This document shows, in pieces, positions 1 to 64,000 of a stretch of 64,000 nt of DNA. The stretch spans positions 1-64,000 of the forward strand of contig NZ_CAINTR010000049.1 in assembly GCF_903853455.1 (NCBI RefSeq), in the 5' to 3' direction. This DNA comes from an uncultured Magnetospirillum sp. GTDB taxonomy: Bacteria > Pseudomonadota > Alphaproteobacteria > Rhodospirillales > Magnetospirillaceae. Position numbers and translations under genes: made by a program. The notes below the pieces were generated by a model. That model worked only from the letters and a program-made list of their open reading frames with translations, was not told the DNA's origin and did not search any database. Every line of letters starts with the position of its first letter. Position 1 is the stretch's first letter.

Positions 1-120
<120 letters not shown>

Positions 121-171
121 ACGTGGCCCTCGGACATCAGCCGCCATACCCGGACAGTGATGTCATCGCAC

Positions 172-1281
172 TCAAGCCGCCTCGACCCGCTCGGCGGGGA
201 AGGTAATGGTGACGGTGGTCCCGACTCCCATCTCGCTGGCGATGCTCAGTGTCCCTCCATGCAGTTCAACGAGAGCCTTCACTAAAGGAAGACCGAGACC
301 GCTTCCCTGGTGGGAACGAGCCAAGCTTGAATCCACCTGACCAAAAAGGGTGAGAGCCTTGGTGATACCGGCTTCGTCCATACCGATGCCGTTGTCGGAA
401 ATGACGATCCCCATCTGTCCCGCCGGGGTGAGGTGAGTGGAAATTCCGACCGTCCCGTTCCTGGGAGTGAATTTCACGGCGTTGGAGAGAAGGTTGAGAA
501 CGATCTGCTTCAATCGCCGCTCGTCCGCATGGAGAGCGGGAAGGTCGGGCGGAACCTCATCGCACACTGTCACTTGCCCCTTTTCCGCCAGCGACGCGAT
601 CAGTCGAATGGCCGTCTCGACCACCTTCCCGACGCAGACCGGTTCCTCGTGCAGATCAACCTTGCCGGCCGCAATGGCCGACATATCCAGGACGTCGTTG
701 ATAACGGCGAGAAGGTGCCGTCCGGCATCGTGGATGTCGTTGACATATTCCTCAAATTTCGGGGTGGGCGCCTTTCCGAACATCCCGGTCTGCAACGCTT
801 CGGCGAAGCCGATCACCGCGTTCAACGGAGTTCGGACCTCATGGCTCATATTGGCAAGAAACTCTGACTTGGCTCGAACGGCAAATTCCGCCTCGGACTT
901 GGCGGCTTTCGGGGCGGCATTGGCCTTCGCCAGGTCTCGTTGCAGCGTGATCAGCTCGTTGTTGATCTGCGTCAGGTCGCTGATCTCCTGGTCGCCCGGA
1001 AGCGCGACGACGATCAGGCTGTCACCAGCCGCCGCCGCCGAGAAGCGGAACGGCTCCAGTCCCATGGGGGTGATGATGCCCAGCTCCCAGTTGCAGGCGC
1101 TCCCCCGGAGGCGGAGATAGGCGATAAAATCCAATGCCTGGGCGACGCTGTGTCGTTCCACCACGGCGCTGATCAATTGGCCGGGCCGGATCAGTCCGGC
1201 CTGGGCTGAGCCCTCATGAAGGACCTCGACCACAGCCCCGTCCAGGTCACAGCGCAGGATTAGCCCGTTCCCGGCGTTCAT
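172..1281 (-). CDS. Soluble sensor histidine kinase, coupled to a B12-binding sensor
   Basis: Cytoplasmic histidine kinase of 369 residues. Residues 1-100 form a small PAS-like or unassigned sensory domain, followed by a short helical linker (about 105-140). The dimerisation/phosphoacceptor domain has the H-box SHEVRTPLN with His147. The ATPase domain shows an N-box (NLLSNAVKFTP, about 263-273), a G1 box (DNGIGM) and a G2 box (GSGLGLPL). There is no membrane segment and no receiver domain. The ATG at 1281 overlaps the stop of the upstream B12-binding gene (ATGA), so the two are probably co-translated and the B12 protein may feed its signal to this kinase. An in-frame upstream extension to 1365 exists but would lie inside the neighbour. 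No response regulator gene is visible; the next segment is the C run. Confidence 0.85.
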   Translation of the reverse strand: MNAGNGLILRCDLDGAVVEVLHEGSAQAGLIRPGQLISAVVERHSVAQALDFIAYLRLRGSACNWELGIITPMGLEPFRFSAAAAGDSLIVVALPGDQEISDLTQINNELITLQRDLAKANAAPKAAKSEAEFAVRAKSEFLANMSHEVRTPLNAVIGFAEALQTGMFGKAPTPKFEEYVNDIHDAGRHLLAVINDVLDMSAIAAGKVDLHEEPVCVGKVVETAIRLIASLAEKGQVTVCDEVPPDLPALHADERRLKQIVLNLLSNAVKFTPRNGTVGISTHLTPAGQMGIVISDNGIGMDEAGITKALTLFGQVDSSLARSHQGSGLGLPLVKALVELHGGTLSIASEMGVGTTVTITFPAERVEAA

Positions 1282-2324
1282 TGCCGCGCCATCTCGATGG
1301 TTGCGACTGCCGCGACCGCGCCGGCGGCGGATTCCGCCATGCCGTCGGCCCCGATGCGCCGCCACAGGTTTGGGTCGATGTTAAAAGGGTAGCCGCCGAC
1401 CAGGATGATCAGCCCGGTTCCGCAGCCGGCGCGCGCCATGGCGATCAGTTCGGCCGCCGTCTCCAGATGAGCTGCGATGGTGACCGACACCCCCAGCACC
1501 GATGCTTGGCGTGCGCCCAGGCTGGTCACCAGGTCGCGGGACGGAACATTGGCGCCGAGATAGTGGCTGTCCCAACCCGCCATCTCGAAAAAGTCGGCGA
1601 CCATTCTCAGGCCGACCTCATGCAGGTCTCCGCCGACACTGGCGGCGACCATGGTCCGCCCGCGCTTTTCACCGGTGAAGATGAAGGGGGAGAGTTGAGC
1701 CATGACGGTCTGGGTGGCGGCAGTGATGAAATGTTCCTGCGCCACGGTGATGCGGTTGGTCTGCCACAGGCGGCCGACCTCGCGCAGGGCCGGCTGAAAG
1801 ACGTCGAGATAAACCTCGCTGACAGGCAATCCGGCCTCGACGCGATCCAGCACCAAACGGGAGGCGGCGCGTCGGTCGCCCGCCAGCAGGGCGTCGAGAT
1901 AGGCGCGGGTGAGTTCCGCGTGCGGGGCGTCGGCAGGAATGACCGAGGGCGCCTCGACGGGAAACCGACCAAGGTCGGTTATGGCACGGCGTAGCATGGA
2001 CGCCGCCCGTTCAGCCTCCTGATGGGGGATGTGGTGGGACAGTGCCTCGGACAGGGTGGCGAGGCTGCCGGACAGGTCGTCCTGGTCGATGTTGAGGCTG
2101 ACGAACAGCACCTTCAACCACCCCACATAGGCGGAGAACAGCGGATAGCTATCATTGTCCAGGGCTGCGCAGAGATACGTCAGGGTCTGGCGGGTGTCAT
2201 CGACGCACTTGCCGCGCCCGGCAGGGCCGTAGCGCTCGGCCAGCCCCTGCTTTCGGCCATAGAGCAGGCCGACGGCATCCTCGGCGATTTCCGAACGCTG
2301 GGCATTGGTGAGGGGGATGCGCAC
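1278..2324 (-). CDS. Cobalamin-binding sensor protein with CarH-type W-x9-EH motif
   Basis: Protein of 348 residues with a C-terminal methionine-synthase-like cobalamin unit. A helical cap (about 130-215) carries W187 and E197-H198 with exactly nine residues between, the W-x9-EH signature of CarH-type B12 photoreceptors. The Rossmann B12-binding domain follows (about 222-345), with D233, H235 and G238 (DLHEVG) as the DxHxxG motif whose His would be the lower axial ligand. The N-terminal 125 residues are helical and unassigned, and no MerR DNA-binding domain is present. Translation starts at GTG 2324 behind a GAGGGGGG ribosome site. It lies 11 bp downstream of a monooxygenase-like gene and overlaps the kinase start by 4 nt. 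Role (inferred): light- or B12-responsive input module for the kinase. A corrinoid methyltransferase carrier is the alternative. Confidence 0.8.
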   Translation of the reverse strand: MRIPLTNAQRSEIAEDAVGLLYGRKQGLAERYGPAGRGKCVDDTRQTLTYLCAALDNDSYPLFSAYVGWLKVLFVSLNIDQDDLSGSLATLSEALSHHIPHQEAERAASMLRRAITDLGRFPVEAPSVIPADAPHAELTRAYLDALLAGDRRAASRLVLDRVEAGLPVSEVYLDVFQPALREVGRLWQTNRITVAQEHFITAATQTVMAQLSPFIFTGEKRGRTMVAASVGGDLHEVGLRMVADFFEMAGWDSHYLGANVPSRDLVTSLGARQASVLGVSVTIAAHLETAAELIAMARAGCGTGLIILVGGYPFNIDPNLWRRIGADGMAESAAGAVAAVATIEMARQ

Positions 2325-2335
2325 CTGATCCCCCC

Positions 2336-2638
2336 TCAGGAAACGATGTGGTCAAAGACGCTGATCCGCGTCGCGCTCTGGACCAGCTTGATCCCCTCCG
2401 GCAGCCTATCATGGGCGACCTTGAAGGCCGGCGATTCGTACCAGGTATCGAAGGCGGCGCGGTCTCTCCAGTAGGTCAGGACCCAAAATTCCGAAGGGGT
2501 GTCCTGGGGCTGCAACACGTCGAGACGAACGAACCCCTCGGCCTCGTCCACCAGTCGGGGCCGATTGCGAAAGGCCTCGCGAACGGCGCCGATCTTGGCC
2601 GTATCCTTGATCTCGAACCGGCTCATGGCCACCAGCAC
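2336..2638 (-). CDS. Antibiotic-biosynthesis-monooxygenase (ABM/IsdG-like) domain protein
   Basis: Small dimeric alpha/beta-barrel type protein of 100 residues. Trp66 and His76 have the same ten-residue separation as the Trp/His pair of IsdG-type haem-degrading monooxygenases, and the strand FWVLTYWRD is typical of the fold. The usual catalytic Asn near residue 7 is replaced (MSRFEIK), so haem degradation is uncertain. GTG at 2638 is chosen because GGAGGAG lies five bases upstream; an internal ATG at 2626 is the alternative. It is first in a minus-strand unit with the B12-binding sensor and the histidine kinase. If it binds haem or another tetrapyrrole it would fit the B12 neighbour, but that is inference. 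Confidence 0.7.
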   Translation of the reverse strand: MLVAMSRFEIKDTAKIGAVREAFRNRPRLVDEAEGFVRLDVLQPQDTPSEFWVLTYWRDRAAFDTWYESPAFKVAHDRLPEGIKLVQSATRISVFDHIVS

Positions 2639-2992
2639 GGTACTCCTCCACCTATACGGCCCTTAACGAGACGAGAAATTCACCAGCACGTTCCGGGGAA
2701 GCATAATCCAGTCGAGGGACTTCGGGAAGCCAGGCCGGCGGCGGTGATCGCGAACGGCCGCTTCGGGTCATGTGGGTAGCATGCGGTTCCGCGCCAACCC
2801 CACATAGAGTGGGCATCTGTGTTAACCGGACAGGCCCGGAGGAATCGATCATCCCCTTCGCGGACAGAAGGCATCTCTGTGCCTGTGGTTTTCCAACCTT
2901 GACGGTCCGCACACCGTGATCCGTGGCAAGCGGAAAGGCCTCGTTAACGATGACCGTGCTACCTCTGTCGCGCAAGCGGGAGGAGCCAACCC
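2639..2992. other. Intergenic region without a supported gene
   Basis: This 354 bp gap separates the divergent ABM-like gene and diguanylate cyclase gene. Short open frames exist on both strands but none has a convincing start, composition or recognisable motif. It should contain two outward promoters. I see GTTAAC twice (near 2820 and 2943) but no clear operator. Confidence 0.5.
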
Positions 2993-4096
2993 ATGCAAGA
3001 CCTGATCGCCACGGTGATGGATGCGCGGCTGCTCGATCTGCTGACCCGGTGGCGGGCGGCGGGTCCCGAGGCGGTGATCGCCGAGCCGGCGGCGTGCTTC
3101 GCCGACCATGCCGACAACCTTCTGGTCATCGACACCGATGGTCCCGGCAACCGCTATTCCCATTACGGCGCCGCCTTCACCCGCCATTTCGGCGCCGACC
3201 TCACCGGCTGCGTCATCGACGTGCTGCCCACCGACATCCTGCCGGCCGAGCGCCGGGGCATGCTGGAATTCGAATACACCTTCGCCCGCCGGGTCAAGCG
3301 GCCGTTGTGGCGGTCCTATACCGCCCAGTTCGACCAATGCACCGAGACCTGGCAGCGTCTGGTGCTGCCGGTGGGCGACAACCGGCTGGCGGTGGGCGCC
3401 TATCCGGTGACGGCCGGCGCCGCCGAGGACCAGGCCGCCCACCTGCTGCGGCTGGTGATCGATCGGGTGCCGGTGGTGCTGGACCCCAACGGCGGCATTC
3501 AGGATCTGGCGCTGTCGCTGCGCGCCTTCTGCGACACCCAGCAGCATGTGGCGGAGTTGGAGGTGCTGGCCACCCGCGACTCGCTGACCGGCGTTTCCAA
3601 TCTGCGCCACTTCCACCACCTCGCCAATCTGGAGTTGGATCACGCCCGGCGCATGGGCCGCTCGTTCTCGCTGCTGGCGTTGGATATCGACCACTTCAAG
3701 GCGGTCAACGACCGCTGGGGCCACGCCGCCGGCGACGAGGCGCTGAGGGCCTTCGTCGCCGCCTGCCGTGTCGCGCTGCGCGAATACGACATCCTGGGCC
3801 GGATCGGCGGCGAGGAATTCGCCGTGGCCCTGCCCAATACCGGCCTGGACGGCGCCCGCGTCATCGCCGAGCGCCTGCGCCGCCAGGTGGAGGAAATGGT
3901 GGTGCGACCGGCCAAGGGCGACGTGTTCGACCTGACCGTCAGCATCGGCGTGACGGCGTGCGGCGGCCACGATCCGCAACTGGCGGACGGCTTGTCGGTT
4001 CTCGACGTTTCCAGTCTGCTGGAACAGGCCGACGCGGCGCTCTACCGCGCCAAGGCCACCGGCCGCAACCGGGTGGTGGTGGCAGCGGAAGGCTAA
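2993..4096 (+). CDS. Diguanylate cyclase with N-terminal PAS-like domain
   Basis: Makes cyclic di-GMP from two GTP. Protein of 367 residues: a PAS-like sensory region (about 35-140) and a GGDEF domain (about 190-365) with the active-site motif GGEEF at 272-276. An RxxD inhibitory site (R263 to D266) sits five residues before it, so product inhibition is expected. DIDHFKAVND (231-240) carries the metal and substrate residues. No transmembrane segment or EAL domain is seen. The ATG at 2993 follows GGGAGGAG. Its stop overlaps, tail to tail, the stop of the GNAT gene on the other strand. Confidence 0.9.
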   Translation: MQDLIATVMDARLLDLLTRWRAAGPEAVIAEPAACFADHADNLLVIDTDGPGNRYSHYGAAFTRHFGADLTGCVIDVLPTDILPAERRGMLEFEYTFARRVKRPLWRSYTAQFDQCTETWQRLVLPVGDNRLAVGAYPVTAGAAEDQAAHLLRLVIDRVPVVLDPNGGIQDLALSLRAFCDTQQHVAELEVLATRDSLTGVSNLRHFHHLANLELDHARRMGRSFSLLALDIDHFKAVNDRWGHAAGDEALRAFVAACRVALREYDILGRIGGEEFAVALPNTGLDGARVIAERLRRQVEEMVVRPAKGDVFDLTVSIGVTACGGHDPQLADGLSVLDVSSLLEQADAALYRAKATGRNRVVVAAEG

Positions 4097-4590
4097 CCCA
4101 GCGTCAGTTCGAACCGCTGTTCGGTCACCGCCTTGCCCCAGGTGGTGCCGGGCAGTTCCTGGACCAGGGCGAAGCCCCGGCTTTCATACAGCCGCCTTGC
4201 GTCCTGCAACCCGGCGAAGGTCCACAGATGGACCCGCGCGAACCCGGACTCGCGACAAAAGGCCAGCGCCGTGTCCAGCAGCCGGGAACCGAGGCCCTGC
4301 CCCTGGCAGCGCGAATCGAGGATGAACCAGCGCAGATGGGCACCGCCCTCATGCCCGTGGCTGCCGTCGATCACCACCGAACCGACCACCCGGTCCAGCC
4401 CGTCGACGGCGCACCACAACTGGCTGGGATGCTGGTGGCGCTGCTTGATGAACTCGGCCAGTTCCGCCGCCACCTTGGCCTCGAAATAGGGACCGAAGCC
4501 CCAGCGCGAAGCGTAGTAGCGGCCGTGAAGCGCGACAATGTCGCCGATGGCGCCGGGGCGCCATTCGGCGACGATGCTGATCTGGTCCAT
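4093..4590 (-). CDS. GNAT-family N-acetyltransferase
   Basis: Protein of 165 residues with a complete GNAT fold. The acetyl-CoA pyrophosphate loop is the CQGQGLGSRLL stretch (about residues 94-104), preceded by the beta-strand LRWFILD, and the C-terminal YESRGF motif is typical of the family. Substrate unknown. The start ATG at 4590 has GGGACGGGAA upstream. It converges on the diguanylate cyclase with a 4-nt overlap of stop codons (CTAA read on both strands), so the two genes share no room for a separate terminator. A possible small membrane peptide gene lies 60 bp upstream on the same strand. Confidence 0.85.
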   Translation of the reverse strand: MDQISIVAEWRPGAIGDIVALHGRYYASRWGFGPYFEAKVAAELAEFIKQRHQHPSQLWCAVDGLDRVVGSVVIDGSHGHEGGAHLRWFILDSRCQGQGLGSRLLDTALAFCRESGFARVHLWTFAGLQDARRLYESRGFALVQELPGTTWGKAVTEQRFELTLG

Positions 4591-4650
4591 TTCCCGTCCC
4601 GGTCCTCGCCGTTGGCCGTCCGAAATCCTGCCATGGCAAGGTGGGATTGG

Positions 4651-4731
4651 CTAGAGCAGCAGCAGTCCCAGCAGCCAGTAGCTGCCACCGGGAAGCAGAG
4701 ACAGAAACAGGTTCTTGGCAAGCTCGACCAT
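4651..4731 (-). CDS. Candidate 26-residue membrane peptide
   Basis: Short open frame on the minus strand, ATG at 4729-4731 to TAG at 4651-4653. It has a charged N-terminus (MVELAKN) followed by a leucine-rich hydrophobic stretch ending in LLGLLLL. GGGAGGG lies about nine bases upstream of the ATG, a good ribosome site. Length and composition resemble single-pass small membrane proteins. No homologue is recognised, and chance cannot be excluded in a frame this short. Confidence 0.4.
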   Translation of the reverse strand: MVELAKNLFLSLLPGGSYWLLGLLLL

Positions 4732-4845
4732 GGCCGCACCCTCCCGCCGGGGGTTACACCAATACCCATGAGCACAGTAGGGGGATTGTGCGCCACCTCC
4801 CGCTGGTATCACCACTGCGCGTCCGTATTAAGGTGAACCCCCGAT

Positions 4846-5193
4846 TCAGGGCACCTCCTTCGCCACGATGACACCCTTGGCGGTGGCCTCGTGATACTCG
4901 CCGACGAATTCATATTCGCCGGGATCGAGCCGCCCCAGAACCACGCGGGCCTCGGTGCCGGGATGGACGATCTTCTCGCGCCGCAGGCTGGGACTGTCGA
5001 ACTCCTCGGGCTCGGAATCCTCGTTGCGGATCACCAGGACGAGCTTGACCTTGGCCGGAACCTCCAGCCGTTCGGGACTGAAACGGTGATCCTTGATGGT
5101 CAGATGAATCACCGGATCCTCCGCCCATGCAGCCCCACCCAACGTCAGTCCGGCCACCACGGCCAGGATGAAAGCCTCTACGCGCTTGACCAC
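4846..5193 (-). CDS. ftrB: Periplasmic cupredoxin-like protein, FtrB-like iron uptake component
   Basis: Exported cupredoxin-fold protein of about 115 residues. The N-terminus is a signal peptide (VKRVEAFILAVVAG to AWA). The mature part has the strands and motifs seen in FtrB-type partners of P19 proteins: EEFDSPSLRREKIV, then LDPGEYEFVGEYH near the C-terminus. FtrB proteins are proposed ferroxidases that oxidise periplasmic Fe(II) for the Ftr system. GTG 5193 is preferred (GGAG five bases upstream, ideal signal peptide); a TTG at 5211 would add six residues. It is divergent from the P19 gene across a promoter with two Fur-box-like palindromes, which supports an iron role. The exact name is by analogy. 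Confidence 0.7.
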   Translation of the reverse strand: MVKRVEAFILAVVAGLTLGGAAWAEDPVIHLTIKDHRFSPERLEVPAKVKLVLVIRNEDSEPEEFDSPSLRREKIVHPGTEARVVLGRLDPGEYEFVGEYHEATAKGVIVAKEVP

Positions 5194-5206
5194 GGCAACT
5201 CCATTA

Positions 5207-5221
5207 TGCAAGTCATTCTCA
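5207..5221. promoter_or_regulatory. Putative Fur box 1 (cupredoxin side)
   Basis: TGCAAGTCATTCTCA is an imperfect palindrome (TGCNANT-n-ATTNNCA) of the Fur-box type and lies just upstream of the cupredoxin start. On the minus strand it reads TGAGAATGACTTGCA, close to the classical Fur half-site TGAGAAT. Iron-dependent repression is inferred. Confidence 0.5.
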
Positions 5222-5326
5222 ATCGCATACCGAAGACTTAGCCTCTATCCCACACGATGTAAATGGTCATTTTCACGGCCACCGCCGTTGACAGTCCGGC
5301 GGCTAGGCAGTATCCCTTAGATCAAT

Positions 5327-5341
5327 TGCGAATGGTTCGCA
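5327..5341. promoter_or_regulatory. Putative Fur box 2 (P19 side)
   Basis: TGCGAATGGTTCGCA is a perfect inverted repeat (TGCGAA-n3-TTCGCA) located 28 bp upstream of the P19 start codon. With the imperfect copy at 5207-5221 it frames the divergent promoter, as expected for an iron-repressed locus. Confidence 0.6.
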
Positions 5342-5369
5342 TCTAGCCCCCGCCAGAGCGAGGTCCCCC

Positions 5370-5930
5370 ATGACCCTCCGATTCCGTTGCCTCTTCGGCC
5401 TCGCCCTTGCCGCCGGCCTCGCCGCCACCTTGCCGGCCAATGCGGCCGAATACCCCATCGGCACCCCCGAGACCCGCTACGGCATGGAGATCGGCGCGGT
5501 CTACCTGCAACCGATCCGTATGGAGCCCGAGGGCATGATGCCGTCGCCGGACCAGTCCGACATCCATCTGGAGACCGACATCCATGCCGTCCAGGGCAAC
5601 CCCAACGGCTATCCCGAGGGCTTCTGGATCCCCTATCTGCTGGTCACCTACCAACTGACCAAGATCGACACCGGCGAGGTGATCAAGGGTGAATTGATGC
5701 CCATGGTCGCCAGCGACGGCCCCCATTACGGCGACAACGTCAAGCTGAAGGGGCCGGGCAAGTACAAGCTGACCTTCACCTACTACCCGCCCAACGCGCC
5801 GGAAAACCATGCCGGCCAGCATTATGGTCGCCACACCGACCGCCAGACCGGCGTGCGGCCCTGGTTTTCCACCTTCTCGCTCGACTTCGACTTCGTCTTC
5901 GCCGGCACCGGCAAGAAGGGGAGCTACTGA
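5370..5930 (+). CDS. ftrA: P19/Tp34-family periplasmic iron-binding protein, FtrA-like
   Basis: Periplasmic metal-binding protein of 186 residues with signal peptide (to about residue 25, ANA|AEYP). The mature part matches the P19/Tp34 family: RYGMEIGAVYLQPI at the start, the Met-rich segment RMEPEGMMPSPDQSDIHLETDIHA holding the metal ligands, EGFWIPYLLVTYQL, and late His residues (HAGQHYGRHTD). P19 proteins bind Cu/Fe and pass iron to an inner-membrane permease. The ATG at 5370 follows GAGG. The stop overlaps the ATG at 5930 of the porin gene (TGATG), so the two are coupled. No FTR1 permease gene follows. Confidence 0.85.
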   Translation: MTLRFRCLFGLALAAGLAATLPANAAEYPIGTPETRYGMEIGAVYLQPIRMEPEGMMPSPDQSDIHLETDIHAVQGNPNGYPEGFWIPYLLVTYQLTKIDTGEVIKGELMPMVASDGPHYGDNVKLKGPGKYKLTFTYYPPNAPENHAGQHYGRHTDRQTGVRPWFSTFSLDFDFVFAGTGKKGSY

Positions 5931-5957
5931 TGCGCCCGCGCACCCTTTCTTCCCGCC

Positions 5958-7406
5958 TTGGCGGCGGCCATGACCTTGGCCACCGCCCTGCCCGCCGCCG
6001 CCGACACCGATCCCACCACCGCCGAGCTGGTGAGCGAGATCAAGCGCCTGTCGCTGCGCCTGGAGCAATTGGAGCGCGCCAAGGCCGCCGAGGCTCCGGT
6101 GGAGCAGCGCGTCAAGAAGCTTGAAGACGAAAAGACGCTGCTGACCAAGTCGCTGTCCGAACCCACCATCAGCGCCGAGGAACCCGAACTGGCCGCCCGC
6201 CTGAAGGCAGCGGAGACCGATGTCCTCAGCTACAAGAAGGGCAGCAAGATCATCGACGTCCTGGGCGGCATCAAGGTCGGCGCAGGCATGACCGTGGTCG
6301 GGCAAAATCTGGTCGGCCAGCAACTGGACAAGGAAGGTCAGCTCAACTGGCGCGGCGACGTCACCCTGACCATCCCCGGCGGCACCATCGGCAATTCCAA
6401 GGGCACCATCTACACCCATATGCGCATGGGCCAGGGCCGGGGCCTGCAAACGGTGGACAACAGTTACTCCTCGCTCAACGCCACCGCATTCCAGCGCCCC
6501 GGCGCCGACAATTCCGACGCCGCCATCGATCTGGTCCAGGCCTGGTATCAGCTCGACATGCCCATCGGCGGCGACCAGCGCACCGCCAAGAGCCATGTGG
6601 AGATCACCGCCGGCAAGATGGACCCGTTCGGCTTCTTCGACCAGAACGCGGTGGCCAACGACGAGACCCGGTTCTTCATCAACCAGGCTCTGGTCCACAA
6701 CCCGCTGCTGGATGCCGGCGGCGACATGGGCGTCGATTCGCTGGGCTTTTCGCCCGGCGTGCGCATCGCCTATGTCAACGAGCAGGAAAAGCCGCTGACC
6801 TGGCGGCTTCAGGCCGGCATGTTCGAGACCGGCGACGGCGCCGCCTTCCAGAATTCCACCGACTTTCCGTTCCGCATCCTTCAGGGCGAAACCACCCAGC
6901 GCTTCTTCGACGGCCTTGAAGGCAATTACCGCATCTATGGCTGGCAGAACGGCCGCGCCACCAATTTCGATGGAACCCGCGCCGCCCATATGGGCATCGG
7001 CTTCAGCCTGGACCAGAAGGTCCACGACTACACCACCTTGTTCGCCCGCTACGGCTATCAGCTCAAGGGCAATCCCCGCTTCGACCAGAGCCTCAGCTTC
7101 GGCGGCGAGGTCGGCGGCAGCTATTGGAGTCGCGGCGCCGACGGATTGGGGCTGGCCTTCGGCCTGTCCCACACCTCGGAAGCCTTCCGCGACAAGTCCC
7201 GCACCGTGGACGCCAACAACGACGGCACCCCCGATTACGGCTACAAGGCCCTGGCCTTCGAGGAACTGGTGGAACTCTATTACCGCTACCGGGTGATGCC
7301 GCGCTTCGACCTGACCCCCGACTTCCAACTGATCCGCCATCCCGGCGGCGACCCTTCCGGCGCGGTGGTCTACGCCCTGGGGATGAGAGGGCAGCTGACA
7401 TATTGA
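5958..7406 (+). CDS. OprB-like outer-membrane porin, apparent frameshift in signal peptide
   Basis: About 480-residue outer-membrane protein. After the signal peptide comes a coiled coil (about 20-60, EIKRLSLRLEQLERAK and VEQRVKKLEDEKT), then a beta-barrel rich in aromatic strands. The C-terminal LTPDFQLIRHPGGDPS and terminal Tyr resemble carbohydrate-selective porins (OprB). The expected start is ATG 5930, overlapping the P19 stop, but that frame runs out of register after five codons. Removing one T from the run at 5946-5948 yields a normal signal peptide beginning MRPRTLLPALAAA. As written, only TTG 5958 or ATG 5970 open this frame and both lack the positively charged N-terminus. Sequencing error or a real frameshift is possible. 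It sits between the P19 and polyferredoxin genes, suggesting uptake of an iron-related solute. Confidence 0.7.
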   Translation: MAAAMTLATALPAAADTDPTTAELVSEIKRLSLRLEQLERAKAAEAPVEQRVKKLEDEKTLLTKSLSEPTISAEEPELAARLKAAETDVLSYKKGSKIIDVLGGIKVGAGMTVVGQNLVGQQLDKEGQLNWRGDVTLTIPGGTIGNSKGTIYTHMRMGQGRGLQTVDNSYSSLNATAFQRPGADNSDAAIDLVQAWYQLDMPIGGDQRTAKSHVEITAGKMDPFGFFDQNAVANDETRFFINQALVHNPLLDAGGDMGVDSLGFSPGVRIAYVNEQEKPLTWRLQAGMFETGDGAAFQNSTDFPFRILQGETTQRFFDGLEGNYRIYGWQNGRATNFDGTRAAHMGIGFSLDQKVHDYTTLFARYGYQLKGNPRFDQSLSFGGEVGGSYWSRGADGLGLAFGLSHTSEAFRDKSRTVDANNDGTPDYGYKALAFEELVELYYRYRVMPRFDLTPDFQLIRHPGGDPSGAVVYALGMRGQLTY

Positions 7407-7408
7407 CG

Positions 7409-8746
7409 ATGAACACCAAACACCCCCGGCTGGCGGGACTGGGCGACGCCATGGCCCGCCACGCCGGAACCATCCAAGTGGTGCAATGGACGATGGTGGC
7501 GGTCTACCTGTTCCTGGTGGCCGCCCCCGCCTTCCTGCCCATCCCCGACGATTCGCGCCATATCTGGGACAGTCTGGTGCTGTTCGCCCAATTCGCCTTC
7601 TGGGGGGTGTGGTGGCCCTTCGTCATGGTCAGCATGCTGGTGATGGGGCGCGCCTGGTGCGGCGTGTTCTGCCCCGAGGGCACCATGACCGAATGGGTCA
7701 GCCGGCGCGGACTGGGCCGGGCGATCCCGCCCTGGCTACGCTGGAAGGGCTGGCCCTTCGTCGCCTTCGTCTGCACCACCGTCTACGGCCAGATGATCAC
7801 CGTCTACGAATACCCCAAGGCGGCGCTGCTGATCCTGGGGGCCTCGACGGTGATGGCCCTGGGCATCGGCCTGGTCTACGGCCGGGGCATCCGGGTGTGG
7901 TGCCGCTATCTCTGCCCCGCCAGCGGCGTGTTCTCGCTGCTGTCGCGGCTGGCGCCGGTGCATTTCCGGGTGGATGCCGAGGCCTGGGCGGAGGCGCCGC
8001 GCACCCCCGCGGTCATTTGCCCCACCTTGGTGGAGGTGCGGACCATCAGCGGCGGCGGCGCCTGCCAGATGTGCGGCCGGTGCAGCGGCCATCGTGACGC
8101 GGTGGCCCTGTCGCTCCGCCCGCCCGGCGCCGAGGTGACGGGATTGCCCGAGCGCGAAGTGGTCGCCTGGGACATCATCTTGCTGTTGTTCGGAGTGATG
8201 GGGGTGGCGAGCGGCGCCTTCCAGTGGAGTTCCTCGCCGCTATACATCGACCTCAAGCAGGGTCTGGCCACCCTGCTGATTGATCACGACATCACCTTCC
8301 CCATGACCGAGAGCCTGCCGTGGTGGCTGCTGACCAATTCCGCGGAGACCGGCGAGGTGTTCAGCCTGCTGGACGGCTTTTCCATGCTGGTTTATCTCGC
8401 CGGAACCGCCCTGGTGCTGGGCGGCATCGCCCTGGCCGGACTGGCGGCGGCGGCCCGGCTGGCGGGAGCGCCGAAATCGCTGTGGCGGCTGGGCTACGGC
8501 CTGATTCCGGCCGGCGCCATCGGACTGGTGATCGGCCTGACCTCCATGACCCTGACCCAGCTGGGCGCCGAGGGCGTCGCCTTCGCTTGGGTGCCGCAGG
8601 CCCGCGCCGGCCTGCTGGGCCTGGGGCTGGCCTGGAGCGGCATCCTGCTGTGGAAATTGGTTCCCAAACCCCTGTCCTGGCTGGCGGCCATGAGCGGTCC
8701 GCTGGTCCATGCCGGTTTGTGGGGGCTGATCCTGTTCGTGTGGTAG
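7409..8746 (+). CDS. ftrD: Membrane polyferredoxin (NapH/FtrD-like)
   Basis: Polytopic inner-membrane protein of 445 residues with iron-sulfur motifs. Transmembrane segments are visible at about 23-44, 57-80, 115-135, 140-158 and several after 255. Two C-x3-CP motifs (C84/C88 in WCGVFCPEG, C165/C169 in WCRYLCPASG) and a third Cys cluster (C219, C222, C225) are typical of the Fer4_5 polyferredoxins related to NapH and NosR. In Ftr iron systems the equivalent FtrD is thought to supply electrons for re-reduction of iron. ATG 7409 lies two bases after the porin stop. NapH- or NosR-type roles are less likely because no nap or nos genes are near. Confidence 0.75.
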   Translation: MNTKHPRLAGLGDAMARHAGTIQVVQWTMVAVYLFLVAAPAFLPIPDDSRHIWDSLVLFAQFAFWGVWWPFVMVSMLVMGRAWCGVFCPEGTMTEWVSRRGLGRAIPPWLRWKGWPFVAFVCTTVYGQMITVYEYPKAALLILGASTVMALGIGLVYGRGIRVWCRYLCPASGVFSLLSRLAPVHFRVDAEAWAEAPRTPAVICPTLVEVRTISGGGACQMCGRCSGHRDAVALSLRPPGAEVTGLPEREVVAWDIILLLFGVMGVASGAFQWSSSPLYIDLKQGLATLLIDHDITFPMTESLPWWLLTNSAETGEVFSLLDGFSMLVYLAGTALVLGGIALAGLAAAARLAGAPKSLWRLGYGLIPAGAIGLVIGLTSMTLTQLGAEGVAFAWVPQARAGLLGLGLAWSGILLWKLVPKPLSWLAAMSGPLVHAGLWGLILFVW

Positions 8747-8788
8747 AGGCTTGCAATCCGCCCCTCCAGGACCGACTCTGAAGGGGCC

Positions 8789-11227
<2,439 letters not shown>

Positions 11228-11233
<6 letters not shown>

Positions 11234-11818
11234 AACCGTGCAGGCCTCGGCGAAGTCCAGCCGGGGGCCGCGCGGATACAGGCCGGCGGCGTCGCCATAG
11301 CCGATATTGATCAGGAAGTTGGACTTCACCGTGGTGCCGGCGAAGAACTCGGCGTCCACCTTGGCGTTGTCGAAGCCGCTCATGGGGCCGCAATCAAGCC
11401 CCAACGCCCGCAGCGCCAGGATGAAGTAGCCGCCTTGCAGGGTGCCGTTGCGAAAGGCGGTGCCTTGGATCATGGCGTCGTTGCCGACGAACCACGACCT
11501 TGCGTCGGCATGGGGAAACAGCTGGGGCAGCTTGTCGTAGAACGCCATGTCATGGCCGATGATGGCGGTGACCGGCGCCGCCATGGTCTTGTCCAGGTTG
11601 CCGGGAGCCAGCGCCAACTTCAGCCGCGCCTTGGCCTCGGCCGAGCGCACGAAGACGATGCGGGCCGGCTGGCAATTGACGCTGGTGGGACCCATGCGGG
11701 CCAGATCCCAGGCCTGACGCAACAGATCGTCGGAAACGGCGCGGGCCTGGAAGGTGGAAAAAGTGCGGGCGTGGCCGAACAGCAGATCCTGTCCCGTCTG
11801 GTCCAACTGGGTGCTCAT
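11228..11818 (-). CDS. RutE-family nitroreductase / malonic semialdehyde reductase
   Basis: FMN-dependent reductase of 196 residues, full length for the HadB/RutE branch of the nitroreductase superfamily, which reduces 3-oxopropanoate (malonic semialdehyde) to 3-hydroxypropanoate in uracil catabolism. Supporting motifs are [17 protein letters not shown] near residue 45, [16 protein letters not shown], and [19 protein letters not shown] near 150. No other rut genes are close, so a general role in semialdehyde or nitro-compound reduction is equally possible. ATG 11818 has GAGGAGAAG upstream. It is divergent from the polysaccharide deacetylase gene and convergent with the helicase. Confidence 0.82.
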
Positions 11819-11913
11819 GGGTTGCTTCTCCTCGTATTTGCCTGTACGTGACCGTCTGGATGCGGCAAACATGACGAACTGTAAGCTGCGGGCTCCAAGG
11901 GGACCAGAGGGTG

Positions 11914-12924
11914 ATGGGGAAACGGTGTGTTGCTTCGGCTGCACTGATCTGGCTGATGGCGGCGCTGGCGGCGCCCGCCCTGGCGGCCGATTCCGCCGTC
12001 GTCCTGCTGTATCACCGCTTCGACGACGACCGCGTCCCGGTGCTGAACACCACCAGCGATCAACTGGCAACCCAAATGGCCGAGTTCAAGAGCGGCGGCC
12101 ATACGGTGCTGCCGCTGCCCGAGGTCATGGCGGCGCTGCGGGCGGGACGGCCGCTGCCCGACAAGACCGTCGTCCTCACCATGGACGACGCCGCCGCCTC
12201 GATCTATTCCCGCGCATGGCCGATGCTGCGGAAGGCGGGGCTGCCGCTCACCCTGGCCATCGCCACCGACGACGTGGATCGCGGCGGCCCCGAGGTGATG
12301 AGCTGGACCCAGATCCGCGAGATGGTCGCCGCCGGCGCCACCATCGCCAGCCAGGGCGCCGCCCGCCTGCACATGGTCAAGGCCGGCCCCGAAGCGGTGG
12401 CGGCCGATCTGGCCCGTGCCCGCGCCCGTTTCGAGGCCGAGCTGGGCAGCGTCCCCACCCTGTTCGTCTGGCCGTGGGGCGAGGCCGGCGCCGAGGCCAT
12501 GCGGCTGGTGCGCGAGGCCGGCTACGTCGCCGCCTTCGGCCAGCATTCCGGCGCGGTCTGGGGCAAGGCCGATCCCTATTTCCTGCCGCGCTTCGCCGCC
12601 AGTTCGGCCTATGGCGAGCCGGAGCGGTTCCGGCTGGCGGTGCGTTCGTTGCCGCTGCCGGCCGAGGACATCACGCCCTCCGATCCGGCGATCACCGTCA
12701 ACCCGCCCGCCTTCGGCTTCACCCTGGCCGAGGAGGTCCCCGGCATCGACGGCTTGACCTGTTTCTCGTCGCATCAGGGCCAGTTGCGGGTCGAGCGCCT
12801 GGGGCCACGGGTCGAGGTCCGCATGTCCAAGCCGATCCCGCCGGGACGCGGCCGCCTCAACTGTACCGTCGCCAGCCTGGAAGGGCGGTGGCGCTGGTTC
12901 GGCTGGCAATTCATCGTGCCGTGA
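11914..12924 (+). CDS. Exported polysaccharide-deacetylase-like protein with degenerate zinc motif
   Basis: Secreted protein of 336 residues: signal peptide (1-24, ending ALA), then a NodB-homology domain. LYHRF (33-37) and LTMDD with D91/D92 correspond to the first NodB motif (TFDD). The second motif, normally S-H-x(3-4)-H, reads SQGAARLH (146-153), so the first zinc His is Gln and the second is displaced or lost. WPWGEAG near 188 is the usual third motif. Catalysis by the standard zinc mechanism is therefore doubtful. The C-terminal third (after about 240) has no recognised domain. A GTG one codon upstream (11911) is an alternative start; AAGGGG precedes both. It is not obviously part of an operon. 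Confidence 0.75.
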
Positions 12925-12928
12925 ATCC

Positions 12929-12942
12929 TGCACGATCGTGCA
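12929..12942. promoter_or_regulatory. BoxR-type operator, boxR promoter
   Basis: TGCACGATCGTGCA is a perfect 14-bp palindrome of the form TGCA-n6-TGCA, 67 bp before boxR. TGCA repeats inside palindromes are the known BzdR operator elements, so autoregulation of boxR is inferred. Confidence 0.6.
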
Positions 12943-13008
12943 TATGACTAGCCACGCATCCAGAACCATGCTTCATTATTCCCATCGTCGAGGACAGGAT
13001 TTCAGGTG

Positions 13009-13881
13009 ATGGGAGATCAGGCCGAATTCATCGCCATGGCCAAGCGGCTGGGCGACCGGGTCAAGCGGTTCCGGGCCCGGCGCGGCATGTCGCGCAAGGA
13101 CCTGTCCCAGCATGCCGGCATCTCGGAACGCTATCTCGCCCAGTTGGAAAGCGGCCAAGCCAATGTCAGCTTCAACATCCTGTGGCTGCTGGCCCAGGCC
13201 ATGGACCTGCCCATCACCGAGTTGATCGAGGCCGAGACCGAGGAACATCACCCCGATCTGGCCCTGGCCCGCAAATTCCTCGAAGCCTTGAAGCCCGAGC
13301 AGCAGTCGGAGGCCTATGACCTGCTGCGCCAGACCTTCAAGCGCGGCCTCAAACTGTCGCGCCGGGTCGCCCTGGTGGGATTGCGCGGCGCCGGCAAGAC
13401 CACGCTGGGGCAACAGCTGGCCCAGCGCTACGGCGTGCCCTTCGTGCGCGTCACCTCGGTGATCGAGCAGATCGCCGGCATGGACATGACCGAGATCCTG
13501 CTGTCCATGGGCCAGAAGGGCTATCGCAAGCTGGAATTCAACGCGCTGGAAACCACCATCCAAAGCAACGCCAGCGGCGTGCTGGAATCCGGCGGCTCGC
13601 TGGTGTCCGAGCCCCACACCTATGACCTGCTGCTGCGCTCCTGCTTCACCGTCTGGGTCCAGGCCTCGCCCGAGGACCATATGCGCCGGGTGATGAGCCA
13701 GGGCGACCTGCGCCCCATCGAAGGCCAGGGCCACGCCGCCATGGAGGACCTGCGCTCCATCCTCGACGCAAGGCGCCACCTCTACGGCCGCGCCGACGCG
13801 GTGCTCAACACCTCGGGCCGCAGCGTCGAGCAAAGCCTGGAGGAGCTGTCGCGGCTGTGCTCGCCCCATCTGGGGCTGTAA
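13009..13881 (+). CDS. boxR: BoxR/BzdR-type benzoyl-CoA-responsive regulator
   Basis: Repressor of 290 residues with an N-terminal XRE-type helix-turn-helix (about 14-70, SRKDLSQHAGISERYLAQLE) and a C-terminal shikimate-kinase-like domain with Walker A GLRGAGKT (124-131). This fusion is diagnostic of BzdR and BoxR, which bind benzoyl-CoA through the kinase-like domain and release the operator. ATG 13009 is used; GTG 13006 is adjacent and also plausible, with AGGA upstream. It lies first in the box cluster and matching TGCA-n6-TGCA palindromes occur at its own promoter, before the next gene and before boxC. Confidence 0.92.
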   Translation: MGDQAEFIAMAKRLGDRVKRFRARRGMSRKDLSQHAGISERYLAQLESGQANVSFNILWLLAQAMDLPITELIEAETEEHHPDLALARKFLEALKPEQQSEAYDLLRQTFKRGLKLSRRVALVGLRGAGKTTLGQQLAQRYGVPFVRVTSVIEQIAGMDMTEILLSMGQKGYRKLEFNALETTIQSNASGVLESGGSLVSEPHTYDLLLRSCFTVWVQASPEDHMRRVMSQGDLRPIEGQGHAAMEDLRSILDARRHLYGRADAVLNTSGRSVEQSLEELSRLCSPHLGL

Positions 13882-13896
13882 GAGCGCCCCGCATTA

Positions 13897-13910
13897 TGCA
13901 TTATAATGCT
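13897..13910. promoter_or_regulatory. BoxR-type operator upstream of the DUF4863 gene
   Basis: TGCATTATAATGCT contains the perfect palindrome GCATTATAATGC (13898-13909) and fits TGCA-n6-TGCA with one mismatch. It lies just before a TATAGT hexamer at 13933-13938 that could be the -10 box of the following gene, placing the operator near the -35 region. Confidence 0.5.
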
Positions 13911-13969
13911 TCTAAGGTCGCGATGCCGGTGTTATAGTGCCGGCGGCTTAACCGACAGGAGCAACCGGC

Positions 13970-14440
13970 GTGTCCAAATCCGCATTCCAGGCGCTGGTGG
14001 CGCAAGTGACTTCGACCATCGCCGGCCATGCCGTCGATTCCTCCCTGCGCGACTTGCTCCAGGCCAAGTTCCCGCCCGAGGGCCCGGTGTTCACCGCCAT
14101 CGAGGCCGCCTGTCACCAAGGCATGGCCGAGGGCTGGATGTGCGAGCGCGAGCATGGCGGCATCCGCTACGGAAGGGTGGTCGAGGCCACGCCCGATCTG
14201 GCCGGCTATTCCATCGACGTGGTCCATATGACTGATGTGGCCGGGCCGCATCATCGCCATCCCGGCGGCGAGATCGACATGGTGATGCCCATCGACGCGG
14301 GCGCGAAATTCGACGGCGCGCCCAGGGGCTGGGTGGTCTACGGCCCCGACAGCGCCCATCGCCCGACGGTGACCGGCGGTGCGGCGCTGGTGCTGTATCT
14401 GCTGCCCGGCGGCCAGATCGACTTCACCCGGTCGAAGTAG
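13970..14440 (+). CDS. DUF4863 / 4-hydroxylaminobenzoate lyase-like protein
   Basis: Protein of 156 residues belonging to the family of DUF4863/PnbB, which includes p-hydroxylaminobenzoate lyase. A cupin-like half is visible: HHRHPGGEIDMVMP (about 94-107) supplies likely metal ligands His, His and Glu, and GWVVYGPDSAHRPTV carries a later His. Members are common in aerobic benzoate (box) clusters, where the function is not settled. GTG 13970 is the start, with AGGAG ten bases upstream. It lies between boxR and an alpha/beta hydrolase gene, behind a candidate BoxR operator. Confidence 0.7.
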   Translation: MSKSAFQALVAQVTSTIAGHAVDSSLRDLLQAKFPPEGPVFTAIEAACHQGMAEGWMCEREHGGIRYGRVVEATPDLAGYSIDVVHMTDVAGPHHRHPGGEIDMVMPIDAGAKFDGAPRGWVVYGPDSAHRPTVTGGAALVLYLLPGGQIDFTRSK

Positions 14441-14447
14441 GTCGGCC

Positions 14448-15233
14448 ATGTGGCGCGAACACTCCCACGGCCAGATCGACCTCGGCGACCAACACCTGGA
14501 ATACAAGTGGATCCGACCGCTGGCCGAGGGACGGCCCACCCTGGTCTTCCTCCACGAGGGGCTGGGCTGCGTCGGCATCTGGAAGGGCTTCCCCGAGCGG
14601 GTGGCCGATTCCACCGGCTGCGGCGCCTTCGTCTACAGCCGCCGGGGCTACGGCAAGTCGTCGCCGGTGCCGGTGCCGCGTCCGTTGCGCTACATGCACG
14701 ACGAGGGCCTCGACGTGTTGCCCCGCCTGCTCAAGCTCCTCAATCTGGGCAAGGTGGTGCTGATCGGCCATAGCGACGGCGCCTCCATCAGCCTGATCCA
14801 TGCCGGCGGCACCCCGGCGCCGGGGGTGCGCGGCGTGGTGGTCATGGCCCCCCATGTCATGAACGAGGAGGTCTGCGTCGCCTCCATCCGTCAGGCCAAG
14901 ATCGCCTACGAGACCGGCGACCTGCGCGCCCGTCTGCTGCCGCTGCACCACGACAACGTGGATTGCGCCTTCTGGGGCTGGAACCATGCCTGGCTCGACC
15001 CCGACTTCATGCGCTGGAACCTGGAGGAATACCTGCCCGGCATCACCGTGCCGGTGATGGTGATCCAGGGCCGCGACGACGAATACGGCAGTTCGGTTCA
15101 GTACGAGTCCATCAAGGCCAAATGCGGCGGCCCGGTGGAGATCGTGTTGCTGGACCACTGCCGCCACTCCCCCCACAAGGATCAAGCCGACGCGACCTTG
15201 GCCGCCATCGCGCGCTTCGTCGCCGCACTCTGA
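14448..15233 (+). CDS. Alpha/beta hydrolase of the box cluster
   Basis: Hydrolase of 261 residues with a complete triad: nucleophile Ser in GHSDGAS (about residue 107), Asp in GRDDEYG and His in CRHSPHK near the C-terminus; LHEGLG forms the oxyanion region. The substrate is not known. Related hydrolases recur in box clusters and have been suggested to clear lactones or CoA esters formed as side products. ATG 14448 lies 7 bp after the DUF4863 stop and 11 bp before boxD, consistent with one transcript. Confidence 0.82.
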   Translation: MWREHSHGQIDLGDQHLEYKWIRPLAEGRPTLVFLHEGLGCVGIWKGFPERVADSTGCGAFVYSRRGYGKSSPVPVPRPLRYMHDEGLDVLPRLLKLLNLGKVVLIGHSDGASISLIHAGGTPAPGVRGVVVMAPHVMNEEVCVASIRQAKIAYETGDLRARLLPLHHDNVDCAFWGWNHAWLDPDFMRWNLEEYLPGITVPVMVIQGRDDEYGSSVQYESIKAKCGGPVEIVLLDHCRHSPHKDQADATLAAIARFVAAL

Positions 15234-15244
15234 GGAACGCCCCC

Positions 15245-16789
15245 ATGATCAGACTTCAAAGCTATTTGGCCGGACGCTGGCAGGACGGCGCCGGTCCCGG
15301 AACTCCGTTGAAGGACCCGGTCACCGCCGAGGTGCTGGCCACCGCCTCCGGCGACGGCCTCGACATGGCCGAGGCGCTGGACTTCGGCCGCACCAAGGGC
15401 GGGCCGGCGCTCCGCGCCTTGACCTTCGCCCAGCGGGCCGGGCTGATCAACGCGGTGGCGGCGGTGCTGACCGAGAACCGCGACCGCTACAACGCCATCG
15501 CCCAGGCCAATTCCGGCAATACCGCCGGCGACGCCATGCTGGACGTGGACGGCGGCATCGGCACTCTCAAATACTACGCCTCGCTGGGGCGCAAGCTGGG
15601 CGAGGTCCACACCCTGACCGAAGCCGGCGGCGACCAGCTCAGCAAGGACGAGAATTTCCGCTCGCTGCATCTGTGGACCACGGTCAACGGCGTGGCGGTC
15701 CACATCAACGCCTTCAACTTCCCGTCCTGGGGCCTGTGGGAAAAGGCGGCGGTCAGCCTGCTGGCGGGGGTGCCCTGCCTCGCCAAGCCCGCCACCGCCA
15801 CCGCCTGGCTGGCCTATGAGATGGTCAAGGACGTCATCGCCAAGGAGGTCCTGCCAGACGGTGCCCTGTCGCTGCTGTGCGGCGGCGGCCGCGACCTGAT
15901 GGAGCACGTCAAGCCCGGCGACGTGGTGGCCTTCACCGGCTCGGCCGACACGGCGCTCAGCCTGCGTGCGCACCCCAATGTGCTGGCCTCCAACATCCGC
16001 TTCGCGGTGGAGGCCGACAGCCTCAACCTCTGCGCGCTGGGCCCCGATGCCGGGCCGGACAGTCCGGAATTCGCCGCCTTCGTCAAGGAGGTCACCCGCG
16101 AGATCACCGTCAAGGCGGGGCAGAAATGCACCGCCATCCGCCGCATCCTGGTGCCGCGCTCCCGCCTCGACGCGGTGGTGGCGGCGTTGACGGCGTCGCT
16201 GGCCAAGATCCGCCAAGGCGATCCCCGCGACGCCGAGACCCGCATGGGACCGCTGGTCAACGCCGCCCAACTGCAAGCCGCGCTGGAGGGCCTCGCCAAG
16301 CTGAAGACCGAGGCCCGGGTGGTGGTGGGCGGCGGCGAACCGTCGGGGTGCTTCCTGCCGCCGACCCTGCTGGTCTGCGACGCCCCCGAAACGGCCGAGC
16401 TGATCCATGAGATCGAGGTGTTCGGCCCCGCCGCCACCCTGATGCCCTACGATTCCACCGAGCAGGCCATCGCCCTGGCCAAGCGCGGCGGCGGTTCGCT
16501 GGCCGCCTCGGTGTTTTCCGGCGATGCCGCTTTCACCGCCGACTTCGTGCCGGCCATCGCCACCGCCCATGGCCGCGTCCTGGTGGTGGATGCCACCGTC
16601 GCCGCCAGCCATACCGGCCACGGCGTGGTGATGCCCCAATGCATCCACGGCGGCCCCGGCCGCGCCGGCGGCGGCGAGGAGCTGGGCGGCTTGCGCGGCC
16701 TGCGCTTCTACATGCAGCGTACCGCCATCCAGGGCAACAAGGCCACCCTGGAAGCCCTGGCCGCCAAGTCGGCCACCGTGGCGCTGTAG
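15245..16789 (+). CDS. boxD: 3,4-dehydroadipyl-CoA semialdehyde dehydrogenase (BoxD)
   Basis: Aldehyde dehydrogenase of 514 residues that oxidises 3,4-dehydroadipyl-CoA semialdehyde, the BoxC product, to 3,4-dehydroadipyl-CoA with NADP+. Catalytic Cys is in GQKCTAIRR (about residue 295) and the general-base Glu in AVEADSLN (about 256); VAFTGSADT is the cofactor-binding turn. NAFNFPSWGLWEKAA is the phenylacetate/benzoate semialdehyde subgroup signature. Length equals known BoxD. It precedes a repeat element and the boxC promoter. Confidence 0.93.
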   Translation: MIRLQSYLAGRWQDGAGPGTPLKDPVTAEVLATASGDGLDMAEALDFGRTKGGPALRALTFAQRAGLINAVAAVLTENRDRYNAIAQANSGNTAGDAMLDVDGGIGTLKYYASLGRKLGEVHTLTEAGGDQLSKDENFRSLHLWTTVNGVAVHINAFNFPSWGLWEKAAVSLLAGVPCLAKPATATAWLAYEMVKDVIAKEVLPDGALSLLCGGGRDLMEHVKPGDVVAFTGSADTALSLRAHPNVLASNIRFAVEADSLNLCALGPDAGPDSPEFAAFVKEVTREITVKAGQKCTAIRRILVPRSRLDAVVAALTASLAKIRQGDPRDAETRMGPLVNAAQLQAALEGLAKLKTEARVVVGGGEPSGCFLPPTLLVCDAPETAELIHEIEVFGPAATLMPYDSTEQAIALAKRGGGSLAASVFSGDAAFTADFVPAIATAHGRVLVVDATVAASHTGHGVVMPQCIHGGPGRAGGGEELGGLRGLRFYMQRTAIQGNKATLEALAAKSATVAL

Positions 16790-16797
16790 CCTCCCAT

Positions 16798-16932
16798 CCC
16801 CTCGCCCGCTTGCGGGAGAGGGGGGGGGGCCCGCCGCGCAGCGGTGGGAGGGTGAGGGCCATTCTGTTCAGGCAGACGAACCCTCACCCGGCTCGCCATG
16901 CTCGCCACCCTCTCCCGCAGGCGGGAGAGGGG
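16798..16932. repeat. GC-rich intergenic inverted-repeat element R1
   Basis: Element of about 135 bp between boxD and boxC. Each end is a hairpin (CCCGCTTGCGGG at the left, CCCGCAGGCGGG at the right) flanked by GAGAGGGG, and inner GGTGAGGG and CCCTCACC form a nested stem. A G run of 10 is present at 16820-16829. The centre, TTCAGGCAGACGA followed by CCCTCACCCGGC, recurs in elements at 20139 and 44577. Confidence 0.8.
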
Positions 16933-16952
16933 CTGATGCACTTTAATTCATG

Positions 16953-16986
16953 AAATTGCGCAATCCGGCACCGGATTGCGCAATTT
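16953..16986. promoter_or_regulatory. 34-bp perfect inverted repeat upstream of boxC
   Basis: Two 16-base arms (AAATTGCGCAATCCGG and its exact complement) with a 2-base centre. Each arm contains the palindrome TTGCGCAA; the two copies are centred 20 bp apart, about two helical turns. The position upstream of the putative boxC promoter favours a protein-binding site over a terminator, since the loop is too small and no T tract follows. The binding protein is unknown. Confidence 0.55.
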
Positions 16987-17009
16987 AGAACTAGTCAAGG
17001 CCGCCGCCA

Positions 17010-17023
17010 TGCACTATAGTGCA
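17010..17023. promoter_or_regulatory. BoxR-type operator at the boxC promoter
   Basis: TGCACTATAGTGCA is a perfect TGCA-n6-TGCA palindrome 31 bp before the boxC start. The central TATAGT could be the -10 hexamer, so BoxR binding would block RNA polymerase directly. Confidence 0.62.
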
Positions 17024-17053
17024 GACAGTCATCCCCAACCGATTGGCAGCCCC

Positions 17054-18700
17054 ATGATCGACTTTCAGACATCCCCGGATCGCTACAGGCACTGGAAGCT
17101 GGCCTTCGACGGTGCCGTCGCCACCCTGACCATGGATGTGGACCCCACCGCCACCCTGGCGCCGGGCTACGAGCTGAAGATGAACTCCTACGACCTCGGC
17201 GTGGATATCGAGCTGTACGACGCCATCCAGCGCCTGCGCTTCGAGCATCCCGAGGTGCGCGCCGTGGTGATGGCCTCGGCCAATCCCAAGATTTTCTGCG
17301 CCGGCGCCAATATCAGGATGCTGGGCGTCTCGTCGCACGGTCACAAGGTCAACTTCTGCAAGTTCACCAACGAGACCCGCAACTCCATCGAGGACGCCAC
17401 CGCCAACTCGCAGCAGAAATATCTCTGCGCGGTCAGCGGCACCGCCGCCGGCGGCGGCTACGAGCTGGCGCTGGCCACCGACTACATCATGATGGTCGAT
17501 GACGGCAACACCGCCGTCTCGCTGCCGGAAGTGCCGCTGCTCGCCGTGCTGCCCGGCACCGGCGGCCTCACCCGCGTAGTGGACAAGCGCAAGGTGCGGC
17601 GCGATCTCGCCGACATCTTCTGCTCCATCGAGGAAGGCGTGAAGGGCAAGCGCGCGGTGGAATGGCGGCTGGTGGACGAGGTGGTTCCCTCCTCGACCTT
17701 CAAGGACGCGGTCAAGGCGCGGGCCGCGACCATGGCCGCCACCTCCGACCGCCCCGGCGGCCAGGGCGTGGTGCTGAGCCATCCGGCCCGCACCATCTCG
17801 GAGACCGAGGTGACCTACCCCCATATCGCCATCAGCTTCGACCGCGACAACCGCGCCGCCCACATCACCATCAAGGGACCGAGCGCCGCCGCGCCGAGTG
17901 ATGCCGCCGGCATCCATGCCCAGGGCATTGAGTTCTACCCGCTGGCCCTGGCCCGCGAGCTGGACGACGCCATCCTGCATCTGCGCGCCAACGAGACCAC
18001 CCTGGCCTCCTGGGTGATCCACACCCGGGGCGACAGCGATCTGGTCGCCGGCTACGACGCCCTGCTGCAAAAGACCCAGGGCGACTGGCTGAGCCGCGAG
18101 ATCCTGCTGTACTGGAAGCGGACCTTGAAGCGCCTCGACACCACCAGCCGCACCCTTTACGCCCTGATCGAACCGGGCAGCTGTTTCGCCGGGTTCCTCG
18201 CCGAGATCCTGTTCGCGGTGGACCGCTCCTACATGCTGGACGGGCAGCTCGAGGGGAGCGACACGCCCCCGGCCAAGATCCGCCTGTCGGCGCTGAACTT
18301 CGACGGCCTGCCCATGGGCAACGGCATTTCCCGCCTCGCCACCCGCTTCCTGGGCGAGCCCGACTCGGTGGGCAAGGCCAAGGACACCATCGGCCAGGAC
18401 CTGGACGCCGCCGCCTGCGCCAAGCTGGGTCTGGTCACCGCCACTCCCGACGACATCGACTGGGAGGACGAAATCCGCCTGACCATCGAGGAGCGCGCCA
18501 GCTTCTCCCCCGACTCGCTCACCGGCATGGAAGCCAATCTGCGCTTCGCCGGCCCCGAGACCATGGAAACCAAGATCTTCGGCCGTCTGACCGCGTGGCA
18601 GAACTGGATCTTCCAGCGCCCCAACGCCGTCGGCGAGAACGGCGCCTTGAAGCTTTACGGCACCGGCAAGCGTGCCGCCTACAATCAGGAAAGGGTGTAG
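17054..18700 (+). CDS. boxC: Benzoyl-CoA-dihydrodiol lyase (BoxC)
   Basis: Ring-opening lyase of 548 residues that converts 2,3-epoxybenzoyl-CoA with two waters to 3,4-dehydroadipyl-CoA semialdehyde and formate. The N-terminal half is a crotonase domain with oxyanion-hole segments NPKIFCAGANIRMLG (about 76-90) and GTAAGGGYELALATDY; the C-terminal half is a second, diverged crotonase-like region, as in known BoxC. ATG 17054 (MIDFQT) matches family length. An upstream ATG at 17009 lies inside the operator and is unlikely. boxB follows after 5 bp. Confidence 0.93.
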   Translation: MIDFQTSPDRYRHWKLAFDGAVATLTMDVDPTATLAPGYELKMNSYDLGVDIELYDAIQRLRFEHPEVRAVVMASANPKIFCAGANIRMLGVSSHGHKVNFCKFTNETRNSIEDATANSQQKYLCAVSGTAAGGGYELALATDYIMMVDDGNTAVSLPEVPLLAVLPGTGGLTRVVDKRKVRRDLADIFCSIEEGVKGKRAVEWRLVDEVVPSSTFKDAVKARAATMAATSDRPGGQGVVLSHPARTISETEVTYPHIAISFDRDNRAAHITIKGPSAAAPSDAAGIHAQGIEFYPLALARELDDAILHLRANETTLASWVIHTRGDSDLVAGYDALLQKTQGDWLSREILLYWKRTLKRLDTTSRTLYALIEPGSCFAGFLAEILFAVDRSYMLDGQLEGSDTPPAKIRLSALNFDGLPMGNGISRLATRFLGEPDSVGKAKDTIGQDLDAAACAKLGLVTATPDDIDWEDEIRLTIEERASFSPDSLTGMEANLRFAGPETMETKIFGRLTAWQNWIFQRPNAVGENGALKLYGTGKRAAYNQERV

Positions 18701-18705
18701 CCGCC

Positions 18706-20127
18706 ATGTCCGCCATCAATTACGCCGACAAGATCCCCAACAACGTCAATCTGTCCGAGGACCGCAAGCTCCAGCGCGCCCTGGAATCCTGGCAGCCGCA
18801 CTATATCGACTGGTGGAAGGAAATGGGGCCGGAAGGCACCGCCACCTCCGAGATCTACCTGCGCACCGCCATCAGTGCCGAGCCCGACGGCTGGGCCCAG
18901 TTCGGCCACGTCAAGATGGAGGATTACCGCTGGGGCATCTTCCTGGCGCCGCCGGAAAAGGACCGTCAGGTCAATTTCGGCGCCCATAAGGGCGAGGCCG
19001 CCTGGCAGGAGGTTCCCGGCGAATACCGCTCCATGCTGCGCCGCCTGATCACCGTCCAGGGCGACACCGAGCCGGCTTCGGTGGAGCAGCAGCGCCTGCT
19101 GGGCCAATGCTGCCCGTCGCTCTACGACCTGCGCAACCTGTTCCAGGTCAATGTGGAGGAAGGCCGCCATCTGTGGGCCATGGTCTATCTGCTGCACGCC
19201 CATTTCGGCAAGGACGGCCGCGAAGAGGCGGAGGAGATGCTGCAGCGCCGCTCCGGCGATGCCGACAAGCCCCGCATCCTCGGCGCCTTCAACGAGAAGA
19301 CCGCCGACTGGCTGGCCTTCTTCATGTTCACCTTCATCACCGACCGCGACGGCAAGTACCAGCTCTGCGCCCTGGCCGAATCCGGCTTCGATCCGCTGTC
19401 GCGCACCTGCCGCTTCATGCTGACCGAGGAAGCCCACCACATGTTCGTGGGTGAGTCCGGCGTCGGCCGCATCATCGAGCGCGCCTGCCAGCTGATGAAG
19501 GAAAACCGCACCGACGACGTTCGCAAGTTCGGCGCCATCGATCTGGCCACCATCCAGCGCTATCTCAACTTCCACTACTCGGTCACCTCGGACCTCTACG
19601 GCGCCGAGGTCTCCACCAACGCCGCCACCTCCTACAACATGGGCCTCAAGGGCCGCTACGAGGAGACCAAGATCGGCGACGACCACCATCTGGAGCACAC
19701 CACCTATTCGGTGCTGCATCCGGTGAGCGGCGGCTTTGCGCCCATCGAGGTTCCGGCGTTGAACGCCCTCAACGAGCGGCTGCGCCTGGATTGGGCCGAG
19801 GACGTGGCCAAGGGGGTCGAGCGCTGGAACAAGATCATCGCCCGGCACGGCATCGACTTCAGGCTGACGCTGCCCCATCTGGCCTTCAACCGCGCCATCG
19901 GCCACTTCTCCGACATCGCTGTCGATCCCCAGGGCCGCGTCATCAGCACGGAAGAGTTCGCGCGCCGCCGCGACGAATGGCTGCCGTCCGAGTCCGATCT
20001 GGCCTATGTGCTGTCGCTGATGGGCGGCGCCGTGCACAAGCCGGGTCAGTTCGCCAACTGGATCGCGCCGCCGCCGCGCGGCATCAACAACCAGGCGGTG
20101 GACTTCGACTATGTGAGGTTTGCGTAA
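18706..20127 (+). CDS. boxB: Benzoyl-CoA 2,3-epoxidase, diiron oxygenase subunit (BoxB)
   Basis: Oxygenase component of 473 residues, exactly the usual BoxB length. It inserts one O atom of O2 into benzoyl-CoA to give the 2,3-epoxide, using electrons from BoxA. A four-helix ferritin-like core carries two diiron ExxH motifs: EEGRH (151-155) and TEEAHH (240-245), plus acidic residues near 122 and 210. It is followed by repeat element R2 and then boxA. Confidence 0.95.
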   Translation: MSAINYADKIPNNVNLSEDRKLQRALESWQPHYIDWWKEMGPEGTATSEIYLRTAISAEPDGWAQFGHVKMEDYRWGIFLAPPEKDRQVNFGAHKGEAAWQEVPGEYRSMLRRLITVQGDTEPASVEQQRLLGQCCPSLYDLRNLFQVNVEEGRHLWAMVYLLHAHFGKDGREEAEEMLQRRSGDADKPRILGAFNEKTADWLAFFMFTFITDRDGKYQLCALAESGFDPLSRTCRFMLTEEAHHMFVGESGVGRIIERACQLMKENRTDDVRKFGAIDLATIQRYLNFHYSVTSDLYGAEVSTNAATSYNMGLKGRYEETKIGDDHHLEHTTYSVLHPVSGGFAPIEVPALNALNERLRLDWAEDVAKGVERWNKIIARHGIDFRLTLPHLAFNRAIGHFSDIAVDPQGRVISTEEFARRRDEWLPSESDLAYVLSLMGGAVHKPGQFANWIAPPPRGINNQAVDFDYVRFA

Positions 20128-20138
20128 CGCTCTCCCAG

Positions 20139-20268
20139 ACCCTCGCCCGCTTTGCGGGAGAGGGTGGCGAGGCGAAGCCGAGCCGGGTGAGGGCTCGTCT
20201 GCCTGAAAAGGCCCTCACCCTCCCAGCCTTCGGCCGGGCCCCTCCCTCTCCCGCAAGCGGGAGAGGGG
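20139..20268. repeat. GC-rich intergenic inverted-repeat element R2
   Basis: Element of about 130 bp between boxB and boxA, of the same family as R1 and R4 but in opposite orientation. Ends are hairpins around CCCGCTTTGCGGG and CCCGCAAGCGGG. The inner GGGTGAGGGCTCGTCTGCCTGA is the complement of the R1 centre. Because it lies inside the operon it would be present in the boxBA transcript. Confidence 0.8.
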
Positions 20269-20290
20269 ATCGGGAGGAAAGGACGACACC

Positions 20291-21466
20291 ATGGAACTTC
20301 GACGCCAGCACTTGATCGACCCGGTGGTCTGCATCCGCTGCAACACCTGCCAGGAAGCCTGTCCGGTCAACGCCATCACCCACGATGCCAACAATTACGT
20401 GGTGAACTTCGACATCTGCACCGGCTGTCGCACCTGCGTCTCGCCCTGCCCCACCGGCGCCATCGACCACTGGCTGCTGGTGGACGATCCCTGGAGCATC
20501 GACGCGCAGTTCGGCTGGGAGGACCTGCCGGTCGAACACCCCAGCCACGGCGCCACCATCGTCGAGACCCCGGCGGAGGTGTCGAACCTGATGGACGCCG
20601 CCACCACCGCCACCGGCGGCCGGACGCCGCCGCCGGCCAGCGCGGCGCAGCCCTTCACCAATGTCTATTCCCGCGAGGCCCCGGTGACCGCCCGCGTCGC
20701 CGGCAATATGCGCATCACCGCCGAGGGCACCGAATCCGACATCCACCACGTGGTGCTGGACTTCCAGGCCAACGCCTTTCCCTTCCTGGAGGGCCAGAGC
20801 ATCGGCATCATCCCGCCCGGCCAGGACGCCAAGGGACGGCCGCACAATATCCGCCTCTACTCCGTCGCCAGCCCCCGCGAGGGCGAGCGCAGCGGCTACA
20901 ACAACCTGGCGCTGACGGTGAAGCGGGTGGCGGGCGGCACCGGCTCCAGCTATGTCTGCGACCTCAAGAAGGACGACGAGGTGCTGGTCGCCGGTCCGTT
21001 CGGCGACTCCTTCCTGATGCCCGACGATCCCGCGGCCAACATCATCATGATCTGCACCGGCACCGGCTCGGCGCCATTCCGCGCCTTCACCGAACGCCGC
21101 CGGCGCAGCGCCCCCGAGGCCGGCGGCAAGCTGATGCTGTTCTTCGGCGCCCGCTCGCCCGGCGAGCTGCCCTATTTCGGGCCGCTGATGAAGCTGCCCA
21201 AGGCGCTGATCGACGTCAACCTGGCCTTCTCGCGCGTGCCCGACCAGCCCAAGCAATACGTCCAGGACAAGATCCGCGAGCGGGCCGGCGACGTGGTCGC
21301 TCTGCTGCCCGACGCCAAGACCCATATCTATATCTGCGGGTTGAAAGGCATGGAGCAGGGCTGCGACGAAGCCTTCGCCGACATCTGCCGCCTCAACGGC
21401 CTGGACTGGGCGGAGCTGCGCGCCACCTTGCGGCGTGAGGGGCGGTATCATGTCGAAACGTATTGA
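20291..21466 (+). CDS. boxA: Benzoyl-CoA 2,3-epoxidase reductase subunit (BoxA)
   Basis: NADPH-dependent reductase of 391 residues that feeds electrons to BoxB. The N-terminus has two 4Fe-4S ferredoxin motifs (C14, C17, C20, C24 and C43, C46, C49, C53). A Pro/Ala linker (about 100-125) leads to a ferredoxin-NADP reductase module: [11 protein letters not shown] for [15 protein letters not shown] for NADP, and a C-terminal aromatic residue (VETY). The stop overlaps the start of the thioesterase gene by 17 nt. Confidence 0.94.
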
Positions 21467-21917
21467 ACTGGGCCTGCCGACCCGGCTGTTCTCCCATGAA
21501 AGGCGGGTTCATTTCGGCGATTCCGACGCGGCGCGCATCGTCTATACCCCGCGCTTCCTGGAATACGCCATGGAGTCGCTGGAAATCTTCATGGCCGACA
21601 TCATCGGCTTCGACTGGTACCACATGAACAGCGTGCACGGTTTCGGCACGCCCTTCGTCAAGGTCGAGATGGAGATCAAGGCGCCGCTACGGCCCGGCGA
21701 CCGCGTCATCATCAGCGTCCTGGTGGAAAAGATCGGCGGGTCGTCGCTGCACTTCCACACCATCGGCCGCCGCCACGACGGCCCCGTCTGCTTCGAGACC
21801 CGTTTCGTCTGCGTCGTCGCCGACCAGGAAGCGGAAAAGGCCATTCCCATCCCGGATCTCATGCGCGCCCGCCTCGAAGCCTATCGCGAGCTTTGCCTGG
21901 AAGCCGCCGCGTCATGA
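21450..21917 (+). CDS. Hotdog acyl-CoA thioesterase of the box cluster
   Basis: Thioesterase of 155 residues in the 4-hydroxybenzoyl-CoA thioesterase/YbgC group; [19 protein letters not shown] (about 20-38) contains the catalytic Asp. Similar genes accompany box and phenylacetate clusters and are thought to rescue CoA from dead-end aromatic thioesters. ATG 21450 (MSKRIEL) begins 17 nt inside the end of boxA and the stop overlaps the next ATG by ATGA, so it sits within the operon. Confidence 0.85.
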
Positions 21918-22699
21918 CCGCGATCATCCTCACCGAGCGGGCCGAGGGGGTGACCACCATCACCCTCAACCGCCCCGACAAGCTCAACAGCTTCAACGCC
22001 GAGATGCACGCGGCGTTGCGCGCCGCCATCGCCACCGCCGCCGAGGATGGCAGCCGCTGTCTGGTGCTGACCGGGGCCGGACGCGGCTTTTGCACCGGCC
22101 AGGATCTGGCCGACCGGGTGATGCCGCCGGGCGCGCCGCCGCCCGATCTGGGGGCGTCGCTGGACGCCAATTACAACCGTCTGATCCGCATGCTGAAGGC
22201 GCTGGAGATGCCGGTGATCGCCGCCGTCAACGGCGTCGCCGCCGGAGCCGGCGCCAATCTGGCGCTGGCCTGCGACATCGTGGTGGCGGCGCGCTCGGCC
22301 AGCTTCATCCAAAGCTTCTGCAAGGTCGGACTGCTCCCCGATTCCGGCGGCACCTGGACCCTGCCGCGTCTGGTGGGCCATGCCCGCGCCACCGGATTGA
22401 TGCTGCTGGGCGACAAGGTGAGCGCCGAGCAGGCCGCGTCCTGGGGCATGATCTGGGCTTGCGTCGATGACGACGTGCTGATGACCGAGGCCATGGGCAT
22501 GGCCCGCCACCTTGCCCGCCAGCCCACCCTGGGGCTGGCCCTGACCAAGCGGGCGCTGGCCGCCTCGGGCGGCAACGGCCTCGACGCCCAGCTCGACCTG
22601 GAGCGCGACCTCCAGGTCCGGGCCGGACGGAGCCACGACTACCGCGAAGGGATCGACGCCTTCATGGCCAAACGCCCGCCCCGCTTCGAGGGCCGATGA
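21914..22699 (+). CDS. Enoyl-CoA hydratase/isomerase (PaaG-like)
   Basis: Crotonase of 261 residues. GRGFCTGQDLADR (about 60-72) and NGVAAGAGANLALACD are the oxyanion-hole loops, and SFCKVGLLPDSGGTWTLPRLVG is characteristic of the PaaG branch (epoxyphenylacetyl-CoA isomerase / delta3-delta2 enoyl-CoA isomerase). After BoxD, 3,4-dehydroadipyl-CoA must be isomerised or hydrated toward 3-oxoadipyl-CoA, and this enzyme is a natural candidate. ATG 21914 overlaps the thioesterase stop. Confidence 0.85.
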   Translation: MTAIILTERAEGVTTITLNRPDKLNSFNAEMHAALRAAIATAAEDGSRCLVLTGAGRGFCTGQDLADRVMPPGAPPPDLGASLDANYNRLIRMLKALEMPVIAAVNGVAAGAGANLALACDIVVAARSASFIQSFCKVGLLPDSGGTWTLPRLVGHARATGLMLLGDKVSAEQAASWGMIWACVDDDVLMTEAMGMARHLARQPTLGLALTKRALAASGGNGLDAQLDLERDLQVRAGRSHDYREGIDAFMAKRPPRFEGR

Positions 22700-22752
22700 C
22701 CCTCCGCCCTATCGTCCCCATATGTCACTGACGCGACTGCAGGAGTCCCCCC

Positions 22753-24891
22753 ATGGCCGAGCGATCCTTCAAACATGAAATCGATCTGCTGCGGCTGGGC
22801 GAGGGCGACACCTTCCGGGGCGAGGGCATCCTGGCGGTCACCAAGGCGCTGTTGCAGTCGGGCGTCTCCTATGTGGGCGGCTATCAGGGCGCGCCGGTGT
22901 CGCATCTGATGGACGTGCTGGTGGACGCCGAGGACCTGCTGGCCGAGCTGGGCATTCATATCGAGGCCTGCACCAACGAGGCCGCCGCCGCCGCCATGCT
23001 GGGCGCCTCCATCGCCTATCCCATCCGGGGCGCGGTCACCTGGAAGTCGGTGGTCGGCACCAATGTCGCCTCCGACGCGCTGTCCAACCTGACCTCGCCC
23101 GGGGTGATCGGCGGCGCCATGATCATCATCGGCGAGGATTACGGCGACGGCGCCAGCGTCATCCAGGAGCGCAGCCACGCCTTCGCCATGAAGTCGTCCA
23201 TCTGGCTGCTGGACCCGCGGCCGCATCTGCCCAGCATCGTGCGCATGGTGGAGAAGGGGTTCGAGCTGTCGGAAGCCAGCCACTCGCCGGTGATGCTGGA
23301 CCTGCGCATCAAGGCCTGCCACGTCACCGGCGAATTCGCCACCAGCGACAACCGCAAGGCCGCCATCTCGCGCCTCGCCCCCATGGGCACCCCCGCCCCG
23401 TTCGACTACGCCAAGCTGTCCCATCCCCCCAGCACTTTCGCCCACGAGATCGCCAAGGTGGAGGAGCGCATGCCGGCGGCGCGGGCCTTCATCGCCCAGC
23501 ACCATCTCAACGAGCTGTTCCCCGGCGATCTGGCCCAGATCGGCATCGTGGTGCAGGGCGGCCTCTATAACTCGCTGCTGCGCGCCCTGATGCGCCTCGA
23601 CCTCGCCGACGCCTTGGGCAACGCGCGCATTCCCATTTTCTGCCTCAACGTCACCTATCCGCTGGTGCCCGAGGAGTTGACCGCCTTCTGTGCGACCAAG
23701 CGCGCCGTGCTGATGGTGGAGGAAGGCACCCCCGATTATATCGAGCAGGCGCTGGGCCAGATCCTGCGCAAGGCCGACCTTCAGACCGGCCTGTTCGGCA
23801 AGGGCTGCCTGCCCCAGGCCGGCGAATACACCTCCGACGTGCTGGTGGAGGGCCTGGCCGCCTTCCTGGAACAGGTCCGGCCCGCCGGACTCGACGCCGA
23901 CGCCGCCCGCCGCTTCGCCGACACGCTGAGCCGACAGCGCCGGGACGCGGCAGCGCTGCTGGACGAGACTCTGCCCGGCCGCCAGCCCGGTTTCTGCACC
24001 GGTTGCCCCGAGCGGCCGGTCTTCGCCGCGCTGAAGCTGGCACAGAGGGAGGTGGGGCCTACCCATATCAGCGCCGATATCGGCTGCCACTCCTTCGCCA
24101 CCCTGCCGCCGTTCAACATGGGCAATTCCATCCTGGGCTTCGGCATGTCGCTGGCGTCTTCCGCCGCCGTCAGCTCCAACCTGGGCAAGCGCCCGGTCAG
24201 CATCATGGGCGACGGCGGCTTCTGGCATAACGGCGTCATCACCGGCGTCGCAGGCACCCTGTTCAATCGCGGCGACGGCGTGCTGGTGATCTTGCAAAAC
24301 GGCTACACCTCCGCCACCGGCCAGCAGTTCATGCCGTCCTCCGTGGCCGAGGGCCGCCGGGCGGAAAATCCGGTCAGCATCGAAGCGACGCTCAAGGTCT
24401 TGGGGGTCAAATGGCTGAAGACGGTCCGGTCCTATTCGGTCGGCACCATGAAGAAGGCGCTGACCGAGGCCATGACCAGCGCCGAGAAGGGGTTGAAAGT
24501 CATCATCGCCGACGGCGAATGCCAGTTGGCCCGCCAGCGCCGGGTCAAGTCCGAGGACGCCGCCACGCTCAAGGCCGGCCGGCGACTGGTCCGCGTGCGC
24601 TACGGCGTCGATGACGAGGTCTGTTCCGGCGACCATTCCTGCATCCGGCTGTCGGGCTGCCCGTCGCTGACCATCAAGCCCAATCCCGATCCGCTGCGCG
24701 ATGATCCGGTGGCGGCGGTGATCCAATCCTGCGTCGGCTGCGGGTTGTGCGGCGAAGTCGCCCATGCCGCCGTGCTGTGCCCCTCGTTCTGGCGCGCCGA
24801 GATCATCCAGAACCCCAACCGCTTCGACCGCTGGCTGGACGGCTGGCGGCGCAAGGCCATCGGCTGGCTTCAGGCGGAGGTGGCGTCATGA
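22753..24891 (+). CDS. Indolepyruvate:ferredoxin oxidoreductase alpha-like subunit
   Basis: TPP- and iron-sulfur-dependent 2-oxoacid oxidoreductase subunit of 712 residues. The N-terminal pyruvate-oxidoreductase domain begins GYQGAPVSHLMD; the TPP-binding domain has CTGCPERPVF (about 416), ADIGCHS and IMGDGGFWHNG. The C-terminus has Cys-rich ferredoxin segments (CSGDHSC, then CVGCGLCGEV and a distal CP). It resembles IorA, which converts aryl pyruvates to aryl-acetyl-CoA with reduction of ferredoxin. ATG 22753 follows AGGAG. It is 53 bp after the crotonase, so it may be part of the box transcript or have its own promoter. Confidence 0.85.
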   Translation: MAERSFKHEIDLLRLGEGDTFRGEGILAVTKALLQSGVSYVGGYQGAPVSHLMDVLVDAEDLLAELGIHIEACTNEAAAAAMLGASIAYPIRGAVTWKSVVGTNVASDALSNLTSPGVIGGAMIIIGEDYGDGASVIQERSHAFAMKSSIWLLDPRPHLPSIVRMVEKGFELSEASHSPVMLDLRIKACHVTGEFATSDNRKAAISRLAPMGTPAPFDYAKLSHPPSTFAHEIAKVEERMPAARAFIAQHHLNELFPGDLAQIGIVVQGGLYNSLLRALMRLDLADALGNARIPIFCLNVTYPLVPEELTAFCATKRAVLMVEEGTPDYIEQALGQILRKADLQTGLFGKGCLPQAGEYTSDVLVEGLAAFLEQVRPAGLDADAARRFADTLSRQRRDAAALLDETLPGRQPGFCTGCPERPVFAALKLAQREVGPTHISADIGCHSFATLPPFNMGNSILGFGMSLASSAAVSSNLGKRPVSIMGDGGFWHNGVITGVAGTLFNRGDGVLVILQNGYTSATGQQFMPSSVAEGRRAENPVSIEATLKVLGVKWLKTVRSYSVGTMKKALTEAMTSAEKGLKVIIADGECQLARQRRVKSEDAATLKAGRRLVRVRYGVDDEVCSGDHSCIRLSGCPSLTIKPNPDPLRDDPVAAVIQSCVGCGLCGEVAHAAVLCPSFWRAEIIQNPNRFDRWLDGWRRKAIGWLQAEVAS

Positions 24892-26414
24892 GCGCGACTC
24901 GCCCGATTTCCATCGTCATCGCCGCCATGGGCGGCGAGGGCGGCGGCGTGCTGACCGACTGGCTGGTCCAGGCCGCCACCGCCGAGGGACTGGCGGTGCA
25001 AAGCACCTCGGTGCCCGGCGTCGCCCAACGCACCGGCGCCACCACCTATTACATCGAGATCTATCCCGTCCCCGTCGCCCAGTTGGGCGGGGCGCGGCCG
25101 GTGCTGGCGCTGGCGCCGTCGGTGGGCGACGTGAATCTGGTGGTGGCCACCGAGTTGATGGAAGCGGCGCGCACCGTCACGCGCGGGCTGTCCGACCGAG
25201 AACGGACCCAACTCATCGCCTCGACCCACCGGGTCTACGCCATCGCGGAAAAGGCGGCCATGGGCGACGGCCGTGCCGATTCCGCGACATTGCTGCGGGT
25301 GATCGAGGCCGGCACCAAGACGCGGCTGCTGTTCGACATGGAGCAGGCGGCCAAGACCGCCGGCTGCGTCGTCAATGCGGTGCTGCTGGGCGCCATCGCC
25401 GGCAGCGGCATCCTGCCCATCGCCCCGGAGACCTTCGAGGCCGGCATCCGCGCTTCGGCCAAGGCGGTGGAGAGCAATCTGCGCGGTTTCGCCACCGGTC
25501 TGGCGGCGGCGCGCGGCACGGTGCCGGTCCACCTTCAGCCCGCCCACAAGCGGCCCCAGCCGGACACCGCGCCGACCCTGGCCCTGATCGCCCGCGCTTA
25601 TGCCGAATTGCCGGAACCGGCCCGCGAGTCGGCGGCGGAAGGGGTCAAGCGCCTGACCCGCTATCAGGATCTCCGCTACGCCACCCTTTACCTGGAGCGC
25701 CTCGCCCCCATCGCCAGCGCCGAGCGCGATGCCGGCGGCAGCGGCGCCCTGACCCGGGTGGTGGCGCGGCATCTGGCGGTGCGCATGTCGTTCGAGGATG
25801 TGATCCGGGTGGCGCAGTTGAAGACCGACCCTGCCCGCTTTGCCCGCATCCGCGCCGAGATCGGCGCCGCGCCCGGCCAGCCGGTGGTCGTCCGGGACTT
25901 CCTCAAGCCCGGCATCGACGAGCTCTGCTCCCTGCTGCCGCCATTGCTGGCGCGGCCGATCCTGGCCCTGGCCCGGCGGCGGGGCTGGACCGAAACCGCC
26001 TATTGGGGGCGCGAGGTCGCCAGCAGCGGCATCCTCGGCTTTGCCGGCCTCCGGCTGATGGCCCGGCTGAAAGGCTGGCGCCGCCACGGCCATCGCTTCA
26101 ATGAGGAGCAGAAGGGGATCGAGCACTGGCTGGCCAGCGTGACCAGGGCCATTGCCCTCTCGCCGCTGCTGGCGCTGGAAGTGGCCGAATGCGCCCGCCT
26201 GATCAAAGGCTATGGCGAGACCTGGCGGCGGGGCGAAGCCAATTACCGCCGCATCGACGCGGCCCTGGTCACCCCCGCCCTGGCGGGACAATGGCCCGCT
26301 GCCTTCGCGCTGGACGCCATCGCCAGCGCCCGGGCCGCCGCCCTGGCCGATCCCGAGGGCCAAGGCCTGGACCGCACCTTGGCGGAAATTGCACACAAAC
26401 TTCCCTCTCCCTGA
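24888..26414 (+). CDS. Indolepyruvate oxidoreductase beta-like subunit (long form)
   Basis: Partner subunit of 508 residues. The N-terminal part (about 1-200) is the IorB/gamma-type domain (GGEGGGVLTDWLVQAA, SVPGVAQRTGATTYYIE); the remaining 300 residues are a helical extension (domain of unknown function) seen in proteobacterial long IorB proteins, about twice the size of archaeal IorB. The start overlaps the alpha subunit stop (ATGA). The last codons and the stop fall inside repeat element R3: the TGA lies in the palindrome CCCTGAGGG, so the present C-terminus (HKLPSP) was probably set by that element. Confidence 0.82.
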   Translation: MSATRPISIVIAAMGGEGGGVLTDWLVQAATAEGLAVQSTSVPGVAQRTGATTYYIEIYPVPVAQLGGARPVLALAPSVGDVNLVVATELMEAARTVTRGLSDRERTQLIASTHRVYAIAEKAAMGDGRADSATLLRVIEAGTKTRLLFDMEQAAKTAGCVVNAVLLGAIAGSGILPIAPETFEAGIRASAKAVESNLRGFATGLAAARGTVPVHLQPAHKRPQPDTAPTLALIARAYAELPEPARESAAEGVKRLTRYQDLRYATLYLERLAPIASAERDAGGSGALTRVVARHLAVRMSFEDVIRVAQLKTDPARFARIRAEIGAAPGQPVVVRDFLKPGIDELCSLLPPLLARPILALARRRGWTETAYWGREVASSGILGFAGLRLMARLKGWRRHGHRFNEEQKGIEHWLASVTRAIALSPLLALEVAECARLIKGYGETWRRGEANYRRIDAALVTPALAGQWPAAFALDAIASARAAALADPEGQGLDRTLAEIAHKLPSP

Positions 26415-26523
26415 GGGAGAGGGTGGCCCGAAGGGTCGGGTGAGGGGGAATTGCGTCCGTTGGAACGCTGTCTTCGCTGACGCTTTTCCCCCTCACCCCA
26501 GCCCTCTCCCTCAGGGAGAGGGA
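26403..26523. repeat. GC-rich intergenic inverted-repeat element R3
   Basis: Element of about 120 bp with terminal hairpins CCCTCTCCCTGAGGGAGAGGG at the left (26404-26423) and its near-complement at the right, plus inner GGGTGAGGG and CCCTCACCC arms. Same design as R1, R2 and R4 but with a different end hairpin (CTGAGG or CTCAGG). Its left end forms the stop codon of the upstream gene. Confidence 0.75.
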
Positions 26524-26614
26524 GAAATACCGCACTCCGTTTCCCCCCCGCCCGCGTCGTGATAGGCTGCGCTCTCCCCGTCACCTCATGCTTGCGCGGA
26601 AGGGTCGGTTGGCC

Positions 26615-27094
26615 ATGATTTCCCTGATCGTCAACGGTGAGCGGCACAAGGTCGACGCCGATCCCGACATGCCGCTGTTGTGGGTGCTGCGCGACCATCT
26701 GGGACTGGACGGCACCAAATACGGCTGCGGCGAAGGCGTCTGCGGCGCCTGCACCATCCTGGTGGACGGCGAGGCGATGCGCTCCTGCACCCTGCCGGTG
26801 GGCGAACTGGCCGGCCGCGCCATCACCACCATCCAGGGACTGGACAGCGCCATCGGCAAGGCGCTGTTCGCCGCCTGGGCCGAGGTGGACGTCCCCCAAT
26901 GCGGCTATTGCCAGCCAGGGCAGATCCTGTCGGCCGCCGCCCTGCTGCGCCACACGCCGAAGCCCAGCGACACCGACATCGACACCGCCATGGACGGCAA
27001 TCTGTGCCGCTGCGGCACCTATGCCCGCATCCGCGCCGCCATCCATCTCGCCGCCGGCCGTCTTGCCACCGGGCCACTGGGAGGCGGCAAATGA
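26615..27094 (+). CDS. 2Fe-2S subunit of a molybdenum hydroxylase (isoquinoline 1-oxidoreductase alpha-like)
   Basis: Electron-transfer subunit of 159 residues of the xanthine dehydrogenase family. The plant-type ferredoxin cluster uses C38, C43, C46 and C58; the second 2Fe-2S cluster uses C96, C99, C131 and C133. The N-terminus [17 protein letters not shown] is typical of isoquinoline oxidoreductase alpha. An upstream in-frame ATG at 26588 would add nine residues. Its stop overlaps the start of the molybdopterin subunit (ATGA). Substrate unknown: N-heteroaromatic compounds or aldehydes are usual. Confidence 0.88.
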
Positions 27095-29241
27095 ACAAGC
27101 ACTTCGCCCCGAGCGGCCTCAGCCGCCGCAGCTTCCTGGTGCTGAGCGCCGGAACCGGAATCGGCCTGACCCTGGCGGCGGGGGACATTTCCGCCGCCGA
27201 GCCGGGCAGCTTCACCGCCAACGCCTTCGTCGCCATCGGCACCGACGGCAAGGTAACGGTCACGGTCAAGCATCTGGAGATGGGCCAGGGCGTCGCCACC
27301 GGCCTGCCGGTGCTGGTGGCCGAGGAGTTGGAGGTGGACCCCGCAGCCATCCGGGTCAAATTCGCCCCCGCCGATGCCAAGCTCTACAACAATCTGTTCT
27401 GGGGACCCAGCCAGGGCACCGGCGGTTCCACCGCCACCGCCAATTCGTGGGAGCAGTTGCGCAAGGCCGGCGCCGCCGCCCGCGAGATGCTGATCGAGGC
27501 CGCCGCCCGCCGCCTCAAGGTGGATCGCGCCACGCTGACGGCGCGCAACGGCGAGATCGTCCACGGGCCGAGCGGGCGCCGGCTGTCCTATGGCGCGCTG
27601 GTCGCCGACGCGGCCAAGCTGGCGCCGCCCGCCGATCCGCCGCTGAAAGCGGTCGCCGACTTCCGCCTGATTGGCACGTCCGGGATCCGGCGCGGCGATT
27701 CCAAGACCAAGAACGATGGCACCGCCCTGTATGGCGGCGACATCCGTCTGCCCGGCATGGTCACCGCCGTGGTGGCGCGGCCGCCGGTGTTCGGAGCCAC
27801 GCTGAAGACGCTCGACCGCACCGCCGCCTTGCGGGTGGCGGGAGTGGTGGCGGTGGTTCCGATCTCGTCCGGGGTGGCGGTGGTCGGCGACGATTTCTGG
27901 GCGGCCCAGCAAGGCCGGGCGGCGCTGAAGCTGGACTGGACCCTGCCGGCGGAGCGTCCCTCGTCCGAGACCATCCGCGCCGACTTCGCCCACCTGCTCG
28001 ACCAGCCCGGCATGATCGCCCGCCATGACGGCGACGGCGCGGCGGCGCTGAGCCAAGGCGTCAAACGCCTGAGCGCGGTCTACGAAGTCCCCTATCTGGC
28101 CCATGCCCCCATGGAACCGCTCAGCTGCGTGGTCCGGCTGTCCAAGGCCCGCTGCGAGATCTGGGCGGGATCGCAGCTCCAGACCCTCGACCAAGCGCTG
28201 GCGGCCAAGGCCGCCGGGCTGAAGCCGGAGCAGGTGGAGATCAACACCCTGTATGCCGGCGGCAGTTTCGGCCGCCGCGCCAACCCCACCTCCGACTACA
28301 TCGTCGAGGGCGTCGAGGTGGCCAAGGCGGTGGGCGCACCGGTGCGGCTGATCTGGACCCGCGAGGACGACATCGCCGGCGGCTATTACCGGCCGCTGTT
28401 CGTCCACGGCTTCGACGCGGCGCTGGATGCCGCCGGAGCGCCGCTGGCCTGGCACCACCGCATCGTCGGCCAGTCGATCCTGGCGGGCGGCCCCTTCGCC
28501 GCCATGATCAAGGACGGCATCGACGTCACCTCGGTGGAGGGCGCCGCCAACCTGCCCTACGCCATTCACCATCTTCAGGTCGAGCTGCACTCGCCCAAGC
28601 TGCCGGTGCCGGTGCTGTGGTGGCGGTCGGTGGGGTCCAGCCATACCGCCTTCGCCACCGAGTGCTTCCTCGACGAACTGGCCCAGGCGGGCGGCAAGGA
28701 CCCGCTGGAACTGCGCCGCGCCCTGCTGGCCGGCCATCCCCGCCATCTCGGCGTGCTGGAGCTGGCCGTCGCCAAGGCCGGCTGGGGCAATCCGCTGCCC
28801 GCCGGCACGGGGCGCGGCCTGGCGGTGCATGAATGCTTCAACTCCGTCGTCGCCCAGGTCGCCGAGGTCACCATCGGCCCCAAGGGCGAGATCAAGGTCG
28901 ACCGGGTGGTCTGCGCCGTCGATTGCGGCGTCGCCGTGACTCCCGACGTCATCCGCGCCCAGATGGAAGGCGGCATCGCCTTCGGCCTGTCGGCCGCCCT
29001 GCTGGGCGAGATCACCCTCAAGGACGGCGCCGCCGTGCAGTCCAATTTCCACGACTACCGCTGCCTGCGCATGTCCGAGATGCCCCGGGTCGAGGTTCAC
29101 ATCGTGCCGAGCACCGCCGCCCCCACCGGAGTGGGCGAGCCCGGCGTGCCGCCCATCGCCCCGGCGGTGTGCAACGCCATCTTCGCCGTCACCGGCAAGA
29201 GAATTCGGCGCCTGCCCATCGGCAACACCGTGCCAAGCTAG
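27091..29241 (+). CDS. Molybdopterin-binding subunit of a molybdenum hydroxylase (isoquinoline 1-oxidoreductase beta-like)
   Basis: Catalytic subunit of 716 residues. A twin-arginine signal ([14 protein letters not shown], about 10-23) predicts export of the folded complex to the periplasm together with the small subunit, as in related aldehyde oxidoreductases. The molybdopterin domains include [26 protein letters not shown] and the active-site Glu in GVGEPGVPP (about residue 683). No FAD subunit is encoded nearby, so electrons probably go to a cytochrome. No XdhC-type maturation factor is seen in the window. Confidence 0.87.
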
Positions 29242-29288
29242 GGCGTTTCGTGCTAGTCTCCTCCCGGTGGACGGCGATGGAGGACATC

Positions 29289-29483
29289 ATGCCGAACATT
29301 TACGAAATGGCCGGCCGACGCAACGAACGCGCCACCGGCGACATGCGCGATCATGACGAGCTGGACTACCTGGCGACCGAGGCCCGCGCCCGGACCGAGG
29401 ACCCCCGGTTGAAGTACGTCCCACGGCTCCAAACCCAGTCGACAGACGCCCTGCTGGAGATCGCCCCCGGCCGAAAGCCGTAA
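29289..29483 (+). CDS. Small hydrophilic protein of unknown function
   Basis: Frame of 64 codons beginning MPNIYEMAGRRNERA, charged throughout, with no hydrophobic segment or recognised domain. GGAGG lies five bases before ATG 29289, which supports translation. It follows the molybdenum hydroxylase by 47 bp and precedes ccmC by 91 bp. Codon use is like its neighbours. Confidence 0.6.
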   Translation: MPNIYEMAGRRNERATGDMRDHDELDYLATEARARTEDPRLKYVPRLQTQSTDALLEIAPGRKP

Positions 29484-29574
29484 GCGGACGGGGCGAGCCG
29501 AAGGCGGGCGCATTGCCAATCTGTAATGTCGCCATTTCTTGAGCCGGGGCGAAATCTGGGCTAGAACCACGCCC

Positions 29575-30309
29575 ATGCATCGCTTCGCCAATCCCGCCCG
29601 CTTTTTGCGCATGGCCAAGGTGATCCTGCCGTATTCGTCAGGCATCGCCGTTTTGTCGCTCGCTGCCGGCCTGTGGTTCGCCCTGGCCGCCTCGCCCGCC
29701 GATTATCAGCAGGGCGACAGCGTCCGTATCATGTACGTCCATGTGCCCTCGGCCTGGATGGGCATGTTCTGCTACGTGGCCATGGCGGTGTTCTCGGCCA
29801 TGGCCCTGATCTGGAAGCATCCCCTGGCCGACCTGCTGGCCAAGGCCACCGCTCCGGTGGGCGCCGCCTTCACCTTCCTCTGCCTGGTGACCGGCTCGCT
29901 GTGGGGCAAGCCCATGTGGGGCACGTGGTGGGCCTGGGACGCCCGGCTGACCAGCATGCTGATCCTGCTGTTCCTCTATCTGGGCTACATGGCGCTGATC
30001 AACGCCTTCGACGATCCCGAGCGCGGCCACAAGGCCGCCGCCATCCTGGCCCTGGTCGGCGCCGTCAACATCCCGGTCATCAAGTGGTCGGTGGATTGGT
30101 GGAACACCCTGCACCAGCCGGCCAGCGTGGTGAAGATGGGCGGCCCCGCCATCGACCCCAGCATGCTGGTGCCGCTGCTGCTGATGGCGCTGGGCTTCAA
30201 GGCCTATTGGATCAGCATCCTGATCCTGCGCGGCCGCGCCGAAATCGCCGCCCAGAAGATCCGCATCATCCGCATGGCGCAGATCCACGCCGCGTCCCGA
30301 GGGGAGTGA
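29575..30309 (+). CDS. ccmC: Haem exporter/handling protein CcmC
   Basis: Integral membrane protein of 244 residues with six predicted transmembrane segments. It handles haem and loads it onto CcmE in System I cytochrome c maturation. The tryptophan-rich WWD motif WGTWWAWDARLTSM lies at about 122-135, with conserved periplasmic His residues (YVHVPSAW and TLHQPASV) that ligate haem. First gene of the ccm cluster here; ccmA and ccmB are not in the window. ccmD starts 8 bp downstream. Confidence 0.95.
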   Translation: MHRFANPARFLRMAKVILPYSSGIAVLSLAAGLWFALAASPADYQQGDSVRIMYVHVPSAWMGMFCYVAMAVFSAMALIWKHPLADLLAKATAPVGAAFTFLCLVTGSLWGKPMWGTWWAWDARLTSMLILLFLYLGYMALINAFDDPERGHKAAAILALVGAVNIPVIKWSVDWWNTLHQPASVVKMGGPAIDPSMLVPLLLMALGFKAYWISILILRGRAEIAAQKIRIIRMAQIHAASRGE

Positions 30310-30317
30310 CCAACGTC

Positions 30318-30554
30318 ATGGAATCAGTCTCGACCTTGGTCCAGATGGGGGGCTATGGCGGCTATGTCTGGCCCGCCTACGGCATCAGCGCGGTGGTGCT
30401 GGCCCTGGTGCTGGTGGCGTCGCTGCTGGCGGCCCGCAAGAACGAGGCGGAGCTTGAGCAGTTGCAGGTCGTGCGCCGCGCCGGCAAGCAGCGCAACGCC
30501 GCCGCCCAAGCCGCGGTGCCAACAGACGCGCTGAGCGTGGAGACCAAAGAGTGA
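30318..30554 (+). CDS. ccmD: Haem exporter subunit CcmD
   Basis: Small membrane protein of 78 residues: MGGYGGYVWPAYGISAVVL is the classic CcmD start with one transmembrane helix (about 17-38), followed by a basic and acidic cytoplasmic tail (ARKNEAELEQLQ). The tail is longer than in most CcmD. It stabilises the CcmABC-CcmE complex. Its stop overlaps the GTG start of ccmE. Confidence 0.9.
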   Translation: MESVSTLVQMGGYGGYVWPAYGISAVVLALVLVASLLAARKNEAELEQLQVVRRAGKQRNAAAQAAVPTDALSVETKE

Positions 30555-30988
30555 CCCGTAAGCAACGCAGGCTTTATTTCGTCCTTCTCGGCATGGCGGC
30601 CCTGGGCGCGGCGGTGGCGCTGGTGCTGACCGCCATCTCCGACAGCCTTGTCTACTTCTACTCGCCCACCGATATCGTGTCGCAGCGCATCCCCGAGGGA
30701 CGCCGCATGCGCATCGGCGGACTGGTGGAGGAAGGCAGCGTCAAGAAGGACGGCAAGCTGGTGAGTTTCAAGATCACCGACATCACCAACACGGTTCCGG
30801 TGGCCTATGCCGGCATCCTGCCCGACCTGTTCCGCGAGGGCCAGGGCGTGGTGGTCGAGGGCCGCATGGAGAAAGGGCAGTTCGCCGCCTCCGAGGTGCT
30901 GGCCAAGCACGACGAGAAGTACATGCCCAAGGAAGTGGCCGACGCCCTGAAGAAGTCCGGGCAATGGAACGACGGCAAGTCGAAATAA
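30551..30988 (+). CDS. ccmE: Haem chaperone CcmE
   Basis: Membrane-anchored periplasmic OB-fold protein of 145 residues, full length. One N-terminal anchor (about 8-30) precedes the beta-barrel; covalent haem attachment His120 with Tyr124 (HDEKY) is present. Accepts haem from CcmC and hands it to CcmF. GTG start at 30551 overlaps the ccmD stop (GTGA). Confidence 0.95.
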   Translation: MTRKQRRLYFVLLGMAALGAAVALVLTAISDSLVYFYSPTDIVSQRIPEGRRMRIGGLVEEGSVKKDGKLVSFKITDITNTVPVAYAGILPDLFREGQGVVVEGRMEKGQFAASEVLAKHDEKYMPKEVADALKKSGQWNDGKSK

Positions 30989-31003
30989 GCCTTCCTTTTT
31001 GTT

Positions 31004-31108
31004 CGTCACCCCCGCGCAGGCGGGGGTCCATGCTAGGTCAAAAGACGATGCGAACCCCTGAATTCTGGATTGTCGGACACATGGATTCCCGCCTTCGCGG
31101 GAATGACG
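31004..31108. repeat. Inverted pair of CGTCATTCCCGC-type palindromic repeats
   Basis: Two 29-base units in inverted orientation, 31004-31032 and 31080-31108. The right unit reads CATGGATTCCCGCCTTCGCGGG and continues with AATGACG; the left is its complement with five differences. Each unit is itself a hairpin. This palindromic repeat is widespread in proteobacteria. It separates ccmE from ccmF, ending three bases before the ccmF ribosome site GGGAGG. Confidence 0.8.
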
Positions 31109-31121
31109 ACGGGAGGATGGC

Positions 31122-33104
31122 ATGATCGCCGAGATCGGGCATTTCGCCCTGGTGCTGGCCCTGTGTGTCGCGATTGTGCAGGCGGTGGTGCCGCTGGTGG
31201 GCGCCAAACGCCGCATGGGCTCGTGGATGGCGGTGGCCGGCCCGGCCTCGGCCCTGCAATTCCTGTTCATCGCCGTCGCCTTCGGGGCGCTGATCAACGC
31301 CTATGTCACCAGCGACTTCTCGGTGGCGAACGTGGCCCAGAACAGCCACACCGAAAAGCCCATGCTCTACAAGGTGGCCGGCGTCTGGGGCAACCACGAG
31401 GGCTCGCTGCTGCTGTGGGTCACCATCTTGTCGCTGTTCGGCTTCGCGGTGTCGCTGTTCGGCCGCAACCTGCCGTCCGGCCTCAAATGCCGCGCCCTGG
31501 CGGTTCAGGCCATGATCTCGGTGGGCTTCCTGGCCTTCATCCTGCTCACCTCCAATCCCTTCCTCCGGCTGGAGCCGCCGCCGGTGGACGGCAACGGCCT
31601 CAATCCCATCCTGCAGGACCCCGGACTGGCGTTCCATCCGCCCTTCCTCTATCTGGGCTATGTGGGCTTCTCCATGGCGTTTTCCTTCGCCATCGCCGCC
31701 TTGCTGGAAGGCCGGGTCGATGCCGCCTGGGCCCGCTGGGTGCGCCCCTGGACCCTGGCCGCCTGGATTCTGCTGACCTGCGGCATCGTCCTGGGCTCGT
31801 GGTGGGCCTATTACACCCTGGGCTGGGGCGGCTGGTGGTACTGGGACCCGGTGGAGAACGCCTCGTTCATGCCCTGGCTGGCCGGCACCGCCCTGCTGCA
31901 TTCCGCCGTGGTGGTGGAAAAGCGCGACGCGCTGAAAAGCTGGACCATCCTGCTGGCCATCGTCACCTTCGGCTTCTCGCTGCTGGGAACCTTCCTGGTG
32001 CGCTCCGGCGTCCTGACCAGCGTGCACGCCTTCGCCACCGACCCGGCGCGCGGCGTTTTCGTGCTGCTGCTGCTGGTTCTGGCGGTGGGCGGCTCGTTCA
32101 CCCTTTACGCCATGCGGGCGCCGGCCATGAAGATGGGCGGATTGTTCTCGCCGATCTCGCGGGAAGGCGCCCTGCTGCTCAACAACGTCCTGATGGCCAC
32201 CGGCGCCGCCACGGTTTTGCTGGGCACCCTGTACCCGCTGATCGCCGACGCCCTCAATCTGGGCAAGGTCTCGGTGGGGCCGCCCTTCTTCAACGCGGTG
32301 TTCCTGCCGCTGATGGCGCCCATGGTGATGGTGATGGCCGCCGCCCCCATGATGGCGTGGAAGCGCGGCGACCTGGCCGGAGTCTGGAGCCGGCTTAAAT
32401 TCGTCGCCGCCATCGCCCTGGGCACCGCCGCTGTGGTCTGGTTCCTTCAGGGCGGCTCGGCCGGTCCGTGGTGGACCGGCGCCGGCTTCGCCCTGGCGGT
32501 GTGGCTGGGCCTCGGCACCCTGGTCGATCTGGCCGAGCGCATCCGTCTGGTCCAGGCGCCGTCCGAGGCGCTGGGCCGCGCCCTGCGCCTGCCGCGTTCG
32601 GCCTGGGGCATGGTGCTGGCCCATTTCGGCGTGGCGGTGTTCATCGTCGGCCTGACCGCCTCCTCGGCCTGGACCTCCGAGCATATCCAGACCCAGAAGA
32701 TCGGCGAGACCGTCATGGTCGGCGGCTTCGGCGTCACCCTGAAGGGGGTGGAGGCGGTTCCCGGCCCCAACTACTCCGCCGCCCGCGCCACCTTCGAGAT
32801 CAGCAAGAACGGCGAGACCGTCGCGGTGATGCAGCCGGAGAAGCGGACCTACCGCATGCCGCCGCGCCCCACCACCACCGCGGCGATCCGGTCGGGCTTC
32901 ACCGGCGACCTCTACGTGGTGATCGGCGATTTCGACCCCAAGGGCGGCTACGTCACCCGCCTGTACTTCAATCCCTGCATTCCCTGGCTGTGGGTTGGCG
33001 GCGCCTTGCTGGTGCTCGGCGGACTGATCAGTCTGGCCGACCGGCGCCACCGCATCGGGGCTCCGGCCCGGGGCCGCGCCGCCACCCAAGCGGCCAAGGC
33101 GTAG
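31122..33104 (+). CDS. ccmF: Cytochrome c haem lyase CcmF
   Basis: Large polytopic protein of 660 residues (about 14-15 membrane helices). The WWD motif WGGWWYWDPVENASFMPW lies at about 232-249; conserved His in HNHEGSLLLW-like NHEGSLLLW and in LHSAVVVEKR are present. It ligates haem from CcmE to the CxxCH of apocytochromes together with CcmH and CcmI. ATG 31122 is placed by GGGAGG five bases upstream. Its upstream gap contains the repeat pair. Confidence 0.96.
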   Translation: MIAEIGHFALVLALCVAIVQAVVPLVGAKRRMGSWMAVAGPASALQFLFIAVAFGALINAYVTSDFSVANVAQNSHTEKPMLYKVAGVWGNHEGSLLLWVTILSLFGFAVSLFGRNLPSGLKCRALAVQAMISVGFLAFILLTSNPFLRLEPPPVDGNGLNPILQDPGLAFHPPFLYLGYVGFSMAFSFAIAALLEGRVDAAWARWVRPWTLAAWILLTCGIVLGSWWAYYTLGWGGWWYWDPVENASFMPWLAGTALLHSAVVVEKRDALKSWTILLAIVTFGFSLLGTFLVRSGVLTSVHAFATDPARGVFVLLLLVLAVGGSFTLYAMRAPAMKMGGLFSPISREGALLLNNVLMATGAATVLLGTLYPLIADALNLGKVSVGPPFFNAVFLPLMAPMVMVMAAAPMMAWKRGDLAGVWSRLKFVAAIALGTAAVVWFLQGGSAGPWWTGAGFALAVWLGLGTLVDLAERIRLVQAPSEALGRALRLPRSAWGMVLAHFGVAVFIVGLTASSAWTSEHIQTQKIGETVMVGGFGVTLKGVEAVPGPNYSAARATFEISKNGETVAVMQPEKRTYRMPPRPTTTAAIRSGFTGDLYVVIGDFDPKGGYVTRLYFNPCIPWLWVGGALLVLGGLISLADRRHRIGAPARGRAATQAAKA

Positions 33105-33114
33105 GAGCAAAGCC

Positions 33115-33654
33115 ATGCGTCGCAGCCTCTTCCTCCTGCCCGTCGCCATCTTCGCCGTCATGGCCCTGCTGTTCGTCAAGGGCCTGACCATGGACCCGCA
33201 CGTGATCCCCTCGGTGCTGATCGACCGGCCGGTGCCCGAGATGGATCTGGCACCGCTGCCCGGCCGGGGCGCCGACACCGGGCTGGCCACCAAGGATCTC
33301 AAGGGCCGCGTCTCGCTGGTCAACATCTACGGCTCGTGGTGCATCGCCTGCGTCCAGGAACACCCCTATCTGGTGGAGTTCAAGAAGACCGGCATCGTGC
33401 CCATCTTCGGCATCGACTGGCGCGACGACCCCGCCCAGGGCGCCGCCTGGCTGAAGCGGCACGGCGACCCCTACGAGCGGGTCGGCAACGATCCCGCCCC
33501 CGGCCGCGCCGCCATCGATTTCGGCGTCACCGGCGCCCCCGAGAGCTTCATCGTCGATAAGGCCGGCATCATCCGCTACAAGCATATCGGCGCCATCACG
33601 CCGGAGGTCTGGAGCAAGACCCTGCTTCCCATCATCCGGGAGCTTCAGAAATGA
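33115..33654 (+). CDS. ccmG: Periplasmic thioredoxin CcmG/DsbE
   Basis: Membrane-anchored thioredoxin of 179 residues that keeps apocytochrome cysteines reduced. The active site is WCIAC (C76, C79) instead of the common WCxPC; the cis-Pro loop TGAPESF and the acidic GIDWRDD insert are as in CcmG. One N-terminal anchor (about 5-23). Electrons would come from a CcdA-type protein such as that at 43864-44571. The stop overlaps the ccmH start. Confidence 0.94.
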   Translation: MRRSLFLLPVAIFAVMALLFVKGLTMDPHVIPSVLIDRPVPEMDLAPLPGRGADTGLATKDLKGRVSLVNIYGSWCIACVQEHPYLVEFKKTGIVPIFGIDWRDDPAQGAAWLKRHGDPYERVGNDPAPGRAAIDFGVTGAPESFIVDKAGIIRYKHIGAITPEVWSKTLLPIIRELQK

Positions 33655-34121
33655 AAAAGGTTGTCTTCGTCGCCCTGCTGATGGCCCTCGCCACGCCCGC
33701 CCTCGCCGTCTATCCCAGCGAGATGCTGCCCGACCCGGCCCAGGAGCACCGCGCCCGCGAGCTGGGCAAGGATCTGCGCTGCCTGGTCTGCCAGAACCAG
33801 TCCATCGACGATTCCGACGCCGATCTGGCCAAGGATCTGCGCGTCATCGTGCGCGAGCGCATCAAGGCCGGCGACACCGACGACATGGTCCGCCAATTCG
33901 TGGTCGACCGTTATGGCGACTACGTCCTGCTGAAGCCGCCGTTCAAGCTCTCCACCCTGGCGCTGTGGCTGGGGCCGTTCGTCCTGTTCGTCGGCGCCCT
34001 GTCGGTGGTGTTCGGCTTCTACCGCCGCCGCAAGACCGTCGCCGCCGCACCGCCCCCGCCCCCCCTCAGTCCCGAGGAACAGCGCCGCCTCGCCGCGCTG
34101 CTCAAGGAGAGTGGCCAGTGA
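33651..34121 (+). CDS. ccmH: Cytochrome c maturation protein CcmH (CycL)
   Basis: Periplasmic protein of 156 residues with signal peptide (1-19), the redox motif LRCLVCQNQS (C44, C47), a three-helix bundle and one C-terminal membrane helix (about 100-122), then a Pro-rich tail. It presents apocytochrome thiols to CcmF. ATGA overlap with ccmG and GTGA overlap with ccmI show tight coupling. Confidence 0.95.
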   Translation: MKKVVFVALLMALATPALAVYPSEMLPDPAQEHRARELGKDLRCLVCQNQSIDDSDADLAKDLRVIVRERIKAGDTDDMVRQFVVDRYGDYVLLKPPFKLSTLALWLGPFVLFVGALSVVFGFYRRRKTVAAAPPPPPLSPEEQRRLAALLKESGQ

Positions 34122-34951
34122 TCTGGATCGTCTTTTCCGCCATGCTGGCCCTGACGCTGGCCGTGTTGCTGCGGCCGTTGCTGCGCCCCGTCGCCGTCGG
34201 CGCCGCCCGGGTCGAATACGACCTGATGGTCTACCGCGACCAGCTTGACGAGATCGCCCGCGACGTGGAGCGCGGCCTGCTGTCGGCCGATCAGGCCGAC
34301 GCGGCCCGCACCGAGATTCAGCGCCGCATGCTGGCGGCGGGCGAAAGCGAGAAGACCATCCAGCCGACCACCGGCAAGGCCGGCAAGCGCGCCGCCCTGG
34401 TGCTGGTCGCGGCCATTCCGCTGGCGTCCATCGCCGGTTATCTGGCGCTGGGAGCGCCGGACCTGCCGGATCGCCCCTTCTCCGGCCGCGCCGCCCAGAT
34501 CGCCGAGATGCGCCAGAAGGCCGACACCATCCAGACCATGGTCAACGGATTGGCGGCCCGGCTGCGAGCCAATCCCGACGACGGCAAGGGCTGGGCCATG
34601 CTGGGCCGCTCCTACCGGGCGCTGGGCCGGATGGAGGAATCCAAGAGTGCCTACCGCAAGGCGCTGAGGCTGCTGCCCCGCGAGGTTCAGGTCCGCATCG
34701 ATTACGGCGGCATGCTGCTGGACGAGGCCGAGACCGAGACCCTGCCGCCCGAATTGGTGTCGGTGATGGGCGAGGTCCTGGCCATCGACCCCAACCAGCC
34801 CGACGCGCTGTATTTCCTCGGCATGGATGCCGCCGCCCAAGGCAACGTGGCCCAGGCCCGCACCCTGTGGACCCATCTGCTCGACCGGCTGCCGGACGAT
34901 TCCTCCGCCCGTGGTCAGGTGCAGCAGATGCTGGACGGGCTGAAGCCTTAA
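34118..34951 (+). CDS. ccmI: Cytochrome c maturation protein CcmI (CycH)
   Basis: Apocytochrome chaperone of 277 residues. The N-terminal membrane anchor (about 2-20), a coiled segment (VEYDLMVYRDQLDEIARDVERGLLSADQ is split around the conserved RDQL), a second membrane helix (about 90-108) and C-terminal TPR repeats (about 150-270; KGWAMLGRSYRALGRM, DALYFLGMDAAAQGN) are in the standard order. Start is GTG 34118, overlapping the ccmH stop. Confidence 0.93.
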   Translation: MIWIVFSAMLALTLAVLLRPLLRPVAVGAARVEYDLMVYRDQLDEIARDVERGLLSADQADAARTEIQRRMLAAGESEKTIQPTTGKAGKRAALVLVAAIPLASIAGYLALGAPDLPDRPFSGRAAQIAEMRQKADTIQTMVNGLAARLRANPDDGKGWAMLGRSYRALGRMEESKSAYRKALRLLPREVQVRIDYGGMLLDEAETETLPPELVSVMGEVLAIDPNQPDALYFLGMDAAAQGNVAQARTLWTHLLDRLPDDSSARGQVQQMLDGLKP

Positions 34952-34962
34952 AGGTGGGACAC

Positions 34963-35955
34963 ATGAACACCATCGGCGTGGTTGGGGGCGGAGCCTGGGG
35001 AACGGCGCTGGCGCTGACGGCGCGGCGCGCCGGCCGCGACGTTATGCTGTGGGCGCGCGAGGCCGCGGTGGTCGATTCGGTCAACGCCGACCATGTCAAC
35101 GCCGACTTCCTGCCCGGCGTGCCGCTGGACCCGGCCATCCGCGCCACCTCCGACCATGCCGAGATCGCCCGCGCCGACGCGGTGCTGCTGGTGCCGCCGG
35201 CCCAGCATCTGCGCGCCGCCTGTCGCGCCCTGGCCCCCCATTGGCGCCCCGGCGTGCCGGCGGTGATCTGCGCCAAGGGCATCGAACTGTCCACCTGCGC
35301 CCTGATGGCCGACGCGGTCGCCGCCGAACTGCCCGGCGCGGTGGTGGCGGTGCTGTCCGGCCCCACCTTCGCCATCGAGGTGGCCAAGGGCCTGCCTACC
35401 GCCATCACCCTGGCCTGCACCGATGCCGGTCTCGGTCAGAAGCTGGTGGAGGCGCTGGGCACCGCCAGCTTCCGCCCCTACCTGTCCGACGATCTGGTGG
35501 GAGCCCAGATGGGCGGCGCGGTCAAGAACGTGCTGGCCATCGCCTGCGGCATCGTCGAGGGGCGCGGCCTGGGCGACAACGCGCGGGCGGCGCTGATCAC
35601 CCGTGGCCTGGCCGAGCTGACCCGGTTGGCCATGGCCAAGGGCGGCCGTCCCGAGACCACGATGGGGCTGTCCGGTCTGGGCGATCTCATCCTGACCGCG
35701 TCGTCGACCCAGTCGCGCAACTACTCGCTGGGCTTCGCGCTGGGCGAGGGCCGGGCGCTGGCCGACATCCTGGCCGAACGCCGCTCGGTGACCGAAGGCG
35801 TCACCACCGCCGGAGCGGTGATGGACATGGCGGCGCGCATCGGGGTCGAAATGCCCATCTGCGCCGGAGTCGACGCCGTCATCAACAAAGGCGTCAGCCT
35901 GGACGAGGCCATCCGGGCGCTGTTGTCGCGGCCATTCCGCAGCGAAGGCTTGTAG
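34963..35955 (+). CDS. gpsA: NAD(P)-dependent glycerol-3-phosphate dehydrogenase
   Basis: Enzyme of 330 residues making sn-glycerol 3-phosphate from dihydroxyacetone phosphate for phospholipids. The dinucleotide fold is GGGAWGTALA (about 8-17); GAVKNVLAIACGI carries the catalytic Lys, and GLGDNARAALITRGLAE and GLGDLILT are signature stretches. ATG 34963 lies 11 bp after ccmI. Confidence 0.96.
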   Translation: MNTIGVVGGGAWGTALALTARRAGRDVMLWAREAAVVDSVNADHVNADFLPGVPLDPAIRATSDHAEIARADAVLLVPPAQHLRAACRALAPHWRPGVPAVICAKGIELSTCALMADAVAAELPGAVVAVLSGPTFAIEVAKGLPTAITLACTDAGLGQKLVEALGTASFRPYLSDDLVGAQMGGAVKNVLAIACGIVEGRGLGDNARAALITRGLAELTRLAMAKGGRPETTMGLSGLGDLILTASSTQSRNYSLGFALGEGRALADILAERRSVTEGVTTAGAVMDMAARIGVEMPICAGVDAVINKGVSLDEAIRALLSRPFRSEGL

Positions 35956-35997
35956 GGCATACTGGCCCCAAACCATCCTCGGGGGGAGAGCAGTCAC

Positions 35998-36630
35998 ATG
36001 ATCAGCAGGACCATCGCGGCGGGCGCCATCGCCATGGCCGTCGCCGGCTGCGCCGCCAACCCGACCGAGGGCCAGTTGTGGGGCACCGGCGCCGGAGCCT
36101 GCCCCGGCGCGCTCACCGGCGGCGTTGGCGCCGCAATCGCCACCACCGCCGCCGTGGGCATCAAATACGCTCCCTTTGCCGGTTCCGCCGGCTATCTGGC
36201 GGGCGGCATGGTGGGCTTCGTCTTGAGCGACCGCTTCGATCCGGCCAGCCGGCGCATGTGGGTCGCCGCGACGATCGCCGCCGCTGAAACCGGCAAGCCC
36301 GGTGAGCCGATCACCTGGAAAAGCCCCAACCATCGGGGCGCCGTGACCGTGATCGGCGATGGCTGGACCGATGCCGGCGGCCGGGCCTGTCGCCTGCTCC
36401 GGCAGGAGGCCAGCGGACCGGAGGGCGAAAATCCCTATACCCGCCAGGTCGTCGCCTGCCGGGTCGATGGTGACGGCTGGGAAGTGACGGAGCCCATGGC
36501 GGACCAGGACGACCATGCCGCTCCTGGCGGCGTCCCGGCGAAAGCCACGATGACGCTGCCGGCGGGACAGACCGTCGAAGCCTATCCCCACCCCTGCCAG
36601 GAAAGCTGGCTCCAGACACCCTCAAAATAG
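35998..36630 (+). CDS. Lipoprotein with glycine-zipper region
   Basis: Predicted lipoprotein of 210 residues: signal sequence with lipobox AVAGC (Cys18). Residues 35-75 form a Gly/Ala-rich hydrophobic zipper, as in 17-kDa surface-antigen proteins, and residues 95-165 contain a beta-rich RickA/17-kDa-antigen-like C-terminal domain with several Cys. The function is unknown; envelope association is inferred. A GGGGGGAGAG ribosome site precedes ATG 35998. Confidence 0.72.
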   Translation: MISRTIAAGAIAMAVAGCAANPTEGQLWGTGAGACPGALTGGVGAAIATTAAVGIKYAPFAGSAGYLAGGMVGFVLSDRFDPASRRMWVAATIAAAETGKPGEPITWKSPNHRGAVTVIGDGWTDAGGRACRLLRQEASGPEGENPYTRQVVACRVDGDGWEVTEPMADQDDHAAPGGVPAKATMTLPAGQTVEAYPHPCQESWLQTPSK

Positions 36631-36666
36631 ACCGGTCGAAAATCCCTTCCTCGTCAACGACTTGGC

Positions 36667-36695
36667 TTGACGCTGCCGGGAGGGTCCGGCATCCT
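36667..36695 (+). promoter_or_regulatory. Possible ihfB promoter
   Basis: TTGACG at 36667-36672 and CATCCT at 36690-36695 are separated by 17 bp, 41 bp before the ihfB start. The -35 is good and the -10 weak. Confidence 0.35.
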
Positions 36696-36736
36696 TGGGG
36701 CCAACCGACCGCCACCACTCGAGGAAGTATCATCCC

Positions 36737-37030
36737 ATGACCAAGTCGGAGCTGATCGCCCGCCTGGCCGAAAGCAACCCCCATCTCTATCAGCGGGATG
36801 TGGAGCGCATCGTCACCACCATCTTCGACGAGATCGCCGGCGCCTTGGCGCGGGGCGACCGGGTCGAGCTGCGTGGCTTCGGCGCCTTTTCGGTCAAGAA
36901 GCGCGACCCCCGCCAGGGCCGCAACCCCCGCACCGGCGAGACGGTGGCGGTGGAAGGCAAGGCCATTCCCTTCTTCAAGACCGGCAAGCAGTTGCGCGAA
37001 AAGCTCAACATCGACGGCGGCGGGGCATGA
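36737..37030 (+). CDS. ihfB: Integration host factor beta subunit
   Basis: DNA-bending protein of 97 residues of the HU/IHF family. The flexible-arm segment [20 protein letters not shown] (about 66-85) and [12 protein letters not shown] are diagnostic; [12 protein letters not shown] starts the helical dimer body. ATG 36737. The stop overlaps the LapA-domain gene (ATGA), a neighbour order common in alphaproteobacteria. Confidence 0.95.
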
Positions 37031-37311
37031 GAGTCGTCGCCTGGCTGATCGGCCTGCCTTTGGCCGTGGTGGCGACGGTGTTTGCCGTCGCCAATCGCCA
37101 GGAAATCCATTTCGACCTGTGGCCGCTGCCCTTCGGCCTCGACGTGGCGGCCTATCTCGCCGTGCTGGCGCCGCTGGCGCTGGGCCTCGTGATCGGGGGC
37201 GGGCTGGTCTGGCTGTCGGGAACCACCCGCCGCCTGCGCGCCCGCCAGGACCGCCGCCGCGCCGACAGCCTGGAACGCCAGTTGGCGGCCGCCGAGAAGC
37301 CGACGCCGTAA
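37027..37311 (+). CDS. LapA (lipopolysaccharide assembly protein A) domain protein
   Basis: Two-helix membrane protein of 94 residues: helices at about 3-21 and 41-64, the linker with [21 protein letters not shown] typical of LapA-domain proteins, and a basic cytoplasmic tail predicted to be coiled coil ([16 protein letters not shown]). Related to E. coli LapA, which helps regulate LPS synthesis. Coupled to ihfB and 16 bp before pyrF. Confidence 0.82.
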
Positions 37312-37327
37312 CCTCGTCAGGACCATT

Positions 37328-38041
37328 ATGCCGACCTCCAATCCCGTTTTCGTCGCCCTCGACACCACCGATGCCGGCACGGCCGCCGATCTGGCCCAAC
37401 GGCTGATCGGCACGGTCGGCGGCTTCAAGCTCGGCCTCGAATACTTCATCGCCAACGGCCCCGCCGGCATGGAGGCGGTGTCCCGCTTAGGGATGCCGCT
37501 GTTCGTGGACCTCAAGCTGCACGACATTCCCAATACCGTCGCCGCCGCCATGCGCGGCGTGGTCCGCCTCAAGGCCGCCATCACCACCATCCACGCCTCG
37601 GGCGGCGGCGCCATGATCCGCGCCGCCGCCGACGCCGCCAGGGACGAGGCCGCCCGGCTGGGCGTCGCGCCGCCGGCGGTGGTCGCCGTCACCATCCTCA
37701 CCAGCCTGGATCAGGCGGGGGCCGAGGCGGTGGGCTTCGGCGGACCGGTGCTGGAGCAGGTCAAGCGCCTCGCCGCCCTGGCCCAGGAGAGCGGCGCCGA
37801 TGGCATCGTCTGCTCGCCGCTGGAGGTGGACGCGGTGCGCCGCCAGTGCGGCCCCGCCTTCAAGCTGGTGATCCCCGGCATCCGCCCGGCCTGGAGCGAG
37901 GCCGGCGACCAGAAGCGCGTCCTCACCCCGGCCGAGGCTCGCGCCAAGGGCGCCGACGTGCTGGTGATCGGGCGCCCCATCACCGCCGCCGCCGATCCGG
38001 CCGAGGCCGCCGGCCGCATCAAGGCGGAGCTGGGGCTCTAG
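37328..38041 (+). CDS. pyrF: Orotidine 5'-phosphate decarboxylase
   Basis: Class I OMP decarboxylase of 237 residues, last step of UMP synthesis. The signature DLKLHDIPNTV (about 60-70) has the catalytic Lys/Asp network; VALDTTD opens the TIM barrel and VIGRPIT closes the phosphate loop. It lies directly before trpF (2-nt gap), a common arrangement. Confidence 0.96.
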   Translation: MPTSNPVFVALDTTDAGTAADLAQRLIGTVGGFKLGLEYFIANGPAGMEAVSRLGMPLFVDLKLHDIPNTVAAAMRGVVRLKAAITTIHASGGGAMIRAAADAARDEAARLGVAPPAVVAVTILTSLDQAGAEAVGFGGPVLEQVKRLAALAQESGADGIVCSPLEVDAVRRQCGPAFKLVIPGIRPAWSEAGDQKRVLTPAEARAKGADVLVIGRPITAAADPAEAAGRIKAELGL

Positions 38042-38043
38042 CC

Positions 38044-38685
38044 ATGGCGGTCGAGGTCAAGATCTGCGGCATCACCGACGAAGAGGCCATGGACGCCGCC
38101 ATCGAGGCCGGCGCCGATTACGTCGGTCTGGTGTTCTATCCCCCCAGCCCTCGGGCGGTGACGGCGGAGCGCGCCGCCGAACTGGTGGAGTTCACCCCCG
38201 CCGAGATCCTCAAGGTCGGCCTGTTCGTCGATCCCGACGACGCCACCCTGGACACGGTGCTGACCCAGGTGCGCCTCGACCTGCTGCAACTGCACGGCAC
38301 CGAGACGCCCGAGCGGATCGAGGCCATCCGCCTGGAATACGGCCTGCCGGTGATGAAGGTGATTTCCGTCGCCTCGGCCGAAGATCTGGCGGCGGCTGAA
38401 CCGTTCCTGGCGGTGACCGACCGCCTGCTGTTCGACGCCAAGCCGCCCCAGGGCGCCACCCTGCCGGGCGGCAACGCCGTCAGCTTCGACTGGACCATCC
38501 TCAAGGGCCGCAAATGGGGCGTGCCGTGGATGCTGGCCGGCGGCCTGACCCCGGCCAACGTGGCCGAGGCCGTCCGCATTTCCGGCGCCGGGGCGGTGGA
38601 CGTCTCGTCCGGGGTCGAAAGCGCCCCCGGCGTCAAGGACGCGGACAAGATCCGAGCCTTCATCAAGGCGGCGCGAGGGCGTTAA
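38044..38685 (+). CDS. trpF: Phosphoribosylanthranilate isomerase
   Basis: TIM-barrel isomerase of 213 residues in tryptophan synthesis. Catalytic Cys in VKICGITDEE (Cys8), Asp in LLFDAKPPQG, and the phosphate loop AGGLTPANV and DVSSGVE are all present. trpB and trpA are not in the window. Converges on the DUF2934 gene with a 9-bp gap. Confidence 0.95.
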   Translation: MAVEVKICGITDEEAMDAAIEAGADYVGLVFYPPSPRAVTAERAAELVEFTPAEILKVGLFVDPDDATLDTVLTQVRLDLLQLHGTETPERIEAIRLEYGLPVMKVISVASAEDLAAAEPFLAVTDRLLFDAKPPQGATLPGGNAVSFDWTILKGRKWGVPWMLAGGLTPANVAEAVRISGAGAVDVSSGVESAPGVKDADKIRAFIKAARGR

Positions 38686-38694
38686 GAGCGCGGG

Positions 38695-38904
38695 CTACTT
38701 CGCCTTGGCGGGAGCTTTGGCCTTGGGCTTGGCCGGAGCCTTGGGAGCCTCCGCCTTGGCAGCAGGCTTGGCCTTGGCGGCGGCTTTCGGCTTGGCCAGG
38801 GCGGTTTCCGCCTGAATCCAGAAGTCCATGTCGCGCCCCTCGGGCTTGCCGGCCTCTTCCCACAGGCGATAGGCGAGATCGTTGACGGCGGAATTGTAGC
38901 TCAT
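38695..38904 (-). CDS. DUF2934 protein with Ala/Lys/Pro-rich tail
   Basis: Small protein of 69 residues. Residues 5-33 match the DUF2934 pattern (DLAYRLWEEAGKPEGRDMDFWIQAE). The last 35 residues consist almost only of Ala, Lys and Pro (AKPKAAAKAKPAAKAE and similar), resembling histone-H1-like or HU-extension tails and suggesting nucleic-acid binding. ATG 38904 has GGGGGAG upstream. Confidence 0.72.
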   Translation of the reverse strand: MSYNSAVNDLAYRLWEEAGKPEGRDMDFWIQAETALAKPKAAAKAKPAAKAEAPKAPAKPKAKAPAKAK

Positions 38905-38998
38905 GGCTCCCCCATGGATCGATATGGACACCCGCGAAACTCTACCGTAGCCCTCCGCCCGATACAATGGCACGAAGGGCGAGGTGGGACACGAAGGG

Positions 38999-39286
38999 CT
39001 AGGCTACCCCTTCGATGGCGCGGGCCAGGGTCACGTCCTTTTCGGTGACGCCGCCGGAATCGTGGGTGGCCAGGGTGATCTCCACCCGGTTCCAGACGTT
39101 GAACCATTCGGGATGGTGGTTCATGCGCTCGGCCGCCAGCGCCACCCGGGTCATGAACGAAAACGCCGCGACGAAATCCTTGAAGACGAATGTCTTGGTG
39201 ATGGCGTCGCGGCCGTCGCGGTCGGCCCAACCGGGCAGGGTGGCGAGGGCGGCGGCGCGGGCGGCGGCGGCGAGCTTGTGGGGCAT
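38999..39286 (-). CDS. phhB: 4a-hydroxytetrahydrobiopterin (pterin-4a-carbinolamine) dehydratase
   Basis: PCD/DCoH protein of 95 residues. The active-site motif [17 protein letters not shown] (about 54-70) with the two His and the later THDSGG and TEKD is complete. It recycles pterin cofactor for aromatic amino acid hydroxylases, or may act in Moco-related pathways; no hydroxylase gene is in the window. Divergent from the metallopeptidase gene across 80 bp. Confidence 0.9.
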
Positions 39287-39366
39287 GGACTGAACCCTTT
39301 CATTTCCTGTTCTTCAAACAGTGGGTGCCCCTGGCATGTCCATCAAGGACAGGCTAAATTCTTTTC

Positions 39367-39774
39367 ATGAGCAGAGTCATCCCCCACCACAGCACGCCCC
39401 CGTCCTCCGCCGACCTGGAGACCATCGCCGCCACCGAGTTCGCCGAGATCCCGGAGGAACTGCGCCGCTATGCCGCCGACGTGGTCATCCGGGTCGAGGA
39501 TTTCCCCGACGAGGACGTGGAGCGCGAGATGGACCTGGAAAGCCCGTTCGACCTGCTGGGTCTGTATCGCGGCTTGGCCCAGGAAACCCACGCCTTCGGG
39601 GGCATTCCCTCGCAGGTGGACATGATCTTCCTCTATCGCCGCCCCATCCTGGATTACTGGTGCGAAACCGGCGAGGACCTGCCCTCGGTGATCCGGCATG
39701 TGCTGATCCACGAGATCGGCCACCATTTCGGCCTGTCCGACGACGACATGGAGAGAATCGAGGACGAGGAGTGA
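39367..39774 (+). CDS. Zincin-like metallopeptidase (DUF1025 family)
   Basis: Minimal zincin of 135 residues. The zinc motif HEIGHHFGL (about 116-124) has HExxH plus a downstream acidic stretch DDDMERIEDEE. PSQVDMIFLYRRPI is the family strand. Substrate unknown. The stop overlaps the GTG start of the Lon-like protease gene, so the two peptidases are co-translated. Confidence 0.87.
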   Translation: MSRVIPHHSTPPSSADLETIAATEFAEIPEELRRYAADVVIRVEDFPDEDVEREMDLESPFDLLGLYRGLAQETHAFGGIPSQVDMIFLYRRPILDYWCETGEDLPSVIRHVLIHEIGHHFGLSDDDMERIEDEE

Positions 39775-42248
39775 CCCGGCACCGGGCCAAGCCCCCAACC
39801 GGGCTGGACCCGGCGGCGCTGTACCGCCGCTGCGACTTGGCGCTGTTGCCTTTCGACACCACCCACGACCTCGACGACCCCGAAGCGGTCGGCCAGGGCG
39901 GAGCCGTCGGCCAGGATCGCGCCGTCGAGGCCATCCGCTTCGCCCTCGGCATGCGCCATCGCGGGTTCAACCTGTTCGCCCTGGGCGCCGAGGGCACCGG
40001 CCGGCGCAACCTGATCCTGCACTATCTGCGGCAGGCGGCGGAACAGCGTCCGGCGCCCGACGACTGGGCCTATGTGGACAATTTCGCCGACATCACCAAG
40101 CCGCGCGCCCTGCGCTTGCCGCCCGGCCGGGCCAAGCTGCTGGAAAAGGACATGGAGCACCTGATCGAGGAGCTGGGTCAGGCGCTGCCGGCGGCGTTCG
40201 AGGCCGAGGAGCATCGCGCCAAGAAGCGCTTGATCGAGGAGGATCTGAAGGAGCGGCAAGAGGCCGCCTTCGGCGAGGTCCAGGAACAGGCCAACACCCA
40301 CAAGATCTCGCTGATCCGCACCCCCGCCGGTCTGGCCCTGGCGCCGATCCGGGACGGCGAGGTGCTGACCCCCGACGACTTCAAGCAACTGCCCGAGGAG
40401 GAGCAGGACCGCCTGCGCGGCCAGATGGAGGCGTTGCAGGCGAAGCTGGAAGAGGTGATCAAGCAGGTTCCCCGCTGGGAGCGCGAGACCCGCGCCCGTG
40501 TCCGCGACCTGGAGCAGGAAGTGGCGGCCTATGCCATCTCCCATCTGGTGGACGAGATGAAGGAGCGCTGGACCGATCAGACGGCGGTGCTGGCCTATTT
40601 CGACGAGGTGGTGCGCGACATCGCCGAGAACGTGACGGAGTTCCTCGGCAAGGACGAGGACGGCGAGGACAAGCCGGCGCCGAAGCTGCGGCGCGGCGGC
40701 AACGGCCGCGAGGGGCGCTTCCGCCGCTACCGGGTCAACGTCCTGGTCAACAACACCGGCGTCACCGGGGCGCCGGTGGTGCTGGAATCCCATCCCACCC
40801 AGCCCAACGTCATCGGGCGGGTGGAATACATCGCCCAGTTCGGCGCCCTGATCACCGATTTCAATCTGATCAAGCCCGGTGCCCTGCATCGCGCCAATGG
40901 CGGCTATCTGGTGATGGACGCCCACAAGCTGCTGATGAATCCGTTCGCCTGGGAGGATCTCAAGCGGGCCTTGCGCGGCCGCGAGGTCAAGGTGGAATCG
41001 CCCGGTCAGTCGCTGGGGCTGATGAGCACGCTGAGCCTGGAGCCGGAGGCGATTCCGCTGGACGTCAAGGTGGTGCTGATCGGCGACCCCATGCTGTACT
41101 ACCTGCTCAGCCATCACGATCCCGAATTCGCCGACCTGTTCAAGGTCTCCGCCGACTTCGACTGGAAGATGGAGCGGAACGAGGCCAACGCCATGCTGCT
41201 GGCCCGTTCGGTGGCCAGCCTGGCGCGCAAGGAGGAGCTGCGGCCGCTGGACCGCGCCGCCGTCGCCCGCGTCATCGAGCAGGCGTCGCGCGACGTCGGC
41301 GATTCGCGCAAGCTGTCCACCCACATGACCAGTCTGGCCGATCTGGTGCGCGAGGCCGATTACTGGGCCGGCTGCGACGCCGCCGCAGTGGTGGAGGTGG
41401 CTCATGTGGAGCGGGCGGTGGAGGCCTCCATCTATCGCCTCGACCGGGTGCGCGACAGCGTCCAGGACGAGTTGACCGACGGCACCGTCCACGTGGAGAC
41501 CTCCGGCGCGGTGGTGGGACAGATCAACGGGCTGGCGGTGCTGGATCTGGGCCGCTTCGCCTTCGGCCGCCCCATCCGTATTACCGCGCGGGTCCATCTG
41601 GGCAAGGGCGAGGTGATCGACATCGAGCGCGAAGTGCAACTGGGCGGTCCGATCCACGGCAAGGGCGTGATGATCCTGTCGTCGTTCCTGGCGGCGCGGT
41701 TCGGTATCGACAGGCCGCTTTCGCTCACCGCCACCTTGGTGTTCGAGCAATCCTACGGCGGGGTCGAGGGCGATTCCGCCTCGTCGACCGAGCTTTACGC
41801 CCTGCTGTCCTCGCTGGCTGACCTGCCGATCCGCCAATGCTTCGCCGTCACCGGCTCGGTCGATCAGTTCGGCCGGATCCAGGCCATCGGCGGCGTCAAC
41901 GAGAAGATCGAGGGCTTCTTCGACCTGTGCCGGGCGCGCGGGCTGGACGGCAGCCACGGCGTGCTGATTCCCGCCACCAACGTGACCCATCTGATGCTGC
42001 GCAAGGATGTGGTCGAGGCCTGCGCCCAGGGCTTGTTCGCCGTCTATCCCATCGCCACCATCGACCAGGGCATCGAGCTGCTGACCGGCATGCCGGCGGG
42101 CGAGGCCGACGCCTGCGGCCGCTACCCCACCGGGACGGTCAACCGCCGGGTGGCGGCGCGGCTGGCCATGTTCTCCCGCAAGATCGACGAGATGGCGGGG
42201 CCGCGCCAAGTCACCGTGGTCAACAACCGGCCCGGAACGGGGGGCTGA
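39771..42248 (+). CDS. Lon-like ATP-dependent protease (AAA_32/LonB-type)
   Basis: Peptidase of 825 residues with a C-terminal Lon (S16) domain: catalytic Ser669 in EGDSASS and Lys712 in VNEKIEGFF, the same 43-residue spacing as E. coli Lon. The N-terminal AAA-type region has a modified Walker A (GAEGTGRR, 72-79), a long coiled-coil insert (about 125-255), and VNVLVNNTGVTGAPVV leading to the substrate domain; a typical Lon LAN domain is absent. This is the LonB/archaeal-like Lon class of bacteria. Start GTG 39771 overlaps the zincin stop. soxW follows after 14 bp. Confidence 0.87.
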   Translation: MTRHRAKPPTGLDPAALYRRCDLALLPFDTTHDLDDPEAVGQGGAVGQDRAVEAIRFALGMRHRGFNLFALGAEGTGRRNLILHYLRQAAEQRPAPDDWAYVDNFADITKPRALRLPPGRAKLLEKDMEHLIEELGQALPAAFEAEEHRAKKRLIEEDLKERQEAAFGEVQEQANTHKISLIRTPAGLALAPIRDGEVLTPDDFKQLPEEEQDRLRGQMEALQAKLEEVIKQVPRWERETRARVRDLEQEVAAYAISHLVDEMKERWTDQTAVLAYFDEVVRDIAENVTEFLGKDEDGEDKPAPKLRRGGNGREGRFRRYRVNVLVNNTGVTGAPVVLESHPTQPNVIGRVEYIAQFGALITDFNLIKPGALHRANGGYLVMDAHKLLMNPFAWEDLKRALRGREVKVESPGQSLGLMSTLSLEPEAIPLDVKVVLIGDPMLYYLLSHHDPEFADLFKVSADFDWKMERNEANAMLLARSVASLARKEELRPLDRAAVARVIEQASRDVGDSRKLSTHMTSLADLVREADYWAGCDAAAVVEVAHVERAVEASIYRLDRVRDSVQDELTDGTVHVETSGAVVGQINGLAVLDLGRFAFGRPIRITARVHLGKGEVIDIEREVQLGGPIHGKGVMILSSFLAARFGIDRPLSLTATLVFEQSYGGVEGDSASSTELYALLSSLADLPIRQCFAVTGSVDQFGRIQAIGGVNEKIEGFFDLCRARGLDGSHGVLIPATNVTHLMLRKDVVEACAQGLFAVYPIATIDQGIELLTGMPAGEADACGRYPTGTVNRRVAARLAMFSRKIDEMAGPRQVTVVNNRPGTGG

Positions 42249-42262
42249 GGAGGAGACCAAGC

Positions 42263-42850
42263 ATGCGCGGTATCGTAATGGTGCTGACGATCCTTCTGCT
42301 GATGCCCGCCTGGGCCGTGGCCGCCCCGGCGCCCAAGCTGAGCGACGACGGTCTTTACGTCCAGGACTGGTTCGTCACCAGCTTCCTCGACCTGCGGGAC
42401 GATCTGGCCGACGCCACCAAATCCGGCAAGCGCTTCGCCATTATCTGGGAGCAGAAGGGCTGTTCCTATTGCCGCGACCTCCACACCGTCAACTTCGCCG
42501 ACGACACGGTGCGGGGCTGGATCAAGGACCGTTACGCCATCGTCCAGCTCAATCTGTGGGGCTCGCGCGAGGTCACCGACTTCGACGGCGAGGTGCTGGC
42601 GGAAAAGGACCTGGCCCGTAAATACCGGGTCAACTTCACCCCGACGATCTCGTTCTTCCCCGACACGGTGGCGGAGATGGGCGGCCGCAAGGGCAATGAC
42701 GCCGAGGTGGCGCGGTTGCCCGGCTATTTCCGCAACTTCCACTTCCTGTCCATGTTCGAATATGTCTGGGACAAGCGCTACGCCAAGGGCCAGGAGTTCC
42801 AGCGCTATCTGGCCGAGAAGACGGCGGCGCAGCCGGGCGTGGCGCAGTGA
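42263..42850 (+). CDS. soxW: Periplasmic thioredoxin SoxW
   Basis: Exported thioredoxin-like protein of 195 residues: signal peptide (1-20), redox motif GCSYCRDLH (about 69-77), and FTPTISFFPD as the cis-Pro loop. SoxW proteins, reduced by the membrane protein SoxV/CcdA, keep SoxY or other Sox components reduced. The soxXYZAB-ccdA cluster is immediately adjacent on the opposite strand. The stop overlaps the GTG start of the binding-protein gene. Confidence 0.85.
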   Translation: MRGIVMVLTILLLMPAWAVAAPAPKLSDDGLYVQDWFVTSFLDLRDDLADATKSGKRFAIIWEQKGCSYCRDLHTVNFADDTVRGWIKDRYAIVQLNLWGSREVTDFDGEVLAEKDLARKYRVNFTPTISFFPDTVAEMGGRKGNDAEVARLPGYFRNFHFLSMFEYVWDKRYAKGQEFQRYLAEKTAAQPGVAQ

Positions 42851-43902
42851 TCCGGGCGCTTCTGCTGGCGCTGGCGATCCTGGCCGTCGGCGTGGACGCC
42901 TCCGCCAGCGAACTCAGGGTTCTGGCCCGCGCCTCCTACCTGTCGCCCGACTTGCTGCGCAAGTTCGAGCACGAGACCGGCATCACCGTGATCGGCGAGG
43001 AGGTGGCCGATCAGGCCGCCATGATCGAGCGGTTGACCGCCTCCGGCCCAGGCATCGACGTCGCTTTCCTCCCCGACCACCATGTGGCGGCGTTGATCGA
43101 GCATGGACGGCTGGAGCGGATCTGGGCCGACCGCCTGCAAGGGTTCTGGAACATCGAGGACCCGTGGCGGTCGCGCTCGTTCGACCCCCGCAACGAGTAC
43201 ACCATTCCCCATCAGTGGGGCACCACCGCCTTCGCGATCGACACCTCGATCCACAAGGGCGACATGGACAGCCTGAAGCTGCTGTTCGACCCGCCGCCGG
43301 AAATCGCCGGCCGGATCACCGTGCTGGACGACACCGACATGGTGCATCTGGCGCTGCTCTATCTGGGCGAGCCGCGCTGCAGCCTGGACCGAGCCAAGCT
43401 GGACAAGGTGGAGCGGCTGCTGGTGCCCCTGGTGGCGCGGGCCAGGCTGGTGTCGCCCGCGCAGGCCATCGACGGGCTGGTGTCGTCCGACGTGGCGCTG
43501 GGGGTGGCGTGGAACGGTGACGCCATGCGGGCGCGCGAGCAGCGGCCGTCACTGGCCTACGCCTATCCGCGCGAGGGCAATCTGGTATGGACCGACGTCG
43601 TCGCCCTGCCGCGCAATCCGCCCAATCGCGCCAATGCGCTGAAATTCCTGACCTTCATGCTGAAACCGGAGAATGCGGCGCTGGAATCCAATTTCAACGG
43701 CTACGCCAACATGATCCGGGGCAGCGAGGCCTTCATGCGGCCGCAGGTGCTGGCGGCGCCGGAGATGGTGGCGCCCTGGCCGGCCAAGGTGGGCTTCTTC
43801 GTCTCCTGCGGCGGCGAGGTGCAGCGCCGTCACGAGGAGTTGTGGGCCGAGATCAAGACCCACTCAGCCGATTCGCTGCAACGCCGGAAAAACCTCAAGT
43901 AG
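42847..43902 (+). CDS. Orphan periplasmic solute-binding protein (PotD-like)
   Basis: Exported binding protein of 351 residues: signal peptide (1-20, ending ASA) and a two-lobe type-2 periplasmic fold with LRVLARASYLSPDLLRKFE at the start and HQWGTTAFAIDTS near 120, as in spermidine/putrescine-binding PotD/PotF. No ABC permease or ATPase is encoded nearby. GTG 42847 overlaps the soxW stop. The last 39 bases overlap the 3' end of the convergent CcdA gene. Ligand unknown; the setting suggests a sulfur-oxidation link. Confidence 0.8.
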   Translation: MIRALLLALAILAVGVDASASELRVLARASYLSPDLLRKFEHETGITVIGEEVADQAAMIERLTASGPGIDVAFLPDHHVAALIEHGRLERIWADRLQGFWNIEDPWRSRSFDPRNEYTIPHQWGTTAFAIDTSIHKGDMDSLKLLFDPPPEIAGRITVLDDTDMVHLALLYLGEPRCSLDRAKLDKVERLLVPLVARARLVSPAQAIDGLVSSDVALGVAWNGDAMRAREQRPSLAYAYPREGNLVWTDVVALPRNPPNRANALKFLTFMLKPENAALESNFNGYANMIRGSEAFMRPQVLAAPEMVAPWPAKVGFFVSCGGEVQRRHEELWAEIKTHSADSLQRRKNLK

Positions 43903-44571
43903 CCACTGCCCGACCATGGCCATGCGGCCGAACAGGATCAGCAGGCCGGTGGCCACCATCACTCCGCCGGTCGCCAGTTCCACCCGCCGCAGGTGACGGC
44001 GGAAGCGGCTCAGCAGGACGGCGAAGCGTTCGGTAGCCGCCGCCGCCAGCAGGAACGGCAGCCCCAGCCCGGCGGCATAGGCCGCCAGCAGGCCGATTCC
44101 CTCCGCCACCGCGTCCCGCCCGGTGGCGATCATCAGGATGGTGGCGAGGATGGGGCCGACGCAGGGCGTCCAGCCGAAGGCGAAGGCCAGCCCTAGCCCA
44201 TAGGCCCCCAACAGTCCGGTCGGCCGCTTGTCCGGGTGCAGCCGCTTCTCGGCATAGAGCCAGCGGATCGGCGCCACTCCCATGACATGCAGACCGAAGG
44301 CGACCACCACGCCGCCCGCCACCATGGTCAAGCCGTCCCGATGGTCGGCCACCAGCCGGCTCAGCGCGGTGGCGGTGGCGCCCATGACGATGAACACCGA
44401 GGCGAAGCCCAGCACGAAAGCCAGTGCGGCCGGCATCACCTGGCGCACCGTCGCCGCCTCGCCGCCGAGAAACACCAGATAGGCGGGGATCAGCGGCAGG
44501 ACGCAGGGACTGAGAAAGCTCAAGGCCCCGGCGGTCAGGGCGCCCAGCAGGGAGACGTCGAAGGGGTTCAT
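43864..44571 (-). CDS. soxV: CcdA/SoxV-type thiol-disulfide transmembrane transporter
   Basis: DsbD-like membrane protein of 235 residues with about six helices. The two redox Cys are in LSPCVLPLIPAYL (about 22-34) and GWTPCVGPI (about 134-142). It passes cytoplasmic thioredoxin electrons to periplasmic thioredoxins such as SoxW and CcmG. It lies downstream of soxB after repeat R4, whose left end supplies its ribosome site (GGGGGAAAGG). Could equally be called CcdA; its position supports SoxV. Confidence 0.87.
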   Translation of the reverse strand: MNPFDVSLLGALTAGALSFLSPCVLPLIPAYLVFLGGEAATVRQVMPAALAFVLGFASVFIVMGATATALSRLVADHRDGLTMVAGGVVVAFGLHVMGVAPIRWLYAEKRLHPDKRPTGLLGAYGLGLAFAFGWTPCVGPILATILMIATGRDAVAEGIGLLAAYAAGLGLPFLLAAAATERFAVLLSRFRRHLRRVELATGGVMVATGLLILFGRMAMVGQWLLEVFPALQRIG

Positions 44572-44576
44572 CCTTT

Positions 44577-44705
44577 CCCCCTCGCCCGCTTGCGGGAGAG
44601 GGAGGGGCCCGCCGCGCAGCGGTGGGAGGGTGAGGGGGCTTCTGTTCCAGCAGACGAGCCCTCACCCGGCGCTTCGCGCCACCCTCTCCCGCAAGCGGGC
44701 GAGGG
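44577..44705. repeat. GC-rich intergenic inverted-repeat element R4
   Basis: Element of about 130 bp between soxB and the CcdA gene, nearly the same as R1: CCCGCTTGCGGG hairpin at the left, GGGCCCGCCGCGCAGCGGTG, inner GGGTGAGGG and CCCTCACCC arms, centre CAGCAGACGA, and CCCGCAAGCGGG at the right. It overlaps the ribosome binding site of the CcdA gene. Confidence 0.8.
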
Positions 44706-44710
44706 AATCC

Positions 44711-46393
44711 TCATCCTCCCACCACTCGCACGGCATGGCTGTCGGGCAGGGTGACCTCCTTGACCTTGGCGACGTGGTTGGCCACCACCTCCCAGATGGG
44801 CGGGCCTTGGGTGCCTTCGTTGACGCTGGCCCAGCCAGACACCACGTAGGAGCGCGCCGCGTCCAGCTTCTTGCCGGTCCGGGTCAGCCGCAGGTCGCCG
44901 AGGCGGCTGCCCATGGGCTTGGCGGGGTCGATGGCGAAGGCTAGGCCGCCGACCCGGACCATGTCGCCGCCCTGGCGGTAGTAGGGGTCGGGATGGAACA
45001 GGTTGTCGGCCACGTCCTCCAGGATGTCGCGCAGCATGGCGCCGGTCATCTCGGTGCGGTAGGTGTTGGGGTAGGTGATGGCGGTCTGGTTGAAGATGGC
45101 CTCGGTGGTGATGGCCTCGCCCGGCATCAGGGCCGCTCCCCAGCGGAAGCCGGGCGACAGGGCGATCTCGGCGTCGCGCTCGCTCAGCATGGCCTGACAG
45201 ATCAGGTCGTCGAAGGTGCCGTTGAAATTGCCCCGCCGGCTCAGCAGCCCCCTGGTGTGGCCCACCACCCGCGACAGTTCCGCCGCATGGGGCGCCCGGA
45301 TGCGCTCGATCAGCGCCGCCATCTCCGGGTCGGGGGCGATGGCGTCGGCCAGCACTGGAATCAGGCGGAAGGCATGGCGGACCACCCGCTTGTCCCTGAC
45401 CTCCAGGTCGAGGCGGGCGAGGAACTTGCCGTGGGAGCCCGGCGCCACCAGCAAGGTGTCGCCCACCGGCACCACCGCTGGAATGGCGTCGTGTGTATGA
45501 CCGGTCAGTATAACATCGATACCGGTGACGCGGGCCGCCATCTTGCGGTCCACGTCGAAGCCGTTATGGCTGGCCACCACCACCAGGTCGGCGCCCTTGG
45601 CGCGGGCCAGATCCACCTGCTTCCGCATGTCCTCCTCGCGGATGCCGAAGCTCCAGTGGGGCATCTGCCAGCGCGGATTGGCGACGGGGGTGTAGGGGAA
45701 GGCCTGACCGATCACCGCGATCCTGACGCCGCCGCGCTCGACCATGGTCTGGGCGGGGAAGACCTCCTCCTCCCACTCGGTGTCCTTGATGTTGGCGGCG
45801 AGGAAGGGGAAGGGCAGCTTGTCCACCAGCTCCTTGACCCGCGCCTCGCCATAGGTGAACTCCCAATGGGCGGTCATGGCCTCCACCCCCAGGAGGGTCT
45901 GGGCCTCCACCATGTCGGCGCCCAAAGTCTTCAGCGACGTATAGGACCCTTGCCAGGTATCGCCGGAATCGATCAACAGGGTGTTGCCGGGGCGCTCGGC
46001 CCGGATCGCCTTGACCAGGGTGGCCATGCGGTCGAGCCCGCCGACCTTGCCGTAGGTGCGGGCCAGATGGACGAAGTCGTCGGCGGTGAAGGCGTAGGCC
46101 TCGGCGCTGCCGGGTTTGAGTCCGAACGCATTCATCATGGCCCGCGCCGGCAGGTGGGGGGCCAAGCCCCGATCGGCGCCGGCTCCCAGGTTGACCGCCG
46201 GCTCGCGGTACCACAGCGGCTTCAACTGGGCATGCAGGTCGGTGAAGGCCAGCAGGGTGACCTGCCCCACCGGCTGGAACGCCAGCAGCGAGTCCTGGGT
46301 GATGGTCTGGCCGGCGGCGGCGCGGCCCAGCGGAACCGCGCCGCCCAGCGCCGTGGCGGCGGCCACCTGGAGGAAATCCCGACGGGTGAGCAT
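44711..46393 (-). CDS. soxB: Thiosulfohydrolase SoxB
   Basis: Dimanganese hydrolase of 560 residues that removes sulfate from SoxY-bound thiosulfonate. A twin-arginine signal (LTRRDFLQVAAATA) exports it folded. Metal and active-site motifs of the 5'-nucleotidase/metallophosphatase family are visible: FTDLHAQL (about 50-57), DSGDTWQGSY, AHNGFD-like ASHNGFD and LTGHTHD. The C-terminal domain (about 360-560) is complete. It is 13 bp after soxA. Confidence 0.95.
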   Translation of the reverse strand: MLTRRDFLQVAAATALGGAVPLGRAAAGQTITQDSLLAFQPVGQVTLLAFTDLHAQLKPLWYREPAVNLGAGADRGLAPHLPARAMMNAFGLKPGSAEAYAFTADDFVHLARTYGKVGGLDRMATLVKAIRAERPGNTLLIDSGDTWQGSYTSLKTLGADMVEAQTLLGVEAMTAHWEFTYGEARVKELVDKLPFPFLAANIKDTEWEEEVFPAQTMVERGGVRIAVIGQAFPYTPVANPRWQMPHWSFGIREEDMRKQVDLARAKGADLVVVASHNGFDVDRKMAARVTGIDVILTGHTHDAIPAVVPVGDTLLVAPGSHGKFLARLDLEVRDKRVVRHAFRLIPVLADAIAPDPEMAALIERIRAPHAAELSRVVGHTRGLLSRRGNFNGTFDDLICQAMLSERDAEIALSPGFRWGAALMPGEAITTEAIFNQTAITYPNTYRTEMTGAMLRDILEDVADNLFHPDPYYRQGGDMVRVGGLAFAIDPAKPMGSRLGDLRLTRTGKKLDAARSYVVSGWASVNEGTQGPPIWEVVANHVAKVKEVTLPDSHAVRVVGG

Positions 46394-46406
46394 GGGGCGG
46401 CTCCTG

Positions 46407-47225
46407 CTATTTCCGGACCGAGGGCGTTTCCACCAGAAGCCCCTGGGCGCGCCAGGCGAGATAGAGTTCCAGCGCCACGTATTCGAACGAGCCCAGCGGG
46501 TAAGGCTCCGCCCGGATCTCCTCGTTGCAGCCGGCCATCCGGCGGTGCAGCGAGCCCAGCTTCTGCCATTTCAGCCGATAGGTGGGAAAGCCGTTGGTCA
46601 TGCCCTGCGACAGCAGCTCGGTGCGGATGTGCTGGCCCCAGTGGTCCACGTGGCAATGGGCGCAGGCGACGTCGTTGAGGCCGCGCCGCTCGTAATAGAA
46701 CCGCCGGCCGGCGTCGAACCAGGGGGCGGCGGGACCATCGACCACCACCGAAACCGGCACGCCGCGCGACTGCATCTTGACATAGGTGGTCATGGCCAGC
46801 AGCGGTTCGGACTCGTATTTCCACTCCGCCGCGCCCATGGCCTGGCTGCGGCAGAGATTGATGCGCTGCTCCAGGTTGACGACCTTGCGCTCGCCCGCGT
46901 CGTATTTGGGGTAGTGGGCGCCGGCGGTCGTCATGGTCTCCTCCGCCTTGCCGTGGCACGACGCGCAGGACTTGCCGGCGGAGCCCTCGACCGTGCTCCA
47001 CAGGGTCTCGCCCTTGCCCACCCACAGCATGGCGGGGTTCATGAAGTCGTCGTCCTGCATGGCGCGGGTTTCGGGCTCGGCGAAGGTGTAGCCCGAGCGC
47101 TTGTCGCCCGAGATGTACTTGGCCATGGCCGGGTCCTTGGGGTCGAACGGCGGATCGGCCCAGGCCGGCGACCGGACCGCCAGCACCAGCGCCAGGACCG
47201 CCAGGATGGTGCGCGCCGCCCTCAT
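46407..47225 (-). CDS. soxA: Dihaem cytochrome SoxA
   Basis: Periplasmic cytochrome c of 272 residues that, with SoxX, links thiosulfate oxidatively to SoxY. Signal peptide to about residue 23; haem motifs CASCH (C87, C90, H91) and CAHCH (C188, C191, H192); the conserved ligand Cys233 in AGCNEEIRAEPY, normally modified to persulfide. Needs the Ccm system encoded at 29575-34951. Confidence 0.95.
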   Translation of the reverse strand: MRAARTILAVLALVLAVRSPAWADPPFDPKDPAMAKYISGDKRSGYTFAEPETRAMQDDDFMNPAMLWVGKGETLWSTVEGSAGKSCASCHGKAEETMTTAGAHYPKYDAGERKVVNLEQRINLCRSQAMGAAEWKYESEPLLAMTTYVKMQSRGVPVSVVVDGPAAPWFDAGRRFYYERRGLNDVACAHCHVDHWGQHIRTELLSQGMTNGFPTYRLKWQKLGSLHRRMAGCNEEIRAEPYPLGSFEYVALELYLAWRAQGLLVETPSVRK

Positions 47226-47226
47226 C

Positions 47227-47547
47227 TCACGTCACCGTCAGGGGGCGCGACAGGCCGTAAACCGAGCCGTCGTCGTCGGTCCACTTGAACTCCAGCGTGC
47301 CGCTTTCCGTCGCGGTGAAGAAGAAGTTCAGCGCCGGGTTGGCCGAAATGGCCGGGGCCAGCTCGGCGCTGAACAGCATCTTGCCGTTCAGGGTGCAGGC
47401 GAAGGCGTTGATGATCTTGCGCGGCACCACCTTGCCGGCAGCATCCTTGCGCTGGCCCGATTCCATGTCGTGGTCGATCATGGTCTTGACCTCGAGGATG
47501 TCGCCCTTGGCGGCGGTCTCGTTGAACTTAACCTTGGGAGTGGGCAT
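47227..47547 (-). CDS. soxZ: Sulfur-carrier partner SoxZ
   Basis: Immunoglobulin-fold protein of 106 residues, full length, partner of SoxY. The sequence TPKVKFNETAAKGDILEVK and the C-terminal LEFKWTDDDGSVY are typical. No signal peptide; it is exported in complex with SoxY through the Tat signal of the latter. Spacing is 1 bp to soxA and 21 bp to soxY. Confidence 0.94.
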   Translation of the reverse strand: MPTPKVKFNETAAKGDILEVKTMIDHDMESGQRKDAAGKVVPRKIINAFACTLNGKMLFSAELAPAISANPALNFFFTATESGTLEFKWTDDDGSVYGLSRPLTVT

Positions 47548-47568
47548 GTGAGGGGGAACTCCTGTATC

Positions 47569-48036
47569 TCAGCCGCCGCAGCCGCCGACGGTGACCTTCA
47601 CTTCCTTGCGGCCCTCCAGGGCGGTGCCGTCCGACAGCACCGCGATGGCCCGCACCTCCTGGGTCTTGGCCAGGCGCATGCGGGCGTAGACCTCGGCCTT
47701 GCCGGTGGGGGTGAAGTGGAAACTGGCCACCTGCGGCGCCGGATTGCCCTCGGCGACCACGTGGATGGCGGTCACCGAATTGCCCGCGACCATGGGATGG
47801 TCCACCGAGACGGTGAACGGCACGGTGTTGCCGTTCTCGGCGATCTCGGGAAGCTTGATCTTGACCCGGGCGTCCATCTGCGGCTTGGCGCCGCCGGCCA
47901 GCTTGGCGATCAGCTCGTCGGCCTCGGCGCGGGTGGCCTCGGCCGCCTTGGGGGCCAGGACCAGGGCGCAGGCGCCCGCCGACAGGCCCAGCACGACGGT
48001 GCGGCGGCCGATCGACGCGGAAGGGGATGTGCTCAT
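47569..48036 (-). CDS. soxY: Sulfur-carrier protein SoxY
   Basis: Carrier of 155 residues whose C-terminal GGCGG holds the covalent sulfur intermediate on Cys153. Twin-arginine signal at the N-terminus (IGRRTVVLGLSAG). ATG 48036 has GAGAGG upstream; four codons upstream a second ATG exists at 48048 that would overlap soxX. Confidence 0.95.
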   Translation of the reverse strand: MSTSPSASIGRRTVVLGLSAGACALVLAPKAAEATRAEADELIAKLAGGAKPQMDARVKIKLPEIAENGNTVPFTVSVDHPMVAGNSVTAIHVVAEGNPAPQVASFHFTPTGKAEVYARMRLAKTQEVRAIAVLSDGTALEGRKEVKVTVGGCGG

Positions 48037-48044
48037 GGAGCCTC

Positions 48045-48437
48045 TCATTTCAGGGTCAGCAGATAGGCGACCACATCGGCCACGTCCTGTCGGGTCAGGA
48101 TGGTCTGGCCCTGCCAGTCCTTGGCGACCCGGTGCAGGTCGGTCTTGAAGAAGGACGGCATGATGGTGTCGGGATTGATGGTCTTGGGATCGACGATGCG
48201 GGCGGCAAGCTCGGTGGCGCCGAGGCGCGAGCCGACAGTGGAGAGGTCGGGGCCGATGTCGCCGTGATCCGGTTCTTCCGGGATCGGCAGATGATGGCAG
48301 GCCAGACAGTTGCCCTTGCCGATCACCGCGACGCGGCCACGCCCGGCGTCGCCCGGCATTTCCGCCCAGGCGGCGGCGGTCCAGGCGACAAGCATGGCGC
48401 AGGCCATGGCATGTCGCATCCAGGGTGTCGCAGGCAT
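48045..48437 (-). CDS. soxX: Monohaem cytochrome SoxX
   Basis: Cytochrome c of 130 residues with signal peptide (to about 26), haem motif CLACH (C44, C47, H48) and Met93 in TIMPSF as the likely sixth ligand. Forms SoxXA. ATG 48437 has GGGAGGTG upstream; an in-frame upstream start at 48482 would give a basic extension and is not preferred. First gene of soxXYZAB. Confidence 0.94.
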   Translation of the reverse strand: MPATPWMRHAMACAMLVAWTAAAWAEMPGDAGRGRVAVIGKGNCLACHHLPIPEEPDHGDIGPDLSTVGSRLGATELAARIVDPKTINPDTIMPSFFKTDLHRVAKDWQGQTILTRQDVADVVAYLLTLK

Positions 48438-48467
48438 GGCACCTCCCGATGCTTTTCGCCGTTTTTT

Positions 48468-48489
48468 CTTATTACATTTCACTAATAAG
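48468..48489. promoter_or_regulatory. Inverted repeat in the sox promoter region
   Basis: CTTATT and AATAAG are separated by 10 bases in an AT-rich patch 31 bp upstream of soxX. Position and symmetry fit an operator for an ArsR-type SoxR repressor, but no soxR gene is in the window and the match is to general architecture only. Confidence 0.4.
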
Positions 48490-48509
48490 AGTGGCCTGAC
48501 AAGAGGGAC

Positions 48510-49034
48510 TTAGGTCTGGTGATGCAGCGGCGTGCCGGTGGGAACCTTGATCCGCAAGCCGGGAGTGGGGATCAGGGCGATGAACCGATTCCGCGCCATG
48601 ATCGAGCGGTTTTGCAGCAGCGTGCCGTGACTGGCCAGCAGCGCCAGGCTGTTCAGACCGAACAGCGCCATGCTGACCCGCATGGCGGTGTCGCCCAGGG
48701 CCGCCATCAGGGGGATGGCGAACAGGACGGGCAACAGCGCGTACAGGAAGGTGTCGCGCCAGCGGCGGACACGGACCACCGCCGCCGCCAGATAGGCCAC
48801 CGGCGAGGCCAGAACCAGATCCACCCCGCCGCGTCGCACCATCTGGCTCGCCACGGCGGCGGCGGCGGCCGGCAGCCCCTCGAAGACGGCGTCCAGGGTC
48901 AGCCCGTCCGGCGAGGGAACGAAGGTGGCGCGCAAGGCGTCGGACGGCCATTGCGCCCGCGGGATGGCCGGGCGGATTTGGGTATAGACGGCGCGCGAGA
49001 AGGCCGATTCGGGCTGGAGAATCTCGTTGATCAT
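48510..49034 (-). CDS. Membrane protein of unknown function upstream of sox
   Basis: Protein of about 174 residues (from ATG 49034). The first half is soluble and begins MINEILQPESAFSRAVY; hydrophobic segments lie at about 75-90, 98-118 and 122-142; the C-terminus is basic (GLRIKVPTGT). No family recognised. The start is uncertain because no strong ribosome site is seen; a TTG at 49091 in the same frame is possible. Same strand as the sox genes, 72 bp upstream of soxX, and only 66 bp from the kinase gene. Confidence 0.6.
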   Translation of the reverse strand: MINEILQPESAFSRAVYTQIRPAIPRAQWPSDALRATFVPSPDGLTLDAVFEGLPAAAAAVASQMVRRGGVDLVLASPVAYLAAAVVRVRRWRDTFLYALLPVLFAIPLMAALGDTAMRVSMALFGLNSLALLASHGTLLQNRSIMARNRFIALIPTPGLRIKVPTGTPLHHQT

Positions 49035-49100
49035 TCCGGTGCCGCGAGGAAAGAGAACGGGCACTGTGCCACGTTGCCTGGTGACGGCCAAGGAGATTGG

Positions 49101-50852
49101 CTAATCGGTCAGGGTTTCGACTGCGCGGCCGTCTGCTGTTTCGATAGCGCCTCGGATCCTGGCCGGCGGCAGCGTGATGGTGGCGGTGGTTCCCCGGCCG
49201 GGGGCGCTATCCAGCGTCAGCGTTCCGCCGTGAAGTTCGACGATGCGGCAGGTCAGCGGCAGCCCCAGACCGGTACCCTCGATGGCGCGGGTGGATGGCC
49301 CGCTCACCCGCCCGAACAGGGTCATGGCGGTTTCCAGGTCCTCGGCGCTCATGCCGATGCCGTTGTCGGCGACGGCGAGGACGCAGTGGCCGCCGGGATC
49401 GACCCGCGACGTGATCGCGACCCAGCCGCCGGGGTGGTTGTACTTGATGGCGTTGGTGCAGAGGTTGAGGATCGCCTGGATCAGGCGGCGGCGATCCGCC
49501 CACAGCCGCAGTCCCTCGGGCGCGATGGCGGCGCTCAGGGCGATGCCGGCGTACTCGGCGCGGGGAAGCGCCATGGCCAGGGCCTCGGCGACCATTTCGG
49601 CCAGGTCGAAATCGCTGTCGTCGAGGCGGAGTTGGCCGGCATCGACGGCGGCGCTGTCCAGCAGGTCGTTGACCAGTGCCAGCAGGTGGTGTCCCGACCG
49701 ATGGATGTCCTTGACATATTCGACCTGACGCGCGGGCATCGGTCCGTGCAGCCATGACAGCAGGGCGTCGGAATAGCCGATGATGGCGTTCAAGGGAGTC
49801 CGCAATTCGTGGGAGATGGAGGTCAGGAAGGCCGACCGCGCCTCCATCAGCCGCTGCAACTCGGCGGTGCGCTCGGTGACGCGCTGGTCGAGAACCCGGG
49901 CGCCGCTCTCCAGGGTAGCGATCAGGCGCAGCAGCAGGGCGGCGGCGACAACCACCACCAGGGTGAAGCCGCTGATCAGCGCCAGCGCCAACCAGACCTG
50001 CCGCCACCATGGCGCCAGAACTTCGGGCATGGTCTGCGAGACCACCACCACCATGCCGTCGGGCATGATGCTCCGGTAGACGCTCAGCCGTTCCTGGCCG
50101 TCGACCTTGGAGACGGTGGTGTAGACACCTTCCGGCCCCCGCGGCACCATTTCCCGGAACAGATAGCCGTCGGCCACCGACCGGCCGAGGCTGCCGGGGA
50201 CCGACGGCGAACGCGCCAGCAGGATGGCGTCGGACCGAAACAGCGCGATGGCGCTGCCCTTGCCGTGGCGGATGCCGTCGAAGATGCGTTCCAGCGCCGG
50301 GATGTGAATGGCGGCCAGCAGGACGGCAATGCGGTTGCCCGGGTCGGTCATGCGCAGCGACATCGGGATGAACCATTCTCCCGAGGTGCGGCCCCGCACC
50401 GGGGCGGAAATGGTGGGGCGCCCGACCTTGGCGTCGCGGACATAGTCCCGGTCACCGACTGGAACCGGCGACCGGTTGGGGGAATAGGGAAGGATCACGG
50501 ACATGTCGGCGTGGTCGATGACGACCACGTCGAGGCCGCCGCCCACATGGTCGAGCAACCGGGTCACCCGCTTGGCGACCAGCGGGCCGTTGAGCATGTC
50601 GATCTCCCCATCGGTCAGGGAGATGATCTGCTCCAGCGAATCCAGGAAAATATCGGTCAGGGAAAGCAGGCGCTGGGTCTGGTCGGCGGCGGCGAGGCAA
50701 AGGCGGGTCATCTCCTGCTCCGCCGTGAACAGGGTCTGCCGGTAATCCCGCCACAGCCAAGCGGCCGTGACTCCCCAGGCGATCGCCATCACGGCCACCA
50801 CCGAGGCGATCACGGCTAGCCGTGTTCTCTTGTAACCCTTTAGTATTGGCAT
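49101..50852 (-). CDS. Membrane sensor histidine kinase with periplasmic dCache domain
   Basis: Protein of 583 residues. Helix 1 (about 12-34), a periplasmic double-Cache domain (about 40-280, with the diagnostic GDRDYVRDA and GEWFIP region), helix 2 (287-312), a coiled linker, H-box SHELRTPLN (His348), N-box LNLCTNAIKYN, G1 DNGIGM and G2 GTGLGLPL. The catalytic core is close in wording to the soluble kinase at 172-1281, suggesting paralogy. No receiver domain and no response regulator gene nearby. The Cache domain suggests a small extracellular ligand. Confidence 0.88.
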   Translation of the reverse strand: MPILKGYKRTRLAVIASVVAVMAIAWGVTAAWLWRDYRQTLFTAEQEMTRLCLAAADQTQRLLSLTDIFLDSLEQIISLTDGEIDMLNGPLVAKRVTRLLDHVGGGLDVVVIDHADMSVILPYSPNRSPVPVGDRDYVRDAKVGRPTISAPVRGRTSGEWFIPMSLRMTDPGNRIAVLLAAIHIPALERIFDGIRHGKGSAIALFRSDAILLARSPSVPGSLGRSVADGYLFREMVPRGPEGVYTTVSKVDGQERLSVYRSIMPDGMVVVVSQTMPEVLAPWWRQVWLALALISGFTLVVVVAAALLLRLIATLESGARVLDQRVTERTAELQRLMEARSAFLTSISHELRTPLNAIIGYSDALLSWLHGPMPARQVEYVKDIHRSGHHLLALVNDLLDSAAVDAGQLRLDDSDFDLAEMVAEALAMALPRAEYAGIALSAAIAPEGLRLWADRRRLIQAILNLCTNAIKYNHPGGWVAITSRVDPGGHCVLAVADNGIGMSAEDLETAMTLFGRVSGPSTRAIEGTGLGLPLTCRIVELHGGTLTLDSAPGRGTTATITLPPARIRGAIETADGRAVETLTD

Positions 50853-50869
50853 TGCCGCCCGAATTCCAA

Positions 50870-50925
50870 CCCAGGATTAAATAGTTACAAAATACAATAT
50901 CACTATCAACGGAAATGGAGGGGCC
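50870..50925 (-). promoter_or_regulatory. AT-rich promoter region of the dCache kinase
   Basis: An unusually AT-rich patch in this GC-rich window, 18-73 bp upstream of the kinase start. TTGATA on the minus strand (50904-50909) with AACTAT 17 bp downstream is a possible -35/-10 pair. Pairing is tentative. Confidence 0.35.
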
Positions 50926-50991
50926 AGACATGCGGAGGGCATCGGGGTTAATACGGAAGAATGACTTGCCCGAAAATTCCGCCCTCGGGCC

Positions 50992-51022
50992 AAAACGGAA
51001 AGGGGCGCCCCGAGAGCGCCCC
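50992..51022 (-). terminator. Rho-independent terminator after rpmG
   Basis: On the minus strand GGGGCGC and GCGCCCC pair around a 7-base loop, followed by TTTCCGTTTT. It lies about 48 bp past the rpmG stop. Confidence 0.7.
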
Positions 51023-51045
51023 TAAACCCGATGACCGGTAAAATC

Positions 51046-51065
51046 CGCGCGGCCTTGGCCGCGCG
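51046..51065 (-). terminator. Second hairpin directly after rpmG
   Basis: Nine-base arms (CGCGCGGCC and its complement) around a 2-base centre, five bases after the rpmG stop and followed on the minus strand by GATTTTACC. Likely an attenuated terminator or mRNA 3' end structure in tandem with the hairpin at 51002-51022. Confidence 0.5.
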
Positions 51066-51069
51066 CAGC

Positions 51070-51237
51070 TTACTTGATCTTGGCTTCCTTGAACTGGACG
51101 TGCTTGCGCACGACCGGATCGTACTTGCGGAACTCCAGCTTTTCGGTCGTCTTGCGTGGGTTCTTTTTCGCCACGTAGAAGAAGCCCGTCCCGGCGGAGC
51201 TCAGGAGCTTGATGAGAATAGTGGCTGGCTTGGCCAT
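51070..51237 (-). CDS. rpmG: 50S ribosomal protein L33
   Basis: Ribosomal protein of 55 residues, exactly family length. It begins [20 protein letters not shown] and continues with [14 protein letters not shown], then [13 protein letters not shown]; all match bacterial L33. This is the Cys-free form, with no zinc-binding CxxC pairs, so it is not a zinc-regulated paralogue. ATG at 51235-51237. Flanked by a good promoter upstream and hairpins downstream, so it is a single-gene unit. Confidence 0.96.
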
Positions 51238-51282
51238 GACGAAAATCCCGACAGACGTTGGTGATCGAAACTCAGGGGGCGC

Positions 51283-51310
51283 ACCATACTGATCCCGCCA
51301 ACAGAGTCAA
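51283..51310 (-). promoter_or_regulatory. Promoter of rpmG
   Basis: On the minus strand TTGACT (51305-51310) and TATGGT (51283-51288) are separated by 16 bp, a near-consensus sigma-70 promoter 46 bp upstream of rpmG. Confidence 0.6.
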
Positions 51311-51339
51311 GGGTAAAGCGGGTTTTGATGCCCGTTCCG

Positions 51340-52377
51340 TCAGAACAGCTCCATGTCGCCGACGGCGTGGTCCTCCTCGGGGGTCAGCTTGCCGTCGTCG
51401 AGCAACTGCTCGTAGGACCCGACCTGATCGCGGCCATGCTCCTTGGCGTAGTAAAGCGCCTTGTCGGCGCTGCCGATCGCCACCGACGGCAGGTCGTCCG
51501 ACTGGATGCGGACGAAGCCGATGCTGACGGTGACCTTGCCCACCTGGGGAAAGGCGAAGGCGGCGACGGTGGCGCGGAAACGCTTGAACACCGCCGCCGC
51601 GTTCGTGAAGACGGTGGGGGCCAGCAGCACCACGAACTCCTCGCCGCCGAAGCGGAACAAAAGATCCTCGCCGCGGAAGGCCTTGCGCATCAGCGCCGCC
51701 ATCAGCAGCAGGACCTCGTCGCCGAAGACATGGCCGAACGTGTCGTTGACCCGCTTGAAATGGTCGATGTCGATGATGCCCAGCCAGTGATGCTCGCCAG
51801 CCAGATGCCGGTGGCGGCGGTCGTCGGTGAACGGCACTTCCAGATGGCGCGAATTGGCGACGATCCGGCTGAAATTCTCGTCGAAGGTCTTGCGGTTCTT
51901 CAGCCCGGTCAAGGTGTCGCGGGCGGCGTCGCGCAGAATGGCCAGATAGTTGCGGTAAATGGCGGCGAAGCCGCCGATCAGACCCAATTGCTCGGTGCGG
52001 CCGGCCGGCGACAGGGTCACCAGGAAGGCGCAGACGGTGCCGCGGTCGTCGACGATGGCCAGGGCGCGCCGCATGCTGCCGTCGGGCTGGGGGACGGCCC
52101 GGGTTCCGCCCGTCGCCAGGCATTCCAGCAACAGGGTGTCGGTGCCGATCTCGGTCATCTGTTCGGGCGGGGCGAAGCCGTCATGGGCGGTCACCGCCAC
52201 ATAATCGATGTAGATGCCGGTGGTGGCGTGGGTGGGGCGGCAGATGCCGCAGAACGCCAGACCGGCCAAGTCGGCCAGGGTCGATACCAGACTGTCTTCC
52301 AGATGCTGCTGACTGCGCTGCTCGGTAATGCGAACCACCGACGACAACACTGATTCCGGCGTGATCGACCTGTCCAT
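51340..52377 (-). CDS. Diguanylate cyclase with N-terminal GAF-like domain
   Basis: Protein of 345 residues making cyclic di-GMP. A GAF-like sensory domain spans about 20-150. The GGDEF domain (about 150-325) has GGEEF at 244-248 and an RxxD inhibitory site (R235 to D238) five residues before it. A Lys/Asp/His insert (about 182-197) lengthens the region before IIDIDHFKRVND. No membrane helix. ATG 52377 has AAGGG upstream. Confidence 0.9.
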   Translation of the reverse strand: MDRSITPESVLSSVVRITEQRSQQHLEDSLVSTLADLAGLAFCGICRPTHATTGIYIDYVAVTAHDGFAPPEQMTEIGTDTLLLECLATGGTRAVPQPDGSMRRALAIVDDRGTVCAFLVTLSPAGRTEQLGLIGGFAAIYRNYLAILRDAARDTLTGLKNRKTFDENFSRIVANSRHLEVPFTDDRRHRHLAGEHHWLGIIDIDHFKRVNDTFGHVFGDEVLLLMAALMRKAFRGEDLLFRFGGEEFVVLLAPTVFTNAAAVFKRFRATVAAFAFPQVGKVTVSIGFVRIQSDDLPSVAIGSADKALYYAKEHGRDQVGSYEQLLDDGKLTPEEDHAVGDMELF

Positions 52378-52433
52378 ATTTAACCCTTGGTTCTGCGGCC
52401 CTGGATATGGATCACTCGGCATCGGGGAGTCAA

Positions 52434-54065
52434 CTAGTGTTGAACCGCCTCGGCTTCTCCGGTTCCGCGCGGCTGGAGGGCTTCCAGGGTTCGGGTCGGC
52501 GCCGACAGGGCCAAGGCGCGGGCGAAGGCGGTGCGGTTGGCCAGCAGCTTTTCCGCCAGTTCAAGGTCGCCCTTGACCTCGCTGCGGCGTGACGGCGGGC
52601 AGGTGTCGCGCAGCCGGTGGCGCAGGTCCGTTTCCGCCAGACCGGCGTGACGCCACACCGCCAGGGTCTCGGGCAGCTTGGCCGACTGGGTGCCGCGCGT
52701 GAGGCCGTCGACGATGGCGGCCGGCGTGGCCGTGCTGGCCGAGGTGCACAGCGCCGGCAGCACGCCCAGCCCATGCAGGGCGTAGCCCGACGGGGTGTGG
52801 AAGCGCGACCAGGTCAGGGTGATCTCGCCGTCGTTGGGCAGGCCGATCACGGTCTGGACGGTGCCCTTGCCGTAGGAGTTGGTGCCGATCACCACGGCGC
52901 GTCCGGCGTCTTGCAGGGCCGAGGCGACGATCTCGGCGGCGGAGGCGGAACGGCCGTCCACCAGGACCACCACCGCCAGATCCTCGCCGATGTCGCCGGG
53001 ATGGGCGTCGAAGGCGTTGCTGGCCTCGGGATGGCGGCCCTTGGTGGACACGATGGGGCCTTGGGCGACGAACAGGTCCACCACCGCCACCGCCTTGTCC
53101 AGCAGGCCGCCGGGATTGCCGCGCAGGTCCAGCACGACGCCCTGCATGGCGCCGCCCAGCTTGGCGCGGGCGTCCTTCAGCAGGTTCTCCAGGCCGTAGG
53201 CGGTGCGCTGGTTGAAGCTGGTGATCTTGAACTCGGCGACGCCGCCCACCAGGGTCATGGTGACGGTCCGGGGCACGATCAGCGAGCGGCGCAGGGCGAG
53301 CTGAAGCGTCTCGGTGTCCCGCCGCACCGTCAGGGACAGGTCGCTGGCCACCGCGCCGCGCAGGCGGGCGGAAATGTCGCCGCGATCCATGGCGCGGATG
53401 GGCTCGCCGTCGATGGCCAGGATGACGTCGCCTACACGCAGGCCCGCCTTGGCCGCCGGCGTCTCCTCGATCACCTCGACGATGCGGGCCTCGGACTCCA
53501 CCATGTCGAACTTGATGCCGATGCCGCCGAAGCCGTTGCGGCTGGCCCGGTGCTCGCGGGCCTCGGCGGCGCCGGCATAGCGGGAATAGACGTCGGCCTT
53601 GCCCAGCGCCCCCTCGAACACCGCCTGATACAGCGTTTCCGCCTCGGCGTCGCGCAAGGGGACGGAGACGGCGCGGCCGGCCTCGATGGCGGTGACGGCA
53701 AGTTTTGCCCAGCCGGCCGAATCGTCGGTCGCCGGGGCGGGGTAGTCGCCCACCACCGTGTCGGCGCCCATCTTCGCTTCCACCATGGTCAGGCGCACCC
53801 GGTCGCCCTGCGGCGAGACGGAGACGGCGATCTCGGGATCGATCTCGGCCAGTCCGCGCAGGCCGTCGACGGCGACGGAGGCGGCGGTGACCGCTTGCAG
53901 GTGACGTTCGACGATGGCGGTGAAGCCGAAGGCGATGGTGCGTTCGGCCTCGGCGGCGTTCCATGTCGTCGCCGCCCGTGCCGGCATGCCGAACACCGCC
54001 GCCGCCAGGATCAGGAGCGGCGGGACGAGACGCGGGATCATGCGGATGAGGGCCGGAGTCGCCAC
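52434..54065 (-). CDS. Exported S41 (C-terminal processing) peptidase with PDZ domain
   Basis: Periplasmic protease of about 543 residues. Signal peptide (IPRLVPPLLILAAAVFGMPARA), an N-terminal region of about 130 residues without known domain, a PDZ domain (about 180-250; GIGIKFDMVESEARIVEVI, GLRVGDVILAIDGEPI) and the S41 core with Ser375 in RSASAAE and Lys400 in YGKGTVQT, 25 residues apart as in CtpA/Prc. Several starts are possible: GTG 54065 (used, GGAT upstream), ATG 54041 or TTG 54104. Downstream of the flagellar genes but beyond their terminator. Substrate unknown. Confidence 0.85.
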   Translation of the reverse strand: MATPALIRMIPRLVPPLLILAAAVFGMPARAATTWNAAEAERTIAFGFTAIVERHLQAVTAASVAVDGLRGLAEIDPEIAVSVSPQGDRVRLTMVEAKMGADTVVGDYPAPATDDSAGWAKLAVTAIEAGRAVSVPLRDAEAETLYQAVFEGALGKADVYSRYAGAAEAREHRASRNGFGGIGIKFDMVESEARIVEVIEETPAAKAGLRVGDVILAIDGEPIRAMDRGDISARLRGAVASDLSLTVRRDTETLQLALRRSLIVPRTVTMTLVGGVAEFKITSFNQRTAYGLENLLKDARAKLGGAMQGVVLDLRGNPGGLLDKAVAVVDLFVAQGPIVSTKGRHPEASNAFDAHPGDIGEDLAVVVLVDGRSASAAEIVASALQDAGRAVVIGTNSYGKGTVQTVIGLPNDGEITLTWSRFHTPSGYALHGLGVLPALCTSASTATPAAIVDGLTRGTQSAKLPETLAVWRHAGLAETDLRHRLRDTCPPSRRSEVKGDLELAEKLLANRTAFARALALSAPTRTLEALQPRGTGEAEAVQH

Positions 54066-54126
54066 GATGCCATCCAAGTTTCGATTCGGCCAATTTAGGC
54101 GCAAGACAGCGGCGGCGGGTACATAA

Positions 54127-54159
54127 AAAAGCCGGCGACCTTTCGGGCCGCCGGCTTTT
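54127..54159 (-). terminator. Rho-independent terminator of the fliK-flgD-flgE unit
   Basis: GCCGGCG (54131-54137) pairs with CGCCGGC (54149-54155); on the minus strand the hairpin is followed by TTTTTTA. It lies 14 bp past the flgE stop. A shorter T run on the other side may let it work in both directions. Confidence 0.8.
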
Positions 54160-54172
54160 CCGGTTAAGGGTG

Positions 54173-56683
54173 CTAGCGCTTGATCTGGAGCAGTTCGTCA
54201 AGCATCGAGTCGGCGGTGGTGATGATCTTGGCCGCCGCCGAATAGGCGCGCTGAACGACGATCATGGTGGTGAACTCGGTGCCGATGTCCACCGTGGAGG
54301 ATTCCAGCGAGCTTGCGGCGACCGAGCCGGCGCCGGCGTTGTTGGCCTGGCGCAGGGTGTAGGCGCCCGAGACGTTGGTCTCGATCCAGCTGTTGCCGGT
54401 CAGGGATTGCAGGCCATTGGGGTTGGTGAAGGTGGCCACCGGGATCTGGAACACCGGCCGGCGGACGCCGTTGTCGAACAGCGCCGTCACCACGCCGTCC
54501 GATCCCACCGAGACACCGGAGAAGTTGCCGAACTTGGCGCCGTTCTGGTTCATGTAGGCCAACTGATAGTTGCCGCCCAGTTGGGTCATGCCGTCGGCCT
54601 GCGAGGTGCTGCCGACGAACCAGCTGATGCGCTGGTCGGCGCCGGTGCCGTTGGGGACCAGGGTCATGCTTTGGGCGCCGTTGCACCACGCCATGCCAAA
54701 CTTGCCGACATTGATGGTCTGCGGCGTGCCGTCGCCGTTGAAGAGCATGGCCGGGTTGGTCTGGTTGATGGCGTCCAGGGTGAAGGTGCCGGTGATCTGG
54801 TCCACCGACGGGATCGCCGCGCTCCACTGATGGGTCTGCGACTGGGTGCAGGAGGCCCCCAGGGTCGAGACGTTGACGCCGGTGGACGGGCCGTTGACCT
54901 GCTGCACCATTTCCAGGGTGGCGCCGTTGGAGCGGAACAGCGGCAGCGGGCTGCCGAGGGGGACCACCGTATTGCCGGCACCGAGCGCGGGATTGGTGGT
55001 CGTGTCCCAGTTGCGCGGGTTGCGCAGCGCGTTGGCCACCAGGTTGGCGACGTCGGAGCCCGAGGTGTAGTTGGTGTTGCTGAGGTCGATCACCACTTCG
55101 TGGCCGGCGGCGGCGACGACGGTGCCGGTGGTGTCGAAGGTGACGTTCAGGCTCTTGCCGTTGACGGTGAACGACATGGACTTGCCGTTCAGGGCCAGGA
55201 CGTCGGTGCGCGACGAGGCGGTGAAGTCCAGACGTCCCTGGCTGCCATAGACGTTGCCGGTGGTGTCGTAGGTGTCCATCACGGCGGCGCCGCTGGGTGC
55301 CGGCACGCCGCGCTGGGCCTCGTAGGGCTGGGTGTCGATGCCGATGTAATCGGCCGGCACCAGGGAGTAGGTATAGGCTCCCGCCGCCTTGGCGCCGACG
55401 GCGTTCACCGTGTAGTAGCCGGTATTGGCGCCGGAACTGATATAGATCGTATCGTTGGCCGTCAGGACCGGATCGGTGCCGAAGGTGACGGTGCCGGCGC
55501 CGGCATTGGCGGAGCAGCTGGTGATGGTGCTGGTGGTGGTGCCGTGGGTGATGGTGATGGAGCTGGGGCCGGCGTCGTTGGCGATGGCCGTCGAGGTCTG
55601 CATGGCGGTCTTGACCACATAGGTGCCGTTGTTGGCGGCGGCGGTGGCGGCGTTGACATTGAAGACCGTGCCGGCCGGCAATTTGCTGGCGGCGGCGGCG
55701 ATGCCGTTGTGGGGCCAAGCGATGGCGCCGCCGCTGGCGAAGAATCCCATGGGGTAGGCGCCGGCCACGGTGGCGGGAGAGGCCACGGTGGTGGCGGCGC
55801 CGCCGTTGGGAGCAGCGGCGTTCGGGTTGGCGTTGCCATTGATGGTGAAGGTGGCGGTGGCTTCGTTGGCGGTGCCGGTCAGGGTGGTGGGGGTGGCGGC
55901 GTAGAAGTTGGTCTTGTCCTGGACGTCCCAGGTGTTGGCGTTGGTCTTCATCCAGTCGATGTTGAAATTGTGGGTGGCGCCCAGCGAGTCGTACATCAGC
56001 ACGCTGGTCTGGTGCAGGCCGGTGGACGAGGTGACGCTGGGGTCATAGACGGTGTCGCCGGCCGGCAGGTTGGCGCCCATCTTGATCTGGGTGGTCTGGT
56101 CCGCGGTGCCGCCGATGGTCTTGAGGTTCAGCGACTTCATTTCCTGCGGATTGATGATGTTCTGGTTGACGTAGTGGAACTGGCCGGTGCTGTCCTTGTA
56201 CGCCTTCATGTAGGTGTTGCCGTCGATGACGGTTTCGCTCGGCTTGGCCGAAGCGTTGTTGTTGGTGGGGGTCAGCGGCCAACCCTGCATGTAGAAGCCG
56301 GACACGTTCTGGAGATAACCGTTCGAGTCGGTCTTGAACGACCCGGCGCGGGTATAGGCGAACTCGCCGTTGCCCGAGGTGGCCGGATCGGGGTCGCTGT
56401 TGACCACGAACATGCCTTGACCCGACAGCGCCAAGTCGGTGGAGCTGGACGTCGCCTGCAGCAGACCCTGCACGTCGATGCCGCCGCGGGGCTTGGATTG
56501 CACGCCGCCGGGCGAGTACTCGGTGACCGAGGTCTGCTGGGTCACCAAGGTCTGGAAGTTCACCTGGGTGCCCTTGTAGCCGATGGTGTTGACGTTGGAG
56601 ATGTTGTCCGAGATCGCGCCCATGGCGCTGGACTGTGAGGACAGGCCAGAGACACCAGAGAATAATGCGCCGTATAAGCTCAT
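54173..56683 (-). CDS. flgE: Flagellar hook protein FlgE (extended)
   Basis: Hook subunit of 836 residues, about twice enterobacterial FlgE. The conserved N-terminal rod-like part (MSLYGALFSGVSGLSSQ, NISNVNTIGYKG) and C-terminal part (SSLESSTVDIGTEFTTMIVVQRAYSAAAKIIT) form the D0/D1 core. The middle (about 240-480) is a Thr/Ala/Asn/Gly-rich insertion with no recognised domain, probably a surface-exposed extra domain. Three Cys residues occur in the body (SCSAN, ASCTQ, AWCNG), which is unusual for a hook protein. Follows flgD by 15 bp. Confidence 0.92.
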   Translation of the reverse strand: MSLYGALFSGVSGLSSQSSAMGAISDNISNVNTIGYKGTQVNFQTLVTQQTSVTEYSPGGVQSKPRGGIDVQGLLQATSSSTDLALSGQGMFVVNSDPDPATSGNGEFAYTRAGSFKTDSNGYLQNVSGFYMQGWPLTPTNNNASAKPSETVIDGNTYMKAYKDSTGQFHYVNQNIINPQEMKSLNLKTIGGTADQTTQIKMGANLPAGDTVYDPSVTSSTGLHQTSVLMYDSLGATHNFNIDWMKTNANTWDVQDKTNFYAATPTTLTGTANEATATFTINGNANPNAAAPNGGAATTVASPATVAGAYPMGFFASGGAIAWPHNGIAAAASKLPAGTVFNVNAATAAANNGTYVVKTAMQTSTAIANDAGPSSITITHGTTTSTITSCSANAGAGTVTFGTDPVLTANDTIYISSGANTGYYTVNAVGAKAAGAYTYSLVPADYIGIDTQPYEAQRGVPAPSGAAVMDTYDTTGNVYGSQGRLDFTASSRTDVLALNGKSMSFTVNGKSLNVTFDTTGTVVAAAGHEVVIDLSNTNYTSGSDVANLVANALRNPRNWDTTTNPALGAGNTVVPLGSPLPLFRSNGATLEMVQQVNGPSTGVNVSTLGASCTQSQTHQWSAAIPSVDQITGTFTLDAINQTNPAMLFNGDGTPQTINVGKFGMAWCNGAQSMTLVPNGTGADQRISWFVGSTSQADGMTQLGGNYQLAYMNQNGAKFGNFSGVSVGSDGVVTALFDNGVRRPVFQIPVATFTNPNGLQSLTGNSWIETNVSGAYTLRQANNAGAGSVAASSLESSTVDIGTEFTTMIVVQRAYSAAAKIITTADSMLDELLQIKR

Positions 56684-56698
56684 GATAGCCTCCTAGGA

Positions 56699-57535
56699 CT
56701 ACTGGCCGGTCGTCGACGACGAGGTCGACGAGGTGTTGGTGGTTGCCGACTTCAGCGCGTTGATCTGCGCCATCGCGGCCTGATACTGGGCGCTGGCGGC
56801 GCTCAACTCGGCATTGGTGGTGGTGTTGTTGGTGGTGACGCTGACGATCTTGCTGGGAGTGGTGGTCATCTTGGCGCCATTGGTGCCCGCGTCGATTTCC
56901 AGGGTGGTGCCGTTGGTGGCATCGTTGGTCACCTTGGTCACCTGCCCGGTGGTGGTGGTGGTGGTGGTCATGGCGGTGCCGTCGGCGTTGGTGGCGCTGA
57001 CCGTGAGAGTATAGATGCCGTCGTCCAGCTGCTTGCCGGAGCTGTCCTGGCCGTTCCAGCTCATGCTGTGGCTGCCCACGCTGGAGTTGCCTGTGGTCGA
57101 GTAGACGATGGCGCCGGTCGAGTCCGCGATCTGCACCTGGACGTTGCTTGCCGCCGACGGCAGGGTGTAGCTGAAGTTGGAGCTGCCATTCTGCAAGGGC
57201 AGAGAGGTGCCGGAAACTTCCACGTTCTGGCCGAGATAGGCGGTGGCCTGCGACGTCTGGTTCGCCTGTTGCAACGAGATCAGTGTCGCCAAGTTTGAGT
57301 TGGTGTTGATCTCCTGCTCGACGCTCGAATACTGGACCAACTGGCTGGTGAACTGAGTGGAGTCCATGGGCGACAGCGGGTCCTGATGCTGCAACTGAGT
57401 CGTCAGCATGGTGAGGAAGGTGTTGAAGTCGCCCGCCAGGCTGGTCTTGGCGGTCGCGGCCGTATTGGCTGCGGTAGAGCCCGCTGTGGCGGCGGCGGCA
57501 GTGGTGTTCTGGGTGGTGGATCCGACGGTGGTCAT
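56699..57535 (-). CDS. flgD: Flagellar hook assembly scaffold FlgD
   Basis: Hook-cap protein of 278 residues. FNTFLTMLTTQLQHQDPLSPMDSTQFTSQL (split here at FNTFLTMLTTQLQHQDPL) near residue 37 is the FlgD signature; VDSTGAIVYS-like ADSTGAIVYST and WNGQDSSGKQLDDGIYTL are the Ig-like domain. The C-terminal 60 residues are Thr/Asn/Ser-rich, a low-complexity tail. ATG 57535 has AGGAG upstream. 10 bp after fliK. Confidence 0.93.
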   Translation of the reverse strand: MTTVGSTTQNTTAAAATAGSTAANTAATAKTSLAGDFNTFLTMLTTQLQHQDPLSPMDSTQFTSQLVQYSSVEQEINTNSNLATLISLQQANQTSQATAYLGQNVEVSGTSLPLQNGSSNFSYTLPSAASNVQVQIADSTGAIVYSTTGNSSVGSHSMSWNGQDSSGKQLDDGIYTLTVSATNADGTAMTTTTTTTGQVTKVTNDATNGTTLEIDAGTNGAKMTTTPSKIVSVTTNNTTTNAELSAASAQYQAAMAQINALKSATTNTSSTSSSTTGQ

Positions 57536-57545
57536 GGCGATTCTC

Positions 57546-59318
57546 CTAAACCGAGATGTCGACGCCGGAGCGAGCGCCCGGACCGGTCGATTGCGCGCCT
57601 TGCGTCGCGCCGATGGCCGCGATGTCGGGGGCGAGCCCCGCTCCACGGCCACGGCCCCTGCCGGAGCGCTGGTTGTTGTTGCCGCGGTCGGCATTCTGCT
57701 GCTGTTCGCCGCCGCGCAGGTTGAAGCTGGTGGAATTGGGTTCGGGCTTGAGGCCGGCGTCTTCCAGCGCCTTTTCCAGACCCTTGGAGTCCCTTTGCAG
57801 CAAGGCCAGGGTCTCGGGCTTGTCGGCGGTCACCGTGGTCGAGACCCGGCCGTCGACCACTTCGAGCTTGATTTCGATCTTGCCGAGGTCGAGCGGCTTC
57901 AACTGGATCTTGACGGTATCGACGCCGTCCTTGACCGCCTTGTCGATCTGGACGGTGACTTGGTTCATCACCTGCTGCTGCAACGGCACGCGCGGGGCGC
58001 GGGCGGTCTGGGCGGCGGTCTGGGCCGAGCCGGTCTTGTCGGTGGCCTGGGTGGCGCCGACCGCAGCCAGGGCGGCGACGGGCTGCTGTTGGGCGGGTTG
58101 CTCGGTGGCGGGCGCGGTTGCCTCGATCTGGGCGGCCAGCACGGTGCTGAACGTCCGGGTCTCGTCCACCACCGGAGCGGCCGTGGCGGCGTCGGTGGCG
58201 GCGGCGAGTGTCGAGGGATCGACCACCTGGGCGTCGGGGGTGTTGTTCTGCTGCCCGGTCTGGTCGGAACCCGCATTGGCCCCCTGCTGCCCCTGGGCCG
58301 CCAGATCCATCTGGGCCATGGCGTTGACCGCCGTGGCGGCGTTCTGGGTCGTGGGGTCGGTGGCGGCGGCGGTCTGGTTGGTCTGAACCTTGATGTCCAG
58401 GCTGACGCCGGAGCCGGCCACCATGTTGGCGAGGTCCTGGGCCTGGGCCTGGGTGGCGTCGCTCTTGCCGCCCGCCTGAAGGCCGGCGGCCATCTGGTGC
58501 AGGTTGGTCTTGTCGATCAGGGTGCTGACCAGCTGGGTGGCGGCGTCGAGGGCGTCGTTGGCGTCGCCGGAGCTGAGATCGGCCATGATCTTCTGCTGCA
58601 GGTCGGCGACCCGCTGGCGGTCCTCCGGGCTGAGGCCGGCCAACGGATCCTTGGCGCCGGCATCGGCGGGGGTGGCGGCGGAGGGCGTCAGCAGGGCATC
58701 GGGCGAGGCCTGAGCCGGCGCGCCGGCGGCGGCGTCGGTGCCGGCGGTGGGGACCTGGACGACCTGGACGGTCTCCTGGATGTCGATCTCGATCACCACC
58801 TGATCCTGGGCGACCGGCACAGCCACGACCGGCACGGCCTGCGGGTCCGCCTGGGCCTGCTGGGACGGGTCGCTGCCGTCGTCGGCCTGCTGCTTGTCAT
58901 CCTTGGCCGTGGTGGCGGGCTTGCCGTCGTCGGTGGCGGTGGTGACGGTGGAAGGAGTATCGTCGGCCGTGGCGCTGGCGGCCGGGGCGTCGTTGTTGGC
59001 GTCCGCCTTCTTGGGCGCGGCATGGGCCGGACGCGGCCGGTCGGCCTTGGCGGGGCGCGGCGTCGCGGCGGCGGGAGCCGGATTGTCGTCGCGGGCCGCC
59101 GGCGGCCTGTCGATCGTCAGCTCCATGTGGGTGGTGGTGACGGTTTCGGACAGCAGCTTTCCGACCGGAAGGGTGTTGGCGAAGTTGTTGCCGAAGCGCT
59201 GCGTCGTCTGCTGGAGCAGCGCGACGAAGGCATCCTCCACCGACTGGGCGCCCTGGGGGGCTGCCGCCGTCATGTTCGTATCGGGAGTCAGTCGCTTGTC
59301 GATGGATTGCACGGTCAT
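57546..59318 (-). CDS. fliK: Flagellar hook-length control protein FliK
   Basis: Protein of 590 residues. The long middle (about 80-440) is Ala/Asp/Gln/Thr/Pro-rich and disordered, as in FliK molecular rulers. The C-terminal hook-length domain (about 450-550) has VKIQLKPLDLGKIEIKLE followed by GRVSTTVTADK and LEKALEDAGL. After it comes an Asn/Arg/Gly tail. ATG 59318 is used (GGGGACG upstream); an upstream in-frame start at 59408 would add Cys-rich residues unlike the family. Longer than E. coli FliK (405), in line with the large hook protein. Confidence 0.9.
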   Translation of the reverse strand: MTVQSIDKRLTPDTNMTAAAPQGAQSVEDAFVALLQQTTQRFGNNFANTLPVGKLLSETVTTTHMELTIDRPPAARDDNPAPAAATPRPAKADRPRPAHAAPKKADANNDAPAASATADDTPSTVTTATDDGKPATTAKDDKQQADDGSDPSQQAQADPQAVPVVAVPVAQDQVVIEIDIQETVQVVQVPTAGTDAAAGAPAQASPDALLTPSAATPADAGAKDPLAGLSPEDRQRVADLQQKIMADLSSGDANDALDAATQLVSTLIDKTNLHQMAAGLQAGGKSDATQAQAQDLANMVAGSGVSLDIKVQTNQTAAATDPTTQNAATAVNAMAQMDLAAQGQQGANAGSDQTGQQNNTPDAQVVDPSTLAAATDAATAAPVVDETRTFSTVLAAQIEATAPATEQPAQQQPVAALAAVGATQATDKTGSAQTAAQTARAPRVPLQQQVMNQVTVQIDKAVKDGVDTVKIQLKPLDLGKIEIKLEVVDGRVSTTVTADKPETLALLQRDSKGLEKALEDAGLKPEPNSTSFNLRGGEQQQNADRGNNNQRSGRGRGRGAGLAPDIAAIGATQGAQSTGPGARSGVDISV

Positions 59319-59393
59319 GGTCACGTCCCCGCAAATGGGATTTGTCGCGCCAATCTCTTCGCAAGGGCCGGGCCAGTTGCCGTGGCACGGCTT

Positions 59394-59405
59394 AATCAGC
59401 TGATT
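59394..59405. promoter_or_regulatory. 12-bp palindrome upstream of fliK
   Basis: AATCAGCTGATT is a perfect palindrome 76 bp upstream of the fliK start, in a gap of 182 bp. It may be an operator in the flagellar promoter; no sigma-54 or sigma-28 promoter is clear. Confidence 0.3.
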
Positions 59406-59500
59406 CAAAACGATTTTATGTTTGGCGTGGGGGCCGGGAGGGCCGGAGCGGAGCCGGGGGGAGGGAAAATTCTGCCGGGCGGCGGGAAAAGGCTGCCGGC

Positions 59501-59758
59501 CTAGAAGGAATCGTCGTCCTCATCGTCGCTGGCCAGACTCATGATGCCGACGGCCATGGCGACGCCGCCGAAGGTGACGATCAGGCCGAAGAACATCAGG
59601 GCCAGCACCTCGAAGGGATTGGCCGCTTCCATCAGCATGGCGCGGATATGGCTAAGATCGGTGGCCAGGACCAGGACGCCGAAGGTGATCGCCGCGACCA
59701 CTCCGAAAAAAAGGTGCTTCGCCAGGAATTTCAGCGGCTCCTTCTCGGTCGGGGTCAT
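59501..59758 (-). CDS. Small membrane protein of unknown function
   Basis: Protein of 85 residues with two clear membrane helices (about 15-33 and 48-73) and a strongly acidic C-terminus (SDDEDDDSF). No family recognised. It starts 7 bp after the CinA-like gene, so it is probably the last gene of that minus-strand unit. Confidence 0.7.
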   Translation of the reverse strand: MTPTEKEPLKFLAKHLFFGVVAAITFGVLVLATDLSHIRAMLMEAANPFEVLALMFFGLIVTFGGVAMAVGIMSLASDDEDDDSF

Positions 59759-59765
59759 GGCGGTC

Positions 59766-60500
59766 TTATCCGTCGAGTATGGCGGCGGTCAGGGTGTCCG
59801 CCAGGATCCGGGTCTCGGCCATCACCCGGTCCAGCGCCGCCGCGTCGGTTCCCCGCGCCACCACCGTCACCAGCGAGCGCCCTTCGGTGAACGAGGGGTA
59901 GCTGCCGATCTCTATCTGGGGGTGGCTGTCCTGGAGCGCGGTCAGTCCGTCGGCCAGGTCGCCCTCGCGCACCACCAAGGTCAGCGAGCGCGACAGTTGG
60001 GGCGGTCCGCCCGCCAGTCCGTCCTTGATGCCGTCGAACATGGCCTGGAGGATGCGCGGCACCCCGGCCATGACGAAGACGTTGTCGAGGCGGAAGCCGG
60101 GGGCCTGGCTGACCGGATTGTCGATCAGGCTGGCGCCCTCGGGCATCTGGGCCATCTTGAGGCGGGCGGTGTTCAACTCGCCGGCGGCATAGCGGCTTTG
60201 CAGCCGCCGCACCGCCTCGGCGTTGCGGATCAGCGGCCGCTCGAAGGCGGCGGCCACCGCCGCGGCGGTGATGTCGTCATGGGTGGGGCCGATGCCGCCG
60301 CTGGTGAAGACGTAGGTGTGGCGGCGGCGAAGGGCGTTCAACGCCTCGACGATGGCGTCGGTGTCGTCGCGGACGATGCGCACCTCGGCCAGGGTGACGC
60401 CGCGCGCCGCCAGTTCGCCGCCCAGGAACGCCACATTGGCGTCCTGGGTCCGACCCGACAGGATCTCGTTGCCGATCACCAATATGGCGGCGGTGCTCAT
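59766..60500 (-). CDS. CinA-like molybdopterin-binding domain protein
   Basis: Protein of 244 residues containing only the MoCF/COG1058 domain (ILVIGNEILSGRTQDANVAFL at the start, TSGGIGPTHDDITAAAVA near 75). The C-terminal CinA deamidase domain is absent. COG1058 enzymes hydrolyse ADP-ribose or FAD-type pyrophosphates. The ATG overlaps the stop of the GNAT-Nudix gene (ATGA), an association with a Nudix hydrolase that suggests nucleotide housekeeping. Confidence 0.88.
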   Translation of the reverse strand: MSTAAILVIGNEILSGRTQDANVAFLGGELAARGVTLAEVRIVRDDTDAIVEALNALRRRHTYVFTSGGIGPTHDDITAAAVAAAFERPLIRNAEAVRRLQSRYAAGELNTARLKMAQMPEGASLIDNPVSQAPGFRLDNVFVMAGVPRILQAMFDGIKDGLAGGPPQLSRSLTLVVREGDLADGLTALQDSHPQIEIGSYPSFTEGRSLVTVVARGTDAAALDRVMAETRILADTLTAAILDG

Positions 60501-61480
60501 ACCCATTCCCTCAGGACGGCGACCAGCGGGATGTCGGCCGGCGGCATGGGCAGGTCGGCGAGGCGCGGGGCGCGGACCCAGCGCAACTCTTGGCCTTCGC
60601 GGGGGGCGGGGCTGCCCTTCCACACCCGGACCACGTAAAGCGGCATCAGCAGATGAAAGGTGTCGTAGTCGTGCGAGGCGAAGGCCACCGGCGCCAGACA
60701 GCTTTCGGTGACGTCGATGCCCAACTCCTCCTCCAGCTCGCGGATCAGGGCCAGCTCCGGGGTCTCGCCGTCATGCACCTTGCCGCCGGGAAACTCCCAC
60801 AGTCCGGCCATGGTCTTGCCGGTGGGACGCGAGGCCATCAGCACGCGGCCGTCGGCGTCCACCAGCGCCGCCGCCACCACCAGCAGGATGGGGCGGGTGG
60901 CCCGCGCCATCTGCCATTCGCCCTTCTTCAAGGCGAAGACCGGCGCCACCACGCTTTGGCCGCGCGCCGGCATGGCGCAGGTCTCGACCCCGGCATAGGT
61001 CAGTCCGGCCTTTTCCAGCACCCGCTTGGAGGCGGTGTTGTCGGGATGGAACGAGGCCCAGATCCGATGGTATCCCAGCGTGTCGAACAGATGGCGGATC
61101 AGGCGCTGCAAGGCTTCGGTGGCATAGCCCTGGTTCCAGAAGTCCTTGCCGATCCAGTAACCCAGCTCGGGGTCGTCGCCGCGATCCAGCCCGAAGCCGA
61201 CCACGCCGATCACCACGCCGTCGATGGTGCGCTCCAAGGCCAGGGCGACGCCCTTGCCCTCGATGCGGCGGACCTCCTGGTCGGTGACGAAGCGCTTGGA
61301 ATCCTCGATGGTGAAGGGATGGGGAAGGGCGGCGGTCAGGCGCACCACCTCCCAGTCGTCGAGCAGCGCCGGCAGCCGTTCGATGTCCTGCGCCGCCACC
61401 GGACGCAGCCGCAGGCGCGCCGTCAACAGGGGGTGCCCCGCCCAGACCGTTCCCGGTTGCCGGCAACCCGCTTGCGTCAT
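60497..61480 (-). CDS. Bifunctional GNAT acetyltransferase / Nudix (MutT-like) hydrolase
   Basis: Fusion of 327 residues. Residues 15-185 are a RimJ/RimL-type acetyltransferase (LRPVAAQDIERL, NQGYATEALQRL for acetyl-CoA, NTASKRVLEKAGL). Residues 190-327 are a Nudix domain with the box GGKVHDGETPELALIRELEE followed by ELGI, matching GX5EX7REUXEEXGU; AALVDADGRVLMASRPTGK resembles MutT, which cleanses 8-oxo-dGTP. Both domains look intact. ATG 61480 with GGGAGGGTGAG upstream. First gene of the minus-strand unit. Confidence 0.9.
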   Translation of the reverse strand: MTQAGCRQPGTVWAGHPLLTARLRLRPVAAQDIERLPALLDDWEVVRLTAALPHPFTIEDSKRFVTDQEVRRIEGKGVALALERTIDGVVIGVVGFGLDRGDDPELGYWIGKDFWNQGYATEALQRLIRHLFDTLGYHRIWASFHPDNTASKRVLEKAGLTYAGVETCAMPARGQSVVAPVFALKKGEWQMARATRPILLVVAAALVDADGRVLMASRPTGKTMAGLWEFPGGKVHDGETPELALIRELEEELGIDVTESCLAPVAFASHDYDTFHLLMPLYVVRVWKGSPAPREGQELRWVRAPRLADLPMPPADIPLVAVLREWV

Positions 61481-61629
61481 CTCACCCTCCCGACAGGACC
61501 CTCGCTCCCGTGAGGGTAACAGGCTGGGCCGGGACTGTCATGGTTGTGTTGTCGCCGTCGAACCCGATTGAAAGTCGGGCAGGCCTCACCATATTAGCAT
61601 GGCGGAATATTAAGACAGGGAGGACGCCT

Positions 61630-62073
61630 ATGCTGATCGACGGCTTCAATTCCGACGGTGTGGTCACCGTCAACCGGGTGGTGTTGCGTCAGGGCTACAC
61701 CGTCGACGACCTGGAAGAGCGGGTGGCGCTGCTGTGCGAGAACGTCAAGACCTGGCATTCGGAGACCGGCTTCGTCGGCGGCTTCGTCGGCCTCAATTCG
61801 GGAATGATCTCCAACGAGGGCTCGACCGTGGGCCAGCCGGTGGCTTCGCCCATGGCCGGCCGCGAAGCGCTGATCGTCACCTTCTGGCGCAGCTTCGAGG
61901 AACACGAGCAGTCCCATCGCAGCCCGACCTTCCAGCCGCTGTTCGAAAGTGTCATCGAACTATGTGAGAACGGTAATGAAGAGATCGCCTATACCATGCT
62001 GTGGCAGGGCAAGGCCTACGGTCCCGACGAGGCCAAGGCGGCCCAGCGCGCCAAGACCAGCCACGCCCCCTAG
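61630..62073 (+). CDS. Unknown protein, possible ABM-like dimeric alpha/beta barrel
   Basis: Protein of 147 residues with no signal peptide or helix. Residues 75-130 ([33 protein letters not shown]) resemble antibiotic-biosynthesis-monooxygenase folds, with a Trp and several His. The first half contains Gly-rich [19 protein letters not shown]. No firm family. GGGAGG upstream of ATG 61630. Its stop overlaps the HMG-CoA lyase stop by 4 nt, tail to tail. Confidence 0.65.
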
Positions 62074-62972
62074 GCCGCGCCCCCCTTGGCGCGGGCGACC
62101 TTGGAGCCGGTGGGGCGGCCCAGCGCGGCCGAGATGAAATTTCCGGCCGCGATCAGGCGGTCGAGGTCGATGCCGGTCTCCAGTCCCAGCCCGTTCAGCA
62201 TGTAGAGCACGTCCTCCGACGCGGCGTTGCCCGAGGCCCCCTTGGCATAGGGGCAGCCGCCCAGCCCGGCCACCGAGGCATCCACCACCGCCACGCCCTT
62301 TTCCAGCGCCGCCAGCAGATTGGCCAGGGCCTGGCCGTAGGTGTCGTGGAAATGGGCGGCCAGCATCTCCACCGGCAGCCGCCGCGCCACCGCCGCGATC
62401 AGGGTCTGGACCTGGGCGGGGGTGCCGGTGCCGATGGTGTCGCCCAGCGAAATCTCGTAGCAGCCCATGGTGGCCAGCCGGCCGGCGACCTCGACCACCG
62501 CCGCGGGCGCGATGGCGCCCTCGTAGGGGCAGCCCAGCACGCAGGAGACATAGCCCCGCACCCGCAATCCCTCGGCGCGGGCCTTCTCCACCACCGGGGC
62601 GAAGCGCTCCAGGCTTTCGGCGATGGAGCAGTTGATGTTCTTGCGCGAGAAGGTCTCGGAGGCGGCGGCGAACACCGCCACCTCGCCGGCCTTGGCGGCC
62701 AGCGCCGCCTCCAGGCCCTGCATGTTGGGCGTCAGTACCGGATAGGACACGCCGGGCTTGCGGGTGATGGCGGCCATCACCTCCGCGGTGGCGGCCATCT
62801 GCGGCACCCATTTGGGGCTGACGAAGCTGCCCGATTCGATCACCGGCAGGCCGGCGGCGGTCAGGCGGTCGATCAGCGCCACCTTGACCTCCACCGACAC
62901 CGGCTTGGCCTCGTTCTGGAGGCCGTCGCGGGGGCCGACCTCGACCAGCTTGATACGCTTGGGCAGTCTCAT
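62070..62972 (-). CDS. mvaB: Hydroxymethylglutaryl-CoA lyase
   Basis: TIM-barrel lyase of 300 residues that splits HMG-CoA to acetoacetate and acetyl-CoA, the last step of leucine breakdown. [10 protein letters not shown] (about 12-21) carries catalytic Arg and Asp; [17 protein letters not shown] (about 233-249) contains the catalytic Cys loop and metal-binding His lies in [12 protein letters not shown] 62972 with GAGGAT upstream. It follows the carboxylase alpha subunit gene on the same strand across repeat R5, a usual liu/mcc arrangement. Confidence 0.95.
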
Positions 62973-62990
62973 GGCGGTATCCTCGGCTCG

Positions 62991-63090
62991 GCCCCCCCAC
63001 CTCAACCCTCCCCACCAAGGGGAGGGGGTAAAAGGAGAGGCGCCATCGTTTTCTTCTCCCTCCCCCCGGTGGGGAGGGCCGGGGTGGGGG
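62991..63090. repeat. GC-rich intergenic inverted-repeat element R5
   Basis: Element of about 100 bp between the carboxylase gene and mvaB. Outer arms GCCCCCCCACCTCAACCCTC and its near-complement, with terminal hairpins CCCTCCCCACCAAGGGGAGGG and CCCTCCCCCCGGTGGGGAGG. Built like R1-R4 but different in sequence. It ends directly at the stop codon of the carboxylase gene. Confidence 0.7.
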
Positions 63091-64000
63091 CTACTGCGCC
63101 GCCTCGAACACCAGCAGATCGGCGCCCTCGGCCACCGGATCGCCGACCCGGTAGAGAATCTCCGCCACCGTGCCGTCGGCGGGGGCCTTGATGGTGTGTT
63201 CCATCTTCATGGCCTCGACCACGATCAGCGGCTGGCCGCCGGTGACGGTATCGCCGGGCTTGACCAGCACCTGCACCACGGTGCCGGGCATGGGCGCCGC
63301 CAGTCTGCCGTCACCGGCATCGCGGTCGGCGGCCTTGGCCGAGGGGTCGTCCAGCTTGATCCGCCAGGTCTGGCCGTCGTGCAGAACCGTGATGTCGAGA
63401 CCGCTTTGCACCACCGTGGCGGTGCGGCGTTCGCCGCCGATCTCGGCGGTCAGGGTGCGGCCGGCCAGGGTGGCGCGCCGGGCGGAAAGCGGGCCGCCGG
63501 GCAGGTCCAGCCGCCAGCCGTCCCGCACGAAATGCACCGTCACCGGGCAGGATTCCGCACCATCCATGAAGCGGAAGTCGTGGTGGTTGTCATCGTTGAG
63601 GCGCCAGCCATTGGTCTGATGCCAGGGGGAATGGGGATCGCCCGAGCGGGTGGCGGCGCGGGCCGCTTCCTCGTCGCGCCACAGCAGCAGCGCCAGGGCG
63701 GCGAAGGCCAGCCCCAAGGCCGGCACCGGCACCGGCGGCGGCAGCAGGTCGGCGCGGTGGCGCTCGATGAAGCCGGTGTCGATCTCGCCGGCGGCGAAGG
63801 CGGCATGGCCGGCGATGGCGCCCAGGAAGCCGATATTGGTGGTGACGCCGGCCACGTGGTAGTCGGCCAGGGCGCGGCGCAGGCGGCGCAGGGCGGCGTC
63901 GCGGTCCTCGTCCCACACGATCAGCTTGGCGATCATGGGGTCGTAGAACATGGAGACCTCGTCGCCCTGGCGCACCCCGGTATCCACCCGCACATGGCGG
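63091..64000 (-). CDS. mccA: Biotin-carrying acyl-CoA carboxylase alpha subunit, C-terminal part (probably methylcrotonyl-CoA carboxylase)
   Basis: Partial: the gene continues past the right edge, and about 303 C-terminal residues are visible. The start is the end of the biotin carboxylase domain ([25 protein letters not shown] is the standard end region; only [19 protein letters not shown] is quoted). A linker/BT domain follows, and the C-terminal biotinyl domain has the lipoyl-like motif EAMKMEH with the biotinylated Lys about 38 residues from the end. Propionyl- or geranyl-CoA carboxylase is possible, but the mvaB neighbour favours methylcrotonyl-CoA carboxylase in leucine catabolism. Confidence 0.88.

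Follow-up and report, generated by a model that had tools for sequence, protein, structure and literature searches.

A photocobilin-type protein coupled genetically to a histidine kinase with a PAS-like receiver domain: a candidate split light sensor

A photoglobin family, in which a globin is combined with a light-sensing B12 bundle, was reportedly predicted by Schneider et al. in 2022 to be tied to prokaryotic signal-transduction genes. The closest protein of known structure to the one described here is the photocobilin SasPcob from Saccharothrix syringae (8j2w/8j2x), for which W61, E71-H72 and H108 are named as contacts to adenosylcobalamin (AdoCbl) and D270 and W296 as contacts to biliverdin (PMC10979010). 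The same study mentions groups of photocobilins that carry the cobalamin domain at one end or the other, and it measured the control of a separate diguanylate cyclase in trans by photocobilins (PMC10979010). Without biliverdin, SasPcob acted on its test enzyme with the opposite sign, and the available part of the article ascribes the weak biliverdin binding of another photocobilin, AbDPcob, to a His replacing an Asp (PMC10979010). The function of stand-alone photocobilins was called "less clear", and protein-protein contacts were proposed for them (PMC10979010).

Here we analysed a window of 64,000 nucleotides from an uncultured Magnetospirillum sp. The window begins at a contig end with about 120 C's, and the readable sequence stops beyond the kinase gene, the last of three genes of interest on the reverse strand (Table 1). 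The initial annotation had placed the feature at 1278-2638, a range that holds the B12 and ABM genes and leaves out the kinase at 172-1281. Its description of the gene arrangement held: the ATGA overlap at 1278-1281 agrees in sequence and coordinates, the kinase carries HisKA (4.7e-21) and HATPase_c (3e-27), both above the Pfam cut-off, the ABM-like gene lies 11 bp upstream of the B12 gene, and the order of the B12 and kinase genes is conserved in other genomes. A 4-bp stop/start overlap occurs in 43 of 79 evaluable pairs of photocobilin and next gene, a count biased toward overlap because the in-frame start closest to the stop was taken. We consider that the locus probably encodes a split light sensor that uses AdoCbl and a bilin and acts in trans on a PAS-kinase dedicated to it.

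Table 1. Features of the photocobilin locus in the window.
Feature	Positions	Strand	Remarks
ABM-fold protein, IsdG/HmuQ-like	2336-2638	-	ABM match 1.7e-16; Ser6-Trp66-His76 instead of Asn-Trp-His
Photocobilin-type protein (photoglobin domain + CarH-type cobalamin domain), predicted	1278-2324	-	348 aa, GTG start
N-terminal photoglobin / phycobiliprotein-like domain	1950-2324	-	residues 1-125; C40, D43, W69
CarH-type cobalamin-binding domain, predicted	1281-1919	-	residues 136-348; W187, Q188, E197-H198, H235
ATGA	1278-1281	-	photocobilin gene stop overlaps kinase gene start
Predicted sensor histidine kinase	172-1281	-	369 aa, phospho-acceptor H147; no membrane domain predicted in Pfam scan
PAS-like receiver domain of kinase	997-1281	-	residues 1-95; found almost only in photocobilin loci

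The motifs first read in the B12 protein, W-x9-EH (W187, E197-H198) and the cobalamin motif D233-L-H235-E-V-G238, are both present. The Pfam scan, in which PF02607 covers residues 140-211 (1.1e-18) and PF02310 residues 225-338 (6.2e-23), finds no DNA-binding domain, as had been claimed. All four elements of the light signature defined in PMC11796333 (GxxW, EH, GxxH and GxxxP) occur in the protein. All 89 sequences, that of the window among them, have W187, E197 and H198, and 88 have H235. These residues align with W61, E71-H72 and H108 of SasPcob, the spacing from W187 to E197 being that of W61 to E71 (the published residue number equals the chain index + 6; PMC10979010). Among solved structures, SasPcob is also the top match by sequence (2.4e-24). 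With the AlphaFold2 model (pLDDT 95.2, pTM 0.90), Foldseek ranked the CtMerR cobalamin domain first and SasPcob fourth (34% identity over 201 columns, rmsd 1.7), and it also matched 5c8d and 8c31 to the cobalamin domain. Since the closest solved proteins are light-responsive photocobilins by sequence, and the CtMerR domain followed by photocobilins by fold, the protein is presumably a photocobilin. The NCBIfam CarH model matches residues 131-327 with 61.5 bits, far under its whole-protein cut-off of 400; by the domain test, the cobalamin half is assigned as a CarH-type AdoCbl-binding domain. A CarH repressor is ruled out by the lack of a DNA-binding domain in the Pfam scan and by the globin-like residues 1-125.

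Of the "stand-alone CarH-type B12 module" proposed initially, the CarH-type domain on a separate polypeptide stands; the phycobiliprotein-like residues 1-125, a third of the protein, had been overlooked. The globin profile retrieves SasPcob first from PDB sequences (3e-9), followed by phycobiliproteins (allophycocyanin beta, 3.9e-7), and five helices precede the cobalamin domain in the AlphaFold2 model (pLDDT 95). The assignment of the globin rests on this profile, since the 201 columns of the Foldseek alignment with SasPcob amount to no more than roughly the length of the cobalamin half; in the sequence match to SasPcob, the second stretch, over the globin, is not significant alone. PF00502 matches 58 of 77 globin members at E<=0.1, and the window protein (5.2e-4, 20.4 bits) falls under the 22.2-bit cut-off. 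The biliverdin contacts D270 and W296 of SasPcob align with D43 and W69, a pair that 83 of 89 sequences retain, and Cys40 sits at the phycobilin Cys position, where SasPcob has Thr. At position 47, 77 of 89 sequences have His and the window protein has Thr; position 42 is Asp here and mostly Arg, Glu or Gln in relatives. With the cobalamin-domain motifs (W-x-EH, E/DxH), a globin on the same chain and the biliverdin contact residues, the protein has the architecture of a photocobilin, a bilin-binding-type globin joined to a CarH-type cobalamin domain in the order reversed from SasPcob.

Counting the window, 23 of the 89 loci have a member of the same ABM subfamily as the immediate upstream gene. 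According to the available parts of two studies, IsdG-type haem oxygenases require an Asn-Trp-His triad (PMC6018153, PMC5557675). Ser6, Trp66 and His76 are invariant in 23 of 23 ABM members, Ser6 standing where 1iuj and 4oz5 have Asn. With the Asn missing throughout, the neighbour is not classed among the ordinary haem oxygenases of the IsdG type. Five of the 89 loci have a gene of the haem oxygenase type no more than 300 bp upstream, divergent genes counted. Of the 49 carrier genomes searched for PF01126 haem oxygenase, only 8 gave a match, so that bilin may not be bound everywhere. The ABM neighbour shows no clear link to its absence (PF01126 in 2 of 19 ABM-positive and 6 of 30 other genomes, many of them MAGs of unknown completeness). 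Cys at position 40 accompanies the ABM gene inconclusively (12 of 23 ABM loci, 22 of 66 others). The window's own genome encodes a haem oxygenase and two PHY-domain proteins.

These data bear on whether the globin carries a pigment. A photoreceptor signalling to the kinase in the same way through cobalamin only, with a structural, pigmentless globin, is possible but unlikely: D43 and W69 are largely kept, C40 occupies the phycobilin Cys position, haem oxygenase-type genes adjoin some loci, and the Asp whose loss was blamed for the weak binding of AbDPcob is present here (PMC10979010, in its available part). It would fit the low biliverdin occupancy in AbDPcob, which suggests a pigmentless globin for that protein, the haem oxygenase missing from the search results of most carrier genomes, an ABM neighbour without the catalytic Asn, and a PF00502 match under the cut-off. 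We find rather improbable a chemical sensor that reports the availability of AdoCbl and/or haem-bilin to the kinase, its photochemistry being incidental. The 41 carrier genomes in which PF01126 was not seen speak for it, as does the origin of many relatives in MAGs of Anaerolineae, Syntrophobacteraceae and Methanomicrobiales, which are usually anaerobic. Against it, the two PHY-domain proteins in the window genome imply that the host probably reads light, and the adenosyl-contacting W and EH of the light signature are kept in every sequence (PMC11796333).

To compare gene neighbourhoods, 308 matched stretches were reduced to 172 relatives, the best 80 of which, together with eight related-genome regions and the window, form a set of 89 loci. 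Because the titles of 12 of them name Azospirillum (13 if L010 is added), the counts are not independent. Alignment A1 holds 86 of the 89, A2 (globin) 77 of 89, and A3 (ABM) 23 of 24 ABM hits, L081 being dropped as another subfamily. A4 holds 50 of 52 frames, without two very long ones, and A5 44 frames; the 69 downstream kinases gave 56 rows in A6 and 53 in A7 (receiver). Neighbour frames were picked by length and position, and some may be spurious.

The genetic tie of the B12 protein to the kinase was confirmed: in 81 of 89 loci, the next gene, on the same strand, starts with the PAS-like receiver domain, which occurs nowhere else in those loci. The domain is present in 28 of the 36 loci without a row in its profile. 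The eight loci without a receiver domain include L032, with only 99 bases downstream. Among 60 related genomes, the domain was found in all eight with a full-length photocobilin, adjacent each time, versus none of the 52 without one; of the 47 matches in the 49 carrier genomes, 45 lie directly downstream of a photocobilin. The profile was itself built from photocobilin neighbours, with 32 of the 49 carrier and five of the eight related genomes contributing, and the domain is present in 13 of the 17 carrier genomes outside it. A class-wide search gave no match in the photoglobin genomes G072 and G186, with about 10 candidates scored per genome and the G072 pieces at contig ends. Over 53 pairs, receiver and cobalamin-domain distances correlate with r 0.74, compared with 0.69 for the two halves of the photocobilin, which partly reflects species history. 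The kinase association is not accidental.

The initial annotation had named an association with corrinoid methyltransferases as the pattern that would speak against it. This pattern was not seen: response-regulator, PAS and kinase domains lead the neighbour lists (25 most frequent of 35 and of 41 families, the upstream list from same-strand frames only), and no corrinoid methyltransferase is among the 25 listed for either position. That the protein is a corrinoid methyltransferase component beside a kinase by chance, as below-cut-off matches to MtbC/MtgC-type corrinoid proteins might hint, is ruled out on motifs and gene context and seems to us extremely improbable, given the conserved W and EH, the photoreceptors as closest solved relatives and the tie of the receiver domain to photocobilin loci.

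In the kinase, H147, N263, N267, G328 and G330 are invariant across 56 aligned partner kinases, and the phospho-acceptor region reads FLANMSHEVRTPL in the window kinase versus RFLGMAAHDLRNPL in the partner consensus. Its AlphaFold2 model (pLDDT 84.8, pTM 0.63) matched HK853 and other kinases in Foldseek. The receiver domain is modelled in the order strand-strand-helix-helix-three-strands. No Pfam family matches more than one of its 53 members, and a sequence search of solved structures gave no credible relative; designed pentatricopeptide proteins (best 8e-8) were discarded as spurious, no stretch being significant alone and the rest marginal. The domain is fused mostly to kinases and sometimes to GGDEF or LuxR-type outputs. 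Set beside the literature other than the 2022 photoglobin study, this domain and the Ser-Trp-His ABM subfamily look new. In relatives, 22 of the 50 scanned frames that follow the kinase have a Response_reg domain, and 52 of the 89 loci have a receiver domain of the Response_reg type within 3 kb; none was found within 3 kb in the window, where the contig ends after the kinase, or in the G007 and G010 regions. In G007, the nearest relative, the frame that follows the kinase has no Pfam match and lies opposite frames that look ABC-transporter-like by eye, so it is unlikely to be a real gene.

For the split sensor that we favour, AdoCbl would be held between the helical bundle and the Rossmann domain, with H235 below the cobalt and the adenosyl group surrounded by W187 and E197-H198. 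The N-terminal globin probably holds a linear tetrapyrrole, with D43 on the pyrrole rings, W69 as a further contact and possibly a thioether to C40. Light would cleave the Co-C bond and alter the packing of the photocobilin dimer, and the changed surface may act in trans on the translationally coupled kinase, at its PAS-like N-terminal domain. The coiled coil of the kinase would relay the change to H147, the phosphate presumably passing to a response regulator encoded elsewhere. Kinase control may run in either direction, since SasPcob without biliverdin was opposite in sign. The likeliest role of the upstream ABM protein is the handling of haem or bilin on behalf of the globin.

Photocobilin chemistry is already known from the work of others; for this locus, ligand, light response and coupling are predictions. 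Stand-alone photocobilins hereby gain a specific candidate partner, a small receiver domain encoded directly downstream in many phyla and with different outputs. With slightly more doubt than belief, we suggest that bacteria, and perhaps archaea, share a two-gene cassette, in which a two-pigment photoreceptor acts in trans on an unnamed PAS-like receiver with varied outputs (histidine kinases, diguanylate cyclases, LuxR-type DNA-binding proteins or none), and is often accompanied by its own Ser-Trp-His ABM protein making or loading bilin by a route unlike known haem oxygenases. If true, one light-reading protein may signal to interchangeable outputs, and the pairing of a photoreceptor with an exchangeable receiver on another chain would amount to a natural protein-protein switch controlled by green-to-red light, of optogenetic use. 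The ABM neighbour also poses a chemical question: is bilin made or carried by an IsdG-fold protein without the catalytic Asn?

Compared with SasPcob, the window protein shares the CarH-type domain, the biliverdin-binding type of globin, the contact residues, Gln after Trp and the lack of a fused output; it differs in the N-terminal globin, Cys40 for Thr, a recurring next-gene partner with a receiver domain and the ABM neighbour. AbDPcob (Acidimicrobiaceae, 8j2y) is likewise a photocobilin controlling a signalling enzyme, but its GGDEF output is fused and its Asp changed to His, whereas here a separate kinase would be the output and the Asp is retained. The BBAG-2 globins, also related to phycobiliproteins and tied to B12-binding proteins and haem oxygenase, have globin and B12 domain on separate proteins, and the available text describes no kinase partner (PMC10151467). 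CarH/LitR of Thermus thermophilus (5c8d) has the cobalamin domain and W/EH motif in common with our protein, which lacks the MerR DNA-binding domain, has Gln after Trp and would act through a kinase rather than DNA binding. The haem-degrading ABM proteins IsdG, IsdI, HmoB and MhuD share the sequence family, Trp66 and His76 with the window-type ABM protein, whose 23 members all have Ser for the catalytic Asn.

Three genes open the window on the minus strand in the order ABM protein, B12 protein and histidine kinase, with an 11 bp gap between the first two and an ATGA overlap between the last two, as described in the initial annotation, and the motifs it read in the B12 protein are found at the residues it named. 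The first ~120 bases of the window, and of contig NZ_CAINTR010000049.1, are a run of C's, probably an assembly artefact; the window thus begins at a contig end, and the sequence beyond the kinase gene is lost. A GGDEF protein (2993-4096) with an unassigned N-terminal half diverges from the ABM gene across ~350 bp and is possibly part of the same response.

Features of the photocobilin locus
Feature	Coordinates	Strand	Evidence
ABM protein gene	2336-2638	minus	Pfam ABM 1.7e-16
B12 protein (photocobilin-type) gene	1278-2324	minus	Pfam B12-binding_2 1.1e-18, B12-binding 6.2e-23
Histidine kinase gene	172-1281	minus	Pfam HisKA 4.7e-21, HATPase_c 3e-27

Among the sequences of solved structures, the B12 protein matched best the photocobilins SasPcob (8j2w/8j2x, 2.4e-24) and AbPcob (8j2y, 1.1e-18), with CarH lower. 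Photocobilins are described as a CarH-type cobalamin domain joined to a biliverdin-binding globin (PMC10979010). The initial annotation recognised the cobalamin domain and passed over residues 1-125, the photoglobin domain, which alone gave a weak match to Phycobilisome (5.2e-4, 20.4 bits; cut-off 22.2). A profile of 77 such N-terminal domains marks this region as phycobiliprotein-like: it retrieved the SasPcob globin first (3e-9), allophycocyanin beta next (3.9e-7) and then many phycobiliproteins. PF00502 matched 58 of the 77 members at E<=0.1, and no other Pfam family matched more than one. The AlphaFold2 model (86 sequences; pLDDT 95.2, pTM 0.90) places five helices before the cobalamin domain. 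Foldseek searches with this model placed the CtMerR cobalamin domain at the top (6e-10), with SasPcob in fourth place (34% identity over 201 columns, rmsd 1.7). These columns cover approximately the cobalamin half, so the assignment of the permuted globin half depends on the sequence profile. One relative, L116 (G005:C25, 7626-8348), has no globin half and is followed by a kinase; the same genome carries a complete photocobilin (L117).

The pocket residues are widely kept among the 89 loci compared (the window, eight related-genome regions and the best 80 of 172 relatives found). In the solved-structure sequence alignment, W61, E71-H72 and H108 of SasPcob (paper number = chain index + 6) align with W187, E197-H198 and H235 of the window protein; W187, E197 and H198 are kept in all 89 sequences and H235 in 88. 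The SasPcob biliverdin contacts D270 and W296 align with D43 and W69, a pairing from a stretch of the solved-structure search that is not significant alone and identical in the profile alignment; both residues are jointly kept in 83 of 89. All four parts of the light signature GxxW, EH, GxxH and GxxxP (PMC11796333) are present in the window protein, as they are in 72/89 sequences. The position following Trp187 is Gln in 74/89, as in SasPcob, and His in 12/89. In the allophycocyanin alignment, the Asp of CLRD pairs with the conserved Asp of the photoglobin-domain family, which puts C40 at the site of the bilin-holding Cys of phycobiliproteins. This position is Cys in 34 and Ser in 38 of the 89 sequences, whereas SasPcob has Thr; a CXQD motif has been reported in photoglobins (PMC10151467).

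In 69/89 loci, the immediate downstream neighbour, in the same orientation, is a kinase recognised from the catalytic domain of the window kinase (longest frame starting before +60 bp in 64 and before +600 bp in a further five). The partner kinases share an N-terminal domain of ~95 residues, here called the receiver domain, which leads into a coiled-coil-like stretch (consensus RLNNEL...QRELAKKN). No Pfam family matched more than one of 53 receiver domains, and no credible match was found among solved structures by sequence; in the window kinase model (pLDDT 84.8), the predicted order of elements is that of a PAS domain. When the reading frames of the 89 loci were searched with a profile of the 53 domains, 81 loci had the domain immediately downstream of the photocobilin, and no locus had it at any other position. 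The 81 include 28 of the 36 loci not represented by a row in the profile.

The pairing extends to whole genomes. Among 60 related genomes, the receiver domain occurred in eight, exactly those with a full-length photocobilin, adjacent every time; five had contributed profile rows, and G017, G020 and G035 had not. In 49 carrier genomes of other loci, 45 of 47 receiver matches lay 660-833 bp past the photoglobin domain, i.e., directly downstream, and the domain stood at 45 of 53 photoglobin places and in 13 of 17 genomes outside its profile. The two non-adjacent matches were a weak one in G483 and one in G487, where a second receiver-domain protein (C79:7785-8207, E 1e-29) is encoded on a contig that gave no photoglobin match; the normal pair is on C106. 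When 387 genomes sampled across the class were searched, with only ~10 candidates scored per genome, the receiver profile matched our own genome and two others weakly (2.3e-4, 8.7e-4), and the photoglobin profile our own genome and two others. In one of the latter (G186), a frame overlapping the photocobilin end terminates in a LuxR-type domain. Photocobilins with PAS-like partners also occur on contigs titled Methanomicrobiales archaea (L050, L073), by real transfer or mis-binning.

The receiver domain is also joined to other outputs: GGDEF in L062 (confirmed by a further scan), L063 and L078, and a LuxR-type HTH in L114 and L118 (Pfam) and L119 (by eye). In L040, L043, L049 and L064 (Adhaeribacter/Rufibacter), the partner frames of 164-200 residues end, by eye, after the coiled-coil-like stretch, and no output domain was seen. 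Of 79 evaluable pairs, 43 have a 4 bp overlap between the photocobilin stop and the partner start and six overlap in another way, counts favoured by choosing the start nearest the stop; gaps reach up to 30 bp in 22 and are longer in eight. Across 53 pairs, receiver-domain distances correlate with cobalamin-domain distances (r 0.74) and with globin distances (r 0.67; at most 0.16 in 500 shuffles), comparable to the correlation between the photocobilin halves (r 0.69); part of this correlation is due to common species history. The receiver domain of the window kinase matches those of the photocobilin partners, but the phospho-acceptor region, FLANMSHEVRTPLNAV, bears little resemblance to the partner consensus, RFLGMAAHDLRNPL. 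Among NCBIfam models, DivJ scores best for this kinase, though below cut-off, and the catalytic half may have been exchanged.

Of 50 relatives scanned, 22 have a response-regulator domain, hybrid kinases counted, in the frame that follows the kinase; upstream, 14 of 44 frames other than ABM have one. In L119 and L114, photocobilin, LuxR-type partner and response regulator precede two very similar proteins, identified by eye as methyl-accepting-type (8245-10173 and 10158-12092), a hint of a link to taxis. The initial annotation had set a methyltransferase association against the kinase one; the 25 most frequent families listed for the upstream position and for the downstream position include no corrinoid methyltransferase, and the one methyltransferase listed, PF02390 in L112, is of the tRNA type.

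Five of the 89 loci carry a haem oxygenase-type gene no more than 300 bp upstream, divergent in L058, L059, L070 and L079 and on the same strand, with a weaker match (1.8e-9), in L056; three of the five were also found with PF01126. These neighbours fit a bilin as photocobilin ligand. The four divergent loci are titled delta-proteobacterial, Syntrophaceae or Desulfomonile, groups that are usually anaerobic. Only eight of the 49 carrier genomes searched yielded PF01126. Our own genome has one haem oxygenase, alongside two PHY-domain proteins on contig C176, and nothing in it matched PF00124, the photosynthetic reaction-centre family.

The ABM protein forms a tight subfamily directly upstream of the photocobilin in 23/89 loci. 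Its profile matched 18 of 60 related genomes, at full length and strongly (137 and 157 bits) only in our own and G059, both profile rows adjoining a photocobilin, and elsewhere at 45 bits or less. IsdG enzymes require Asn, Trp and His (PMC6018153, PMC5557675), whereas Ser6, aligned with that Asn, is invariant together with Trp66 and His76 in 23/23 ABM proteins. The protein may bind haem or bilin, but it does not qualify as an IsdG haem oxygenase.

Most likely, light would cleave the Co-C bond in the photocobilin dimer, altering its contact with the PAS-like domain and thereby switching the kinase and, in turn, a response regulator, a chain that we infer as a whole from conservation. In a 2022 photoglobin paper, a globin-B12 bundle that senses light and is linked to signal-transduction genes is reportedly predicted. 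The broad concept is therefore not novel, and the kinase partner may already be described there. In the literature searched, five papers name photoglobins and three photocobilins; the term "histidine kinase" is absent from the two photocobilin research papers and appears once, for LOV fusions, in the photocobilin review. For two photocobilins, the first light steps and in-trans control of a diguanylate cyclase have been measured (PMC10979010); since SasPcob without biliverdin acted on the cyclase with the opposite sign (PMC10979010), control of the kinase in the window system could run in either direction.
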